NCBI GenBank assembly: GCA_023539395.1
Contig: JAKCEX010000001.1
Span: 85,193-131,437, forward strand
Reading direction: 5' to 3'
Length of the DNA: 46,245 nucleotides
Origin: Candidatus Geocrenenecus arthurdayi
Lineage (GTDB): Archaea; Thermoproteota; Nitrososphaeria_A; Caldarchaeales; Wolframiiraptoraceae
The translations under genes were made by a program, and so were the position numbers. This document shows positions 1 to 46,245 of the stretch, piece after piece (position 1 is the stretch's first letter; the number at the start of each line of letters is the position of its first letter). The notes under the pieces are model-generated. The model worked only from the letters and a program-made list of their open reading frames with translations. It was not told the origin of the DNA and ran no database searches.

Positions 1-1272
1 CTCTAAATCTGGATCTACCTTAACATTGAAGGCTAATACTGCTCCCTTTAATTCATCTTTCATTCTAACAGCTTCAGCCTCCACAATATCTCTTTTACTA
101 ACCTCACCTATGTCTGCCCTTCTTATTGGTATGCCTTTCTCACGGAGATATAGTGTAGCAGCTTCTAGAGAGCCTAAAGTATCAGTTTTTACAACAACCC
201 CAATCTTATCAGTAGTTATCATAAACTCCTCGATCTCGTTCTTTATCTTCTCTAGGATTTCATTTTCTACGCTTGGTGTAGGGATTACATAGATAGGTGA
301 GCCAGCAAGACATTTATCTAATCCTTCAGCAACTATCTTTACACCAACAGCAGCTTCAACTTCCTCAACTCTTCTAAACTTGTCTCTCGGATCCCTCATC
401 TCATCTAGTGGCTTAGGCATTAGTAAAGCTTTAACCCTTGTAGAAAATGGTCCATCCACACCCATTAAAGCTATCCTATCTCCAACTCTTAAGACTCCAT
501 CACTTATAATCGCGTTTACCGTATGTCCAATCCCTACTTCTTCTAATACTTCCAGAACTACCCCCTCAGCTGGGCTGGAAGAAGAAGTCAACAATCTATC
601 CTGCATAAAGGATTGAGCTAAACCTAAGAGAATGAGTAGTAAGTCTGGGATCCCCTCACCAGTCTTGGCACTTACAGGAATTATAGCTAGAGTCTTGGTG
701 AAATCTCTTATCTTAGTGTAGAGGTCTGCTTTAAATCCGAAGAATGAAAGTTCTCCAACCAGCTCGTATATCTTCTTCTCTAATTCTTCTTGGACGAGTT
801 TACTTTGAGATTCAAAAGTCTTACTGAAAGGTGCGAGTTCGACCGGTCTCCATCCCTGTATGAGGTCGATCTTGTTTGCAGCAACCACGAATGGGGTTCG
901 TCTAGACTTCAATAACTGAATACACTCTCTAGTTTGTTCTTGTATACCATTAATAATATCTATGACTAGGATGGCTAGGTCAGCTATAGACCCTCCCCTC
1001 TTTCTTAAGTTTGCGAATGCTGCATGCCCAGGAGTATCTATAAACATTAATCCTGGGATCTTAAGCTTCTCAATCTTTACTTCGCCTAGGAGGGCTTTAC
1101 ATGTTTCTATCACGGCATCTAGGGGGAATAAGCTTGCACCTATGTGCTGGGTTATCCCTCCAGCTTCTCTAACTGCTACGATCGTCCCCCTCATTTTGTC
1201 TAGTAGTGAAGTCTTGCCATGGTCAACATGACCTAAGACGACTACTATTGGTTGACGGAGTCTTGTACTCAT
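1..1272 (-). CDS. infB: Translation initiation factor aIF5B (IF-2 homologue), partial
   Basis: This is the N-terminal 424 codons; the gene runs off the left edge, so the C-terminal part is missing. The product is a translational GTPase that promotes ribosomal subunit joining and initiator-tRNA positioning. Visible GTPase motifs are GHVDHGKTSLLDKM (G1) near residue 14, DTPGHAAF (G3) near residue 75 and NKID (G4) near residue 130, followed by a beta-barrel domain II with KIVAEGLDKCLAGSPI. The ATG at 1272 gives MSTRLRQPIVVVLGHVDHGK, the usual short archaeal N-terminus. No intein is visible in the part present. Identity is clear from the motif set; archaeal IF-2-type GTPases of this length and start are aIF5B rather than aIF2 gamma. 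Confidence 0.95.
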   Translation of the reverse strand, partial: MSTRLRQPIVVVLGHVDHGKTSLLDKMRGTIVAVREAGGITQHIGASLFPLDAVIETCKALLGEVKIEKLKIPGLMFIDTPGHAAFANLRKRGGSIADLAILVIDIINGIQEQTRECIQLLKSRRTPFVVAANKIDLIQGWRPVELAPFSKTFESQSKLVQEELEKKIYELVGELSFFGFKADLYTKIRDFTKTLAIIPVSAKTGEGIPDLLLILLGLAQSFMQDRLLTSSSSPAEGVVLEVLEEVGIGHTVNAIISDGVLRVGDRIALMGVDGPFSTRVKALLMPKPLDEMRDPRDKFRRVEEVEAAVGVKIVAEGLDKCLAGSPIYVIPTPSVENEILEKIKNEIEEFMITTDKIGVVVKTDTLGSLEAATLYLREKGIPIRRADIGEVSKRDIVEAEAVRMKDELKGAVLAFNVKVDPDLE

Positions 1273-1374
1273 AGTCTTACCCCCAATACGATTTATTCAA
1301 GCTATGTTAAAAACTGTAGCTCTACTATCTATATAGTGATTAGAATTAGTCTGAGAATTTTGCTATCTTTCTTC

Positions 1375-2379
1375 TTATAATGCTTCCTGAATAATCGATA
1401 TATCTTCAGATGCCTTCGTAGTAGGTGGTTTGTAGTATGGTTCTCTGAGTTTAATAGCTTCAATGAATATTTTTTCAAGTTCTTCTTCTGATGCTCCATT
1501 TCTTAGAGGAGTTAAGAAATCAACTAGGTTGTCGTTTCTCATTAAGCATGGCTTAAACTTACCATCATGGGTTATCCTTATTCTATCATCATTCATGCAG
1601 AATTCAAAGTTGTAGTTTGGTCTAACTACTTCAACCCATACGCCGTTAGGTAGAAGATACTGCTTCCTCATATGGAGAGTTCTAGTAATAATCTTTAGAG
1701 CTGTCCTTTCAAATCTCTCCTCGATCTCTCTTAAATCATAATGGTACCTTTCATAGAATTGTTTATTTGATATACCTTCTTCTATGAGCTCTATTAATTG
1801 TAGGATGACTTTGCCTCCGAATCTTGAAGCGAATTCTATTAAACTGTCTACTTCATCATGGTTTACATTCTTCATGACTACTACGTTCAGCTTTACAGGG
1901 TTCATGCCAGCCTCAATCGCAGCTTTTATCGCGTCTATAGTATATTCATATCTAGTTCTTCCATCTTTCTTATTTTTCATGCCAGTAATCCAGCAATACT
2001 TCTCACTACTTACAGTGTGTAAGCTTATATTGATTCTCGTTAAACCTGCTTTCCTTAACTTCTTAGCCATCGAGATTAAACGTGTACCATTTGTAGTCAT
2101 GCTCAAATCATCTAAGCCTAACCTACCTAAGCGTTCAACTATCTCTAGTATGTCTTTACGGAGCATCGGCTCCCCACCAGTCAACTTAACTTTCTTTATA
2201 TTGTATCTGAGCAGGATTTTGACTATTTTCTCAATCTCTTCAGGAGTCATCATGGTATCCGACCCACCTGCTGTTATACCTTCCATATGGCAGAATACAC
2301 ATTTAAAGTTACAAGTATAGCTGGGGTTGACGGAGATTCTAAGCCCTCTTACTGGTCTACCATAACGGTCCACTATCAT
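1375..2379 (-). CDS. moaA: GTP 3',8-cyclase MoaA (molybdenum cofactor biosynthesis)
   Basis: A radical SAM enzyme of 334 residues that converts GTP to the precursor of cyclic pyranopterin monophosphate, the first step of molybdopterin synthesis. The SAM-cluster motif CxxxCxxC is seen as CNFKCVFC near residues 23-30. KLTGGEP follows, and the C-terminal GTP-side region reads FCMNDDRIRITHDGKFKPCL. In the family this last region is CxxCx13C; here the first and third Cys are present but the middle one is Asp (near residue 264). The C-terminus lacks the GG tail of bacterial MoaA. ATG at 2379 is preferred over the TTG at 2382. It is divergent from kae1. A user of the cofactor lies close by in the ttrA-type oxidoreductase. 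Confidence 0.88.
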   Translation of the reverse strand: MIVDRYGRPVRGLRISVNPSYTCNFKCVFCHMEGITAGGSDTMMTPEEIEKIVKILLRYNIKKVKLTGGEPMLRKDILEIVERLGRLGLDDLSMTTNGTRLISMAKKLRKAGLTRINISLHTVSSEKYCWITGMKNKKDGRTRYEYTIDAIKAAIEAGMNPVKLNVVVMKNVNHDEVDSLIEFASRFGGKVILQLIELIEEGISNKQFYERYHYDLREIEERFERTALKIITRTLHMRKQYLLPNGVWVEVVRPNYNFEFCMNDDRIRITHDGKFKPCLMRNDNLVDFLTPLRNGASEEELEKIFIEAIKLREPYYKPPTTKASEDISIIQEAL

Positions 2380-2428
2380 CAAGGTTTAGATTATCCTCCA
2401 CAGCTTGGAGAATAGTCTGCAATCAAGG

Positions 2429-2439
2429 ATATAAATTAT
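2429..2439 (+). promoter_or_regulatory. TATA-like box upstream of kae1
   Basis: GATATAAATTA lies in the divergent moaA/kae1 intergenic region. Its spacing predicts a transcript start near 2460, leaving a short leader with the G-rich stretch GGGGCGGG before the kae1 start codon. Assigned by eye from composition and spacing only. Confidence 0.4.
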
Positions 2440-2486
2440 TTTAACTTTAACAAACTATGGGTAGTAGAGTAGGGGCGGGATGCTAA

Positions 2487-3485
2487 TTGCGTGATGATGA
2501 GAAGATTGTTATGGGGATAGAATCTACAGCTCATACTTTCGGGGTGGGAATTGCTACTTCTCGGGGAAGGATACTTGCTAATGTTAGTAGTGTTTATACT
2601 CCGAAGTCTGGAGGCATACATCCTAGAGAAGCTGCACAACACCATTCTTCGATAGCTCCTGAAAAAATTAAGGAAGCAATAAAAATAGGTGGCATATCTC
2701 CTTCCGAGATAGATGCTATAGCTTTTTCTTCTGGACCAGGCATGGGACCATGCCTACGGGTTGGAGCAACTATTGCTAGGTCTCTATCTCTTAAGTTAAA
2801 TGTTCCCCTCATATCTGTGAATCATGGTGTAGCCCACATAGAGATAGGTAGATTAACTACTGGATGTAGAGACCCTGTCGTCTTATATGTTGCAGGTGGG
2901 AATACACTCATAACTTCCTATAAAGATGGGAGGTACAGGGTCTTTGGTGAAACATTAGATATTGCAGCTGGGAACTGCCTTGACGTATTTGGGATTAAAG
3001 CAGGTATAGGGTTAATGCCGAATCCAGAGATAAAATCCCTTGAAGGAAGGAGATTCTATTACCTATCATATAAGGTTAAGGGTATGGATGTATCCTTCTC
3101 AGGAGTATTAACAGCAGCATTAAAGCTACTAAAGGAAGGAGTTAAGCTAGAAGACATCTGCTATAGCCTAGTAGAGACTGTCTATAGTATGTTGACAGAA
3201 GTAACTGAGCGGGCTTTAGCATTTACAGAGAAGAGAGAAGTCTTGGTCGTTGGAGGATTATCGAGAAGTAGGAGATTAAGAGAGATGATGGAGGAGATGG
3301 TTAAGCTACATAATGCAAGACTAATGATTGTTCCCCAAGAATATGCTGGAGATAATGGAGCGATGATAGCTTGGACAGGTGTACTCCAACTCTTAACGGG
3401 TCAGACCATATCTATTGAAGAGAGTAGAGTTAGACCTAGATATAGGATTGATGAAGTTGAAGTAAAATGGTTTAACTATTTATAG
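2487..3485 (+). CDS. kae1: KEOPS complex subunit Kae1 (tRNA N6-threonylcarbamoyladenosine synthesis)
   Basis: Kae1/TsaD-family ATPase of the KEOPS complex. It transfers the threonylcarbamoyl group to A37 of ANN-decoding tRNAs. The N-terminal signature GIESTAHTFGVGI and the metal-binding HxxxH (H113 and H117 in VNHGVAHIEIG) are present, with GDNGAMIAW near the C-terminus carrying the third metal ligand Asp. At 332 residues it is the stand-alone form; the Bud32 kinase fused to it in some archaea is absent here. The start is TTG 2487 or ATG 2511 (MGIESTAHTF); the latter matches the usual archaeal N-terminus more closely. Another KEOPS subunit, Pcc1, is encoded about 30 kb away in this window. 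Confidence 0.95.
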   Translation: MRDDEKIVMGIESTAHTFGVGIATSRGRILANVSSVYTPKSGGIHPREAAQHHSSIAPEKIKEAIKIGGISPSEIDAIAFSSGPGMGPCLRVGATIARSLSLKLNVPLISVNHGVAHIEIGRLTTGCRDPVVLYVAGGNTLITSYKDGRYRVFGETLDIAAGNCLDVFGIKAGIGLMPNPEIKSLEGRRFYYLSYKVKGMDVSFSGVLTAALKLLKEGVKLEDICYSLVETVYSMLTEVTERALAFTEKREVLVVGGLSRSRRLREMMEEMVKLHNARLMIVPQEYAGDNGAMIAWTGVLQLLTGQTISIEESRVRPRYRIDEVEVKWFNYL

Positions 3486-3802
3486 AGCAGACATTGATAT
3501 TTTTAAACTTCTTCTCAACTGAGAAGTCTAGGGAGAGCTTGTGGAACCACTTTCTAATAACCCCACTAGAAAGCCAAGCTACATAGTATCTTTCAGAAAT
3601 GCTTCTTAGACTTAACCAACAACATAAAGCATAACAGTAACCCCTCACATAATAGATGATTATCAAATCTCTCTATAAGCTGGACATACTGTTTAAGAGT
3701 AGTCTAACACATACGTAGGAAGAACGAAGCAGAAACTAGCAGGAAAAAGAAAACTTAAGTAAAAGTTTATAGAATCTTCATACACTAGGAGTTTGTATTC
3801 CT
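3486..3802. other. Gene-free stretch between kae1 and the RHH regulator
   Basis: 317 bases with no convincing gene. It holds a short hairpin just after kae1 (CTTCTC, loop AACT, GAGAAG near 3508-3523) that could mark the 3' end of that transcript. Before the next gene there is a TATA-like GTTTATAGA (3765-3773), about 30 nt from the ATG at 3803. An imperfect operator-like inverted repeat, TAGGA (3786-3790) and TCCTA (3799-3803), straddles the predicted transcript start. Base composition changes from AT-rich to more GC-rich near the right end. Confidence 0.4.
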
Positions 3803-4375
3803 ATGGCTCGAGTGTCCTTAGCTGTTGAAGCTGAAGTAGCTCAGGCTCTCTCCAAGCTTGCAGAAGAAAAACACATGACTCTCTATTCCCTCACAAACCA
3901 GATACTAAAAACCGCGATAGAGCTTCTCAGAGAAAACCTCGAGATACAGGATCTCAAGGACCTTTTATTAGGCTATACTATTCTACGCGACCTCGATGCT
4001 GTCGTCCTGCCATCTGATTTTATGGACTCGCTTATATCAGAGCTCTACACTCGTGACAAAGAGCTTGTCCTGAAGAAGTTTAGGCAGCTGGGCAGGGATG
4101 TAGGGAAATACCTTAAAGTCTACACAGAAAGCTTTGAAGATCTACTTCAGCTAGCCCATAAGGTTGGACGCTTCTTCCCACTGAAAAGGCTTGAATCACG
4201 TTACATCTCCAGAGAACAATACGAGCTCGTGATTGTTGGTGTAGGCAGAAGGATCGAATCGACAGAATGCGTATATGAAGCAATGAATGGTATACTTGAG
4301 GAATATGATGTAAAGATTATCGAAGGAGAGATGACCAAAGGATTGATTAAAGTGAAAGTCTCGATTGAGAAATGA
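3803..4375 (+). CDS. RHH-type transcriptional regulator with C-terminal sensor-like domain (island copy)
   Basis: 190 residues. The first 45 residues look like a ribbon-helix-helix DNA-binding unit: a short beta strand (RVSLAVE), helix (EVAQALSKLAEEK) and helix (TLYSLTNQILKTAIELL). About 140 residues of mixed alpha/beta sequence follow and match no family I can name. Size and architecture resemble the protein at 14309-14842, which has TLVNQILLSYV in the matching helix. It lies 361 bases before the ttr-type operon on the same strand and shares its higher GC content, so control of that operon by a redox or sulfur signal is a reasonable inference. A ligand-binding role for the C-terminal part is likewise inferred, not seen. 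Confidence 0.65.
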   Translation: MARVSLAVEAEVAQALSKLAEEKHMTLYSLTNQILKTAIELLRENLEIQDLKDLLLGYTILRDLDAVVLPSDFMDSLISELYTRDKELVLKKFRQLGRDVGKYLKVYTESFEDLLQLAHKVGRFFPLKRLESRYISREQYELVIVGVGRRIESTECVYEAMNGILEEYDVKIIEGEMTKGLIKVKVSIEK

Positions 4376-4736
4376 TTACATGACGTAGCCTTCAGGAAAC
4401 TTAACCCCTATAGAGTGGAAGAGAGGCTACACGTAAACACATAGTCCAGCCATAAGATCAAATATACCTTAAATCAGGAGACTTTAAGCTTAAGATTACT
4501 AGCCAATGGTGGCTGAGTATAAGCCTGACTATACAAGCGGAAATGAGGCATAATAAGCATAAAGGAAAATAAGAGTAGAAGCTGATGCAGCCTGCATTGA
4601 TCAGCTAGATTAGGTTTTCAGATATTTTAAAACATTCCGGCATAGGTCTTAGTTTTAAGTCTCCTATAGAACTATATATCTCTTTATACACTTGTGGACA
4701 GTATCTTATATATAAGAGCATGAACATCAACAAGAG
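4376..4736. other. Gene-free stretch upstream of the ttr-type operon
   Basis: 361 bases without a supported gene. Features seen are a widely spaced inverted repeat GTAGCC (4385-4390) and GGCTAC (4435-4440), a palindromic TTAAGCTTAA near 4485, and the operon promoter close to the right end. This is the natural place for binding sites of the adjacent RHH regulator, but no clear repeated operator could be picked out by eye. Confidence 0.35.
4705..4716 (+). promoter_or_regulatory. TATA box of the ttr-type operon
   Basis: CTTATATATAAG is a perfect TATA-type palindrome centred about 27 nt before the ATG at 4737. Archaeal transcription starts roughly 25-27 nt downstream of the TATA centre, so the mRNA would begin at or next to the start codon. 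The first gene is therefore probably translated from a leaderless message, consistent with the absence of a ribosome binding site here. Confidence 0.6.
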
Positions 4737-5375
4737 ATGTCCAAGACAAGTAGACGGGGGTTTCTCGGGGCCGTTTCAGCATTAGTTGTGTTGCCAGCGT
4801 TGTCAGCGGCCTCAGCCGTTGGGGAAAGTAAGCGTTACGCGATGTTAATAGATGTTGATAAGTGTTATGGTTGTATGGCCTGCGTGGTAGCTTGCGCAGC
4901 AGAGAACAATGTCCCACTTGGGAGCTTTAGGACGTGGGTTGAGCATCTAGTCAAGCCTGAAGGGATGAGAATCTTTATTCCTAAGCAGTGTAACCACTGC
5001 GATGACCCACCCTGTGTTCCACCTTGTCCAACAGGTGCTACATACAAAACACCTGATGGTCTCGTACTAGTCAATGATGAGCTCTGCATAGGCTGCGGAG
5101 CCTGTGTGAAGGCTTGCCCCTATGGAGCACGATACATCAACCCAGTGAAAGGCGTCGCAGATAAATGTACATTCTGCGACCACAGGCTTAAGGCTGGGCT
5201 ACTTCCAGCCTGCGTCGAAGCTTGTCCAACCAGCGCTCGAATATTCGGCCCTCTACACGAGGTTAATGAACTCTCCAAGACGATCAATAGCAGGCCAGTG
5301 CAGGTGCTGAAGCCACACACGGGGGCTAGGCCCCAGATATACTATATCTCCCTTCCCGATGAGGTGAACAGATGA
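4737..5375 (+). CDS. ttrB: Tat-exported Fe-S electron-transfer subunit, TtrB-like
   Basis: 212 residues, the four-cluster ferredoxin subunit of a complex iron-sulfur molybdoenzyme. It starts with a twin-arginine signal (SRRGFLG, residues 5-11, then a hydrophobic stretch to about residue 28), so it acts outside the membrane. Four [4Fe-4S] cysteine groups are visible: CYGCMACVVAC (C43-C53), CNHCDDPPCVPPC, CIGCGACVKAC, and CTFC followed by ACVEAC. The family (TtrB/PsrB/PhsB/DmsB) relays electrons from the membrane quinol subunit to the catalytic subunit. The next gene overlaps it by four bases (ATGA). The B-C-A order matches the bacterial ttrBCA operon, which favours a tetrathionate reductase assignment, but substrate cannot be proven from this subunit. 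Confidence 0.85.
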   Translation: MSKTSRRGFLGAVSALVVLPALSAASAVGESKRYAMLIDVDKCYGCMACVVACAAENNVPLGSFRTWVEHLVKPEGMRIFIPKQCNHCDDPPCVPPCPTGATYKTPDGLVLVNDELCIGCGACVKACPYGARYINPVKGVADKCTFCDHRLKAGLLPACVEACPTSARIFGPLHEVNELSKTINSRPVQVLKPHTGARPQIYYISLPDEVNR

Positions 5376-6481
5376 TGCTTGGATACTACTTCCCCAACGA
5401 GTTTGCTGAGCCTCTCCTCTGGCACCCTGTACTCTTTGCCTACTCACTGCTTGTCTCTGGAGCAGACCTCCTTATACTCGTTGCCCTTGCGTATCTTTCG
5501 AGAAGTTTGAGGAAGGCTATTCCACTGATGACGATGCTTGGCATAGGATTTTTCGCTGTAGTAATGGCAGGACCTCTAGCAGACCTCAGATCACCGCATA
5601 GGGCTCCCCTAATATTTACATTACCCCACATAGTCTCTACAGCCGCTAATCCAGGAATCTCGCTAATTGCCTTCCAGTCTATCATATGGCTCGTTGCGCT
5701 GGCATTATCAATTATATTCGCTCTACTTACCTTCTCCTACTATTCTTACCAGGCATCTCTGATGCATGCAGGCTTCAGGAAAAAGTTTTACCAAGTATTC
5801 TCCTTCGGGATAACGACGGCTGAGAGATACGGAGCTGTAGAGAAGGTCGCTAAGGTTGTCGCAGTTCTCATGCTCCCGTTCCTGACCCTCTGGGGTATCT
5901 ATCCAGCCTCGTTATTCATTATGCAGACATGGAACCCTGTTTGGAGAAGCTGGGTCCTCCTACCTATCGCATACTTCGCTGACACGTTTGTAGTTGCCAC
6001 GGCCTTATTCATGCTAGTTTACTTCTGCTGGAGATACAAGGCGCTAGAGCGTGACGTTGTTATTCCCGTGCTCAAGATACATGCAGCTGGCTCGTTATCT
6101 CTTGCGGCTTTAACAGGTCTACAAATGGCCGTTTGGTGGTTCTGGTCTTCTTCAATTGCTGAAATGGTTACACCACTCATACCGATAATGTACTTAGTCG
6201 TAGCTCTCCTGCTCCTCTCTTTCTTCCTCTCACTTATTGCGATGAGATACCCTGCAGCAATACTGGCTGTCTCCTTGGTAGCTATGGCAGGCACTTTCAC
6301 CAACAAGTGGAACATAATAATCAACGCCCAGCTAGTCTCTAAGACAGGGCTTGCATTCCTTGAGGCGGAGCTGGGAGGTTTATGGCCCCTAGAAACTGCC
6401 GCGCCCATCGCGTTGGGTGTAGCGGTCTTCATATTTCTCTCCATGCTCTTCCCACTAGAGGTGAGAGAAAGTGGTAAGTAG
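5372..6481 (+). CDS. ttrC: NrfD/PsrC/TtrC-type membrane anchor subunit
   Basis: 369 residues with about nine to ten hydrophobic segments, typical of the NrfD/PsrC family that oxidises quinol in the membrane and passes electrons to the Fe-S subunit. Segments include LLVSGADLLILVALAYL, IIWLVALALSIIFALLTF and VVALLLLSFFLSLIAM. It lacks the heme-ligating histidines expected of a cytochrome b anchor, consistent with a heme-free NrfD fold. It overlaps ttrB-like by four bases (ATGA) and ttrA-like by eleven, so the three genes are almost certainly co-transcribed and translationally coupled. The specific name rests on gene order and on its partner subunit. Confidence 0.8.
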   Translation: MMLGYYFPNEFAEPLLWHPVLFAYSLLVSGADLLILVALAYLSRSLRKAIPLMTMLGIGFFAVVMAGPLADLRSPHRAPLIFTLPHIVSTAANPGISLIAFQSIIWLVALALSIIFALLTFSYYSYQASLMHAGFRKKFYQVFSFGITTAERYGAVEKVAKVVAVLMLPFLTLWGIYPASLFIMQTWNPVWRSWVLLPIAYFADTFVVATALFMLVYFCWRYKALERDVVIPVLKIHAAGSLSLAALTGLQMAVWWFWSSSIAEMVTPLIPIMYLVVALLLLSFFLSLIAMRYPAAILAVSLVAMAGTFTNKWNIIINAQLVSKTGLAFLEAELGGLWPLETAAPIALGVAVFIFLSMLFPLEVRESGK

Positions 6482-9400
6482 AAGAACAGTAGTTAAGGGA
6501 GCTGTTGGCATTGCCTCACTAGGTGTCTTCCTCGCAGGATACTGGAGCGTGGTTGACAGGATAATCAAACCTACCACAACCCTCTACGGCCCCGACAGAG
6601 TAGCCGGACCTGGCGTAAGATACGTCTACTCGTCCTGCCTGGGCTGTAATGTTAGGTGTGGAATCAGGGTTAGGATAGCCTCATACAATGGAGTAGAGGT
6701 TGTTGAAAGGATAGAAGGCAATCCATATCATCCATACAATCGATGCGTCACATCAGACCGCCAGATGCATCGTTACAATCCACTCGACTACAAGACGCCC
6801 GCCCGCCAGTCACTACAAGTAAGCTCGACATTATGTCCACGCGGGCAGGACGGCATACATTACCTCTACGACCCCTATAGAATCATCAAGCCATTAAAGA
6901 GGGCTGGGCCGAGAGGCAGCGGGAAATGGAAGGAGATAAGCTGGGAGCAGCTCATCAGAGAAGTTGTGGAGGGAGGAGTCATCGAGGAAACGGGAGAGCG
7001 CCTCCCCGGCTTGAAAGAGATATTCGTATATGGCAGGCTAAGGGATGCAGGCTTCGAAAAACCTGGAGAAATACTATCGGCCATGAAGAAGGATGTTGAC
7101 GAGCTTTTAGCTAAAGCAGCAGATAAAAAAGTGACAGCTGAAGATTTTGAGGTCCTACTCAAGGACTTCAAGGAAAAGTGGAGCAAGACACTAGGCGAGA
7201 AGGGGCTTAAGCTCGAAGACGTTCTAGTGGACCCTGATAACCCTGACCTAGGTACAAAAGCTAACCAGCTCGTCTACATGCGTGGAAGAGGACAAGATAA
7301 CGCAGACGTCTTCACAAACCGTTTCATCACAGCTTTCGGCAGCGTAAACTGGCTCCGCCACACCTCCTCATGCCAGCTTTCATTCTATACAGGGAACTAC
7401 CTCTGGTCAGGATACTACGACATAAACCCAGATGCATTGAATGCGAAGGTCATTATTATGGCTGGAGCAGCCATGGGTAGAGTACACCCAGGAGCTACTG
7501 GGCAGGGTGCCCTAATTGAGAAAGCTGCAGAAAACGGCTTAAAGATATACTACGTTAATCCCTTATCACCGAGGACTACAAGTGGCGGAAACATCGTTTG
7601 GGTCCCAGTAAAGCCTGGAACTGACGCGGCCCTAGCAATAGCCATCGCGCAGATAATGATCAGGAATAACTGGTTTAACCGTGACTTCCTCAGGAGGCCG
7701 GGTAAAGCAGCTGCGGAGAAGATAGGCTACCCATACCATAGCAACGCTACATGGCTTGTCGTGATGGAAGAGGGTCATAAGCTCTACGGTAGCTACCTGA
7801 CAGATGCGATGGTCGGGCTTGGGACTGAGAACAAGCCACTCGTATATACGGGAGAAGGCTTCGCAGTAAACGATACTGTTGAAGAAGCAGAGCTAGAGTT
7901 CTCGGGCAAGGCACGACTTACGACGGGTGAGGAAGTTACTGTTAAGACAGCCTTCACAATCTACAAGGAGACAGTGTTCAGCAAAAGCATTGAAGAATGG
8001 GCCACCATCTGTGGAGTAAAGCCTGAAATAATACAGCAGATGGCGGAAGACTTTTGGGAGGCAGCTCCACGCGCAGCTACATACATACACAGAGGAGTAG
8101 CGATGCACCCCAATGGCGAGTACACAGTCTGGGCCTTACGAAGCCTCGATATCCTCATAGGAAACTTCCACAGAGCAGGCGGTCTTCTTGCAAGACCCTC
8201 AACAACCAGCTACAACGTTTACCTCTACAATTGCGGTGCCAGCGGGTTCGGTGAACCACCACGCTGGGGGCCAGCGATAGATAGACACAAGGCAGAGTAC
8301 GAGAAGACAATAATGTACTACAGAAAAGTGAAGAAGGGCGAGGACCCGTACCCTGCTAAGCGTCCATGGTACCCGCTTACACCAGAGGAGAGCTATACAG
8401 AGCTTTTCGCTGGAATAGACCTTGCCTATCCCTACCCGATTAAGGCGCTCATTCTATACTTCGCTAACCCTGTCCTCTCTGTTAATGGAGGAATAAGGTT
8501 CGCTGAAGTCTTGAAGGATACACGTAAGCTACCCCTCTTCATCGGCATAACCACAACAATAAACGAAACATACCTTTACGCAGACTACCTAGTCCCCGAC
8601 ACAACATATCTCGAAACAGGTACAAATGGAGTCCAGTTCTTGTATAGCTCCGGTATGGGAAGGTTACTGGCCGAGTCATGGAGGACTCCCGCAATAATGC
8701 CCCTTACACAGAGGATAAGTGACGCACCCGACGGTAATCCACGGTATGCCTCAATGTGGGAGTTCTTCATCGACATTGGTAAAGCCCTCGGAGCACCTGG
8801 ATATGGAGATAAAGCAATCCCCGGTGTGAAGGGTAAGAAGTATGAGGGTCAGTGGTTCCCACTCCATAGCTTCTGGGACTACATAATGAGAGTTTACGCA
8901 AATGGCGGTGTAGATGCTATGGATAAGGGGATTGTACCAAAGGAGATTCCAGAAGATGACTTGAGATTCGTTGAAGAAAACTACCCAATAGCACGATTCA
9001 AGAACGTGATAACAGTAGATGAATGGCGTGCTGCAGCTTACTGCCTGGCCCGAGGAGGCGTCTTCACAAAATATGAGGAATCCTTTGATGAAAAAGGGTT
9101 CTCTAAACGCAAGATTCCTGGAACAGGCATTCTTCTGCTCTGGAACGAAAAACTAGCTAAAACACCCAATAGCATAACAGGTAAGAAGTTCTGGGGAGGC
9201 CCAGCCTATTTCGAGCCTGCGACCTATGCTCCCATCGGGAAAGGCAGAGGACTAGGCTTCGCTGGCACCCCACTCCGAGAACTCTACCCACTCAAAGACT
9301 ACCCATACATACTCGTCTTCGAATCAGGTCCATTCTACACAAAACATCGAAGCTCTAACTACTACTTCATAAAGACAATCTTACCTGAAAACTTTGCCCT

Positions 9401-9917
9401 CATAAACAAAGCTGATGCAGAGTTGCTAGGCATAAAAACAGGCGATATCGTGCTGATCGAGAGCCCTATGGGCTCAGTAGAGGTTCCAGCCGTTGTGACA
9501 CCTGCAGTGGCGAGCGGCGTCATTGCTATACCTTACGGTATGGGTAGATGGGCAGAGACACTAGTTGTTAAGCCAGGCTACTTAAGCTTGAAGAAGGGTG
9601 GCGAGGCCCTAGCAGCACTACCTGACAAGGTCGAGATACCTGAGACAGCGGTTAACCCAGTCAAGCATCTACCAGACATAGTTAAGAAAACGCTCTTTAC
9701 GAATAGACCCGCTGACTACTTTGAGAAGGGTCTGGAGATAGATGCTTGGAGGTTCAATGGCGTCTCATCAAATCCCATCCAGCTTGTGGATGAATCACTG
9801 GGAGGATGGCCCGCTCAATCATGGATAGGTGCAAGCCAAGTATACTACAGCACCCCAGTCCGAATAACGAAGACGGGGAAAACTAGAAAGCTAATGCCAC
9901 ACCAGATCGTCTGGTGA
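6471..9917 (+). CDS. ttrA: Tat-exported molybdopterin oxidoreductase, tetrathionate reductase-like catalytic subunit
   Basis: 1148 residues. GTG start at 6471 with a strong GAGGTGA site at 6459-6465. The twin-arginine signal SRRTVVKG (residues 3-10) predicts an extracytoplasmic enzyme. The N-terminal [4Fe-4S] motif is C56xxC59xxxC63 with C122 (LCPRG). C301 in RHTSSCQLSFYTG is the likely molybdenum ligand. GNPYHP and the large insertion at about residues 170-260 suit the TtrA/ArrA/SrrA branch of the DMSO reductase family more than the shorter PhsA/PsrA enzymes. It would reduce tetrathionate or a related sulfur or metalloid oxyanion using quinol electrons from the B and C subunits. The exact substrate (tetrathionate, arsenate, selenate or sulfur) needs phylogeny or assay. 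GC content is clearly above the window background. Confidence 0.8.
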   Translation: MVSRRTVVKGAVGIASLGVFLAGYWSVVDRIIKPTTTLYGPDRVAGPGVRYVYSSCLGCNVRCGIRVRIASYNGVEVVERIEGNPYHPYNRCVTSDRQMHRYNPLDYKTPARQSLQVSSTLCPRGQDGIHYLYDPYRIIKPLKRAGPRGSGKWKEISWEQLIREVVEGGVIEETGERLPGLKEIFVYGRLRDAGFEKPGEILSAMKKDVDELLAKAADKKVTAEDFEVLLKDFKEKWSKTLGEKGLKLEDVLVDPDNPDLGTKANQLVYMRGRGQDNADVFTNRFITAFGSVNWLRHTSSCQLSFYTGNYLWSGYYDINPDALNAKVIIMAGAAMGRVHPGATGQGALIEKAAENGLKIYYVNPLSPRTTSGGNIVWVPVKPGTDAALAIAIAQIMIRNNWFNRDFLRRPGKAAAEKIGYPYHSNATWLVVMEEGHKLYGSYLTDAMVGLGTENKPLVYTGEGFAVNDTVEEAELEFSGKARLTTGEEVTVKTAFTIYKETVFSKSIEEWATICGVKPEIIQQMAEDFWEAAPRAATYIHRGVAMHPNGEYTVWALRSLDILIGNFHRAGGLLARPSTTSYNVYLYNCGASGFGEPPRWGPAIDRHKAEYEKTIMYYRKVKKGEDPYPAKRPWYPLTPEESYTELFAGIDLAYPYPIKALILYFANPVLSVNGGIRFAEVLKDTRKLPLFIGITTTINETYLYADYLVPDTTYLETGTNGVQFLYSSGMGRLLAESWRTPAIMPLTQRISDAPDGNPRYASMWEFFIDIGKALGAPGYGDKAIPGVKGKKYEGQWFPLHSFWDYIMRVYANGGVDAMDKGIVPKEIPEDDLRFVEENYPIARFKNVITVDEWRAAAYCLARGGVFTKYEESFDEKGFSKRKIPGTGILLLWNEKLAKTPNSITGKKFWGGPAYFEPATYAPIGKGRGLGFAGTPLRELYPLKDYPYILVFESGPFYTKHRSSNYYFIKTILPENFALINKADAELLGIKTGDIVLIESPMGSVEVPAVVTPAVASGVIAIPYGMGRWAETLVVKPGYLSLKKGGEALAALPDKVEIPETAVNPVKHLPDIVKKTLFTNRPADYFEKGLEIDAWRFNGVSSNPIQLVDESLGGWPAQSWIGASQVYYSTPVRITKTGKTRKLMPHQIVW

Positions 9918-9921
9918 GCTA

Positions 9922-10467
9922 TTGGCTGAGCTTAATTCTTTCGAGAGAGCAAGCCTCTACGTAGCTCTGCACGTATACTTCAACTGGCTTGCCAGTGGTG
10001 TGAGAGAACCGCCAGTAGAAGTCCTCAGCTTCTTTGAAAGCCTCGGGGTTAAGCTGCCATGGATAACCTCCAAGGAGACGGCTGAGTATATCAAGCGTTA
10101 TAGGGCTGGGATCTTTAGGACGGACCTAAACTCGGTAGCACGTGAATTCCTCAAAGACCACTTAACAGCCTTGTACAGAGCAGCTGGATACGTCTCGACA
10201 GAGCCTGCCGACAGCTTACTCGCTATGACGGCGTTCGCAGCACGCCTTGCAATAAATGCGTATCTATCACATATCCAGGGTGATGGAAGCACTGAAAAGC
10301 TTGAACAACAGCTCCACCGATTCATAAAAACGCACCTTATACCAGCCCTTGAACATGTGAAACCTCCTGAAAAAATATTTTCAAATGCTGTTAAGAAGTT
10401 GACACAGATTATCAAAGATGATGCAGGGCTACTTGCTAAACGGCTCAGCCATCAAACATCTCTTTGA
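9922..10467 (+). CDS. TorD/DmsD-family molybdoenzyme maturation chaperone
   Basis: 181 residues, nearly all alpha-helical, lying four bases after the catalytic subunit on the same strand. The TTG start at 9922 has GGTGAG at 9913-9918. TorD-family proteins bind the Tat signal and apo-form of DMSO-reductase-family enzymes until the cofactor is inserted. Length, helical character, and segments such as EFLKDHLTALYRAAGY and HLIPALEHVKPP (compare the family's helix ending in a HL-P-W-type stretch) support this. Position immediately behind ttrA-like is the strongest argument. It belongs to the same GC-rich island, and the composition returns to AT-rich just after its stop. Confidence 0.75.
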   Translation: MAELNSFERASLYVALHVYFNWLASGVREPPVEVLSFFESLGVKLPWITSKETAEYIKRYRAGIFRTDLNSVAREFLKDHLTALYRAAGYVSTEPADSLLAMTAFAARLAINAYLSHIQGDGSTEKLEQQLHRFIKTHLIPALEHVKPPEKIFSNAVKKLTQIIKDDAGLLAKRLSHQTSL

Positions 10468-10673
10468 AGTCTGAGATACTCTAGCAACACTACCTCGTTG
10501 TTTGCTCTATTATGAGCTGAGTAGAGATACTAGCCGTCTCCTATTTTCTCTTAAACATAAGTATCTAGTCTACAGGCTGCTGTTTTCACGTAACCTAACC
10601 ATTGTAATGGTCTTCTCAAACTCCTGCAGGCTATAATGTTCATAATGCATTAATCATAGAGATATATCCTTAT

Positions 10674-11909
10674 TCATCTAACCTCAGCAGTTATCTCTTC
10701 CAAAGTGGAGATTAGGTAATCTATCTCTTCTCTAACATTGTAGAGGTATATGCTTGCTCTAACTGTTCCATCTATTTTTAATCTCTGGTGGAGAGGATGT
10801 GCGCAGTGTTTTCCTGTTCTCACAGCTATCCCATAGCTATCGAGTAGGCTTCCGACTATATTCGACTCTAATCCTCTGATATTGAATGTGATTATTCCTC
10901 CACGTACTGATACATTCTTCGGACCGTATACCGTAATAGAGTCTCCTAGGTTGTCTAGGTTTCTCAAAGCATAGCCAGTTAATTCTTCTTCATGCATTCT
11001 TACATTACCCATTCCTATCTTCTGTAGATATTCTACTGCTGCTGCAAGCCCTATTACTCCAGCTATATTTGGTGTTCCAGCTTCAAAGCTATGTGGTGGA
11101 TCAAGAAGCATGAAATCATTTAGAGTTACTTCTCTAATCGCTCCTCCACCTAGCCTAAATGGAGGTAAATCATCTAGTAAGTCATGTTTAACCCATAACA
11201 CACCTATACCCGTAGGTCCAAGCATCTTATGACCACTAAATGCTAGGAAGTCTATCTCAAGTTCTCTAACGTTTATAGGCATATGTGGAACGGATTGTGC
11301 TCCATCAACCGCTATAACCCCTCCAACTTCATGTATCTTCTTGGCGATTCTTCTTACATCAACTATCGTTCCAAGAACATTAGACATATGTGCGATTGAA
11401 ACAATCTTAGTTTTGTCATTTATCTTCTCATCCAATCTTTCGTAATCTATTAATCCTTCATCAGTGATATCTAGATATCTTATTTTTGCTCCTGTTATAG
11501 AAGAAATACGCATCCAAGGGAGGATATTACTATGATGCTCCATAACTGTTAAAAGTATCTCATCTCCAGGCTTCAAGACCTTCAAACCATAACTATAAGC
11601 AAGCATATTGAGTGAATCAGTTGTACCATAAGTAAAGATTACTTCTTCAGGACTGTTAGCGTTTATGAATCTAGCAATTTTCTCTCTAGCTTCTTCATAT
11701 CTTGATGTAGCTAGCTGGCTGAGATAGTGGATCCCTCGATGGATATTACTATACTCGCTTAGATAGAAATCCCTGATTGCTTCAACGACTTGAATAGGCT
11801 TAAGAGATGAAGCTGCGCTATCAAGATAAACTAAACGTTTACCTCTTATCTTTCTTTCCAAGATTGGAAAATCTCTACGCGTTTCTTCAAGATTAGTACA
11901 CGACATCAT
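10674..11909 (-). CDS. sufS: Cysteine desulfurase SufS
   Basis: 411 residues, a PLP enzyme that removes sulfur from cysteine as an enzyme-bound persulfide. Class II (SufS/CsdA) features are seen: LVYLDSAASSLKP near the N-terminus, the PLP lysine in FSGHKMLGP, the cofactor-contacting HHSN motif (MEHHSNILPW) and the catalytic Cys in RTGKHCAHP. Starts are adjacent ATG codons at 11909 and 11906. A TATA-like sequence at about 11929-11937 on the minus strand sits roughly 26 nt upstream, so the message is probably leaderless. No sufBCD genes lie next to it. It faces the ttr island tail to tail and precedes the iscS operon on the same strand, giving two desulfurases of different classes within 3.5 kb. 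Confidence 0.93.
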   Translation of the reverse strand: MMSCTNLEETRRDFPILERKIRGKRLVYLDSAASSLKPIQVVEAIRDFYLSEYSNIHRGIHYLSQLATSRYEEAREKIARFINANSPEEVIFTYGTTDSLNMLAYSYGLKVLKPGDEILLTVMEHHSNILPWMRISSITGAKIRYLDITDEGLIDYERLDEKINDKTKIVSIAHMSNVLGTIVDVRRIAKKIHEVGGVIAVDGAQSVPHMPINVRELEIDFLAFSGHKMLGPTGIGVLWVKHDLLDDLPPFRLGGGAIREVTLNDFMLLDPPHSFEAGTPNIAGVIGLAAAVEYLQKIGMGNVRMHEEELTGYALRNLDNLGDSITVYGPKNVSVRGGIITFNIRGLESNIVGSLLDSYGIAVRTGKHCAHPLHQRLKIDGTVRASIYLYNVREEIDYLISTLEEITAEVR

Positions 11910-12009
11910 CCTAATATAGCATCACCAGAAATATAAGAACTTCTCAGAAACTCTCTTCCTAGTATCTTTCGACAAGATCACGGGAAGATTAAGAGAAACC
12001 TATTTTACA

Positions 12010-12249
12010 CTACTTAGAGTAAATGACCGTTACTTTTACTCCATTCTTCTCTATTACTTGAAATTTTAAGTCTCTCTTAATTGCTAGCATCTCAAGTACT
12101 TTTAATGGTACTTCCCTCTCGTCTGAAGTTACCTTCAATACTCCTCTTCCTTCTTCTACTCTTGAGAGTAGTTGTGTAAGTCTAATAACAGGGTTTTCAG
12201 TACATCCAGGCTTCTTCTCCCTAAGATCTATAAAATACTCATCCATCAT
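12010..12249 (-). CDS. TusA-like sulfur-carrier protein with altered Cys motif
   Basis: 79 residues with the TusA/SirA-like pattern: YFIDLREKKPGCTENPVIRL, then an amphipathic helix, a strand (GVLKVTSDE) and a C-terminal helix-strand pair. TusA proteins carry a persulfide on the Cys of a CPxP motif; here the motif reads CTENP, so the Cys is kept but the first Pro is missing and spacing to the second is longer by one. The gene overlaps the end of iscU by four bases (ATGA), so it is the third gene of iscS-iscU-tusA-like. That position suits a carrier that accepts sulfur from the desulfurase. Assignment is by pattern, not by full similarity. Confidence 0.6.
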   Translation of the reverse strand: MMDEYFIDLREKKPGCTENPVIRLTQLLSRVEEGRGVLKVTSDEREVPLKVLEMLAIKRDLKFQVIEKNGVKVTVIYSK

Positions 12250-12743
12250 GGTACTACGCCATACTTTCTATAGATCCTCTCAATTAACTCTTCTTCTTCT
12301 AGAGCTTGCCTTTCTTCTTTACTCAGATCTTTAGGAAGCCAATCAGGATGCATCTTCACGATTTCTTGGAAGTATTTTCTAATAGCTCTTTTTAATCCTC
12401 CAACTGCTAAAATACTACAATGATACTTTATTGATGGTAGCCCTCCAAGCTCATTTGTTACATCTTCCCAAGTTATATCCCATGCCTCTTTTAGAGTCTT
12501 GCCTTTCACCATCTCAGTAATAATACTCGCAGCTGCAATATTAGCTGCACACCCATAACTCTCAAAAGAAGCATCGATTATTCTACTATCCTCAATTTTC
12601 AAATAGATTGTAATTACGTCTCCGCAAGCTGGGCTTCCAGCTTGGGATGAGACAGTCGCATCCTCCATCTTACCTAGATTCTTGGGATTCCTGAAGAGAT
12701 CTAAGATCTTCGGTGTATAGATGAGGGGGGTTCTAGTGCTCAT
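12246..12743 (-). CDS. iscU: Fe-S cluster scaffold protein IscU/NifU-N type
   Basis: 165 residues. The conserved cluster ligands of IscU are all visible: C40 and D42 in GSPACGDVITI, C65 in YGCAANIAA, and H108-C109 in KYHCSILAVGG. The protein assembles [2Fe-2S] or [4Fe-4S] clusters from desulfurase-derived sulfur. It overlaps both neighbours by four bases (ATGA at 12740-12743 with iscS, and at 12246-12249 with the tusA-like gene), so it is translationally coupled to its sulfur donor. The C-terminal 35 residues (DWLPKDLSKEERQALEEEEL and on) extend beyond the usual IscU core and look helical and acidic. Confidence 0.93.
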   Translation of the reverse strand: MSTRTPLIYTPKILDLFRNPKNLGKMEDATVSSQAGSPACGDVITIYLKIEDSRIIDASFESYGCAANIAAASIITEMVKGKTLKEAWDITWEDVTNELGGLPSIKYHCSILAVGGLKRAIRKYFQEIVKMHPDWLPKDLSKEERQALEEEELIERIYRKYGVVP

Positions 12744-13987
12744 ACTTCCACCACCTTCTTTACAGCTTCTCTACTCTCTCTCGCTAATGGACTTATTATT
12801 CTAAGCCTCTCAATTGCAGGAGGAACCTGAGATAAGACATACTCTATATCTTCTTTATTATGGTATCTGGATACTTTGAAGAGTATGCTTCCATGGGCTT
12901 CTTCATATCTTCTACCTATGGCCAATATTACATGGCTAGGTTCTAGAACACGGCTTGTACAAGCACTTCCACTTGAGACATAGACTCCTCTCAGACTTAA
13001 CTCAACCGTTATAGATTCTCCCTCAACATGTAGGAAGCTTATATTCACATTATCTGGAGCTCTTTTATCTCCTCTTGGACCATTCAGCAATACTTCTGGA
13101 ACATTATTTAATATTCCATCCATTAGCATATCTCTAAGCATCTTCATCTTCTTAACGTTGTCATCAAAATTTGTGAAAGTTAAGTCTATTGCTTTATTGA
13201 ATCCAGCTATTGCAGGGATGTTCTCTACCCCTGGCCACATCTTCTGCGTACTGAGTGCACCATGCATTATGGGTTTCAATCTTACCCCCTCCCTCACGTA
13301 TAATACTCCTACCCCTCTGGGACCATGAATCTTATGGCTGCTAAGTGTCATCAAGTCTACTCCTAATTCTTCTACATCTATCTTTATCCTACCATAAGCA
13401 TCAACAGCATCTGTATGGAAGATGATTCTATCATCTTTATCTTTTACAGTTTCTACTAGCGTCTTTATGTTTTGTATTGTTCCTATCTCATGATTAACCA
13501 TCTGGATGCTTACCATTAATGTTTCATAGTCAATTAACATACTTAACATATCTGGGTCTACAAATCCTTCTTTATCTACTGGGATTGTAACAACCCTGTA
13601 ACCATATTCTTCAAGAGACCTAGCGGGGAAAAGAATACTTACATGCTCAATTGCAGATGTTATAATCTTTCTTCTTTCCCTGCCACTTCCAAGAGCTGTA
13701 CCTATGATTGCAAGATTGTTTGCTTCAGTTCCATTATGGGTTATGACTAATTCTCCTCCCCTAGCATTAATAGTTTTATTTACTTTCTCTAATGTAGACT
13801 CAACAACTTCATATGCTTCCCATCCAGGTAGATTGGTTATAGATGGATGCCCATACCCTCTCTGGTTAAAGTATGGTAGCATTGCCTCAACAACTTCAGG
13901 TGGAACCCATCCAGAATTTTCATGGTCTAAGTAGACTTCTCTAGACGGCTTACCATGCTGTTTCAAAAACTCTGAAACCTTTACCAT
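12740..13987 (-). CDS. iscS: Cysteine desulfurase IscS/NifS type
   Basis: 415 residues, first gene of the iscS-iscU-tusA-like operon. Motifs: YLDHENSGWVPPEVV at the N-terminus (the family usually has a YLDNAATTP-type stretch), PLP lysine in SSHKIHGPRGVG, and the catalytic Cys in SSGSACTSR on the mobile loop. It supplies sulfur for Fe-S assembly and possibly for tRNA thiolation through the TusA-like partner. ATG at 13987 is preceded on the minus strand by TATA-like sequence around 14014-14024. Clear class I desulfurase, so it complements rather than duplicates SufS. Confidence 0.92.
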   Translation of the reverse strand: MVKVSEFLKQHGKPSREVYLDHENSGWVPPEVVEAMLPYFNQRGYGHPSITNLPGWEAYEVVESTLEKVNKTINARGGELVITHNGTEANNLAIIGTALGSGRERRKIITSAIEHVSILFPARSLEEYGYRVVTIPVDKEGFVDPDMLSMLIDYETLMVSIQMVNHEIGTIQNIKTLVETVKDKDDRIIFHTDAVDAYGRIKIDVEELGVDLMTLSSHKIHGPRGVGVLYVREGVRLKPIMHGALSTQKMWPGVENIPAIAGFNKAIDLTFTNFDDNVKKMKMLRDMLMDGILNNVPEVLLNGPRGDKRAPDNVNISFLHVEGESITVELSLRGVYVSSGSACTSRVLEPSHVILAIGRRYEEAHGSILFKVSRYHNKEDIEYVLSQVPPAIERLRIISPLARESREAVKKVVEV

Positions 13988-14308
13988 TTTCCCATAACAT
14001 AGTTATAGAACCATCATATAAACGTATAAACTTAACTCAGAATTGAACATAAAAATATTGAAGATAATTCTTCTCGAAGGGAAGAATAGTGAAAGTCAGT
14101 TTATTTCGCCTAAAACTTCTGAGAATTTTAGTAAAGGAATGATGTTTAGTGTTTTCTAGATTTATATTTCATAGTATGCATGTTCTGTCAAGTTGAAGGC
14201 TATGACTTACTTAGCTAAACATATCGTAGATTAGAATATCGGTATTAGCGTACGTCTTCTGGACCTGTTTAACATTTTTATAGCTCAGTTGTTTTACATA
14301 AAGTAGTC
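13988..14308. other. Divergent intergenic region, iscS / RHH regulator
   Basis: 321 bases with no supported gene. The left part carries the probable minus-strand promoter of iscS. The right part carries a plus-strand TATA-like TTTTTATAG (14275-14283), about 30 nt before the TTG start at 14309. In the middle is a perfect inverted repeat ATTCTTC (14067-14073) and GAAGAAT (14081-14087) with a 7-nt spacer. Both flanking genes point away from it, so it is not a terminator for either; an operator or a small RNA hairpin is possible. Confidence 0.35.
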
Positions 14309-14842
14309 TTGATAAAGTCTGAGAAGACTGTTACTAGGTCTTTTAGAATAAGTGAGCTAGCTCTAAAGATATTACAAGAAGATTCTCAACGTCAAAATGT
14401 AAGTGTTAACACTTTGGTAAACCAGATCCTCCTATCCTATGTTAATTTTGATAGATATGCTAAAAAATTCAACTTCCTTAGATTTTCAAGTATAGCGTTA
14501 AGATACTTGCTTGAATCAATTCCTGATGAAGCAATAATACATGTAAGTTATAATGCTGGGAAAGAAGTCTCAGAACCATTCATATTATCGAAAGAGGGAG
14601 TACTCACCCTTGATTCCATACTAGATTATCTTAGAAACTTATCTATCTATGGAAACCTCTTTGAATATAATGAAGTCATTAAAGATGATAAGAAAACAAT
14701 AACCCTAACACATACTCTAGGACCTAAAGGCTCACTATTCATCGCACATTATCTTCAACCCCTCTTTGAGAGAATAGGGGTAAACGCGTATTTCTCTTTA
14801 AGCGAACATACAGTATTAATCGAGATAAAGGAGAGCTCTTAA
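14309..14842 (+). CDS. RHH-type transcriptional regulator with C-terminal sensor-like domain (metal-cluster copy)
   Basis: 177 residues. Residues 1-48 look like a ribbon-helix-helix unit: strand VTRSFRI, helix SELALKILQEDSQ, and VSVNTLVNQILLSYVNF. A domain of about 125 residues follows, containing GKEVSEPFILS, ILDYLRNLSIYGNLFEY and LTHTLGPKGSLFIAHYLQ, and ending in strands. The layout resembles the protein at 3803-4375, so the two are probably members of one family. It is the first gene of a plus-strand cluster with YHS and PepSY-type proteins, which suggests it senses a metal or redox cue and controls them. The TTG start at 14309 is supported by its spacing from the TATA-like box. I cannot name the C-terminal domain. 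Confidence 0.62.
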   Translation: MIKSEKTVTRSFRISELALKILQEDSQRQNVSVNTLVNQILLSYVNFDRYAKKFNFLRFSSIALRYLLESIPDEAIIHVSYNAGKEVSEPFILSKEGVLTLDSILDYLRNLSIYGNLFEYNEVIKDDKKTITLTHTLGPKGSLFIAHYLQPLFERIGVNAYFSLSEHTVLIEIKESS

Positions 14843-14924
14843 AATACAAAACATTACTTTCAGCTACAGGAGATACCTACTCCATAAATAATTCTAAGTA
14901 TACTAGATTGCTAGTGAGAAAGGA

Positions 14925-15134
14925 ATGTCTAGGAAAAATAAAGCCGTAGATCCTGTTTGTGGAATGGAGATAGAAAGAGGTAGAATCTCAACAACCTATG
15001 AAGGGGCTACCTACTACTTCTGCTCAGAAGAATGTAGGAGGGAGTTTGAGAAAAATCCAGGTAAATACATTACAGAGAGCTCGCCAGCTAGGAATATAGA
15101 AATGCATAGGCATTCAACTCATCATTGCTGCTAG
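14925..15134 (+). CDS. YHS-domain metal-binding protein
   Basis: 69 residues. The YHS pattern is clear: VDPVCGMEIERG at residues 8-19, then YYFCSEECRREFEKNPGKY. YHS domains bind soft or transition metals through these Cys residues and occur in copper and other metal-handling proteins. The C-terminus adds a His/Cys-rich tail (MHRHSTHHCC) not needed for the core fold, which would increase metal binding. The following gene starts almost at its stop codon. A second YHS protein of 47 residues is encoded on the opposite strand at the end of the cluster. Confidence 0.85.
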   Translation: MSRKNKAVDPVCGMEIERGRISTTYEGATYYFCSEECRREFEKNPGKYITESSPARNIEMHRHSTHHCC

Positions 15135-15145
15135 GTGATGTGATT

Positions 15146-15865
15146 TTGGAGAAGAAGATATTATTGATAACTCTGTTGTTAGCTGTTGTAGTATTAGCGT
15201 CAGCGGCTTCTATAATATTAATAAGCTCTGTAACTGCACAGAATACTATACCTCCTTTTTATGGTGCACTTACTCCATATGGATGGTACGGATGTCCAAT
15301 GTGTGGTGGATGGTGGGGTAGGTGGTATCAACCTTATCCTCAATATACAGTTCAAAGGCTTGATATTCAAAATGTTATAGAAAGATTAGAAGAATATATT
15401 TCTAGACTTGGCAGGTTTAAAATAAGTGAAGTAATGGAGTTTACCAACAATTTTTACGCTATTATTATTGAAGAAGATACAGGGATGGGTGCATTTGAAT
15501 TACTAGTAGACCCATATAGTGGGGTGATAACACCTGAGCCTGGACCGAATATGATGTGGAATCTAAAGTATGGTATGCATAATAGAATGCATAACGTATG
15601 GGTTCCATGGAGGCAAGTGGGCCCAAACAGTGAGATGCCGATAAGCAGTGAAGAAGCTAAGGAGATTGCATATAGTTATCTAAAAAGCATCTATCCTACG
15701 GAAGATATAGAAGTTGAGGAGCCAGCAAAATTCTATGGATACTATACCTTAGACTATGAATTAAATGGTAGAATACATGGAATGCTTAGTGTAAATGGTT
15801 TTACAGGAGAAGTATGGTATCATTCATGGCATAGAGAATTCATCCAAGAAAAAGAATTATCTTAA
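15146..15865 (+). CDS. Exported Trp/Tyr-rich protein with two PepSY-like modules
   Basis: About 239 residues from the TTG at 15146, chosen because GGTGAT at 15133-15138 gives correct spacing and the product then begins MEKKILLITLLL, a typical signal peptide or anchor. After it comes an aromatic, Cys-containing segment (YGCPMCGGWWGRWYQPYP). The first module runs from LDIQNVIERLEEYI to FELLVDPYSG. A Met/His-rich linker (NMMWNLKYGMHNRMH) follows, then a second module from ISSEEAKEIAYSYL to VNGFTGEVWYHSWH. PepSY modules occur in extracytoplasmic proteins that hold metals or inhibit enzymes. The CxxC, Met and His content beside a YHS gene suggests copper or another soft metal, by inference only. 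Confidence 0.65.
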   Translation: MEKKILLITLLLAVVVLASAASIILISSVTAQNTIPPFYGALTPYGWYGCPMCGGWWGRWYQPYPQYTVQRLDIQNVIERLEEYISRLGRFKISEVMEFTNNFYAIIIEEDTGMGAFELLVDPYSGVITPEPGPNMMWNLKYGMHNRMHNVWVPWRQVGPNSEMPISSEEAKEIAYSYLKSIYPTEDIEVEEPAKFYGYYTLDYELNGRIHGMLSVNGFTGEVWYHSWHREFIQEKELS

Positions 15866-15869
15866 AACC

Positions 15870-16430
15870 ATGAATAGTATAATAGAATACATTGAATTCG
15901 CTATACTCATTAATCCACTTAGACGAGTATTTCAAAACCCTGAGAAGATCTTGAAAGAAATAGGGTTAAGAGATGCGATGCATGTAATCGATTTAGGATG
16001 CGGTCCAGGATATCTGACTATCCCCGCAGCTAAGATAGTTGGTCCCAGTGGAAGAGTTTATGCTGTTGATATTAATGAGAGATATCTTAGATATGTTAGA
16101 AAGAAGATGGAACAACATGGTTTAGACAACATAATTCTCCTCAATACAGAAGCATGGAGATTAGACGCTATCCCTCCAAACACTGTTGATATATGTTTAA
16201 TGTTCTTAAGCTTACATCACTTCTCAAAGAAGCGGGAAAGCATATACGAAGTAATAGAAAAATTAAAGAAAGGGGGAACCCTGGTAATCTACGACACTAA
16301 CTATGATGTATTAGCAGGCCACGGGACTCATTTAGAAGAAATCCAAGCTACAGCTTTAGAAGCTGGTTTTATAACAACATACCTGAGAAGAAAACTTATA
16401 ACCTATATGCTTAAGCTGCTCAAACCTTAA
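15870..16430 (+). CDS. Class I SAM-dependent methyltransferase
   Basis: 186 residues from the ATG at 15870, five bases after the PepSY-like gene; an in-frame upstream extension exists but would overlap that gene. The Rossmann motif I is HVIDLGCGPGYLTIPAA, motif II VYAVDINERYL, and a post-motif LSLHHFSK is followed by LKKGGTLVIYDTN. These mark a UbiE/Methyltransf_11-type small-molecule methyltransferase. Paired cysteines expected of ArsM arsenite methyltransferases are not seen. Its place in a metal-type cluster suggests methylation of a metalloid or sulfur compound, but the substrate cannot be read from the sequence. Confidence 0.78.
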   Translation: MNSIIEYIEFAILINPLRRVFQNPEKILKEIGLRDAMHVIDLGCGPGYLTIPAAKIVGPSGRVYAVDINERYLRYVRKKMEQHGLDNIILLNTEAWRLDAIPPNTVDICLMFLSLHHFSKKRESIYEVIEKLKKGGTLVIYDTNYDVLAGHGTHLEEIQATALEAGFITTYLRRKLITYMLKLLKP

Positions 16431-16510
16431 AACATGTTTCTAACAGTAATTTATCAAATTGTAGAAAATGATAAGGATGTAGGTGAGCCGTGTTAGTCTT
16501 AAATCGATTC

Positions 16511-16654
16511 CTACTTTAAGTATTTCTCAGGATTTTTATCAAAGAGGTTTTTACATGTTAGTGAGCAGAAGTAGTATCTTCTAGCTTTATACTCTGAAAC
16601 ATATTTTGCATTCTTCTCATCAACCATCATACCACATACTGGATCCTTCGCCAC
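16511..16654 (-). CDS. Minimal YHS-domain protein (47 aa)
   Basis: A small gene read directly from the minus strand: GTG start at 16654, immediately downstream of an in-frame stop, and TAG at 16511-16513. The product begins MAKDPVCGMMVDEKNAKYVS and continues to RYYFCSLTCKNLFDKNPEKY, which is essentially a bare YHS domain with the paired Cys sites (VCGM and FCSLTC). It resembles the 69-residue YHS protein at 14925-15134 but lacks its His/Cys tail. It lies convergent to the methyltransferase and upstream of tusA on the same strand. A metal-chaperone role is inferred from the domain. Confidence 0.82.
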   Translation of the reverse strand: MAKDPVCGMMVDEKNAKYVSEYKARRYYFCSLTCKNLFDKNPEKYLK

Positions 16655-16728
16655 AGCTCACACCACAGCGTACGAGGGGCGCCTATTTGATAAGTTTTTC
16701 TATTCAACCCCAGAAATTCAATGGCTCT

Positions 16729-16980
16729 CTATTTTTTGATTATAATCTTCCATAATGCTTCTTCTAAGCGTTCTAGATTTAATACTTGGCTCCCTCTTCT
16801 AACTACAGCTTCTTTAATCGTTTCACATGAAGGCTGATTATCAAATATTACTTCTAATATTTCCCCACGCTGCATTCTGTCGAGTGTTTTAACTGTGTAT
16901 AGGACAGGATAGGGGCATGGTAATCCAAGAATCTTCAACATGTATCTTCCCGGTTCAACTTCAGACAACTCCACCGTCAT
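16729..16980 (-). CDS. tusA: Sulfur carrier protein TusA
   Basis: 83 residues from the ATG at 16980, which overlaps the end of the sulfite reductase by 20 bases; a longer in-frame extension inside that gene is unlikely. The TusA core is clear: YMLKILGLPCPYPVLYTVKT with the canonical CPxP site whose Cys carries a persulfide, followed by the strand EILEVIFDNQPSCETI. TusA transfers sulfane sulfur between desulfurases, rhodaneses and acceptor pathways; in sulfur-metabolising archaea it also carries sulfur in dissimilation. Coupling to a siroheme sulfite reductase suggests a carrier for the sulfur entering or leaving that enzyme. Confidence 0.88.
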   Translation of the reverse strand: MTVELSEVEPGRYMLKILGLPCPYPVLYTVKTLDRMQRGEILEVIFDNQPSCETIKEAVVRRGSQVLNLERLEEALWKIIIKK

Positions 16981-18445
16981 AAGTATATCTACCCCTAAGC
17001 AATTCTTCAGCAAATTCATTGAAGCTTTCATAGCCGCTATTGATAAACGTCTTAATGATATCTCTAACTACTTCGTTGACGAGATCTTGGGGGACATTCT
17101 TGAGTAGAAGCTGGGATAGCTTACTACTTCTTCCTCTAACATAAATGTTGAAACATGGTATACTCTGCCCATTTTTCCTAACTACTACATTTTGTAGCCC
17201 TATATCAGCGATAATGTGCTGAGCACAACCATTTGGACAACCGCTGATAGCGATCCATATCTTTAGTTTCTTAAATTGTTCTCCTAGCTCCTCTTCAAGA
17301 TAGTCCATCAAGCTGTATGCATTGTCTTTGCTACTTTTAATAGCTTTACCACAGAAATTGCTGGGGCATGCTCTTACCATATATTTGATGGGTGGCTGGT
17401 CGGGGTCTAGGTTTATTTTCTTCAATTTTAATCTGACTTTATCTAATTCTCCTTCTGGAATATGGGGAATTATAAGTTTCTGTGAAGGTGATACTCTGAC
17501 TTCATTACTATATTGCTCAGATATGCTGATTATTTCCTTAAATTGGTAGACGCTCAGTAACCCTGTAAATGTAGGCACAGTCAGAGAATAAAGTCCATGA
17601 TTTTTCTCACGGAGTATAGTATCATGGTCTCTCCAGCTGATATTCAAACATTTGCTGTTGAATATTTGAAATGATTTATTCATGTATTCTTCTATCAATT
17701 CTCTTATTTTCTCAGTTCCCAATTCTTTAACAAGCCATTTAAATCTAGATATACTTTTCCTTTCTCTAAATCCATGCTGATTATAGATTTCTATAACAGC
17801 TTTGATGAATTTTAGTGTATCATTTAGTGGAATGAAGATATTTAGTGGCTCTGCAAGGATAGGTGGATAACCTAAGCTTCCTCCAATGAAGGGCGTGAAA
17901 CCTAGCTCATGACCTTTTTTAACAGCTATTAATGCAAGATCATTTACTTCTGGTCTAATACAATTATTTGGACATGAGGTAATCCCTATCTTGAATTTTC
18001 TAGGTAGGTTGAGATATTCTTTTTTCCCAGTAAAGAATTGTACTGTCTCTCTGACTATTGTATATGTCTCAAATAATTCTCCATCAAGGATTCCTGTGAA
18101 TGGACATGTAGTTATATTTCTAACATCACCATATCCTGCTCTTGGATAGTGTTGCCCACACATATCTGTGTAGAGTCCTACTCCTTCAAGTTTTTCAAAG
18201 ATTTTGATAGAATCTTCGTCTCTAATCCAGTGGAGCTGTATGTCATGTCTCGTCGTAACTTCTAGATAGCCTCTCCCATATTTTTCTGATATTTCTGCAA
18301 TTACTTTTGCCTGCTCTATCGTTAACACTCCTCCTACTACTTTTATGCGGAGGAAATGGTTAGAACCTTGCCCGGACTCGTGACCTAAAGCATACCTGCC
18401 TACGAATCTGTCTATTTCAGATAGCTGGATATGTAGATTCGACAC
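16961..18445 (-). CDS. Siroheme/[4Fe-4S] sulfite reductase (assimilatory nitrite/sulfite reductase family)
   Basis: 494 residues with two pseudo-repeats of the ferredoxin-like half domain. The siroheme-[4Fe-4S] ligands are seen near the C-terminus as VRACPSNFCGKAI and SGCPNGCAQH. An RNITTCPFTG motif and a second TSCPNNC site lie in the first half. It catalyses six-electron reduction of sulfite to sulfide (or nitrite to ammonia). Fusion to neither DsrB nor a flavoprotein is present, so it is not the heterodimeric DsrAB type. Its position between tusA and a cysteine-synthase-like gene favours sulfite. The GTG at 18445 lies about 27 nt from the centre of a minus-strand TATA box, so the transcript is probably leaderless. 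Confidence 0.85.
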   Translation of the reverse strand: MSNLHIQLSEIDRFVGRYALGHESGQGSNHFLRIKVVGGVLTIEQAKVIAEISEKYGRGYLEVTTRHDIQLHWIRDEDSIKIFEKLEGVGLYTDMCGQHYPRAGYGDVRNITTCPFTGILDGELFETYTIVRETVQFFTGKKEYLNLPRKFKIGITSCPNNCIRPEVNDLALIAVKKGHELGFTPFIGGSLGYPPILAEPLNIFIPLNDTLKFIKAVIEIYNQHGFRERKSISRFKWLVKELGTEKIRELIEEYMNKSFQIFNSKCLNISWRDHDTILREKNHGLYSLTVPTFTGLLSVYQFKEIISISEQYSNEVRVSPSQKLIIPHIPEGELDKVRLKLKKINLDPDQPPIKYMVRACPSNFCGKAIKSSKDNAYSLMDYLEEELGEQFKKLKIWIAISGCPNGCAQHIIADIGLQNVVVRKNGQSIPCFNIYVRGRSSKLSQLLLKNVPQDLVNEVVRDIIKTFINSGYESFNEFAEELLRGRYTYDGGVV

Positions 18446-18455
18446 CCCCTTTGCC

Positions 18456-18478
18456 TGTTATAACACCGTTATATAAAC
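18456..18478 (-). promoter_or_regulatory. Sulfite reductase promoter with palindromic operator candidate
   Basis: On the minus strand GTTTATATAAC (18468-18478) is a TATA-like box at the expected distance from the GTG at 18445. Between it and the start lies a perfect 10-bp palindrome TGTTATAACA (18456-18465), well placed for a repressor that blocks initiation. The divergent cysteine-synthase-like gene starts about 80 bases away, so the same site could influence both. Confidence 0.45.
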
Positions 18479-18547
18479 CTATCCCAACTACGTAGAGAAT
18501 TGAAGAAAATAAACAAATAATTGTAGTAGATTGGGACAATTGGATTG

Positions 18548-19684
18548 ATGGGTTCAAGATTGCTTATAGAGAATATCCTTGAATGCTTAAGAAAAGACTA
18601 CTTAAAACCTACTGGTAGCAGGATTATTGATTTAGATGATTTTTCAATTATCGTAAAACTAGAGTATCCAATAGACTTCTTGAATGACCCATTGAGGACT
18701 ATAAAGAGGAAGCCTGCAACCCTGTTATTTGAAGATACTTATAACAAGGGCTGGATAAAACCTGGTAGGACTATAATTACTGCTTCTTCGGGAAACTTTC
18801 TAAGAGAGCTTGCTCTAATAGCTTTAAATCATGGATTCAAGGTGATAGGTGTTACACCTCCGAGGATTCCTTCTGAGAACTTGAAAATCTTGACAGCTCT
18901 CGGTGTTGATATTCTCCATATTACAGAAGAATATGATCTATGTCCTAGAGAAACAACAGTATTCTATACGAGGAGCTTAGCAGAGAAGTACAGATTCAAC
19001 CTAGTGAATATAGACCAGTATAATAGTTGGCAGAATGTCATGGCACATCTATACCTGACTTGGGAAGAAATTAAAGAGCTTGGAGAAATAGATTATGCAT
19101 GTATACCTTTAGGTAGCACTGGGACGTTTATCGGAATCTCTACAGGATGTAGTCTCGAAAAATGGAAGATGAAGATTATAGGAGTCCAGCCAACAAGATT
19201 CCACCATATACCTGGAGTCCACCATATTGTTGGAGAATGTGAATGGAGTCCAGAAATATTCTCTTCTCTAATCAGTAGAGAGATAGTAACAATTGATGAT
19301 GTTGATGCATATGCGGGATTAGTAATGTTATGGAAGAATGGGATACCAGCTGGTCCTTCAACAGGTATGACCTTCATCCAAGCAGTAAAGCTAGCTAAAC
19401 AGGTAAAAGAAGGAAGCATCCTAACAATATCTGCAGATAGCATATTCGCGTATAGAGATTATGTGTTAGATTACATGAAAGAGATAATAGACCAGATAAT
19501 TACTAGGTATCCAGAGATCGAAGAGGACTGTTTAAGATACATTGAATGGTTAAGAAAGCTTCCATCAATCGATGAGAGATTGGAGCTGGTTAAGAGAATA
19601 TATAGGACGTCGGGAGTAGCAGGCAGAGTCTTCAAGTACGATAATGAAGAAGAACTACTTAAGCAGATCCAAGTATCAACTTAA
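18548..19684 (+). CDS. Divergent cysteine-synthase-like PLP enzyme (tryptophan synthase beta superfamily)
   Basis: 378 residues from ATG 18548 (TTG 18545 also possible). The fold-type II PLP pattern can be followed but is altered at several places: DPLRTIKRKPATLLFE stands where cysteine synthases have an SVKDRPA-type lysine motif; SSGNFLREL replaces the TSGNTG substrate loop; GSTGTFIG matches the glycine-rich phosphate loop; AGPSTGMTF is the C-terminal serine motif. About 60 residues form a C-terminal helical extension. It would act on O-acetylserine, O-phosphoserine or a related substrate. It is divergent from sulfite reductase and upstream of thrC, which suits a last step of sulfur assimilation. 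Substrate is uncertain because the substrate loop differs. Confidence 0.75.
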   Translation: MGSRLLIENILECLRKDYLKPTGSRIIDLDDFSIIVKLEYPIDFLNDPLRTIKRKPATLLFEDTYNKGWIKPGRTIITASSGNFLRELALIALNHGFKVIGVTPPRIPSENLKILTALGVDILHITEEYDLCPRETTVFYTRSLAEKYRFNLVNIDQYNSWQNVMAHLYLTWEEIKELGEIDYACIPLGSTGTFIGISTGCSLEKWKMKIIGVQPTRFHHIPGVHHIVGECEWSPEIFSSLISREIVTIDDVDAYAGLVMLWKNGIPAGPSTGMTFIQAVKLAKQVKEGSILTISADSIFAYRDYVLDYMKEIIDQIITRYPEIEEDCLRYIEWLRKLPSIDERLELVKRIYRTSGVAGRVFKYDNEEELLKQIQVST

Positions 19685-19763
19685 GAATGAGGAGTAAGAT
19701 AAGACTTATAAAGAAGCATCTCTCCTAGGGAGAATCAGGAGGGTAGGAGAACTATCGGAGAAG

Positions 19764-20990
19764 ATATACTTAAAATGTAGAGACTGTGGAAAAGAATATC
19801 CTCCAGTTCTCCAATATGTATGTCCAAGCTGCTTCGGTGCACTAGACGTAGAATACGTAGGTTTAGAAAATATAAAGATAGACGTCGGAGAATTGTCAAC
19901 TAGGAGGAAGGATATCTGGAGATATATTGAGCTCCTACCAATAATAGACCCAGAAAATATTGTATCTCTAGGAGCAGGGTATACTGAGCTAATTACTTCT
20001 ACTAGACTATCTAAGAAGCTAGGTTTAAGAAAACTCTACTTAAAAGAAGACTTCACTAATCCAACTCATTCATTTAAAGATAGAGCTGCAAGTGTAGCTG
20101 TTTCTAAAGCTCTAGAATTTAGATTGAATGCTGTTGGATGTGCATCAACTGGAAATCTTGCAGCGGCTACCTCAGCTCACGCTGCTAGAGCTGGTCTTCC
20201 ATGCTATATCTTTGTTCCGAAGGGTGTAGAGAAAGAGAAGCTCTCTCATGCATTATCTTATGGAGCTAGATTAGTAGTTATTGATGGAACATATGATGAA
20301 GCAAACTGGTTAGCAGCTAGATTCGCTGAAGAATATAATATCGGTATTGTGAATGTGAATATTAGACCATATTATGTTGAAGGATCAAAAACACTTGCAT
20401 ACGAAATATGTGAACAGCTAGGTTGGAGAACTCCTGACCACATAATCATTCCCATGGCTAGTGGAGCATTACTAAACGCAGTAGATAAAGGATTAAGAGA
20501 ATTAAAAACGATAGGATTAATCGATGGAGAAGTAAGAATCTCTGGGGTTCAACCTGAAGGATGCTCACCCATAGTTTCAGCATACCGTGAGAATAGAGAA
20601 TTCATTAAGCCAGTTCGAGAGATCAATACAATAGCGTTTAGCCTTGCAATAGGTAATCCAGGAGATGGAGTATATGCTCTAAGAACAATAAAAAGAACAA
20701 GAGGAGCAGCCATCGCAGTTAGTGATAGAGATGTTCTTGAAGCTATTAGAGATCTTGCACAGATGGAAGGATTGTTTGTTGAGCCTGGAGCAGCTGTAAC
20801 AGTAGCTGGGCTTAAGAAGATGATTGAAGAAGGATTAGTAGATAGAGATGAAGAGGTTGTCTGCCTCCTCACAGGCTCTGGATTGAAAACTCCAACTATT
20901 ATTGAAGAATACAGTGCCCAGCCTATTACTCTTAAGCCCTCTTCTATTAGTGAATTATCTAAGATATTAGGAGTTGAGAGTATTGCCTAG
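19764..20990 (+). CDS. thrC: Threonine synthase with N-terminal zinc ribbon and no canonical start codon
   Basis: PLP enzyme converting O-phosphohomoserine to threonine. The PLP lysine lies in NPTHSFKDRAA, with STGNLAAATSAHAA and MASGALL loops. The reading frame upstream of the first in-frame TTG (19893) continues without stops to 19698 and encodes LKCRDCGKEYP and YVCPSCFGALDVEY, the zinc ribbon usual in archaeal threonine synthases. No ATG, GTG or TTG occurs in that part. The feature is drawn from ATA 19764 (downstream of GGAG), which yields a normal N-terminus; a TTG 19893 start would lose the ribbon. It overlaps the sulfur-carrier gene that follows. A related role, such as a thiocarboxylate-using cysteine synthase, cannot be excluded. 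Confidence 0.85.
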   Translation: MYLKCRDCGKEYPPVLQYVCPSCFGALDVEYVGLENIKIDVGELSTRRKDIWRYIELLPIIDPENIVSLGAGYTELITSTRLSKKLGLRKLYLKEDFTNPTHSFKDRAASVAVSKALEFRLNAVGCASTGNLAAATSAHAARAGLPCYIFVPKGVEKEKLSHALSYGARLVVIDGTYDEANWLAARFAEEYNIGIVNVNIRPYYVEGSKTLAYEICEQLGWRTPDHIIIPMASGALLNAVDKGLRELKTIGLIDGEVRISGVQPEGCSPIVSAYRENREFIKPVREINTIAFSLAIGNPGDGVYALRTIKRTRGAAIAVSDRDVLEAIRDLAQMEGLFVEPGAAVTVAGLKKMIEEGLVDRDEEVVCLLTGSGLKTPTIIEEYSAQPITLKPSSISELSKILGVESIA

Positions 20991-21255
20991 AGTTAAGCTT
21001 ATTCTCCCATCAGTTTTAGCAGAAGGCAGAGAGCGGGTAAGAGAGCTTGAAGCTTCTACACTTAAAGACATCGTTGATTATCTATGCAAGATGAAGCCTC
21101 AGTTAAAAGACCGTATAATCTCCCCTGATGGAGAATTAAATAGGTTCTTCAATTTCTACGTAAATGGTGTTAACGCATATTTATTAAATGGGGTTAAAAC
21201 ATTATTGAAAGATGGAGATGAAGTCTCAGTCATACCTGCTATTGGAGGAGGATGA
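20983..21255 (+). CDS. MoaD/ThiS-type ubiquitin-like sulfur carrier
   Basis: 90 residues ending in AIGGG, the exposed C-terminal di-glycine tail that is adenylated and thiocarboxylated in this family. The body has the beta-grasp pattern: VKLILPSVLAEG, STLKDIVDYLCK, FNFYVNGVNAYLLNG and LKDGDEVSVIPAIGGG. TTG 20983 is preferred because GGAG at 20970-20973 is then correctly spaced; TTG 20974 would add three residues. Its start overlaps the end of thrC, and its stop overlaps the start of the E1-like gene (ATGA). It may serve molybdopterin synthase, tRNA thiolation (SAMP-like) or an amino-acid pathway. Confidence 0.88.
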   Translation: MPRVKLILPSVLAEGRERVRELEASTLKDIVDYLCKMKPQLKDRIISPDGELNRFFNFYVNGVNAYLLNGVKTLLKDGDEVSVIPAIGGG

Positions 21256-22322
21256 ACATGGAAAGGAAGACTATTACAGATGATGAATTCGAATTATACT
21301 CTAGGCAGATCGTACTGAATATTATTGGTTTTGAAGGTCAAGAGAAGCTCAAAAATTCCAGGGTAGCTATCGTTGGATTAGGTGGATTAGGGTCACCAAT
21401 AGCAGTGACATTAACAGCTATGGGTGTAGGATACATTCGGATAATCGATAGAGACATAGTAGAGAAATCTAACTTACATAGACAGCATCTATACACTTTT
21501 AAAGACATAGGTTACCCAAAAGTCGAGGTAGCTTCAAGAAGATTAAGAGAAATGAATCCCTACATCGAGATCGACCCATACCCAGTATACATTAATGATT
21601 CAACTGCATTAGAAGCCATTAAAGAAGTAGATGTAGTATTGGATGGGCTTGATAATTTTAAAGCAAGAAGAGCTATCAATAAAGCATGCTACAAGCTATC
21701 TATACCATACGTATATGCTTCAGCGATAGAAACATACGGCATGGTTTCTACTCTAATCCCTGGAGAAGGACCATGTCTCGAATGCATATTCCCAAATACT
21801 TCTGACCAGAATCTACCTACATGTTCTACCGTAGGTGTACATCCATCAATATTACAAGTAATATCAAGTATCGAAGTTTACGAAGCAGTCAATCTATTAA
21901 CTAAGAGGAAACCACGACTCTTCGGAAAACTATTAATATACGATTTAGAAGAATTGTCCAGCAACCTGCTTGAAGTTAAGAAATCAGTCAACTGCCCAAT
22001 ATGTGGAGGGGGAAAGATTATAGAAGAAGAAAAAATTGAATATCCAGAAATTGAGGAAGTATGTTCTAGAGAAGGTAAAATTACCTACATAATTAATCCA
22101 GGGCAAGTAATACCAGTTGAGATTAAGAGCTTATCTCAGAAACTGTATAGTGAAGGATACGAAGTATCTAGAACTAGTGATTTCAGCTTAACATTTAAAG
22201 TTGATGGTAACGGCACCTTCAGCTTACTGAAGACAGGCATAGGAATAGTAGAAGGTTTAAGTTCTAAGGAATACGCTCTCAAGATCTATGAATTGATATT
22301 AAGGAAAATTTTGAACCACTAG
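21252..22322 (+). CDS. moeB: MoeB/ThiF-type E1-like activating enzyme with extra C-terminal domain
   Basis: 356 residues. It adenylates the C-terminal glycine of MoaD/ThiS-type carriers. Motifs: YSRQIVLNIIG, the nucleotide-binding VAIVGLGGLGSPIA, IDRDIVEKSNLHRQHLY, and DGLDNFKARRAINKAC. Zinc Cys pairs are CLECIFP and NCPICGGG, and the TCSTVGVHP motif holds a likely catalytic Cys. From about residue 265 a 90-residue extension follows which is not the rhodanese domain found in some MoeB proteins; GKITYIINPGQVIPVEIKSL resembles a short beta-rich carrier-like module but is unassigned. GGAGGAGG before the ATG at 21252 overlaps the end of the carrier gene, so the pair is translationally coupled. 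Confidence 0.87.
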   Translation: MNMERKTITDDEFELYSRQIVLNIIGFEGQEKLKNSRVAIVGLGGLGSPIAVTLTAMGVGYIRIIDRDIVEKSNLHRQHLYTFKDIGYPKVEVASRRLREMNPYIEIDPYPVYINDSTALEAIKEVDVVLDGLDNFKARRAINKACYKLSIPYVYASAIETYGMVSTLIPGEGPCLECIFPNTSDQNLPTCSTVGVHPSILQVISSIEVYEAVNLLTKRKPRLFGKLLIYDLEELSSNLLEVKKSVNCPICGGGKIIEEEKIEYPEIEEVCSREGKITYIINPGQVIPVEIKSLSQKLYSEGYEVSRTSDFSLTFKVDGNGTFSLLKTGIGIVEGLSSKEYALKIYELILRKILNH

Positions 22323-22364
22323 AATCTAAGTATTCAACCATGATTTAGTGTAACTCTCAGAATA

Positions 22365-23477
22365 TTATACTTCCGTCTCAGTTAAGTCCATTTTTGCCAC
22401 GTTAACACTTCCACTCGGAGCTGGTGAGATATAGATCTTATCTGGAAATCTTATAGCTAAACTATTAAAGACATCGTGGACCATCGATATGTTTGCATAT
22501 GTTTTCTTTTCAAGCAGAAGTAAAGCTGTAACCTTTTCTAGGTAATCAAGCCTAATAGGTCTAAGTCCATACTTCTCAAGCTTATTATATGCTTCGACTA
22601 TCGTTCTAGATATCTCATATCTACCAGCATTTCTCAGATTGCTAAACATATTTTTTGAAAATTCTTCAAATATGTACTCTTCTACTTTTTGTAAACTCAT
22701 TTTAGAGATCCTGGAAATCTTATCAAGACCACGTATTAATCGTTCATCTACAGAGTATTTTCCTCTACCGTCTCTCCTAAGAATACCAATATCTACAAGC
22801 CATTCAAGGCGTGGTGGAGCGATATGACGATACTTAGCGTAAAGGCTAGTCCTTATCCATTCCGTTTTATCTCTAATAGACAATCTTTTCTCTCTAAACT
22901 TCTCTGCTTCAGATATCTCTAACTCAATACTCTTCCTCCTACTTTCAGGTTGCGTACTCAGTAACTTCCTTAGAGAAGCTGGGTAAGCTTCCTCCATAAT
23001 ATAATTCATAGCTTCTTGTCTTGTAAATTTTTCTTTCTCTATAACCCAGCTAATTATCGATTCTATGAAAGGATGATCCGAGGACATTAAAGCCCATAGG
23101 AAGTAGAGTTTCTCTGCATCATTTAATGTTATTAGTTCTTTTGTAGATAGATGGAGTCTACCTTCTATAAAATCTTTGAATAATTCACTGGAGTTTAGAA
23201 TTAAATAGATCTTCCCAAATAATCCAAGTTTCTGAGTTTTTCTATCTATTATGTTAATCTCAGCAGCTAATGTAACATAGTTTCTAGCATTTACTAATCT
23301 CGTAATTAACCCGATAGTGTTACGTGAGATTAATTCTACATCTCCTAGGTTTTTAACCATATCGTAGAGTATGCTTGAGATGAAGTCGAAGCTCCTAGGC
23401 TCATCATCTTCCATTATGCATGGGATCAGCCTTAGATAACCCAGCCTACACGTATCTCCATGTGTTTCAAATATCAT
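22365..23477 (-). CDS. Unknown protein with winged-helix-like segment, partner of DNA methyltransferase
   Basis: About 370 residues from the ATG at 23477, which overlaps the stop of the methyltransferase gene (ATGA) and follows a GGTGAT site. I do not recognise a named family. The sequence is largely helical and charged. Residues about 205-245 (KYRHIAPPRLEWLVDIGILR, then RDGRGKYSVDERL) look like a winged-helix DNA-binding unit. No PD-(D/E)xK, HNH or helicase motif was found by eye. Translational coupling to a DNA amino-methyltransferase suggests a joint role such as target recognition, restriction or regulation. Which of these is not determined. Confidence 0.55.
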   Translation of the reverse strand: MIFETHGDTCRLGYLRLIPCIMEDDEPRSFDFISSILYDMVKNLGDVELISRNTIGLITRLVNARNYVTLAAEINIIDRKTQKLGLFGKIYLILNSSELFKDFIEGRLHLSTKELITLNDAEKLYFLWALMSSDHPFIESIISWVIEKEKFTRQEAMNYIMEEAYPASLRKLLSTQPESRRKSIELEISEAEKFREKRLSIRDKTEWIRTSLYAKYRHIAPPRLEWLVDIGILRRDGRGKYSVDERLIRGLDKISRISKMSLQKVEEYIFEEFSKNMFSNLRNAGRYEISRTIVEAYNKLEKYGLRPIRLDYLEKVTALLLLEKKTYANISMVHDVFNSLAIRFPDKIYISPAPSGSVNVAKMDLTETEV

Positions 23478-24718
23478 GCTGGTATCACCTCTACGCATTC
23501 TTTAATTATTGAAGTCGGCTTAGCATTCATCCAATCTATCCATACATTGTATGGAGTGAATGCCCCCTTCGTTAATACAAGTATTACTTCCCTATTTACT
23601 CCCTGACCACCATCTAGATACCATAGATACTTACTAGATTTAGGTATGCCATCATAGATTACTGATTGAATATTAAATCCCACTTCTTCAGCTATTGGTG
23701 CAACTTCTTCTGCCATATCTACGATCCTACCATTAAGCTTGATTGTGCCGAGAACTATTACTGCAGCTCTATTCCATTTTAATACTCTGAAGACCTCTTT
23801 TAAGCAGTCTTTAATGAATTCCTTGAACTTCCTTATAGAATTTGTCTGGAAGAGTTTTTCTCTTACGTGTTTATAGCTGTATCCAAGGAACCATAGTCTT
23901 AGCCAGTTATCCCATGCATATGTCTGCATATTAAAGTATGGAGGAGAGGTAATTACGAAATCTATACTCTCATCTTCTAGTGGGAGGCTTCTAGCATCAA
24001 CCATGAAAGCGTAACCTTTTACTGCTGGGACACCATCTCTAAATACTCTCTCAGCCTTCAGCTTCAGACACTTTAAGACTTCTCTCTTAGGCTTCCTTAT
24101 ATTATTCTCCCTCACGTACCGTTTCATATAACCTGGAGACATAGAGAATGAATGAGAACTCTTAATACTTAGATGGATGTTTGATGGTCCGTGAAGTATT
24201 CCAAGCATTAATGCTTTTAAGAAGTTTGATAACTCTTCATCTTCAAGTTCCTGGATTAGTTCTCTTACTGCTAGAATCTGTCTTAAAGTATAGCTACTGT
24301 AAAATATCTTAACATTGTCTTCGATTTCATCTAAGTCTTGGTTATGTGCTCTCTGTATTACTCTAGGCTTAGCCCACTCAATCCAGCCTACTACATCACG
24401 GTAACTTACAGGTCTAATCTTCGCCATTGTTAAAACATATGCTTCAGGAGCTAGATCATTTCCAAAACCAATTCTATTGTTTAGACATGCTTCTAAGGGT
24501 GCTGTGCCCTTACCACTAAAAGGATCTAAGACTTTATCTCCAGGTCTAGAATACTTCATGATGAAATAGTAGGCTAGAGAAGGTGGGAAAGAACCTGTCC
24601 TAGAACAGATTCTATGTAGGCTTATCCCCCAATCATTCTTTGCATGTTTCCATGAATCCTTTATACTGTAGCTTTGAATAATCTTGTATCTACTCAATGC
24701 AATCGTCTTCACAAACAT
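23474..24718 (-). CDS. DNA amino-methyltransferase (N4-cytosine/N6-adenine type)
   Basis: 414 residues from ATG 24718 (a TTG lies one codon earlier). SAM-binding motif I is KVLDPFSGKGTAPLEAC at about residues 58-74, and the catalytic motif IV is ITSPPYFNMQTYAWDNW at about residue 255. TSPPY is typical of exocyclic amino-methyltransferases that modify cytosine N4 or adenine N6. The order (motif I before motif IV) is permuted relative to the common SPPY-first beta class, with some 190 residues between them that may be a target-recognition region. It could be an orphan methylase, half of a restriction-modification pair with the downstream gene, or an RNA methylase; DNA is favoured by the TSPPY motif. 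Confidence 0.75.
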   Translation of the reverse strand: MFVKTIALSRYKIIQSYSIKDSWKHAKNDWGISLHRICSRTGSFPPSLAYYFIMKYSRPGDKVLDPFSGKGTAPLEACLNNRIGFGNDLAPEAYVLTMAKIRPVSYRDVVGWIEWAKPRVIQRAHNQDLDEIEDNVKIFYSSYTLRQILAVRELIQELEDEELSNFLKALMLGILHGPSNIHLSIKSSHSFSMSPGYMKRYVRENNIRKPKREVLKCLKLKAERVFRDGVPAVKGYAFMVDARSLPLEDESIDFVITSPPYFNMQTYAWDNWLRLWFLGYSYKHVREKLFQTNSIRKFKEFIKDCLKEVFRVLKWNRAAVIVLGTIKLNGRIVDMAEEVAPIAEEVGFNIQSVIYDGIPKSSKYLWYLDGGQGVNREVILVLTKGAFTPYNVWIDWMNAKPTSIIKECVEVIPA

Positions 24719-24834
24719 CAATGGTTTTAATCATTAGCTTCTGGAGGAGTTAAGATAAGTAGCCAGAAAAGTTTACAGTATCAAGTGGAGATTATACTAG
24801 CAGACTGTGAGTGAACTCTGATTAATCTTAGCGG

Positions 24835-24851
24835 TTAAGGGATATCCTTAA
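24835..24851. promoter_or_regulatory. Inverted repeat upstream of phosphoribosyltransferase gene
   Basis: TTAAGG and CCTTAA form perfect 6-bp arms around GATAT, about 50 bases before the ATG at 24901 and upstream of where its TATA box would lie. The position fits an activator or a basal-factor site, but no second copy was found. Weak evidence. Confidence 0.3.
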
Positions 24852-24900
24852 TTACTAGTTTGTAGAAATTATTAAGTTGTTGAATAGTTTGGTGGTTGTT

Positions 24901-25470
24901 ATGAGTGAGAATACTATCTTACCATATACTGGACAGGAGTATTATGAATTGAATATCCAGGGATTTAAGAGGAGATTGCCAATGGTTCAAGTAAGTGAAG
25001 ATACTTGGATAGCATACTTTGATAGTCTAGGAGATAGAGAATTCATAGCCCATTGTGCAAATATACTATCAGAGTACCTTAAAGATACAGACGTACTAAT
25101 AACCGCTGAGAGTAAAGGAATAGCACTAGTTCATGAAGTATCACTTAAGCTTGGACACCCATACTACATAGTTTGTAGAAAAGAAGTAAAGCCATTCATG
25201 AAAGACCCTATAGTAGTAAAGTTTAAACCAATAACTAGCAGGCATGAACTAGTTCTATGCATAGATGGAAGATACAAGGAGAAGATATCGGGAAAGAGGG
25301 TAGGTATAGTTGATGATATAGTTAGTACTGGAGAAACAATAAGAGCTATGAAGAAGATAGTTGAAGAAGCAGGAGGAAAAGTTACAAAAATAGCTGCAAT
25401 ACTCGTAGAAGGAGAATATAGAACAGATGTATATCACCTAGGAATTCTACCTCTCTTCAAAAAGAAGTAG
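24901..25470 (+). CDS. Purine phosphoribosyltransferase-like protein
   Basis: 189 residues from ATG 24901, which has GGTGG at 24891-24895; a TTG 24 bases upstream is less likely. The PRPP-binding motif GIVDDIVSTGETIRA lies near residue 137, and TAESKGIALVHEVSLKLGHP is the earlier strand-loop typical of adenine or xanthine phosphoribosyltransferases. The protein would salvage a purine base with PRPP to give the nucleotide; some archaeal members instead act as purine-responsive regulators (PurR-like), but no N-terminal HTH is present here. It is monocistronic by spacing. Base specificity cannot be read from the sequence. Confidence 0.78.
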   Translation: MSENTILPYTGQEYYELNIQGFKRRLPMVQVSEDTWIAYFDSLGDREFIAHCANILSEYLKDTDVLITAESKGIALVHEVSLKLGHPYYIVCRKEVKPFMKDPIVVKFKPITSRHELVLCIDGRYKEKISGKRVGIVDDIVSTGETIRAMKKIVEEAGGKVTKIAAILVEGEYRTDVYHLGILPLFKKK

Positions 25471-25564
25471 CACAGTACATATATCACTAACTATTCACAG
25501 CGTACAACAATTAATTCTTCAGCAATAGTGAGAATGGATGTGGTATATGCAACCTCCCAAATTC

Positions 25565-25574
25565 CTTATATATT
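25565..25574 (+). promoter_or_regulatory. TATA box of the membrane protein gene at 25596
   Basis: CTTATATATT is centred about 27 nt before the ATG at 25596, predicting transcription start at the initiation codon. No ribosome binding site precedes the ATG, consistent with a leaderless message. Confidence 0.5.
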
Positions 25575-25595
25575 ACATGTACTATCAATCCATTA

Positions 25596-26273
25596 ATGAC
25601 TAGGAGTTATAAGTGGTTAGGTGGGATCGGGTACATCTTAATGTTGATACCGTTCGCGAATATTGTTGGATTTATTCTTGTAGGGATCGCATGGATCATG
25701 TCTGGAAGCGATACTAGGCAGGGAATATTCAAAGCTACAGGTATACTGATGCTCATCACTATGATACTAACCGTAGTAATAATAGCTTCTTGGTTCCCTA
25801 TAATAGGAAGTTTAATAGCTGGACTACCTCTAGCAGAATATCCAAGTGTTCCTCCACCAGGATTCTTCCGAGAATTTCTCAGAACTATCGGATTATTCCT
25901 AATACTAGTAGGTATCACAGCAGTCTTAGCGATAGTTGAATGGATACTTGAACTAGTATCTCATTTCAGAGCTGCAACAGTATATAATGTGAAATGGTTT
26001 AGGAGAGCAGGCTGGATGAGGATAGTTACTATCATAGTAGCTATCATCGTGATAGCATTATTCATACTATCAGCTCTATCTATAGGACTCTCACCAGCAT
26101 TCTTTACTACACCTTCAGAGATATTAAACCTAATAAGTCTATATATGGTCGGCTTAATCATCCCAGGAATACTCGGCCTACTCTCATTAATATTCTCAGC
26201 TATATCATTCTTCAGTATCCCAGAAGCTGCTGTTGAGAGGCGACCTCCATACCTACCCCCACCACCTGAATAA
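25596..26273 (+). CDS. Multi-pass membrane protein, DUF996-like
   Basis: 225 residues with about five hydrophobic segments, including GYILMLIPFANIVGFILVGI, ILMLITMILTVVIIASW, and IVTIIVAIIVIALFILSA. It ends in a Pro-rich cytoplasmic-type tail (YLPPPPE). The N-terminal KWLGGIGYILMLIPF followed by a second membrane span and a charged FRAATVYNVKWFRRAGW segment resembles the archaeal DUF996 pattern, where a conserved gate-like glycine-rich start is followed by paired helices. Function is unknown. The start is fixed by the TATA spacing. It is unrelated in function to its neighbours as far as can be seen. Confidence 0.6.
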   Translation: MTRSYKWLGGIGYILMLIPFANIVGFILVGIAWIMSGSDTRQGIFKATGILMLITMILTVVIIASWFPIIGSLIAGLPLAEYPSVPPPGFFREFLRTIGLFLILVGITAVLAIVEWILELVSHFRAATVYNVKWFRRAGWMRIVTIIVAIIVIALFILSALSIGLSPAFFTTPSEILNLISLYMVGLIIPGILGLLSLIFSAISFFSIPEAAVERRPPYLPPPPE

Positions 26274-26314
26274 ATCTTAAAAATTCCGCAGAATTAAAAG
26301 AAACTGAATGGTCA

Positions 26315-26944
26315 ATGGTTAAAGTGACGATAGACTCGATATTAGCTCGTACATTCCCTGGGATTTATCTTTCAACTAGAGAAGTTCAAGTAGATGTTAG
26401 GCAATCTAGGAACTTCGATGAGCAGATTGCAAAACTAAGAGCATCTATAGGTTATACTCTTGAGAATTTAAAGGATAACCCGATCATCAGGGCTTACCGA
26501 GATTTTTATTGGAAGATCGGTATAGATCCTACTAAGATTAGACCTTCTAGTGAAGCATTAGTTAGAAGGATTCTTAGTGGTTCATCTATACCCATGATAA
26601 ACAATGTAGTAGATGCTGGAAATCTCGCATCAATAGAAACACTCATACCGATAGGATTATACGACTTAGATAAGATGGTTGGAGAACCAGTTTTAAGATT
26701 TGCAAGACATGGTGAAGAATTTATAGATATTACTGGTAGAGTTAGAAAAATTCAATCGAATACGATAGTTTTAGCGGATGATATAGGTCTTATACATATC
26801 TTCCCCCATAGAGATAGCTTAAGAACGATGATTCAATGGGATACTAAAAGAGTGCTAATAGTTGCATGTGGAGTAGAGAATGTCCCAAATAGCTTAGTAG
26901 ACTATGCTGTTGACAGAGTAATACATTATCTAGAGATACTATAA
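26315..26944 (+). CDS. Stand-alone B3/B4 (PheRS beta-like) tRNA-binding domain protein
   Basis: 209 residues. The B3/B4 fold of phenylalanyl-tRNA synthetase beta is recognisable in RDFYWKIGIDPTKIRPSSEAL and in PMINNVVDAGNLASIETLIP with IGLYDLDK. Stand-alone B3/B4 proteins occur in archaea and bacteria, and related domains edit mischarged tRNA, so a trans-editing or tRNA-binding role is likely but unproven for this group. The ATG at 26315 follows the previous gene after 41 bases. No synthetase catalytic motifs are present. It sits upstream of the YjeF-type gene on the same strand with a 70-base gap. Confidence 0.75.
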   Translation: MVKVTIDSILARTFPGIYLSTREVQVDVRQSRNFDEQIAKLRASIGYTLENLKDNPIIRAYRDFYWKIGIDPTKIRPSSEALVRRILSGSSIPMINNVVDAGNLASIETLIPIGLYDLDKMVGEPVLRFARHGEEFIDITGRVRKIQSNTIVLADDIGLIHIFPHRDSLRTMIQWDTKRVLIVACGVENVPNSLVDYAVDRVIHYLEIL

Positions 26945-27018
26945 AGAGAGGAAGACTACGAACTCCAAATTAAAGATAAACTAATTATCCAGCTCATACA
27001 CATTATTAGAGAAACGTG

Positions 27019-28278
27019 ATGTTCGAGCTGGAAAGATTTACAATAACCAGTAGAGAGATGATGACAATAGATGAAAATAGTGAGTGGCTTGGAGTACCGA
27101 GGATTCTTTTAATGGAGAATGCTGGCGCAGCTGTAGCAAGAGCTGTTCTTAGTTGGATCGGTACGTTAAGAGGGGTTGAAGTCGTTGTATTCTGTGGACC
27201 TGGAAACAATGGTGGAGATGGTATGGCTGCAGCTAGGCATATGGCCTCCATGGGTGCTAAGACAACAGTCGTACTTCTTAGTCCGATAGAGAAGGTCAGG
27301 ACAAGTGAAGCTAAGTTAAACCTAGAAGCCATAAGAGCTATGAGAGAAAGCATAAAACTATTCGTAGTGGAAGACGTTAGTATGCTGCAGGAAATTAAGC
27401 CTCTAATTGAGAAAGCTGAAGCAGTAGTTGATGCAATCTTCGGGACTGGGATAAAAGGTAGTATTAAAGAACCATATAGAACAGCTATCCAGACTATTAA
27501 TTCAAGTAAAGCTTTCAAACTCTCAGTAGATATACCTTCAGGGATTAACCCAGATACTGGTGAGGTTGAAGATATAGCTGTAAGAGCAGATGTGACTGTA
27601 ACATTTCATAGAGTTAAGAAAGGAATAACTGCATCTACAGAGTATTGCGGGGAGATCATTGTAGCACCGATAGGGATACCTCCAGAAGCTGAATTAGTAA
27701 TGGGACCAGGAGACTTGCAGGATGCCTTAATAGACTTCTCACAAGAATCTAAACCAATAGGATTAGTAGAACCAGATGAAGAGATTATTAGGATTCTCAG
27801 TAAACTTGATACTAAAGTTTACTTAGATGATCCATTAAATAAACCCGTAGTATACATCGGTGAAAGTGTTGAGGAGTATCAGGAGATTAATCCTAGGAGT
27901 ATTGTATTATCTGAAGGGCTGAGAAGAGAATCAAAGATAGCTATTATAAAAGAATCTTCCATTAGTCTGCAGTCTATAAAGGATAAATCTAAAAGAGCTA
28001 AAGAACTAGCAGTTGAACATGGGAAAATAATCTATCTAGAATCAGATATAGATGTTGTTAGTGATGGTGATAAATGTAAAATTTCATGGTATTCTAGACC
28101 CCTAAGGAGAACAGGCTCTATGACTTTAAGAGCAATGATATTGTTCCTCTTATCACATAATGTAGACCCTTTTAGAGCATGCTGTGCAGCTGGCTACCTA
28201 GCAGGATACGTTGAAGAAAATGGATTAGAGAAACTCTCTTCCGAGCTTACATATAGAAAGTCTAGGATAGGTCTCTAA
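27019..28278 (+). CDS. NAD(P)H-hydrate epimerase (YjeF_N) with degenerate C-terminal dehydratase domain
   Basis: 419 residues from ATG 27019. Residues 1 to about 225 form the YjeF_N domain (PGNNGGDGMAAARHM, VDAIFGTGIKGSIKEPY, LSVDIPSGINPDTGEV), which epimerises R- and S-NAD(P)HX, damaged hydrated cofactors. In bifunctional Nnr proteins an ATP/ADP-dependent dehydratase domain of about 270 residues follows with a GTGD catalytic motif. Here the rest is only about 190 residues, and the region aligning by eye to that motif reads RRTGSMTLRAM before DPFRACCAAGYLAGYV. The Asp is absent, so the second domain is probably inactive for dehydration and may be structural. A separate dehydratase would then be needed elsewhere. 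Confidence 0.85.
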   Translation: MFELERFTITSREMMTIDENSEWLGVPRILLMENAGAAVARAVLSWIGTLRGVEVVVFCGPGNNGGDGMAAARHMASMGAKTTVVLLSPIEKVRTSEAKLNLEAIRAMRESIKLFVVEDVSMLQEIKPLIEKAEAVVDAIFGTGIKGSIKEPYRTAIQTINSSKAFKLSVDIPSGINPDTGEVEDIAVRADVTVTFHRVKKGITASTEYCGEIIVAPIGIPPEAELVMGPGDLQDALIDFSQESKPIGLVEPDEEIIRILSKLDTKVYLDDPLNKPVVYIGESVEEYQEINPRSIVLSEGLRRESKIAIIKESSISLQSIKDKSKRAKELAVEHGKIIYLESDIDVVSDGDKCKISWYSRPLRRTGSMTLRAMILFLLSHNVDPFRACCAAGYLAGYVEENGLEKLSSELTYRKSRIGL

Positions 28279-28468
28279 ATCTATTGAGGATACTCAAGAT
28301 ATTCTTTGGAACATATTCTATTAAAGATGGGGTTACCTCTAATTGATCATCTTTGAATATAATTCAAAGCTAAAAGTATCTAGTTTTATGTGGACGCATA
28401 TTCTTACCAACTTAAACCATATAGATTACTATTTCTCTTCTTGCCATTTATTTTTGATTAGTATAACG

Positions 28469-29083
28469 CTAAGTAGGTATGAATAATCGTGTAGGTTCTT
28501 CTCTCATTATTCTGTTTAGCTCAGATAACGTTAAACCTCTCTTTACATCCCCATAGATATCGCATTTAGAAGGGTTAAGGTATGCTGAGTGTTCTTTCAG
28601 TATTATCTCTACATTATAGCCTTTACTAGTCTTAGTCCTTATCTTTGCGAGGCTTCCTTCTCTAAGAGGTTCAGGTAGATTTATCTCTTCAACCTCTATA
28701 ATCTCGAAATTATTCTCTCTAAGTTTTTTCGTTATAGTTTCTAGTTCTTCACAATCCACCTCAATATCTATGTCGCTGTTTGGTTTGACTATGCCTCTCC
28801 ATACACTTCCAACTAGCCTTGGATTAAACTCTGAGATTATCTTCATTAATTCTAAAGCCTCGCTCCTCATATCAGAGACCCTTGCCCAGTATTCTTCACC
28901 CTCAGATTCTAGAGCTACTTCTAGTAGTTTTAAAGCTACTTCAAAATTTCTCGGCATAATTTTCGTTCCAATTTCTTTTGCAGCTATCTTCTTTGCTTCA
29001 ATATACTCATCAGCTCTGCCAGCGTATAGTATCCTAGCTGCATGTTCAGCTACTTTTTCTCTAAGAGATTTCTTAAACTTCAC
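28469..29083 (-). CDS. Nucleotidyltransferase-fold protein (minimal NTase)
   Basis: 204 residues from a GTG at 29083 which overlaps the end of rps3ae by 11 bases. The nucleotidyltransferase signature GSVWRGIVKPNSDIDIEV has the GS motif and the paired Asp residues of the polymerase-beta superfamily near residues 92-109, and a third carboxylate may be in GYNVEIILKEHSA. The first 85 residues are helical. It could add nucleotides to a protein, RNA or small molecule, or be the toxin-like half of a pair, but no antitoxin (HEPN or MNT partner) is adjacent. Translational coupling to a ribosomal protein gene hints at a conserved RNA-related task. Substrate unknown. Confidence 0.75.
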   Translation of the reverse strand: MKFKKSLREKVAEHAARILYAGRADEYIEAKKIAAKEIGTKIMPRNFEVALKLLEVALESEGEEYWARVSDMRSEALELMKIISEFNPRLVGSVWRGIVKPNSDIDIEVDCEELETITKKLRENNFEIIEVEEINLPEPLREGSLAKIRTKTSKGYNVEIILKEHSAYLNPSKCDIYGDVKRGLTLSELNRIMREEPTRLFIPT

Positions 29084-29723
29084 TGGATGTAAATGCAGAT
29101 GGAGTCGCCTCTTCTATTTCTTTACCAGTATAAATCCATTCTGGGATTTTCAATACTTTAGACTTAACTATCCCTACATGTCTCAATAGTGTAATCTTCT
29201 TAGCTTCCTGGAATATATCGGATGCTGTTTTTCCGAGAACCATTTCTTGTGCTAATTGAGCAAGTGTTAGATTCTTAGAAGCTTCTTCTAGAACCTTCTG
29301 CATTATTTTTCTTATCATCCTAACTTTCAGGCAGTGTGGGGTTAGTCTTTTAATTGTAAAAGCGACTGCATGGGCTCGTATCCCGAATCCATCTTTAGTT
29401 GTTAGATTAAAGATACCATCTATCCTCGTAGTCCCTCTTCTAACTAGGCTACGGAGAAATTCTCTACCATATTCATGCCCATAGAATATAGTTTCAGCTG
29501 TTAAGTCATCTTTTACCCTAACTATCTTGAATCTTATTAATAGATACTGTTTTGCGAAATCTCCTGTTAAGGTATATAAGCTTACCCAGATGGTTCTTCC
29601 AACAGCATCTTTTGGATCAGATACAAGAGTTGTACCTATCTCTTTGTATCCAAAGTAATCTGGAGAATATATTGTTACGACTTGTTTTGCTACTTTCTTC
29701 TCTGTCCCTGCTTTCTTCGACAT
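29073..29723 (-). CDS. rps3ae: 30S ribosomal protein eS1 (S3Ae)
   Basis: 216 residues from ATG 29723 (a TTG lies one codon earlier). Typical S3Ae content includes IWVSLYTLTGDFAKQYLLIR, FYGHEYGREFLRSLVRRGTT, GFGIRAHAVAFTIKR and LRHVGIVKSKVLKIPEW. It is a component of the small subunit platform near the mRNA exit. In many crenarchaea this gene is close to pcc1, a recJ-like gene and rps15. Here those three lie on the same strand but are separated from it by the divergent metal-transport cluster. Identity is secure. Confidence 0.95.
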   Translation of the reverse strand: MSKKAGTEKKVAKQVVTIYSPDYFGYKEIGTTLVSDPKDAVGRTIWVSLYTLTGDFAKQYLLIRFKIVRVKDDLTAETIFYGHEYGREFLRSLVRRGTTRIDGIFNLTTKDGFGIRAHAVAFTIKRLTPHCLKVRMIRKIMQKVLEEASKNLTLAQLAQEMVLGKTASDIFQEAKKITLLRHVGIVKSKVLKIPEWIYTGKEIEEATPSAFTSSEV

Positions 29724-29776
29724 CAAAATCGATTCTCGTATAACCTCAATAAGAGTATTGACGTTAGAGGTGGAAA

Positions 29777-29795
29777 AGTTTTATTTAATAAAACT
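29777..29795. promoter_or_regulatory. Perfect 19-bp palindromic operator candidate (metal-transport operon)
   Basis: AGTTTTATTTAATAAAACT has 9-bp perfect arms around a single central T. It overlaps or adjoins the probable promoter of the transport operon, 35 bases before the ATG at 29830. DtxR/MntR-family repressors bind palindromes of this size, and such a regulator is the last gene of this operon. Confidence 0.6.
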
Positions 29796-29804
29796 TAAAT
29801 CATC

Positions 29805-29821
29805 GTTTTATCCAGTAAAAC
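29805..29821. promoter_or_regulatory. Second, imperfect palindromic operator candidate
   Basis: GTTTTATCCAGTAAAAC shares the outer half-sites GTTTTA and TAAAAC with the upstream palindrome but has two central mismatches. The two centres (29786 and 29813) are 27 bp apart. Tandem sites of graded quality would allow cooperative repression near the transcript start. Confidence 0.5.
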
Positions 29822-29829
29822 CTAGAACA

Positions 29830-30885
29830 ATGCTTACAGAAGGAAAAAATGTACGAACAAGGATTGTGAACCTAATATTAGTAGCCTCATTTATCCTATT
29901 CCAGATAGGTTCAGTTAACTTACTCGGTGGTTCTGCGAATGAGGAGAAAATACTAGTAGCAGCCGTTGTTACACAATTAGCTTCAGTAGTAAGAGAAGTA
30001 GGCGGTGAGAAAATTGAAGTCGAAACTATCTTACCTCCATATGCTGACCCACACCATTATGAGCCATCCATGGATTCTCTCCTCAACACTCTATCTAAAG
30101 CTAAACTAGTAGTTACAACAGGTTCACATCATCTCGCAGTTGAAGAGAAGATTTACCAAGTAATTAATGAAGGGTTAGTAAAAGTAAGAGTTATTGGTTT
30201 ACCAGATTATGAAAGAAAAGGTCTAACATTATTGATAAATCCTAAAACTGGAGATGTAAATATCCATGAATACTACTATTCTATAAAGAACCTTAAAGCA
30301 ATAGCTTCTGCAATCACCGAAGAACTAATAAAAGTAGACTCAACCAATAAACAATATTATGCTGAGAGGTTGAATAACTATCTATCACGTTTAAACAAAA
30401 TAGAGGAAACCATTAGTCTTCTATCGAAAAATAACGTATACAATGTAAGAGTTATCACCTATACCCCCTTAATGCAATATGTTATTGAAGACCTAGGAGT
30501 AAAGTTGGTAGATGTAGTTGTTAGCGAGGTGGATGTAGAACCTTCAGAGAAAGACTTCTCTAACATGTTGACTAGATTAATAAATCGTGAAGCTGACTAC
30601 ATACTATTCTCTGATATAGAAGCGATAGAGAATCCGAAACTACTAGACCTACTTAGTAGACAAGGAGTCAGATACTACATTATACCCTTAAGTAGTCTTG
30701 CTGAAACTCCGGAGCTTGCATCTTTATCTACAGCTATTTTAGTATCGTCATCTAGTACCTCATATAACGTGGAGGTGGAAAGCCCCATGTTCGATATCCC
30801 ACTGGTGCTATCAATCCTTGCTAACGTAGTCTTGCTTTCTATTATTATTCTTCTAATCATTAAGGTGAGAAGGCATGGTGGGTGA
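29830..30885 (+). CDS. Zn/Mn-type ABC transporter substrate-binding protein
   Basis: About 351 residues from ATG 29830, chosen because an earlier TTG (29758) would place the operator palindromes inside the gene. The N-terminus has a signal-like segment (NLILVASFILFQIGSVNLLG), and a C-terminal helix (VLSILANVVLLSIIILLIIKV) anchors it outside the membrane. The ZnuA/TroA pattern is visible: ILPPYADPHHYEPSMDSL, VVTTGSHHLAVEEK, NIHEYYYSIKNLKAIA and a late SDIEAIENPKL acidic site. Where ZnuA proteins have a third His (HDAF-type) this one has TYTPLMQYV, so the ligand set may differ. It would capture Zn2+, Mn2+ or a similar ion. It overlaps the ATPase gene. Confidence 0.85.
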   Translation: MLTEGKNVRTRIVNLILVASFILFQIGSVNLLGGSANEEKILVAAVVTQLASVVREVGGEKIEVETILPPYADPHHYEPSMDSLLNTLSKAKLVVTTGSHHLAVEEKIYQVINEGLVKVRVIGLPDYERKGLTLLINPKTGDVNIHEYYYSIKNLKAIASAITEELIKVDSTNKQYYAERLNNYLSRLNKIEETISLLSKNNVYNVRVITYTPLMQYVIEDLGVKLVDVVVSEVDVEPSEKDFSNMLTRLINREADYILFSDIEAIENPKLLDLLSRQGVRYYIIPLSSLAETPELASLSTAILVSSSSTSYNVEVESPMFDIPLVLSILANVVLLSIIILLIIKVRRHGG

Positions 30886-31642
30886 ATTAGTTGTTAAGAA
30901 TCTAACGGTAAGATTTAATGGATTTAAAGCATTAGATGATGTTTCATTTAGGCTGGATTCACCATTCTTTACAGTCGTTATGGGACCAAACGGTGCGGGT
31001 AAAACAACATTACTGAAAAGCATACTAGGATTGATAAAGCCGGCTTCAGGCACTATCAAAGTATACGGGTTTGATGTGTTTAAGGAGACTACGAAGATTA
31101 GAAGAATAGTTGGATACGTACCACAAGTAATCAATATAAATTTGCATGTCCCAATGACTGTGAAAGAAATAGTTGCAATGGGTGCTTTAAGCAAAACTCT
31201 GCCGCCAAGAATCCTAGATAGAAGAACTGAAGAGAAAGTAGAAAAAATGCTCGAATTAGTAGAACTTGAAAATTACTCAGAAAAAGAATTCACGGGATTG
31301 AGTGGAGGTGAGAGGCAGAGAGTTCTCATTGCAAGAGCATTAATCAAGAATCCGAGGCTTCTCCTACTTGATGAACCATTCTCAATGTTAGATTTTGATA
31401 TAAAATGTGAAGTTGCAGGTTTATTAAGTAGACTTTTTACAAAGCTGAGTGTTGACATACTTTTAGTGGCTCATGAGCTAAGCCCCTGTATTGCTTATGA
31501 TCCACAAGTAATACTACTGAATAAGAAAATCTATGCTATAGGTAAAGCAGCAGATATTCTTAGACTAGATATTTTAAAGCAGGCTTACCCAGGGGTAACT
31601 GAGATCCCACAAGGATTTATCATAGGTGAGGATCATGCTTGA
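30875..31642 (+). CDS. Zn/Mn-type ABC transporter ATP-binding protein
   Basis: 255 residues with Walker A GPNGAGKTTLL, Q-loop VGYVPQVINI, ABC signature LSGGERQRVLIARAL, Walker B RLLLLDEPFSMLDFD and the switch His in LLVAHELSP. It powers uptake together with the permease that follows. The ATG at 30875 overlaps the binding-protein gene by eleven bases. The C-terminal half of the protein (ILRLDILKQAYPGVTEIP) is the usual tail of ZnuC/MntA-type ATPases. Confidence 0.92.
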   Translation: MVGELVVKNLTVRFNGFKALDDVSFRLDSPFFTVVMGPNGAGKTTLLKSILGLIKPASGTIKVYGFDVFKETTKIRRIVGYVPQVININLHVPMTVKEIVAMGALSKTLPPRILDRRTEEKVEKMLELVELENYSEKEFTGLSGGERQRVLIARALIKNPRLLLLDEPFSMLDFDIKCEVAGLLSRLFTKLSVDILLVAHELSPCIAYDPQVILLNKKIYAIGKAADILRLDILKQAYPGVTEIPQGFIIGEDHA

Positions 31643-32441
31643 GCTTCTTATCTTAAGCTACATTGTAGCGTCTTTAAGCGGGTTACTAGTAGGCTCTATA
31701 AGTATGATCCTAACAACTTCTAGAAGTATAACTTTTGGATTAACGCTTCTCCACTCCATACTGGGTGGAAATATTCTAGGTATCTACATAAACACGATCT
31801 TTAATCTAGCTGTACCAGTCCCTCTAATTTCAACAATAGTAGCTATATGTCTATCAATAATTGTCGGAGAGCTGGTTGAGAGAGGTTTCCCTGAAGATAT
31901 ATCTATAGCGTTTTCAGTATCTATTGCTACTACAATGACTATAGTTTTCGGATACATGTCTAGCCAATTATCTAGTTTAGCTATCTCTAGAGCATGGGCT
32001 TACATTGCAGGAACATCTGCTATAAGCACTCTAGAAGATTTATTCAAGATAGCTTTAACATCATTGATAGTTCTACCATTCATACATTTATTCTACAGAG
32101 AATTCAAGTACATAGCTTTCGATGAAGATGGATCAAAAGCAATGGGTTTAAACATTAGGATTTATAGATACACATTCTACAGTCTAGCAGCTATATCAGC
32201 AGCTATTCTCTCTTCAACAATAGGTGTCTTAGCTACTCATGTCATATTAGCTGTACCTGGAGTCCTCTCACTTAAAGTCTTTAAAAGGTTTAGTATTCCC
32301 TTTACATACATATCCTCGATAGGGATAATGATACTAGGCTACTATATAGCAGGTCTCTTAAAAATCCCACCAAGTGGTGGAATTGGTCTAGTATCAATCT
32401 TAACATTTTTAGGAGTGGTAGCATTTGGAAGACATTCATAA
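31635..32441 (+). CDS. Zn/Mn-type ABC transporter permease
   Basis: 268 residues from ATG 31635, which has GGTGAG at 31625-31630; GTG 31626 is possible but has no room for this site. About eight hydrophobic segments occur, with ZnuB/MntB features such as LLHSILGGNILGIYIN, VSIATTMTIVFGYMSS, IAFDEDGSKAMGLNIRIY and LATHVILAVPGVLSLK. It forms the membrane channel for the ion delivered by the binding protein. The next gene starts inside its end with AGGAGTGG as its ribosome binding site. Confidence 0.9.
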   Translation: MLELLILSYIVASLSGLLVGSISMILTTSRSITFGLTLLHSILGGNILGIYINTIFNLAVPVPLISTIVAICLSIIVGELVERGFPEDISIAFSVSIATTMTIVFGYMSSQLSSLAISRAWAYIAGTSAISTLEDLFKIALTSLIVLPFIHLFYREFKYIAFDEDGSKAMGLNIRIYRYTFYSLAAISAAILSSTIGVLATHVILAVPGVLSLKVFKRFSIPFTYISSIGIMILGYYIAGLLKIPPSGGIGLVSILTFLGVVAFGRHS

Positions 32442-32877
32442 GATTACTGTTAGAGAGGTAGATTACCTCCTAACGATCTTTAAGAAGTCTAGAGAAACTG
32501 GATACACTAGAAATAAGCAGGTTGTGGAAGAGCTGAGAGTATCGAAGTCTACTGCATCCCTAATGATTAAGAAGCTAAGGAATACAGGATTAGTCTCGGG
32601 AAGTAGTAGAAAGCTTAAGTTAACTAGTAAAGCTGAAGAGATATTAACCGAGAAGCTATGGAAGCACGGAGTTATAGAGAATGCATTACACTATCTAGGA
32701 ATTCCATTAGAAGAATCATGTAGGATAAGCTGGAGGATTGAACCTCTATTATCAAGAAAAGATGTAGAATATATTTGGAGAAGACTCAATGAGCCTCAGA
32801 AATGTCCATGTGGTATGAAAATCCCAGACATGAAGAATACTAGACCATTAAGTGAATATGATTTCTGTAGAATTTAA
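32425..32877 (+). CDS. DtxR/MntR-family metal-dependent regulator
   Basis: 150 residues, TTG start at 32425 with AGGAGTGG at 32411-32418. The N-terminal winged helix reads EVDYLLTIFKKSRETGYTRN, VVEELRVSKSTASLMIKKL and LTSKAEEIL; the dimerisation part contains KHGVIENALHYLG and RISWRIEPLLS, and the C-terminus has CPCGMKIP, comparable to the CPHGxPIP of the family. The family's EH metal pair reads EP here, and the residue three before the Glu is Trp, so the primary metal site seems altered. Co-transcription with the transporter and two palindromes upstream of it suggest autoregulation in response to the imported ion. Its stop codon overlaps that of the convergent pcc1. Confidence 0.8.
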   Translation: MEDIHKITVREVDYLLTIFKKSRETGYTRNKQVVEELRVSKSTASLMIKKLRNTGLVSGSSRKLKLTSKAEEILTEKLWKHGVIENALHYLGIPLEESCRISWRIEPLLSRKDVEYIWRRLNEPQKCPCGMKIPDMKNTRPLSEYDFCRI

Positions 32878-33149
32878 TCCCAATGAGAGATAGCCTTAAT
32901 CGATTTAAAAGCAAGATTCACCATAGATAGTATATCATCTAGAGTATTGAGGAGGGATAGTAGATTTCTCTCACATTCAATGTAGACTTCCAGTCTATTG
33001 TCTTTAACCTTCATAGATAATTCAAGTCCATGGGGAAGCGGGTAATTATCGGGTTGGAGAGATTTTAAGGCAATCTCAGCTTCCTCAGTATTTTCGAAAG
33101 TTAATTCTAGTTTTGCGGTTGTTTTAACTTTTAAGCATTTCTCCGACAA
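32874..33149 (-). CDS. pcc1: KEOPS complex subunit Pcc1
   Basis: About 91 residues from TTG 33149 (TTG 33158 would add three). The Pcc1 pattern is clear: EEAEIALKSLQPDNYPLPHG, then VYIECERNLLSLLNTLDDIL. Pcc1 dimerises the KEOPS complex and binds the tRNA for t6A37 synthesis together with Kae1, whose gene is also in this window. It overlaps the end of the recJ-like gene by 26 bases, so the two are probably co-expressed, and its stop overlaps that of the DtxR-like gene on the other strand. Confidence 0.88.
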   Translation of the reverse strand: MSEKCLKVKTTAKLELTFENTEEAEIALKSLQPDNYPLPHGLELSMKVKDNRLEVYIECERNLLSLLNTLDDILSMVNLAFKSIKAISHWD

Positions 33150-34545
33150 TCGCGTCAACCTCTGCTAAGAACATAGTCTTCTTAGCTAGAGGTATCTCTG
33201 CTCCCGCAGCTATATCATGGCCCCCTCCTACTCCACCAACTCTGTCTGCTGCTTTCTTCATTACTAACCCTAGATTTAACCCCATACGTATTAGTTTCAT
33301 CGAGGCTCTTGCTGAAGCTTTTACTTTATCTCCACTTATAGCTAACATTACTAATGGTTTATCTTCTGGAAGAAGATCTGAAGAAGAGAGTATAGATGAT
33401 GCTGAGCTTACCATTCTTTCATCAATCGCAGTCCCCCCGTTTATGGCAATTATATGCTTAAGCTCCTGCCAGTTCTCCCTCCTGATTAGATAATCTAAAA
33501 CTTCTGAAAGTCTCCTCTTATATTCCTCAAGTATCTTCTGAGCTTGTAAAAGTATTTCCCCTCTAGCACCCATTGCTATCGCTAGACCTATCCATTCGTT
33601 CCCCGTCTTTCCGCAAGCATTGAGTAGTGATGCAAATTCTCTTGCATCTTTTAATGGAGTCCATTCTTCTTCTCTAGTGAGTTCATAGATTTTTCCTACT
33701 AACTCCTTAACAATACTAGGAGAAAAATTAAGAGAAGAAAGGTATTTCATTAAGCCATTATAGATGATTTTCTTCTCTTCTTCGCTTAGCTCTGTGAAAA
33801 CCCTCCATCTATCATCTTCTTTAAGTCTTATCTTGAGAGAGTTAAGAAAACTTACAGCATGTGCTTCGCTTCCAGAGATTCCTGGAATATATGGGCTTGT
33901 AGTTGATGCAAGTGCTAAATGTATGGGGCGGTAGCTCCTACCATAGAATAAGAGATCATCAGAGACTTTTAGTAAGCCTGATTTAACAGCCTCTTCAACT
34001 ATCATCTTGTTTAACCCTCCTAGCTCTCTCTTCTCAGAAGACTTATCTTGTAAATCCCCAAGTGCTCCAACAACTGCGATAGGTGAGAGTGAGATATTTT
34101 CTTCTGAAATAGATTTAGATACTAGGTAGGTTATCCCTGAGCTGCTTATATCTCTTGCACCATCTACATCACATAGATGTGGATTGATATGTATCCAGTG
34201 CTTCTCTGCTTCTCCATCAGGCTGGTGATGGTCGAGTATAATGAATTGCTTATCATGGAATTTTTCTCTTAGAATACTTAAGTACCCACTCCCAATATCG
34301 GTTAAGAGCGCTATTGTATCGCTTTGAAGGTAGGGGATGGTCTCTAGAATCTCATTTATACTTCTTACTGCTCTAGTAATGAATCGAGCACCAGCTCTCA
34401 AGAGCATTACTGATGATATAGCTCCTGAAGATAGTCCATCAGCATCTATATGGTAGAATACTATAAAGCTATTCCCATGATCAATGAATTCTCTAATCTT
34501 ATCAGTAGAGTCATTGATTAATGATATAAATTCTCCGTAGCCCAT
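33124..34545 (-). CDS. DHH/RecJ-like phosphoesterase
   Basis: 473 residues. Motifs of the DHH superfamily are all visible: HIDADGLSSGA (motif I, near residue 32), LLTDIGSGYL (motif II), ILDHHQPDG (the DHH motif) and the DHHA1 signature GVGGGHDIAAGAEI near the C-terminus. Archaeal RecJ homologues of this type act with the replication machinery as single-strand exonucleases or as Cdc45-like GAN partners of GINS, and some degrade RNA ends. It is encoded between rps15 and pcc1, which is the usual crenarchaeal neighbourhood. Confidence 0.88.
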   Translation of the reverse strand: MGYGEFISLINDSTDKIREFIDHGNSFIVFYHIDADGLSSGAISSVMLLRAGARFITRAVRSINEILETIPYLQSDTIALLTDIGSGYLSILREKFHDKQFIILDHHQPDGEAEKHWIHINPHLCDVDGARDISSSGITYLVSKSISEENISLSPIAVVGALGDLQDKSSEKRELGGLNKMIVEEAVKSGLLKVSDDLLFYGRSYRPIHLALASTTSPYIPGISGSEAHAVSFLNSLKIRLKEDDRWRVFTELSEEEKKIIYNGLMKYLSSLNFSPSIVKELVGKIYELTREEEWTPLKDAREFASLLNACGKTGNEWIGLAIAMGARGEILLQAQKILEEYKRRLSEVLDYLIRRENWQELKHIIAINGGTAIDERMVSSASSILSSSDLLPEDKPLVMLAISGDKVKASARASMKLIRMGLNLGLVMKKAADRVGGVGGGHDIAAGAEIPLAKKTMFLAEVDAIVGEMLKS

Positions 34546-34597
34546 AGACAGTGCTCCCCCGCTAACCTATCTGTTCTAGGCTCTCTCTATAACAAAG

Positions 34598-35044
34598 TTA
34601 CTTATAGGTGTAGATAAGCTTAGGCTCCCAATCTTTTGGTAATTCTCCTATACGCTTATAGTACTTGACAAGTCTATGGATCTTTGCTTCAACAAGCTGT
34701 AGTCTATGTCTATTGTACTTATCAGCTCTATTCTTCTCAAGGTGGATTCTCATCCTCCTAGCTCTTTCAAGTAGATTCATTAGGTCTTCAGGTATCTTAG
34801 GCTTAACATCATTCTCTTCAAGTATCTGTTTTATAGTCTTCCCAGTAACTTGTTTAACTAGAGGGATGCCATGCCGGTCTCTCAATATCACACCTATTAA
34901 GCTTGGAGGATAACCTTCTCTAGCATACTTAACGACAAGTGCTTCAACCTCCTCTGGTGTAACCTTTAACCAGGAGGGGGGAAGCCTGCTAATAGGTTTC
35001 TTAGAGCCTGACTTCCCCCTTCTTCTAGCATGCATCCTAGCCAT
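34598..35044 (-). CDS. rps15: 30S ribosomal protein uS15
   Basis: 148 residues from ATG 35044, giving [17 protein letters not shown], the standard archaeal S15 N-terminus; a further 30 in-frame codons upstream are rejected. Key segments are [38 protein letters not shown] and [19 protein letters not shown]. It binds 16S rRNA in the central domain of the small subunit. It precedes the recJ-like and pcc1 genes on the same strand. Confidence 0.95.
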
Positions 35045-35280
35045 ACTGAAGAAACCTGAGAATAGATCTAGATACCGGTATTTAACCAATCCTTCAATTA
35101 TCATCTTATTCAGCCTCCTAGTATTCATCAACATATAAAGCCCACAGAACTATAGCATCCATAATTGATCGCTCAAAACACAGAATCTACAGATGAATTT
35201 CCAATATACAACATAATAGTAGAATCATCTGGGGCATAAAAGATTTAGCCCGGGCCGGATTCGAACCGGCGTCCCCGGGG

Positions 35281-35299
35281 TTCTCCTCATTATTTTGAT
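35281..35299 (-). other. Canonical tRNA intron (between positions 37 and 38)
   Basis: 19 nt. The bulge-helix-bulge is well formed: CTCT (32-35) pairs with GGAG in the intron, with 3-nt bulges GGA (cut GG/A) and AAC (cut AA/C), and an inner TCA/TGA helix closes the intron loop. This is the standard archaeal splice site one base after the anticodon. Confidence 0.85.
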
Positions 35300-35315
35300 C
35301 CAGAGCCCGGGATCC

Positions 35316-35339
35316 CTAGCCCTCTTCTGACCAGATAGC
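35316..35339 (-). other. Noncanonical tRNA intron in the D arm (between positions 21 and 22)
   Basis: 24 nt. A bulge-helix-bulge can be drawn: exon GGCC pairs with intron GGCT (one G-U), flanked by 3-nt bulges AAG and AGG cut after the second base. Excision restores the D arm with A21 followed by GGAT. A shift of one base to the right gives the same mature sequence but a poorer bulge-helix-bulge. Confidence 0.75.
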
Positions 35340-35361
35340 TTGGCCGCTAGACGACCGGGCT

Positions 35362-35657
35362 TCAATTGTATTAACTTGATAGTAGTTCTTAAGTCTATCC
35401 TTATAACGTTCTATATGTTTTTAACTGACATTGGCTTTGCAGATTCTCTACTTGAGAAGCTGCTATCTAGAAGGTTAGCCTTCATGATCTAGACTCTTAA
35501 AGAGGAAGAAAGCCAGCTTATATACCGGGTTATTCAGAATCCGATGTTATTGGTGTTTTCGAAGAAAGCTTCTATTCATTTCTTGGTATCTTCCAATTCC
35601 ATTAATGAAAAAGTTTTATCAATAACTTGATTTACGATATTTTCAAGGTGGGATTAC
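35362..35657. other. Gene-free stretch between tRNA-Gln and the small RHH gene
   Basis: 296 bases. The left end carries the tRNA promoter (TATA-like TTCTTAAG at 35386-35393, minus strand). The right end carries an AT-rich stretch before the ribosome binding site of the small RHH gene. Nothing else was recognised on either strand. Confidence 0.35.
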
Positions 35658-35801
35658 ATGAAACTAATTTCTGTTAAAATGCCTGAGGCATTGATAGAAG
35701 GCATGGATGAGCTTGTCAAAAGGGGGGTTTATCCAAGTAGAAGTGCATTAATGAGAACAGCTGTTAGAGACCTATTAAAGAAAGAATTGTGGAAACAGTA
35801 A
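35658..35801 (+). CDS. Small ribbon-helix-helix protein (47 aa)
   Basis: A short gene read directly from the sequence: ATG 35658, stop TAA at 35799-35801, with GGTGGG at 35647-35652 as a well-spaced ribosome binding site. The product begins MKLISVKMPEALIEGMDELV and continues with YPSRSALMRTAVRDLLKKEL. This is a complete CopG/MetJ-type ribbon-helix-helix unit: a strand with alternating residues, helix, GVYPSRSA turn, second helix. Such proteins bind DNA as dimers and act as repressors or antitoxins. No toxin gene is next to it; the convergent neighbour is an unknown two-repeat protein. Target unknown. Confidence 0.8.
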   Translation: MKLISVKMPEALIEGMDELVKRGVYPSRSALMRTAVRDLLKKELWKQ

Positions 35802-35807
35802 GTCGGG

Positions 35808-36539
35808 TTAAGCTTTCCTCCTGCTAGACTCAAAGAAAGGCATATTGTTGACTGTAACTATCCTGCCGTAGAAGTATTTCATGTCTGATACATATGATGT
35901 GTATGATACTTCTTCCCTACTATTGGAGGCTAGATACTTTATGAACGGTGTTGCAGGGGGTTCTAAGCTTTCAAAGTAGAAGAAGACTGGTAGTGCGTTT
36001 GCTTCATAGTAATCGAAGAATGGAACTATTAATCCAAGGATATGTTTTTCATCTTTGAAGAAGTGCCATAGAGGTGGGGATACAGAAGCATCACTCATCA
36101 TAACGAGAACCCTCATTAGAGAAGTGAGATCCTTGGTTTTTATTGTTAATGGCTTCTCAGCTAGCTGCTTCTTTCTATTGAGAGCTTTAGTAATTAACTC
36201 AGGCTCGCTCTCTGTTTCTATTACTGGACCATACGCATACTTTGTATCATCAGAACTACTAGTGAAGAACACTTCTTCTTTGCCTATGTTAGTGTATGCT
36301 ACGTATCCCTTAGGTTCCTCATCTATATATGTATAAGCAAATATTGGTAGATTTCCCCTCCAGTATGGAATAGAAGATAGATGACCTATCATTCTCTTAC
36401 CATTCCTGATAAATGTCCAGTAGAGTGGCTGAACATCAGTTCTAGACATAGCAAGTCTAGCTAGATTAATTAAGTCTACCACTTGTATAGCTACTGGAGG
36501 TTTACGAAGCCTCTCCACACCAAATCCTAATTTATACAT
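35808..36539 (-). CDS. Unknown protein made of two duplicated halves
   Basis: 243 residues; no family recognised. Two halves of about 110 residues resemble each other. The first has DLINLARLAMSRTDVQPLYW, IGHLSSIPYWRGNLPIFAY and VFFTSSSDDTKYAYGPV. The second has DLTSLMRVLVMMSDASVSPP, LGLIVPFFDYYEANALPVFF and VSYTSYVSDMKYFYGRI. The repeated pattern (helix, LYW/LWH-F, IPYW/PFFDYY, a P-[IV]F strand, a S/T-rich D-x-KY-x-YG motif) suggests an internal gene duplication and a pseudo-dimeric fold. No signal peptide or membrane span is seen, so it is probably cytosolic. It is convergent with the small RHH gene. Confidence 0.6.
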   Translation of the reverse strand: MYKLGFGVERLRKPPVAIQVVDLINLARLAMSRTDVQPLYWTFIRNGKRMIGHLSSIPYWRGNLPIFAYTYIDEEPKGYVAYTNIGKEEVFFTSSSDDTKYAYGPVIETESEPELITKALNRKKQLAEKPLTIKTKDLTSLMRVLVMMSDASVSPPLWHFFKDEKHILGLIVPFFDYYEANALPVFFYFESLEPPATPFIKYLASNSREEVSYTSYVSDMKYFYGRIVTVNNMPFFESSRRKA

Positions 36540-36642
36540 TTAGATACCAAAATATTAATTTTCGATCATTACTAATCCAAGACTTATTTTTTACCTAGCA
36601 TATTGATTTTCCATGTCAAGATATGGTTAATAGCTTTTCCAC

Positions 36643-37095
36643 TCAAATCTTTCTAACTGAACTCTTAGCACCACAAACCTCGCATAGTAGAAACCTAAAT
36701 CTTTTCTCTGCTATTATCTTTGTATCTAATCCTCCGCAGATTGGACATTTAACAAATTCTTTAACATACAATTCTAAGAGTCTCCTTAATTCTTCATTAG
36801 TAACCCTTCCCTGTATCAGGAGTCTTTCTCCCTGAAGTGTACCAGCTTTCCCAGATTCTTTAAGGATGAATCTTGCAAGATGGTCAGGCTCTCTACCCAA
36901 TGTACTAGCTATACTAGTAAAGTTTGTTATTATCGTCCTCTTAGATTCATGTATTATGATAGGGTTCACTACGAGAACTCTATCTCCAATCTTGCCAAAC
37001 GTTTGAGGTAAATTGGCCATAACCTTATCGAGGAGAATCTCGTAGCCTTCTTTTGTCTTGGCAAGTTCAACCCAATTCTTATTCAATACCTGCAA
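36643..37095 (-). CDS. Translation initiation factor aIF2 subunit beta
   Basis: 150 residues from TTG 37095, or 147 from TTG 37086; the latter has GGTGAG about nine bases upstream and is the better start. Key features: YEILLDKVMANLPQTFG, then the alpha-beta core (VNPIIIHESKRTIITNF, LARFILKESGKAGTLQGERL) and a C-terminal zinc ribbon with CPICGG and CEVCGA. aIF2 delivers initiator tRNA to the small subunit; beta stabilises the complex. The zinc ribbon rules out an eIF5-only homologue in this size class. It is divergent from ahcY. Confidence 0.95.
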   Translation of the reverse strand: MQVLNKNWVELAKTKEGYEILLDKVMANLPQTFGKIGDRVLVVNPIIIHESKRTIITNFTSIASTLGREPDHLARFILKESGKAGTLQGERLLIQGRVTNEELRRLLELYVKEFVKCPICGGLDTKIIAEKRFRFLLCEVCGAKSSVRKI

Positions 37096-37216
37096 CTCAC
37101 CTGGACCTAGATATGTAATGTTGGAATTAAACCTTAACCTATGATTAGTCTAATAGATCTTAATAGGGGAAATATTAATCAACGACCATAGCTTTCTACA
37201 TTACTAGTGGTTAATT

Positions 37217-38536
37217 GTGGGACTAAGGAATTACTGGATAAAAGATCCAAATCTAAGTGATTCGGGTTTTAAGAAGATTAAATGGGCTGAACGTGAAATG
37301 CCTGTACTTAAAATGATTATGGAGAGGTTTTCAAAAGAGAAACCTTTAAAGAATGTTAGAGTGGGGGCATGCCTCCATATAACGAAAGAGACAGCTTTAC
37401 TTGTGAAGACGTTACGTGAAGGTGGAGCTGAAGTCTACCTATGTGCTTCGAACCCATTAAGTACTCAGGATGATGTTGCTGCAGCCCTCGTCGAGGATGG
37501 ATTCCACGTCTTCGGATGGAGAGGTATGAATCAGAAAGAATACTATGAATGTATTGGGTATGTTTTAAGCAGTAGACCAAACATAACGATCGATGATGGC
37601 GCTGACCTAGTTACATCTATACATAAAATATACTATAAGATTTCTTCAAATGAAGTAGCGTATATTCTAAATATTATTGGAGAACTAGGGGAAGAGCTTG
37701 TTAAGAATATAATGGGTGGAAGTGAGGAAACAACTACAGGAGTGTATCGTTTAAGGTCTCTTTCCAGCCAAGGTAAACTACTCTATCCTATAATAGCTGT
37801 AAATGATGCATCCTCTAAAAGCTTATTTGATAATCCGGTAGGAACTGGGCAATCTGCTTTAGATGGAGTGATTAGAGCTACAAATACTTTGATAGCTGGG
37901 AAGGATGTTATTGTTGTAGGCTTTGGTAGAGTAGGTTCTGGAATAGCTTATAGGGCTAGGGGGCTTGGAGCAAGAGTAACAGTTGTTGAGGTAGACCCAA
38001 TAAATGCTTTAAGAGCAGCTATGGATGGGTTTAGAGTTGAATCTATGTCTTCAGCTTCAAAACATGGTGATATCTTTATAACAGCTACCGGGAACATAAA
38101 TGTAATAAGGAGAGAACATTTCCAAGCTATGAAGGATGGTGTAATACTTGCAAATGCAGGACACTTTGATGTAGAGATATGTAAAAGAGATTTAGAAGAG
38201 TTAAGTGTAAAGATTGAAAAAATTACAGACTGCATAACAACATACGTAATGAAGGATGGCAGGAGACTTCATCTTCTCGGTGATGGAAGGCTTGTAAATC
38301 TAGCATGTGCAGAAGGTCATCCAAGCGCTGTAATGGATATGTCTTTTAGTCTTCAAGCACTCTCTGCAGAATATATCGTTAAAAATTATAAGAATCTTCC
38401 TAGAGATGTAATCTCTGTCCCCAGGGAGATTGACCTAACAGTTGCAAGATTAAAATTAATCTCTATGGGGTTAGAATTAGAAGAAATGACTGAAGAGCAA
38501 AAGAGATACCTTGAGTCTTGGCATCTTGGAACATGA
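37217..38536 (+). CDS. ahcY: S-adenosylhomocysteine hydrolase
   Basis: 439 residues, GTG start at 37217. It hydrolyses S-adenosylhomocysteine to adenosine and homocysteine, clearing the product inhibitor of SAM-dependent methyltransferases. Diagnostic segments are [55 protein letters not shown] and the NAD-binding [20 protein letters not shown], with a late [13 protein letters not shown]. Length and motifs match archaeal AdoHcyase. It faces prefoldin alpha tail to tail with a five-base gap. Confidence 0.95.
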
Positions 38537-38541
38537 TTTAT

Positions 38542-38979
38542 TCATCTCTGAGCTTCTCTCTCCCTAAGCCTCGCTGAGATAGCTTCAATTACTCTTCTTA
38601 ATTCTTCAGCTCTATTAAGATACTGCTGAAGCCTTTGCTCATAGTTTTGAACTGCTTGGAGGAGAGTTTCCCTCCTTTTCTCAATAATTTCTTTTCCTTC
38701 TTGTGGACTCTTAGTAATTATTACTCCAGCTCCAATGCTCACTTCGACTTTATCTTTATCAATTATCTCCGCATGCACATAGTTTCCACCACCTATAGGT
38801 ACTAGAATCTTCATGTTAGAATCACTCTTTAGTAATTCTTCGATAAAGCTTAATGCACCTTCATGCTCTGTTATAATAGCTTGCAGAGCAGTGATTCTAG
38901 CTCTCACCTCATTTATCAATTGATCTAAAAGCTGTAGCTCTCCAATAGCTTTATTCAATTGATCCTCTAGACTAGACAT
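38542..38979 (-). CDS. pfdA: Prefoldin subunit alpha
   Basis: 145 residues with long heptad-repeat coiled coils at both ends (QLNKAIGELQLLDQLINEVR at the N-terminus and LLQAVQNYEQRLQQYLNRAE near the C-terminus) around a beta-rich centre containing LVPIGGGNYVHAEI and VSIGAGVIITKS. Two alpha and four beta subunits form a jellyfish-shaped holdase that hands unfolded proteins to the thermosome. It is divergent from the MazG-like gene and shares an intergenic region of about 65 bases with it. Confidence 0.93.
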   Translation of the reverse strand: MSSLEDQLNKAIGELQLLDQLINEVRARITALQAIITEHEGALSFIEELLKSDSNMKILVPIGGGNYVHAEIIDKDKVEVSIGAGVIITKSPQEGKEIIEKRRETLLQAVQNYEQRLQQYLNRAEELRRVIEAISARLREREAQR

Positions 38980-39010
38980 TAATTCTACACCTTCAATACC
39001 ATCTACAAGA

Positions 39011-39021
39011 GTGTATATATG
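39011..39021 (+). promoter_or_regulatory. TATA box of the MazG-like gene
   Basis: GTGTATATATG is centred about 29 nt before the ATG at 39045, predicting a leaderless transcript. No ribosome binding site precedes the ATG. Confidence 0.5.
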
Positions 39022-39044
39022 TTTATTTTCTTCTAAGTTCTATC

Positions 39045-39416
39045 ATGTTAAGCGGTGGGGATTCTAGCTTGGAGATTAGAGATGCTCAAAAGATCATATT
39101 AAGCTTTGAGGAAGCTAGGAAGTGGAATCTCTTCAGGGAATCCCAAATATTCACACACCTCGTAGAGGAGATCTCAGAGATAGGAAGATACATACTTGTT
39201 AGAGAAGGGTATAAGGCTCCAGGTCTAGGGCATGAAATCGCTAAAGATGATGTCTCGAGAGAATTTGCTCAAGCATTTGCTCTCTTCCTCCAGTTAGCTA
39301 ATAGAATGAATGTAGACCTTGAAGATGCGTTTTTGAAAGAAATAGAAATTATGGAAAAGAGATTCAATCAAGAGAGTTGGAGAAGATATATGGATTCTTC
39401 ATATCCCAGGCTCTAG
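39045..39416 (+). CDS. MazG-like helical protein (putative nucleotide pyrophosphohydrolase fold)
   Basis: 123 residues, all-helical. HLVEEISEIGRYILVREG matches the first metal-binding helix (ExxE-type) of MazG, and SREFAQAFALFLQLANRMNV, then DLEDAF, resembles the second helix, where the family has ExxD (as in EELADVLIYLLRLA). Here the last carboxylate is Gln, so the metal site may be incomplete. MazG proteins hydrolyse NTPs such as dUTP or (p)ppGpp-linked and damaged nucleotides. Catalysis is uncertain for this one. A TATA box fixes the ATG at 39045. Confidence 0.6.
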   Translation: MLSGGDSSLEIRDAQKIILSFEEARKWNLFRESQIFTHLVEEISEIGRYILVREGYKAPGLGHEIAKDDVSREFAQAFALFLQLANRMNVDLEDAFLKEIEIMEKRFNQESWRRYMDSSYPRL

Positions 39417-39738
39417 ATACTCATAGAGAGAAGGGATGCTTCATAAGTTCTTGAAGGAGCCTAAAAGATTGGTATTATCTACGTTAGCAGTGGGGTCGAT
39501 ATGAAAGTTTTTATAAGATGGTTAAGAATATCAAGATAGACTTTAACAACCTATGGTTACAGTCTAGGATTAATCGGTATCCTTTGTGGCTTTGAACAGA
39601 TTTGGTTAGAGTAGATAGCTAGAGGAAGTCAATATTATCTAACAGAATTTGAAAACATTCACGGGACATGCTGGAGGGAGAATTAAAAAGTACAGGGATA
39701 TTTTTCTAAGTAATAATTTAAAATAATTTAAGTTTAAG
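39417..39738. other. Gene-free convergent intergenic region
   Basis: 322 bases between two genes that point toward each other. It begins with a small hairpin (CTCTA 39411-39415 with TAGAG 39424-39428). It contains an isolated promoter-like TTTTTATAAG (39506-39515, plus strand) not followed by any ORF, then T-rich stretches near 39698-39706 and an AT-rich repeat of ATAATTTA units at the right end. The pieces could be transcript ends of both neighbours or a small non-coding RNA; neither is shown. Confidence 0.35.
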
Positions 39739-40758
39739 TCAAGATACTTTAAGCATTATCCTTCCAAAATGTCTTCTTTCTCTAATCATTCTATGAGCTT
39801 CTTCAACCTGCTCTAGCGGAAGAACAATTGTAATAGGCTTAACTCTCCCACTTCTGTGAAGTTCTAATGCTTCAGCTAACTCCTTCCTAGTGCAAGATAG
39901 GGAGCCATGTAAGCTTACTTCTTTCAAGATAAAGTGTCCCAGCATTAATGGAATAGGTTCAGGTTTAATGTTTCCAACTTGTATTATTCTTCCTCCCCAT
40001 CTTACAGATTTTAAGCTTTCTATGAGGTTTAACCCAACACACTCTAAGACTATATCTACTCCTACGCCTTCCGTAATGCTTTTTACTTCATTAGAGTAGA
40101 CACCATTACGTGAAACAATTACATGGTCTGCACCCAGCTTATACAATCTATCTATATACTGTTCTCTCCCCGTAACTGCTATGACATCTGCACCATAGCT
40201 CTTAGCAATCTGGATAGCATGTACTCCGACACCTCCAGTTGCGCCTGTTATCAGTATTCTTTCATCTTGGGTTAGTCTGCCTTTAGTTTTCAATGCATGT
40301 ATTAGCATACCCGTTACGCATGCTGAGATCGCTACAGCTTCAGAGGATAAATCTTCAGAAGCTCTTACCAAGCTTCTATGACTCGTTTTAAGATACTCTG
40401 CATAAGAACCATTAATATCTTCTCCAAACCATAGCCTTCTTCTACATATGTTTTCTTCTCCCCTCCTACATTCAACACATTCACCACATGGAATATAAGT
40501 TAAACTTGCAACTCTATCACCCTTCTTGAACTCAACTACATCTTCTCCAACATCTACAACTCTACCACATATTTCATGTCCAAGGATTACTGGAAGCCTC
40601 GTCTTCGGGAAGTATCCATCAACAGTTAGTATATCTCTATAACAGACTCCTGTCATCTCGATCTTCAATAGTACTTCATCTCTACCTAGACCCTTTACAT
40701 CTTCTACTTCTTCCAATCTCAAAGGTGTTTTAAATTCTCTTAATACAACAGCTTTCAT
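39739..40758 (-). CDS. Zinc-dependent alcohol dehydrogenase-family oxidoreductase (MDR)
   Basis: 339 residues from ATG 40758, which has GGTGG at 40764-40768; upstream GTG codons are less likely. The medium-chain dehydrogenase pattern includes MTGVCYRDILTVDGYFP (catalytic Cys), LPVILGHEICGRVVDVG (catalytic His-Glu), the structural zinc Cys set CGECVECRRGEENIC, and the nucleotide-binding GATGGVGVHAIQIAKSYGA. It would oxidise an alcohol or reduce an enoyl or acryloyl-type substrate with NAD(P). In archaea this subgroup includes acryloyl-CoA reductase-like enzymes, so substrate is open. It starts about 12 bases after the DUF4443 gene ends, so they probably form an operon. Confidence 0.88.
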   Translation of the reverse strand: MKAVVLREFKTPLRLEEVEDVKGLGRDEVLLKIEMTGVCYRDILTVDGYFPKTRLPVILGHEICGRVVDVGEDVVEFKKGDRVASLTYIPCGECVECRRGEENICRRRLWFGEDINGSYAEYLKTSHRSLVRASEDLSSEAVAISACVTGMLIHALKTKGRLTQDERILITGATGGVGVHAIQIAKSYGADVIAVTGREQYIDRLYKLGADHVIVSRNGVYSNEVKSITEGVGVDIVLECVGLNLIESLKSVRWGGRIIQVGNIKPEPIPLMLGHFILKEVSLHGSLSCTRKELAEALELHRSGRVKPITIVLPLEQVEEAHRMIRERRHFGRIMLKVS

Positions 40759-40769
40759 ATCTTCCACCA

Positions 40770-41393
40770 CTAAAGTAGAGTCTGAGCTGCTGCTAGAGCA
40801 CCATATTTTGCTTTCTTATATTCTTTAGCGCCTGCAATAATTATTACATCGTTTTCTTCAGGTTTAATCTTTTCAATGATCTGTGAAGCAAAATCTGGTC
40901 TTTCTTCACTGAGTATACTTACACCAGGCATATGAAGCTCATTATCAAGATACGTCATCACTAGAGCTGCTTCGGCACCTGCTCTAATTGCTGCATCTCT
41001 TTGTTCAAGTCCTTTCTTTACAAGATGTGAACGCTTCTTCAAGACTACTGCGTAATTGCATGGTTGATCCCAAGGGATCTCTATGTCCAGCTCACCTACT
41101 TCGATAAGTATGCTACTTATCTGCTTATATATCTTCAACCCTTTGCTAGTTAACATGCATCCCTCATTGGTTACATTTACTATCTTAGCTTTCACTAATC
41201 TACTTAACATGCTCCTAACTACTCCCTCTCCAATCTTGAGAGTTAAACTCAATTTCTTCCTACCTACAGGGGCTTCTCTACCTAAGTATAAAAGTAATTC
41301 AAGAAGATGGGTTGATGTAAATGAAGGTGCAGGACCAGGCTGCCCCTCAACTAACTTTTCCAATGTATCTTGGATATTAATTGTTCTCAACAT
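40770..41393 (-). CDS. DUF4443 protein with N-terminal winged helix
   Basis: 207 residues. The first 95 residues look like a winged helix (THLLELLLYLGREAPVGRKK, EGVVRSMLSRLVKAKIVNV, LTSKGLKIYKQI). The C-terminal half carries the DUF4443 pattern (IPWDQPCNYAVVLKKRSHLV, QRDAAIRAGAEAALVMTYLD, MPGVS), known mainly from archaea and of unknown function. The combination suggests a ligand-responsive transcription regulator. It is upstream of the alcohol dehydrogenase on the same strand, so the dehydrogenase may be its target or its partner. Confidence 0.75.
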   Translation of the reverse strand: MLRTINIQDTLEKLVEGQPGPAPSFTSTHLLELLLYLGREAPVGRKKLSLTLKIGEGVVRSMLSRLVKAKIVNVTNEGCMLTSKGLKIYKQISSILIEVGELDIEIPWDQPCNYAVVLKKRSHLVKKGLEQRDAAIRAGAEAALVMTYLDNELHMPGVSILSEERPDFASQIIEKIKPEENDVIIIAGAKEYKKAKYGALAAAQTLL

Positions 41394-41547
41394 AAAAATA
41401 ATCTGTTTACTCAGCTTAATATTTTTCCCTCTAGAATAATAGTCTCAGCTTAGGGGTGGAGGCTATGACATTAGCTACACCATGTACATCATTTCTATTT
41501 TATATGAAATTAAGAGAGATTGTTAATTTATTAAGCGGACTTTTCAT

Positions 41548-42459
41548 TCAATGAGGGATTAGTATTTGTTGGAGGAATTTTTTACTGAATGGTTGTATAT
41601 CTTCGAGTCTTTGACCTGTGCCGATGAATAGTAGGGGTCTACCTGTAACGTAGCTTATTGAGATCGCTGCTCCACCCTTAGCATCTGCATCAAGCTTAGC
41701 CAAAACGACATAGTCTATTCCAACGTATTCATTGAATTTCTTTGCTTGTTCTACTGCTAGATTCCCTATTAATGCATCTCCAACATATATTACAAAGTCT
41801 GGTTTAACAACTCTCTTGATCTTCTTCATTTCTTCAAGGAGATTTATGTCTACTTCTGTTCTTCCAGCTGTATCTATTAAGACTAGAGGTATCCTACTTG
41901 AACGTGCACTCATTACTGCATCTAAAGCTACAGCAGCTGGGTCTGCTCCATACCTTTGGCTTACAACCTTAACCTTTATAGCTTCTCCAAGTTTCTTAAT
42001 TTGCTCTATTGCTCCAGCTCTAAAAGTATCTGCAGCAGCAATAACCGAGCTGTAACCTCTATCCTTGAAGTATTTTGCAATCTTTACTACAGTAGTTGTT
42101 TTCCCTCCACCGTTAGGTCCAACAAATAGTATGACTAGGGGCTCACCTTGCTTTTTCTTCTCCTCAATCTTCTCCAGAACCCTCTCAATTAAGCCTTCTT
42201 GAGGAAGTATTTCGTCTATCATTTTATATATGACTTCTCTAATCTGAGCAGACGGGTCGGTAAACCTCTTAAACTTTAATTGGGATAATTCTTCTCTTAG
42301 CTTCTCTGCTAGTTTATCTACTACTTCTACTGCTACATCGCTCAATATCATCTGGAGTTTAAATTCATCAATATGTTTCTCTATCTCTTTCTCAGACAAT
42401 TCGGTCATTTTTACTTTCTCCGCAATTTGCGAGAAAGCTTTCTTTAAACTCTCAAACAT
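41548..42459 (-). CDS. ftsY: Signal recognition particle receptor FtsY
   Basis: 303 residues from ATG 42459 (MFESLKKAFSQIAEKVKM), the usual archaeal N-terminus; a GTG-like extension of 21 codons upstream is rejected. The helical N-domain is followed by the SRP GTPase motifs FVGPNGGGKTTTVVKIA (G1), DTFRAGAIEQ (insertion box), LIDTAGRTEVD (G3) and AKLDADAKGGAAI (G4/G5 region). It docks ribosome-SRP complexes to the membrane. The lack of an M-domain separates it from SRP54. Confidence 0.93.
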   Translation of the reverse strand: MFESLKKAFSQIAEKVKMTELSEKEIEKHIDEFKLQMILSDVAVEVVDKLAEKLREELSQLKFKRFTDPSAQIREVIYKMIDEILPQEGLIERVLEKIEEKKKQGEPLVILFVGPNGGGKTTTVVKIAKYFKDRGYSSVIAAADTFRAGAIEQIKKLGEAIKVKVVSQRYGADPAAVALDAVMSARSSRIPLVLIDTAGRTEVDINLLEEMKKIKRVVKPDFVIYVGDALIGNLAVEQAKKFNEYVGIDYVVLAKLDADAKGGAAISISYVTGRPLLFIGTGQRLEDIQPFSKKFLQQILIPH

Positions 42460-42590
42460 CCATATAATAGATGAATGATTACAGTATAAGCTTAACTTAT
42501 CTGCCACTCTTCTGTAAACCACTCAGTTATTTACAAGAATATGGAGCCTCAGTAAAAAGATTACTATACTAAGGAATCTATATGTAAAGT

Positions 42591-43253
42591 CTATATCTTC
42601 TTAGCTTCATTTTCTAACGATTCAACCATTATCTTAGCTGCTAAGAGCAAGTCCCTAGCGTTTAAGTAGTATCTTACTGAGCTATTAAATGATACATTAG
42701 CAGCTGGTTGAGAGAAATCTTCCCTACTTCTCCATAGTTGCGTTAGTAACTGGACTCTCGGTAAGAAGTAGAATGAATAGCTTATCCCCCCTAGTTTTTC
42801 CTTCTTCCCACCTATCCTCTTACATGCTAATTCATATTTTTCAGGAGTATTTCCAAAAGTCCTTATGAAAGGCCTGATAACGTTCTTCCTAAATAAGTCT
42901 AGATATTTTCTCGAGTCTGGAATCTTCTCATAAGGTATCCAATTTTCAGAAGTTCTACCACCAGTAGAATGGGTTAAGTATCTTAGAATAACTAGTGCTA
43001 ATTCCTTGGGTGCAGGCTTCCCTGAGATTAAATCCATGACCTCTCTATTTTCTAGTTCTACTGAGTAAGTTTTATTCAAAACATTTACGATGAATCTTCT
43101 ATAACTTTTCTTCCCAGCTCCTTTAAGAAATACAACCCCGCATCTCTTAGTTAATTCCTCACCTTCACATTTAGCTAGAGCATCGAAGGTGGTTGAGATC
43201 TCTTCTTCAATTGACTTAGAGTATATCCCTTTCATGCTCAAGGTCAGTAGCAC
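42591..43253 (-). CDS. DUF3786 protein
   Basis: About 214-220 residues (GTG 43253 or ATG 43235, the latter giving MKGIYSKSIEEEI). The DUF3786 pattern is visible: NKTYSVELENREVMDLISGK, ALVILRYLTHSTGGRTSENW, and towards the end LPRVQLLTQLWRSREDFSQP with VSFNSSVRYYLNARDLLLAA. The family is widespread in anaerobic archaea and bacteria and its function is not established; co-occurrence with corrinoid and C1 metabolism has been noted in some genomes. There is no membrane span. The neighbours (ftsY and a CinA-type protein) give no clear hint. Confidence 0.75.
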   Translation of the reverse strand: MLLTLSMKGIYSKSIEEEISTTFDALAKCEGEELTKRCGVVFLKGAGKKSYRRFIVNVLNKTYSVELENREVMDLISGKPAPKELALVILRYLTHSTGGRTSENWIPYEKIPDSRKYLDLFRKNVIRPFIRTFGNTPEKYELACKRIGGKKEKLGGISYSFYFLPRVQLLTQLWRSREDFSQPAANVSFNSSVRYYLNARDLLLAAKIMVESLENEAKKI

Positions 43254-43381
43254 CCAAAGTTTGCTAATCTAGATAGTTACTTGTGAATCAGAGTTTTTAA
43301 CTCTTTCGTATATTTAATTTTAACTAAAAATTAGACAAAACTAGGATTTTTACTAAGCCTTAAAATACTATTTATATAGAC

Positions 43382-44221
43382 ATGTGGGCTAGATACAGTG
43401 AGTTTAAGCAGACAGTATTCGAACTGATTACTGTAGGGTATGAGATACTTGATGGGAGGATTCTCAATACAAATTCTAAGTGGCTAGCTGAGAAGATAAC
43501 AGCTATGGGTGGGAAAATAATTAGGATGGTGACAGTGGGTGACTCTCTAAAAGATATTAGTTCATCTATAAGAGAAGCACTTAGAAGAAGAGTTGACTGG
43601 ATTATAACTTCTGGGGGTCTTGGACCGACATACGATGACCTTACACTACAAGGAGTTGCTAAAGCTTTAAACAGAAGACTAGTCTTAAATAGAGTAGCTT
43701 ACGAAATGCTTAAAGAAAGATACAAGATACTTGCAGAACAGGGAGTAGTAGATTCTCCTGAGCTTACACCAGCAAGGATTAAGATGGCTATGTTTCCAAA
43801 AGGTGCTAAGCCTTTACGTAATAGAGTTGGCTCAGCACCAGGTGTTATAATCAAGCATGGAAAAACATGGATAGCTTGCCTTCCAGGTGTCCCTGCAGAG
43901 CTATACAGTATATTTGAAGAGGAGTTGCAGCCGCTAATCCTAAAGACTATTAAGAAGATATACAGAGTTGATAGAACCATACATGTTAGAAAGATTGCAG
44001 AATCTAGTATTGCTCCTAAGATAGAGTATCTCATTAGAAAGTATCCTGGATTATATTTAAAGACTCATCCTAAGACTATCGAGGCAGGAGTATCTAGGAT
44101 AGAGATTCAAGTCTCTGTTATGTCAAATAAAGAAGATGAAGCTGTCGAGAAAGCCGATGAGATAGAGAACATGATTAAGAATATCGTCATAGAGATGGGT
44201 GGAGAGATAGAAACAGTATAA
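43382..44221 (+). CDS. MoaB/CinA N-terminal-domain protein (COG1058 type)
   Basis: 279 residues, ATG start at 43382 just after an AT-rich TATA-like region (TTAAAATA and TTTATATAG). The molybdopterin-binding-fold pattern is clear: FELITVGYEILDGRILNTNS, then WIITSGGLGPTYDDLTLQGV, and PGVIIKHGKTWIACLPGVPA. The CinA C-terminal deamidase domain is absent, as usual in archaea. Bacterial CinA handles pyridine nucleotides, and the isolated N-domain hydrolyses ADP-ribose or NMN-type compounds in some homologues; MoaB/MogA homologues adenylate molybdopterin. The long C-terminal half is closer to the CinA branch. Confidence 0.85.
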   Translation: MWARYSEFKQTVFELITVGYEILDGRILNTNSKWLAEKITAMGGKIIRMVTVGDSLKDISSSIREALRRRVDWIITSGGLGPTYDDLTLQGVAKALNRRLVLNRVAYEMLKERYKILAEQGVVDSPELTPARIKMAMFPKGAKPLRNRVGSAPGVIIKHGKTWIACLPGVPAELYSIFEEELQPLILKTIKKIYRVDRTIHVRKIAESSIAPKIEYLIRKYPGLYLKTHPKTIEAGVSRIEIQVSVMSNKEDEAVEKADEIENMIKNIVIEMGGEIETV

Positions 44222-44268
44222 TATTAAATTCTCTCTATATTGCATATTGCTATTATGGTAGAAGGATC

Positions 44269-44625
44269 ATGTTCAAGTTTAAGCAAGCCATCGTTGTTAG
44301 AAATGACCTAAAGATGAGTACTGGAAAGATAGCTGTTCAAGTAGCTCATGCATCTTTATCATCTGCTGAAGAATGTAGGAAGATAAATATTGAATGGTAT
44401 AACAAATGGATAGATGAAGGTCAGAAGAAAGTTGTATTGAAAGTTCCTAATCTTCAGGAGCTCTTAAAATTATATGATAAAGCTAAGATGATGAAGTTAC
44501 CCGTAGCCATAATTGAAGATGCAGGGTTAACAGAGCTTGAACCAGGTACAGTTACGGCATTAGGTATAGGCCCAGCACCATCTGAAGAAATAGACAAAGT
44601 TACTGGAAATCTACCACTACTCTAA
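44269..44625 (+). CDS. pth2: Peptidyl-tRNA hydrolase, archaeal/eukaryal type
   Basis: 118 residues, the normal Pth2 length. Diagnostic motifs are QAIVVRNDLKMSTGKIAVQV followed by AHASLSSAE, GQKKVVLKVPN, and EDAGLTELEPGTVTALGIGP with APSEEIDKVTGNLPLL at the C-terminus. It releases tRNA from peptidyl-tRNAs that drop off the ribosome. It is upstream of truD on the same strand, and both act in tRNA biology. Confidence 0.96.
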   Translation: MFKFKQAIVVRNDLKMSTGKIAVQVAHASLSSAEECRKINIEWYNKWIDEGQKKVVLKVPNLQELLKLYDKAKMMKLPVAIIEDAGLTELEPGTVTALGIGPAPSEEIDKVTGNLPLL

Positions 44626-44683
44626 TTCTTAAAACCGAGGAATATTGTGCTTATGTTAGTGAAGAATTAGGTTATGATCATTT

Positions 44684-46066
44684 ATGGATTCTTATAAACC
44701 AATTCTACCACCTTTAAAGGCTGAGGATATTGAACGATTCATTGGAATATCACAGTATATTTCTAGAAGTAAGGGAATTGGTGGAGTGATAAAATCTAGA
44801 CCTGAAGACTTCGTAATCTGGGAGATTTTGGAAACAGGGATGGATGCAAAGAAATTATTTGAGTTATCTTCATTTATTAAAGGATATGGTGGTCATCTTT
44901 TATGTGTTATGAAGAAGGTTGAGCTTGATTCTATTAGAGCTGTAAGCTTACTTGCTGCAAGACTAAATCTTAAAAGTAGAGAGATAGGTATATGTGGTAT
45001 TAAAGATAAGATGAGTATTAGCTGGCAGTTCATAACCATGCCATCTCATGTATTAGAGAATCTGAAAGATACGGATGTACTCAAGATAAACAATCTCTTA
45101 GAGATTAAACCTATTAAATACGTGCGACATAAATTATCATCACGCTTCCTCAAGAGTAACGTATTCCAAGTTAAGATAAGACATCCAAGAACTACTGACT
45201 TATCTATAATTGAAGAAATAATAAGAGAATTGAAGATTAAAGGTATTCCAAACTATTATGGGCATCAACGTTTTGGGATAACTAGACCTATTACACCGAT
45301 TGTTGGATCATTAATATTAAGAAGAATGCTAAGAGAAGCTGTAGCTGCTTTCCTCTCAGATTACTCAAATCTAGAAAATGAGAAGAATAAATTGGCTAGG
45401 AAAGATTTAGGAGAGAGATGGGATTTGGAATGGGCTAGAAAGAATTTCCCGAAAAGCTTAACTTATGAAAGAATGATGATTGAATCTCTCCTAAGACATC
45501 CTGAAGATTATGTTAAATGCTTGAGGATCCTCCCATTAAGATTAAGGAGATTAATAGTGGAATCGGTAGCCGCTAGGATATTCAATCTAACCCTCTCTAA
45601 GATAATAGAAGAAGGTAGATTTAATGAGTTGGAAGTTGGAGACATCGTTCTACCAATAGACGCAAGTGGGAGAGCTGATAAAAACAGACCTATAACCGTT
45701 ACAAATAGTAACATTAAACAGATTGAGAAACTTATTAAAGATAAGAAAATGGCTATAGCACTACCTACCCCTGGATATCTCTCTCCAATACCTAGAAACT
45801 CTAAAGGCGAGATAATGCTTAAGATAATGGAGGAAGAATCATTAGATTTTAAAGATTTCAAGCTAGTAGATCTACCTGAAGCATCTACTAAAGGTTCTCT
45901 AAGACCCATAGCGATTACAAGTTGGGATTGTTCGGTAACATCAATAGATAATGATTCTATAATCCTTCAGTTTTCTCTGCCTCCAGGCTCTTATGCAACG
46001 ATACTGTTGAGAGAACTAATGAAGTCTGAAAACCCACTATCATACGTAGGTAAATTGCCTATATAA
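44684..46066 (+). CDS. truD: tRNA pseudouridine synthase D (TruD)
   Basis: 460 residues. The catalytic Asp (D108) lies in GICGIKDKMSISWQFITM, the TruD motif II. SKGIGGVIKSRPEDFVIWEI is the N-terminal TruD signature, and FLKSNVFQVKIR, IPNYYGHQRFGI and LPGYLSPIP-type stretches follow. It converts U13 of tRNAs to pseudouridine, or U35 in eukaryotic Pus7 homologues. The long central insertion typical of archaeal and eukaryal TruD is present. It starts 58 bases after pth2. Confidence 0.95.
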   Translation: MDSYKPILPPLKAEDIERFIGISQYISRSKGIGGVIKSRPEDFVIWEILETGMDAKKLFELSSFIKGYGGHLLCVMKKVELDSIRAVSLLAARLNLKSREIGICGIKDKMSISWQFITMPSHVLENLKDTDVLKINNLLEIKPIKYVRHKLSSRFLKSNVFQVKIRHPRTTDLSIIEEIIRELKIKGIPNYYGHQRFGITRPITPIVGSLILRRMLREAVAAFLSDYSNLENEKNKLARKDLGERWDLEWARKNFPKSLTYERMMIESLLRHPEDYVKCLRILPLRLRRLIVESVAARIFNLTLSKIIEEGRFNELEVGDIVLPIDASGRADKNRPITVTNSNIKQIEKLIKDKKMAIALPTPGYLSPIPRNSKGEIMLKIMEEESLDFKDFKLVDLPEASTKGSLRPIAITSWDCSVTSIDNDSIILQFSLPPGSYATILLRELMKSENPLSYVGKLPI

Positions 46067-46168
46067 GCTTCTTGCAATATCTTTAACCTCGATAGATACC
46101 GACTCAACCTTCCTGCTGGACTAAAAAAGGCTTAATTGTGATAACATCATTTATATTGTATCCTGTTC

Positions 46169-46245
46169 TTGATAAAGTTAAGGTTTGAGAGATTGTACGT
46201 AGCAAGGAGTGAGAATGCTTACTTAACTTGGAGTATCGTATTGAT
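46169..46245 (+). CDS. N-terminus of an unidentified gene, cut by the right edge
   Basis: An open frame from TTG 46169 (MIKLRFERLYVARSENAYLT) to the window end with no stop. A TATA-like TTTATATT at 46150-46157 is rather close to it, so the true start could be the TTG at 46193 or lie beyond the edge. Too short to identify; the final residues begin to look hydrophobic. Low confidence. Confidence 0.3.
   Translation, partial: MIKLRFERLYVARSENAYLTWSIVL

Follow-up and report, generated by a model that had tools for sequence, protein, structure and literature searches.

Two described systems in which a protein thiocarboxylate serves amino acid synthesis are the closest counterparts of the locus considered here. 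Methionine synthesis in Wolinella employs HcyS-HcyD-HcyF together with MetY, a fold-type-I PLP enzyme. Cysteine synthesis by CysO-CysM-Mec with MoeZ in Mycobacterium tuberculosis, the mechanism of which is summarised in PMC3227635, combines a GG-ending carrier, an E1, a fold-type-II PLP partner and Mec. A further precedent is the operon class 4e of Iyer, Burroughs and Aravind (2006), found among others in Pyrobaculum and predicted to function in sulfur assimilation, which groups ThiS/MoaD, JAB, E1, SirA, sulfite reductase and O-acetylhomoserine sulfhydrylase (PMC1779556); a word search of that article for ThrC gave no hit. Price et al. (2018) noted that at least one further homocysteine pathway is yet to be found in autotrophs devoid of the traditional, DUF39 and thiocarboxylate routes (PMC5764234). 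In the open-licence literature we found no prior description of an archaeal ThrC with MoaD, or of homocysteine synthesis in ammonia oxidisers.

The window, i.e. the whole stretch of 46,245 nucleotides from Candidatus Geocrenenecus arthurdayi that was analysed, encodes the following features:

16729..17031, minus strand: TusA-family persulfide carrier with a CPYP motif (Pfam TusA, 2e-17; CPxP motif)
16961..18445, minus strand: siroheme/4Fe-4S nitrite/sulfite reductase, probably an assimilatory sulfite reductase (Pfam NIR_SIR, 3e-53; sulfite role from context)
18545..19684, plus strand, likely start ATG 18548: divergent CysM/SbnA/CBS-like PLP enzyme, predicted to form cysteine (PALP, 1.3e-31)
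19698..20990, plus strand: ThrC-A, a ThrC-like PLP enzyme with an N-terminal zinc ribbon (listed ORF 19893-20990 with a TTG start; the homologous frame begins at 19698)
20974..21255, plus strand, likely start TTG 20983: CysO-like ubiquitin-like sulfur carrier (Ubl) with the tail IGGG
21252..22322, plus strand: MoeB/ThiF/UbaA-type E1 without a rhodanese domain (two CxxC pairs, a conserved TCS, a C-terminal extension)
10674..13987, minus strand: sufS, small p79, nifU/iscU and nifS/iscS genes, adjoining the module, syntenic in relatives and a possible sulfur supply

All six genes from 16729 to 22322 lie where the initial annotation had placed them, and the coupling that it described between thrC and the genes of the carrier and E1 is real: the Ubl frame starts inside the 3' end of thrC and the E1 ATG shares bases with the Ubl stop (ATGA). 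The grouping is not a chance one, because the block is syntenic in three further species of the genus and parts of it co-occur in other families at 40-57% identity. The label sulfite reductase stands as far as membership of the nitrite/sulfite reductase family is concerned, with the specificity for sulfite coming from context; the best NCBIfam match is ferredoxin-nitrite reductase, below its cut-off.

On the reading favoured here, the locus is a new variant among the CysO/HcyS-type systems. It resembles CysO-CysM-Mec in its GG-ending carrier, E1, fold-type-II PLP enzyme and genome-encoded Mec-like JAMM, but differs from it in that its carrier is coupled to a PLP enzyme of ThrC rather than CysM descent, the E1 is devoid of the rhodanese domain found in the MoeZ type, sulfite reductase and TusA adjoin the cluster with the JAMM outside it, and the product is probably homocysteine. 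With the Wolinella system it shares this proposed product and the use of a carrier thiocarboxylate, whereas ThrC-A is of fold type II and belongs to an unrelated family. Like the class 4e operons it groups a carrier, a rhodanese-less E1, SirA/TusA and sulfite reductase; unlike them it has no JAB in the cluster, and ThrC-A and the CysM-like enzyme replace the sulfhydrylase. We advance, tentatively and with somewhat less than even confidence, the proposal that ThrC-A and its CysO-like carrier constitute an undescribed homocysteine synthase with a threonine-synthase fold, which would take its sulfur from the Ubl thiocarboxylate and provide the missing homocysteine step of ammonia oxidisers and related hot-spring archaea.

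The carrier had been labelled MoaD, a name that its sequence does not bear out. In comparisons of the Ubl profile with structures, the best match is M. tuberculosis CysO (3dwg_C, E 1.8e-20), with 4n6e_B at 3.1e-20, and MoaD structures score far below CysO (1vjk, E 4.3e-8); the moaD_arch score of 39.9 bits is under the cut-off of 49.5, and the IGGG tail is a GG-type end as in CysO. In Pfam terms the E1 contains only ThiF, followed by an unannotated C-terminal extension. It might nonetheless be argued that molybdopterin synthesis or tRNA thiolation is what the Ubl and E1 are for, the link to ThrC being incidental, as the Ubl-E1 pair TK2118-TK2117 of T. kodakarensis functions in tungsten cofactor synthesis and another Ubl of that organism in tRNA thiolation (PMC11323500), and the window itself encodes a molybdopterin oxidoreductase. 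We regard this as very improbable in view of the distance of the Ubl from MoaD, the presence in the same genome of a dedicated MoaD gene that overlaps that of MoaE and lies apart from the Ubl, the absence of MoaE from 12/12 genomes of family f7 (nine of these with ThrC-A), the loss of the E1 along with ThrC-A in that family (38/38 versus 0/5), and the retention of the ThrC-A-Ubl linkage across 14 families. On the first three of these grounds the Ubl was rejected as the molybdopterin MoaD. The second and third leave unsupported the suggestion of a single MoaD shared between molybdopterin and amino acid synthesis; a molybdopterin role for this protein is unlikely.

The survey of the neighbourhood that had been suggested recovers the pairing well beyond the genus. 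A GG-ending Ubl lies directly downstream of ThrC-A at 40/40 loci examined outside family f2, usually overlapping it or within about 60 bp, whereas none of 14 other ThrC genes is followed by one. Family f2 counts against the linkage, ThrC-A being adjacent to a Ubl in 0/4 loci.

ThrC-A itself has the fold of threonine synthase, it is related to threonine synthases, and its score exceeds the TIGR00260 cut-off (294 versus 167). Its frame stays open beyond the listed TTG as far upstream as about 19698. The added stretch encodes a CxxC...CxxC zinc ribbon kept in relatives and has no ATG, GTG or TTG start, and 19893 is thus probably not the true start. The ThrC-A clade is monophyletic in the tree (support 100/100) and 18 diagnostic alignment columns set it apart from true threonine synthases. 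The PLP lysine K61 (Tth numbering) is retained in an SFKDR motif in all variants displayed, as in threonine synthase, but T88, S155, N157, R160, Q164 and N188, retained in 14/14 true ThrC proteins, are changed in 35/35 ThrC-A (T88L, S155N, N157R with a one-residue insert, R160Y, Q164S, N188S), and G190 is likewise changed. These substrate-loop residues include what we take to be binders of the phosphate of O-phosphohomoserine, and hence it is uncertain which activated homoserine ThrC-A would use.

A true-type ThrC is encoded elsewhere in the same genome, and in ammonia oxidisers, too, a second ThrC with a full score accompanies ThrC-A. ThrC-A was accordingly rejected as the sole threonine synthase, and it would not be required for threonine. 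The initial annotation had named a plain threonine synthase, together with a MoaD used for molybdopterin only, as the outcome that would undo its idea; the residue changes argue against a plain threonine synthase. An ordinary threonine synthase with the Ubl and E1 in its operon by history, or tagging it in a SAMP-type regulation, would account for the fold and the family-level score, and SAMP1 conjugation is reported to regulate MPT synthase in Haloferax (PMC4443979). Set against the altered invariant residues, the coexisting true-type ThrC and the distribution described below, in which ThrC-A follows the absence of a cystathionine gamma-synthase (CGS)-family gene, a swap that regulation would not predict, this explanation appears quite improbable.

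Within the order, among 29 genomes at least 90% complete, 19 have ThrC-A without a CGS-family gene, three have both, seven have the CGS-family gene only and none lacks both (p = 8e-5, uncorrected for relatedness); ThrC-A is thus missing solely where the CGS-family gene is present. Two genera show complete swaps between them. In the genus of the window, one genome (G064) has the CGS-family gene and an empty module site, and another (G128) carries the two together; in the window and in G152 the module is present and the tsaD-sufS slot contains no CGS gene. The genome of the window has no full-length PF01053 match, and so no fold-type-I enzyme of the MetY type. Against this pattern, many genomes outside the order carry ThrC-A and HcyBio together.

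Ammonia-oxidising archaea, recognised by AmoA (family f7), are among the most abundant archaea. Those tested have neither PF01053 homocysteine synthases nor HcyBio, and most carry ThrC-A with a fused Ubl-E1; the pair may be their missing maker of homocysteine, the methionine precursor. Five ammonia oxidisers have no ThrC-A, and the three of these that were tested are also without known homocysteine synthases, which counts against the proposal.

The same ThrC-A could instead be a Ubl-thiocarboxylate-dependent cysteine synthase, an analogue of CysM recruited from the ThrC family. The proximity of the Ubl to CysO, the resemblance of the SFKDRPA of most ThrC-A to the CysM lysine motif, and the CGS-family gene of sister species, which could be a cystathionine gamma-lyase and thus point to cysteine, favour such a reading; we consider it unlikely, as ThrC-A is kin to threonine synthases and cysteine is already covered by the CysM-like enzyme in the window and by CysK/M homologues in ammonia oxidisers, with homocysteine left unserved. 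Two points favour homocysteine: ThrC-A follows the absence of homocysteine synthases, and gamma chemistry among fold-type-II enzymes is, as far as we know, the province of threonine synthase.

We judge the chances even that the locus is a thiocarboxylate module in which ThrC-A receives the sulfur of Ubl-COSH, most likely for homocysteine, and the CysM-like enzyme makes cysteine. In such a module the reductase would yield sulfide, TusA and/or the adjacent cysteine desulfurases would relay sulfur, and the E1 would adenylate the C-terminal glycine of the Ubl, the acyl-adenylate being converted to Ubl-COSH. ThrC-A would turn an activated homoserine into an electrophilic PLP intermediate, which would take sulfur from Ubl-COSH to give homocysteine as a Ubl adduct, and a Mec-like JAMM encoded elsewhere would free it; the CysM-like enzyme would perform the matching beta-replacement. 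If so, genes to which annotation routinely gives the names threonine synthase, MoaD and MoeB would form a sulfur amino acid pathway, a third protein-thiocarboxylate amino acid system and one on a new PLP scaffold, tying ubiquitin-like proteins to archaeal primary metabolism.

No JAMM gene lies near the locus, as had been observed before, and the check made for one elsewhere in the genome found three JAMM proteins, of which one, beside ilvE (C27, 7843-8178), is Mec-like and 47% identical to a JAMM adjoining cysM in a sister genus. A cysM-JAMM-Ubl operon also occurs within the order. JAMM is absent from f10 genomes with ThrC-A and present in some genomes without it; as its distribution does not follow ThrC-A, it was rejected as a marker of the pathway. 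The initial idea is partly supported by context and seems mostly right: in an archaeon, a PLP enzyme is paired with an E1 and a carrier of the CysO-like kind, and the genome also encodes a Mec-like JAMM away from the locus. The molybdopterin part is set aside.

With a score of 119, the CysM-like protein stays below the cysM cut-off (394); it belongs to a 10-member family sharply set off from other homologues, with the lysine motif DPLRTIKRKPA and an invariant YDLCPRE. PDB sequence and fold searches gave it no specific function, only CBS, SbnA and CysM relatives, and its AF2 model resembles CBS, SbnA and M. tuberculosis CysM. It is 79% identical to the protein of Nitrososphaerales archaeon KUA_Bin06.

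All six genes that the initial annotation had placed in the sulfur block are present:

16729-17031, minus strand, TusA
16961-18445, minus strand, nitrite/sulfite reductase
18545-19684, plus strand, CysM-like protein
19698/19893-20990, plus strand, ThrC-like PLP enzyme
20974-21255, plus strand, small CysO-like ubiquitin-like carrier ending in GG (Ubl)
21252-22322, plus strand, E1

The end of thrC is overlapped by the Ubl frame, and the Ubl stop by the E1 start as ATGA. Upstream of the listed thrC start, TTG 19893, the frame is open back to 19698 and encodes a zinc ribbon (CxxC...CxxC) kept in relatives; no ATG, GTG or TTG start lies in frame between 19698 and 19893, and the TTG is probably not the true start. 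An ATA at 19764 would yield an N-terminus matching relatives.

The order TusA, reductase, CysM-like, ThrC, Ubl, E1 is intact in three other species of the genus and is rearranged in further families: f10 (L039, L040; ~33-55% identity) shows thrC-Ubl-E1-reductase-TusA with the CysM-like gene close by, f20 (L038) joins a YeiH-like transporter gene and one for a small membrane protein to those for the reductase, TusA and the CysM-like protein, and f4 (L133) has the thrC-Ubl-E1 trio close to nifS, nifU and a TusA-like gene. The CysM-like protein defines a sharply bounded family, found in 10/300 Thermoproteota genomes at E < 1e-67, with the next best match at 2e-26. Two other families (L038 5157-8690, L039 6123-8013) have the transporter and small membrane protein next to the reductase-TusA-CysM-like set; a role in sulfur oxyanion transport is possible. 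Within the genus, sulfur genes shift as blocks (L034, L123, L124, L125): nifS-nifU-sufS are united, and the TusA-to-E1 block may adjoin them, lie elsewhere or be missing. A conserved 79-aa protein without a Pfam match and with one cysteine lies between sufS and nifU in the window (12010-12249).

Searches of 300 genomes and of 44 genomes of the order split the ThrC homologues into a clade including the window protein (ThrC-A, at least 49% identity) and others (36-47%); ThrC-A is monophyletic (support 100/100) and separate from the true-ThrC clade. In an alignment including solved threonine synthases (Tth numbering; K61 confirmed by count), 18 columns are each at least 90% conserved in ThrC-A and in the other group, yet differ between them. 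The ThrC-A replacements include T88->L, S155->N, N157->R with a one-residue insertion, R160->Y, Q164->S, N188->S, G190->A and an extra C in the GCSP motif, and several of these positions line the substrate-phosphate pocket in the Tth complex (1v7c). The PLP lysine is retained and the AF2 model (pLDDT 91) has the threonine synthase fold. The genome, a draft of 1.53 Mb (94% complete), carries three ThrC homologues: ThrC-A, a true-type copy on contig C10 (L104) and a third on C68 (L114 2848-4449), which has lost the PLP lysine and bears a C-terminal extension. The ThrC-like proteins of L114-L117 have T or L at the lysine position and a C-terminal extension that we take to resemble a PadR-type winged helix; they are possibly ligand-sensing transcription regulators.

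A Ubl ending in GG is encoded downstream of ThrC-A in the same orientation at 30 loci and at ten more (G003, G089, G144, G192, G200, G219, G227, G218, G032, G299), in most cases with an overlap or a gap of no more than ~60 bp; none was found at 14 other ThrC loci, nor adjoining ThrC-A at the four loci of family f2. One f2 genome with such an unlinked ThrC-A has a cysM-JAMM-Ubl operon elsewhere (G017, same order; L126 2834-4758), JAMM being a peptidase family (PF14464); ~90 residues follow the Ubl GG, so cleavage would be needed. In f3 the GG is often trailed by two residues. Ubl-E1 fusions with GG at the junction are seen in ammonia oxidisers and a few others; those of the ammonia oxidisers (L118-L121, L072, L073) have an internal GG followed by S, from which a free thiocarboxylate could arise only by cleavage or through some other mechanism.

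The solved structures closest to Ubl are M. tuberculosis CysO (3dwg) and 4n6e_B, with SAMP1 homologues and MoaD much weaker. Of three rival explanations for the system, SAMP-type regulation is second in likelihood and a role in molybdopterin synthesis or tRNA thiolation the least likely. The genome's MoaE gene overlaps a MoaD of its own (L129), and MoaE is absent from 12/12 genomes tested in the ammonia-oxidising family f7. Among 43 f7 genomes, ThrC-A and an E1 match occur together in 38 and neither occurs in five; this joint loss argues against E1 having a second indispensable partner in this family.

The sequence comparisons establish the anatomy of the locus, its conservation, the replaced active-site residues, the resemblance of Ubl to CysO and the replaceability of ThrC-A by a cystathionine gamma-synthase-family gene (CGS, PF01053). 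Beyond this, we propose that the Ubl thiocarboxylate would donate sulfur to an activated homoserine, with homocysteine as the predicted product, the chemical model being the M. tuberculosis CysO-CysM-Mec system (summarised in PMC3227635). Cysteine as the product is the likeliest of the three rivals. Full-length PF01053 genes occur in 13/44 genomes of the order, those of G064 and G128 matching PRK08574 (cystathionine gamma-synthase family); HcyBio (PF01837) was found in none of the order members tested. Among 29 genomes at least 90% complete, 19 have ThrC-A only, three both, seven CGS only and none neither (p = 8e-5, uncorrected for relatedness); over all 44, p = 0.001 (likewise uncorrected), the five with neither all being <90% complete. 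Two genera show complete swaps, and another two show patterns compatible with this. Within the genus, the tsaD-sufS interval of G064 is occupied by CGS, and the nifS of this genome directly adjoins the gene flanking the module's other side, the module thus being cleanly absent; G128 has both CGS and module, and G152 has the module and a tsaD-sufS slot without CGS. The module is also present in the window, where the same slot holds, instead of CGS:

4737-10467, molybdopterin oxidoreductase operon (4Fe-4S protein, membrane subunit, large subunit, small helical protein)

AmoA, present in 20/20 genomes tested, marks f7, f41 and f45 as ammonia oxidisers, where neither full-length PF01053 nor HcyBio was found in 15/15 genomes tested for both, and which carry an additional ThrC scoring over the TIGR00260 cut-off. 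Across 80 chosen genomes, ThrC-A is associated with absence of CGS or HcyBio (26/14/11/29, p = 0.0015, uncorrected). The genomes used in all these comparisons are drafts, some incomplete.

JAMM and ThrC-A do not occur in step, and the f10 genomes that carry ThrC-A lack a JAMM, so product release must be possible without it or via another protease. The window's genome encodes three PF14464 proteins, one of which (contig C27) adjoins ilvE. In a sister genus (L127) the genes after ilvE encode a cupin-like protein, a small protein, a CysK/CysM homologue and a JAMM sharing 47% identity with the C27 protein. This arrangement suggests that a standard cysM beside ilvE was lost in the genus studied here and the JAMM retained.
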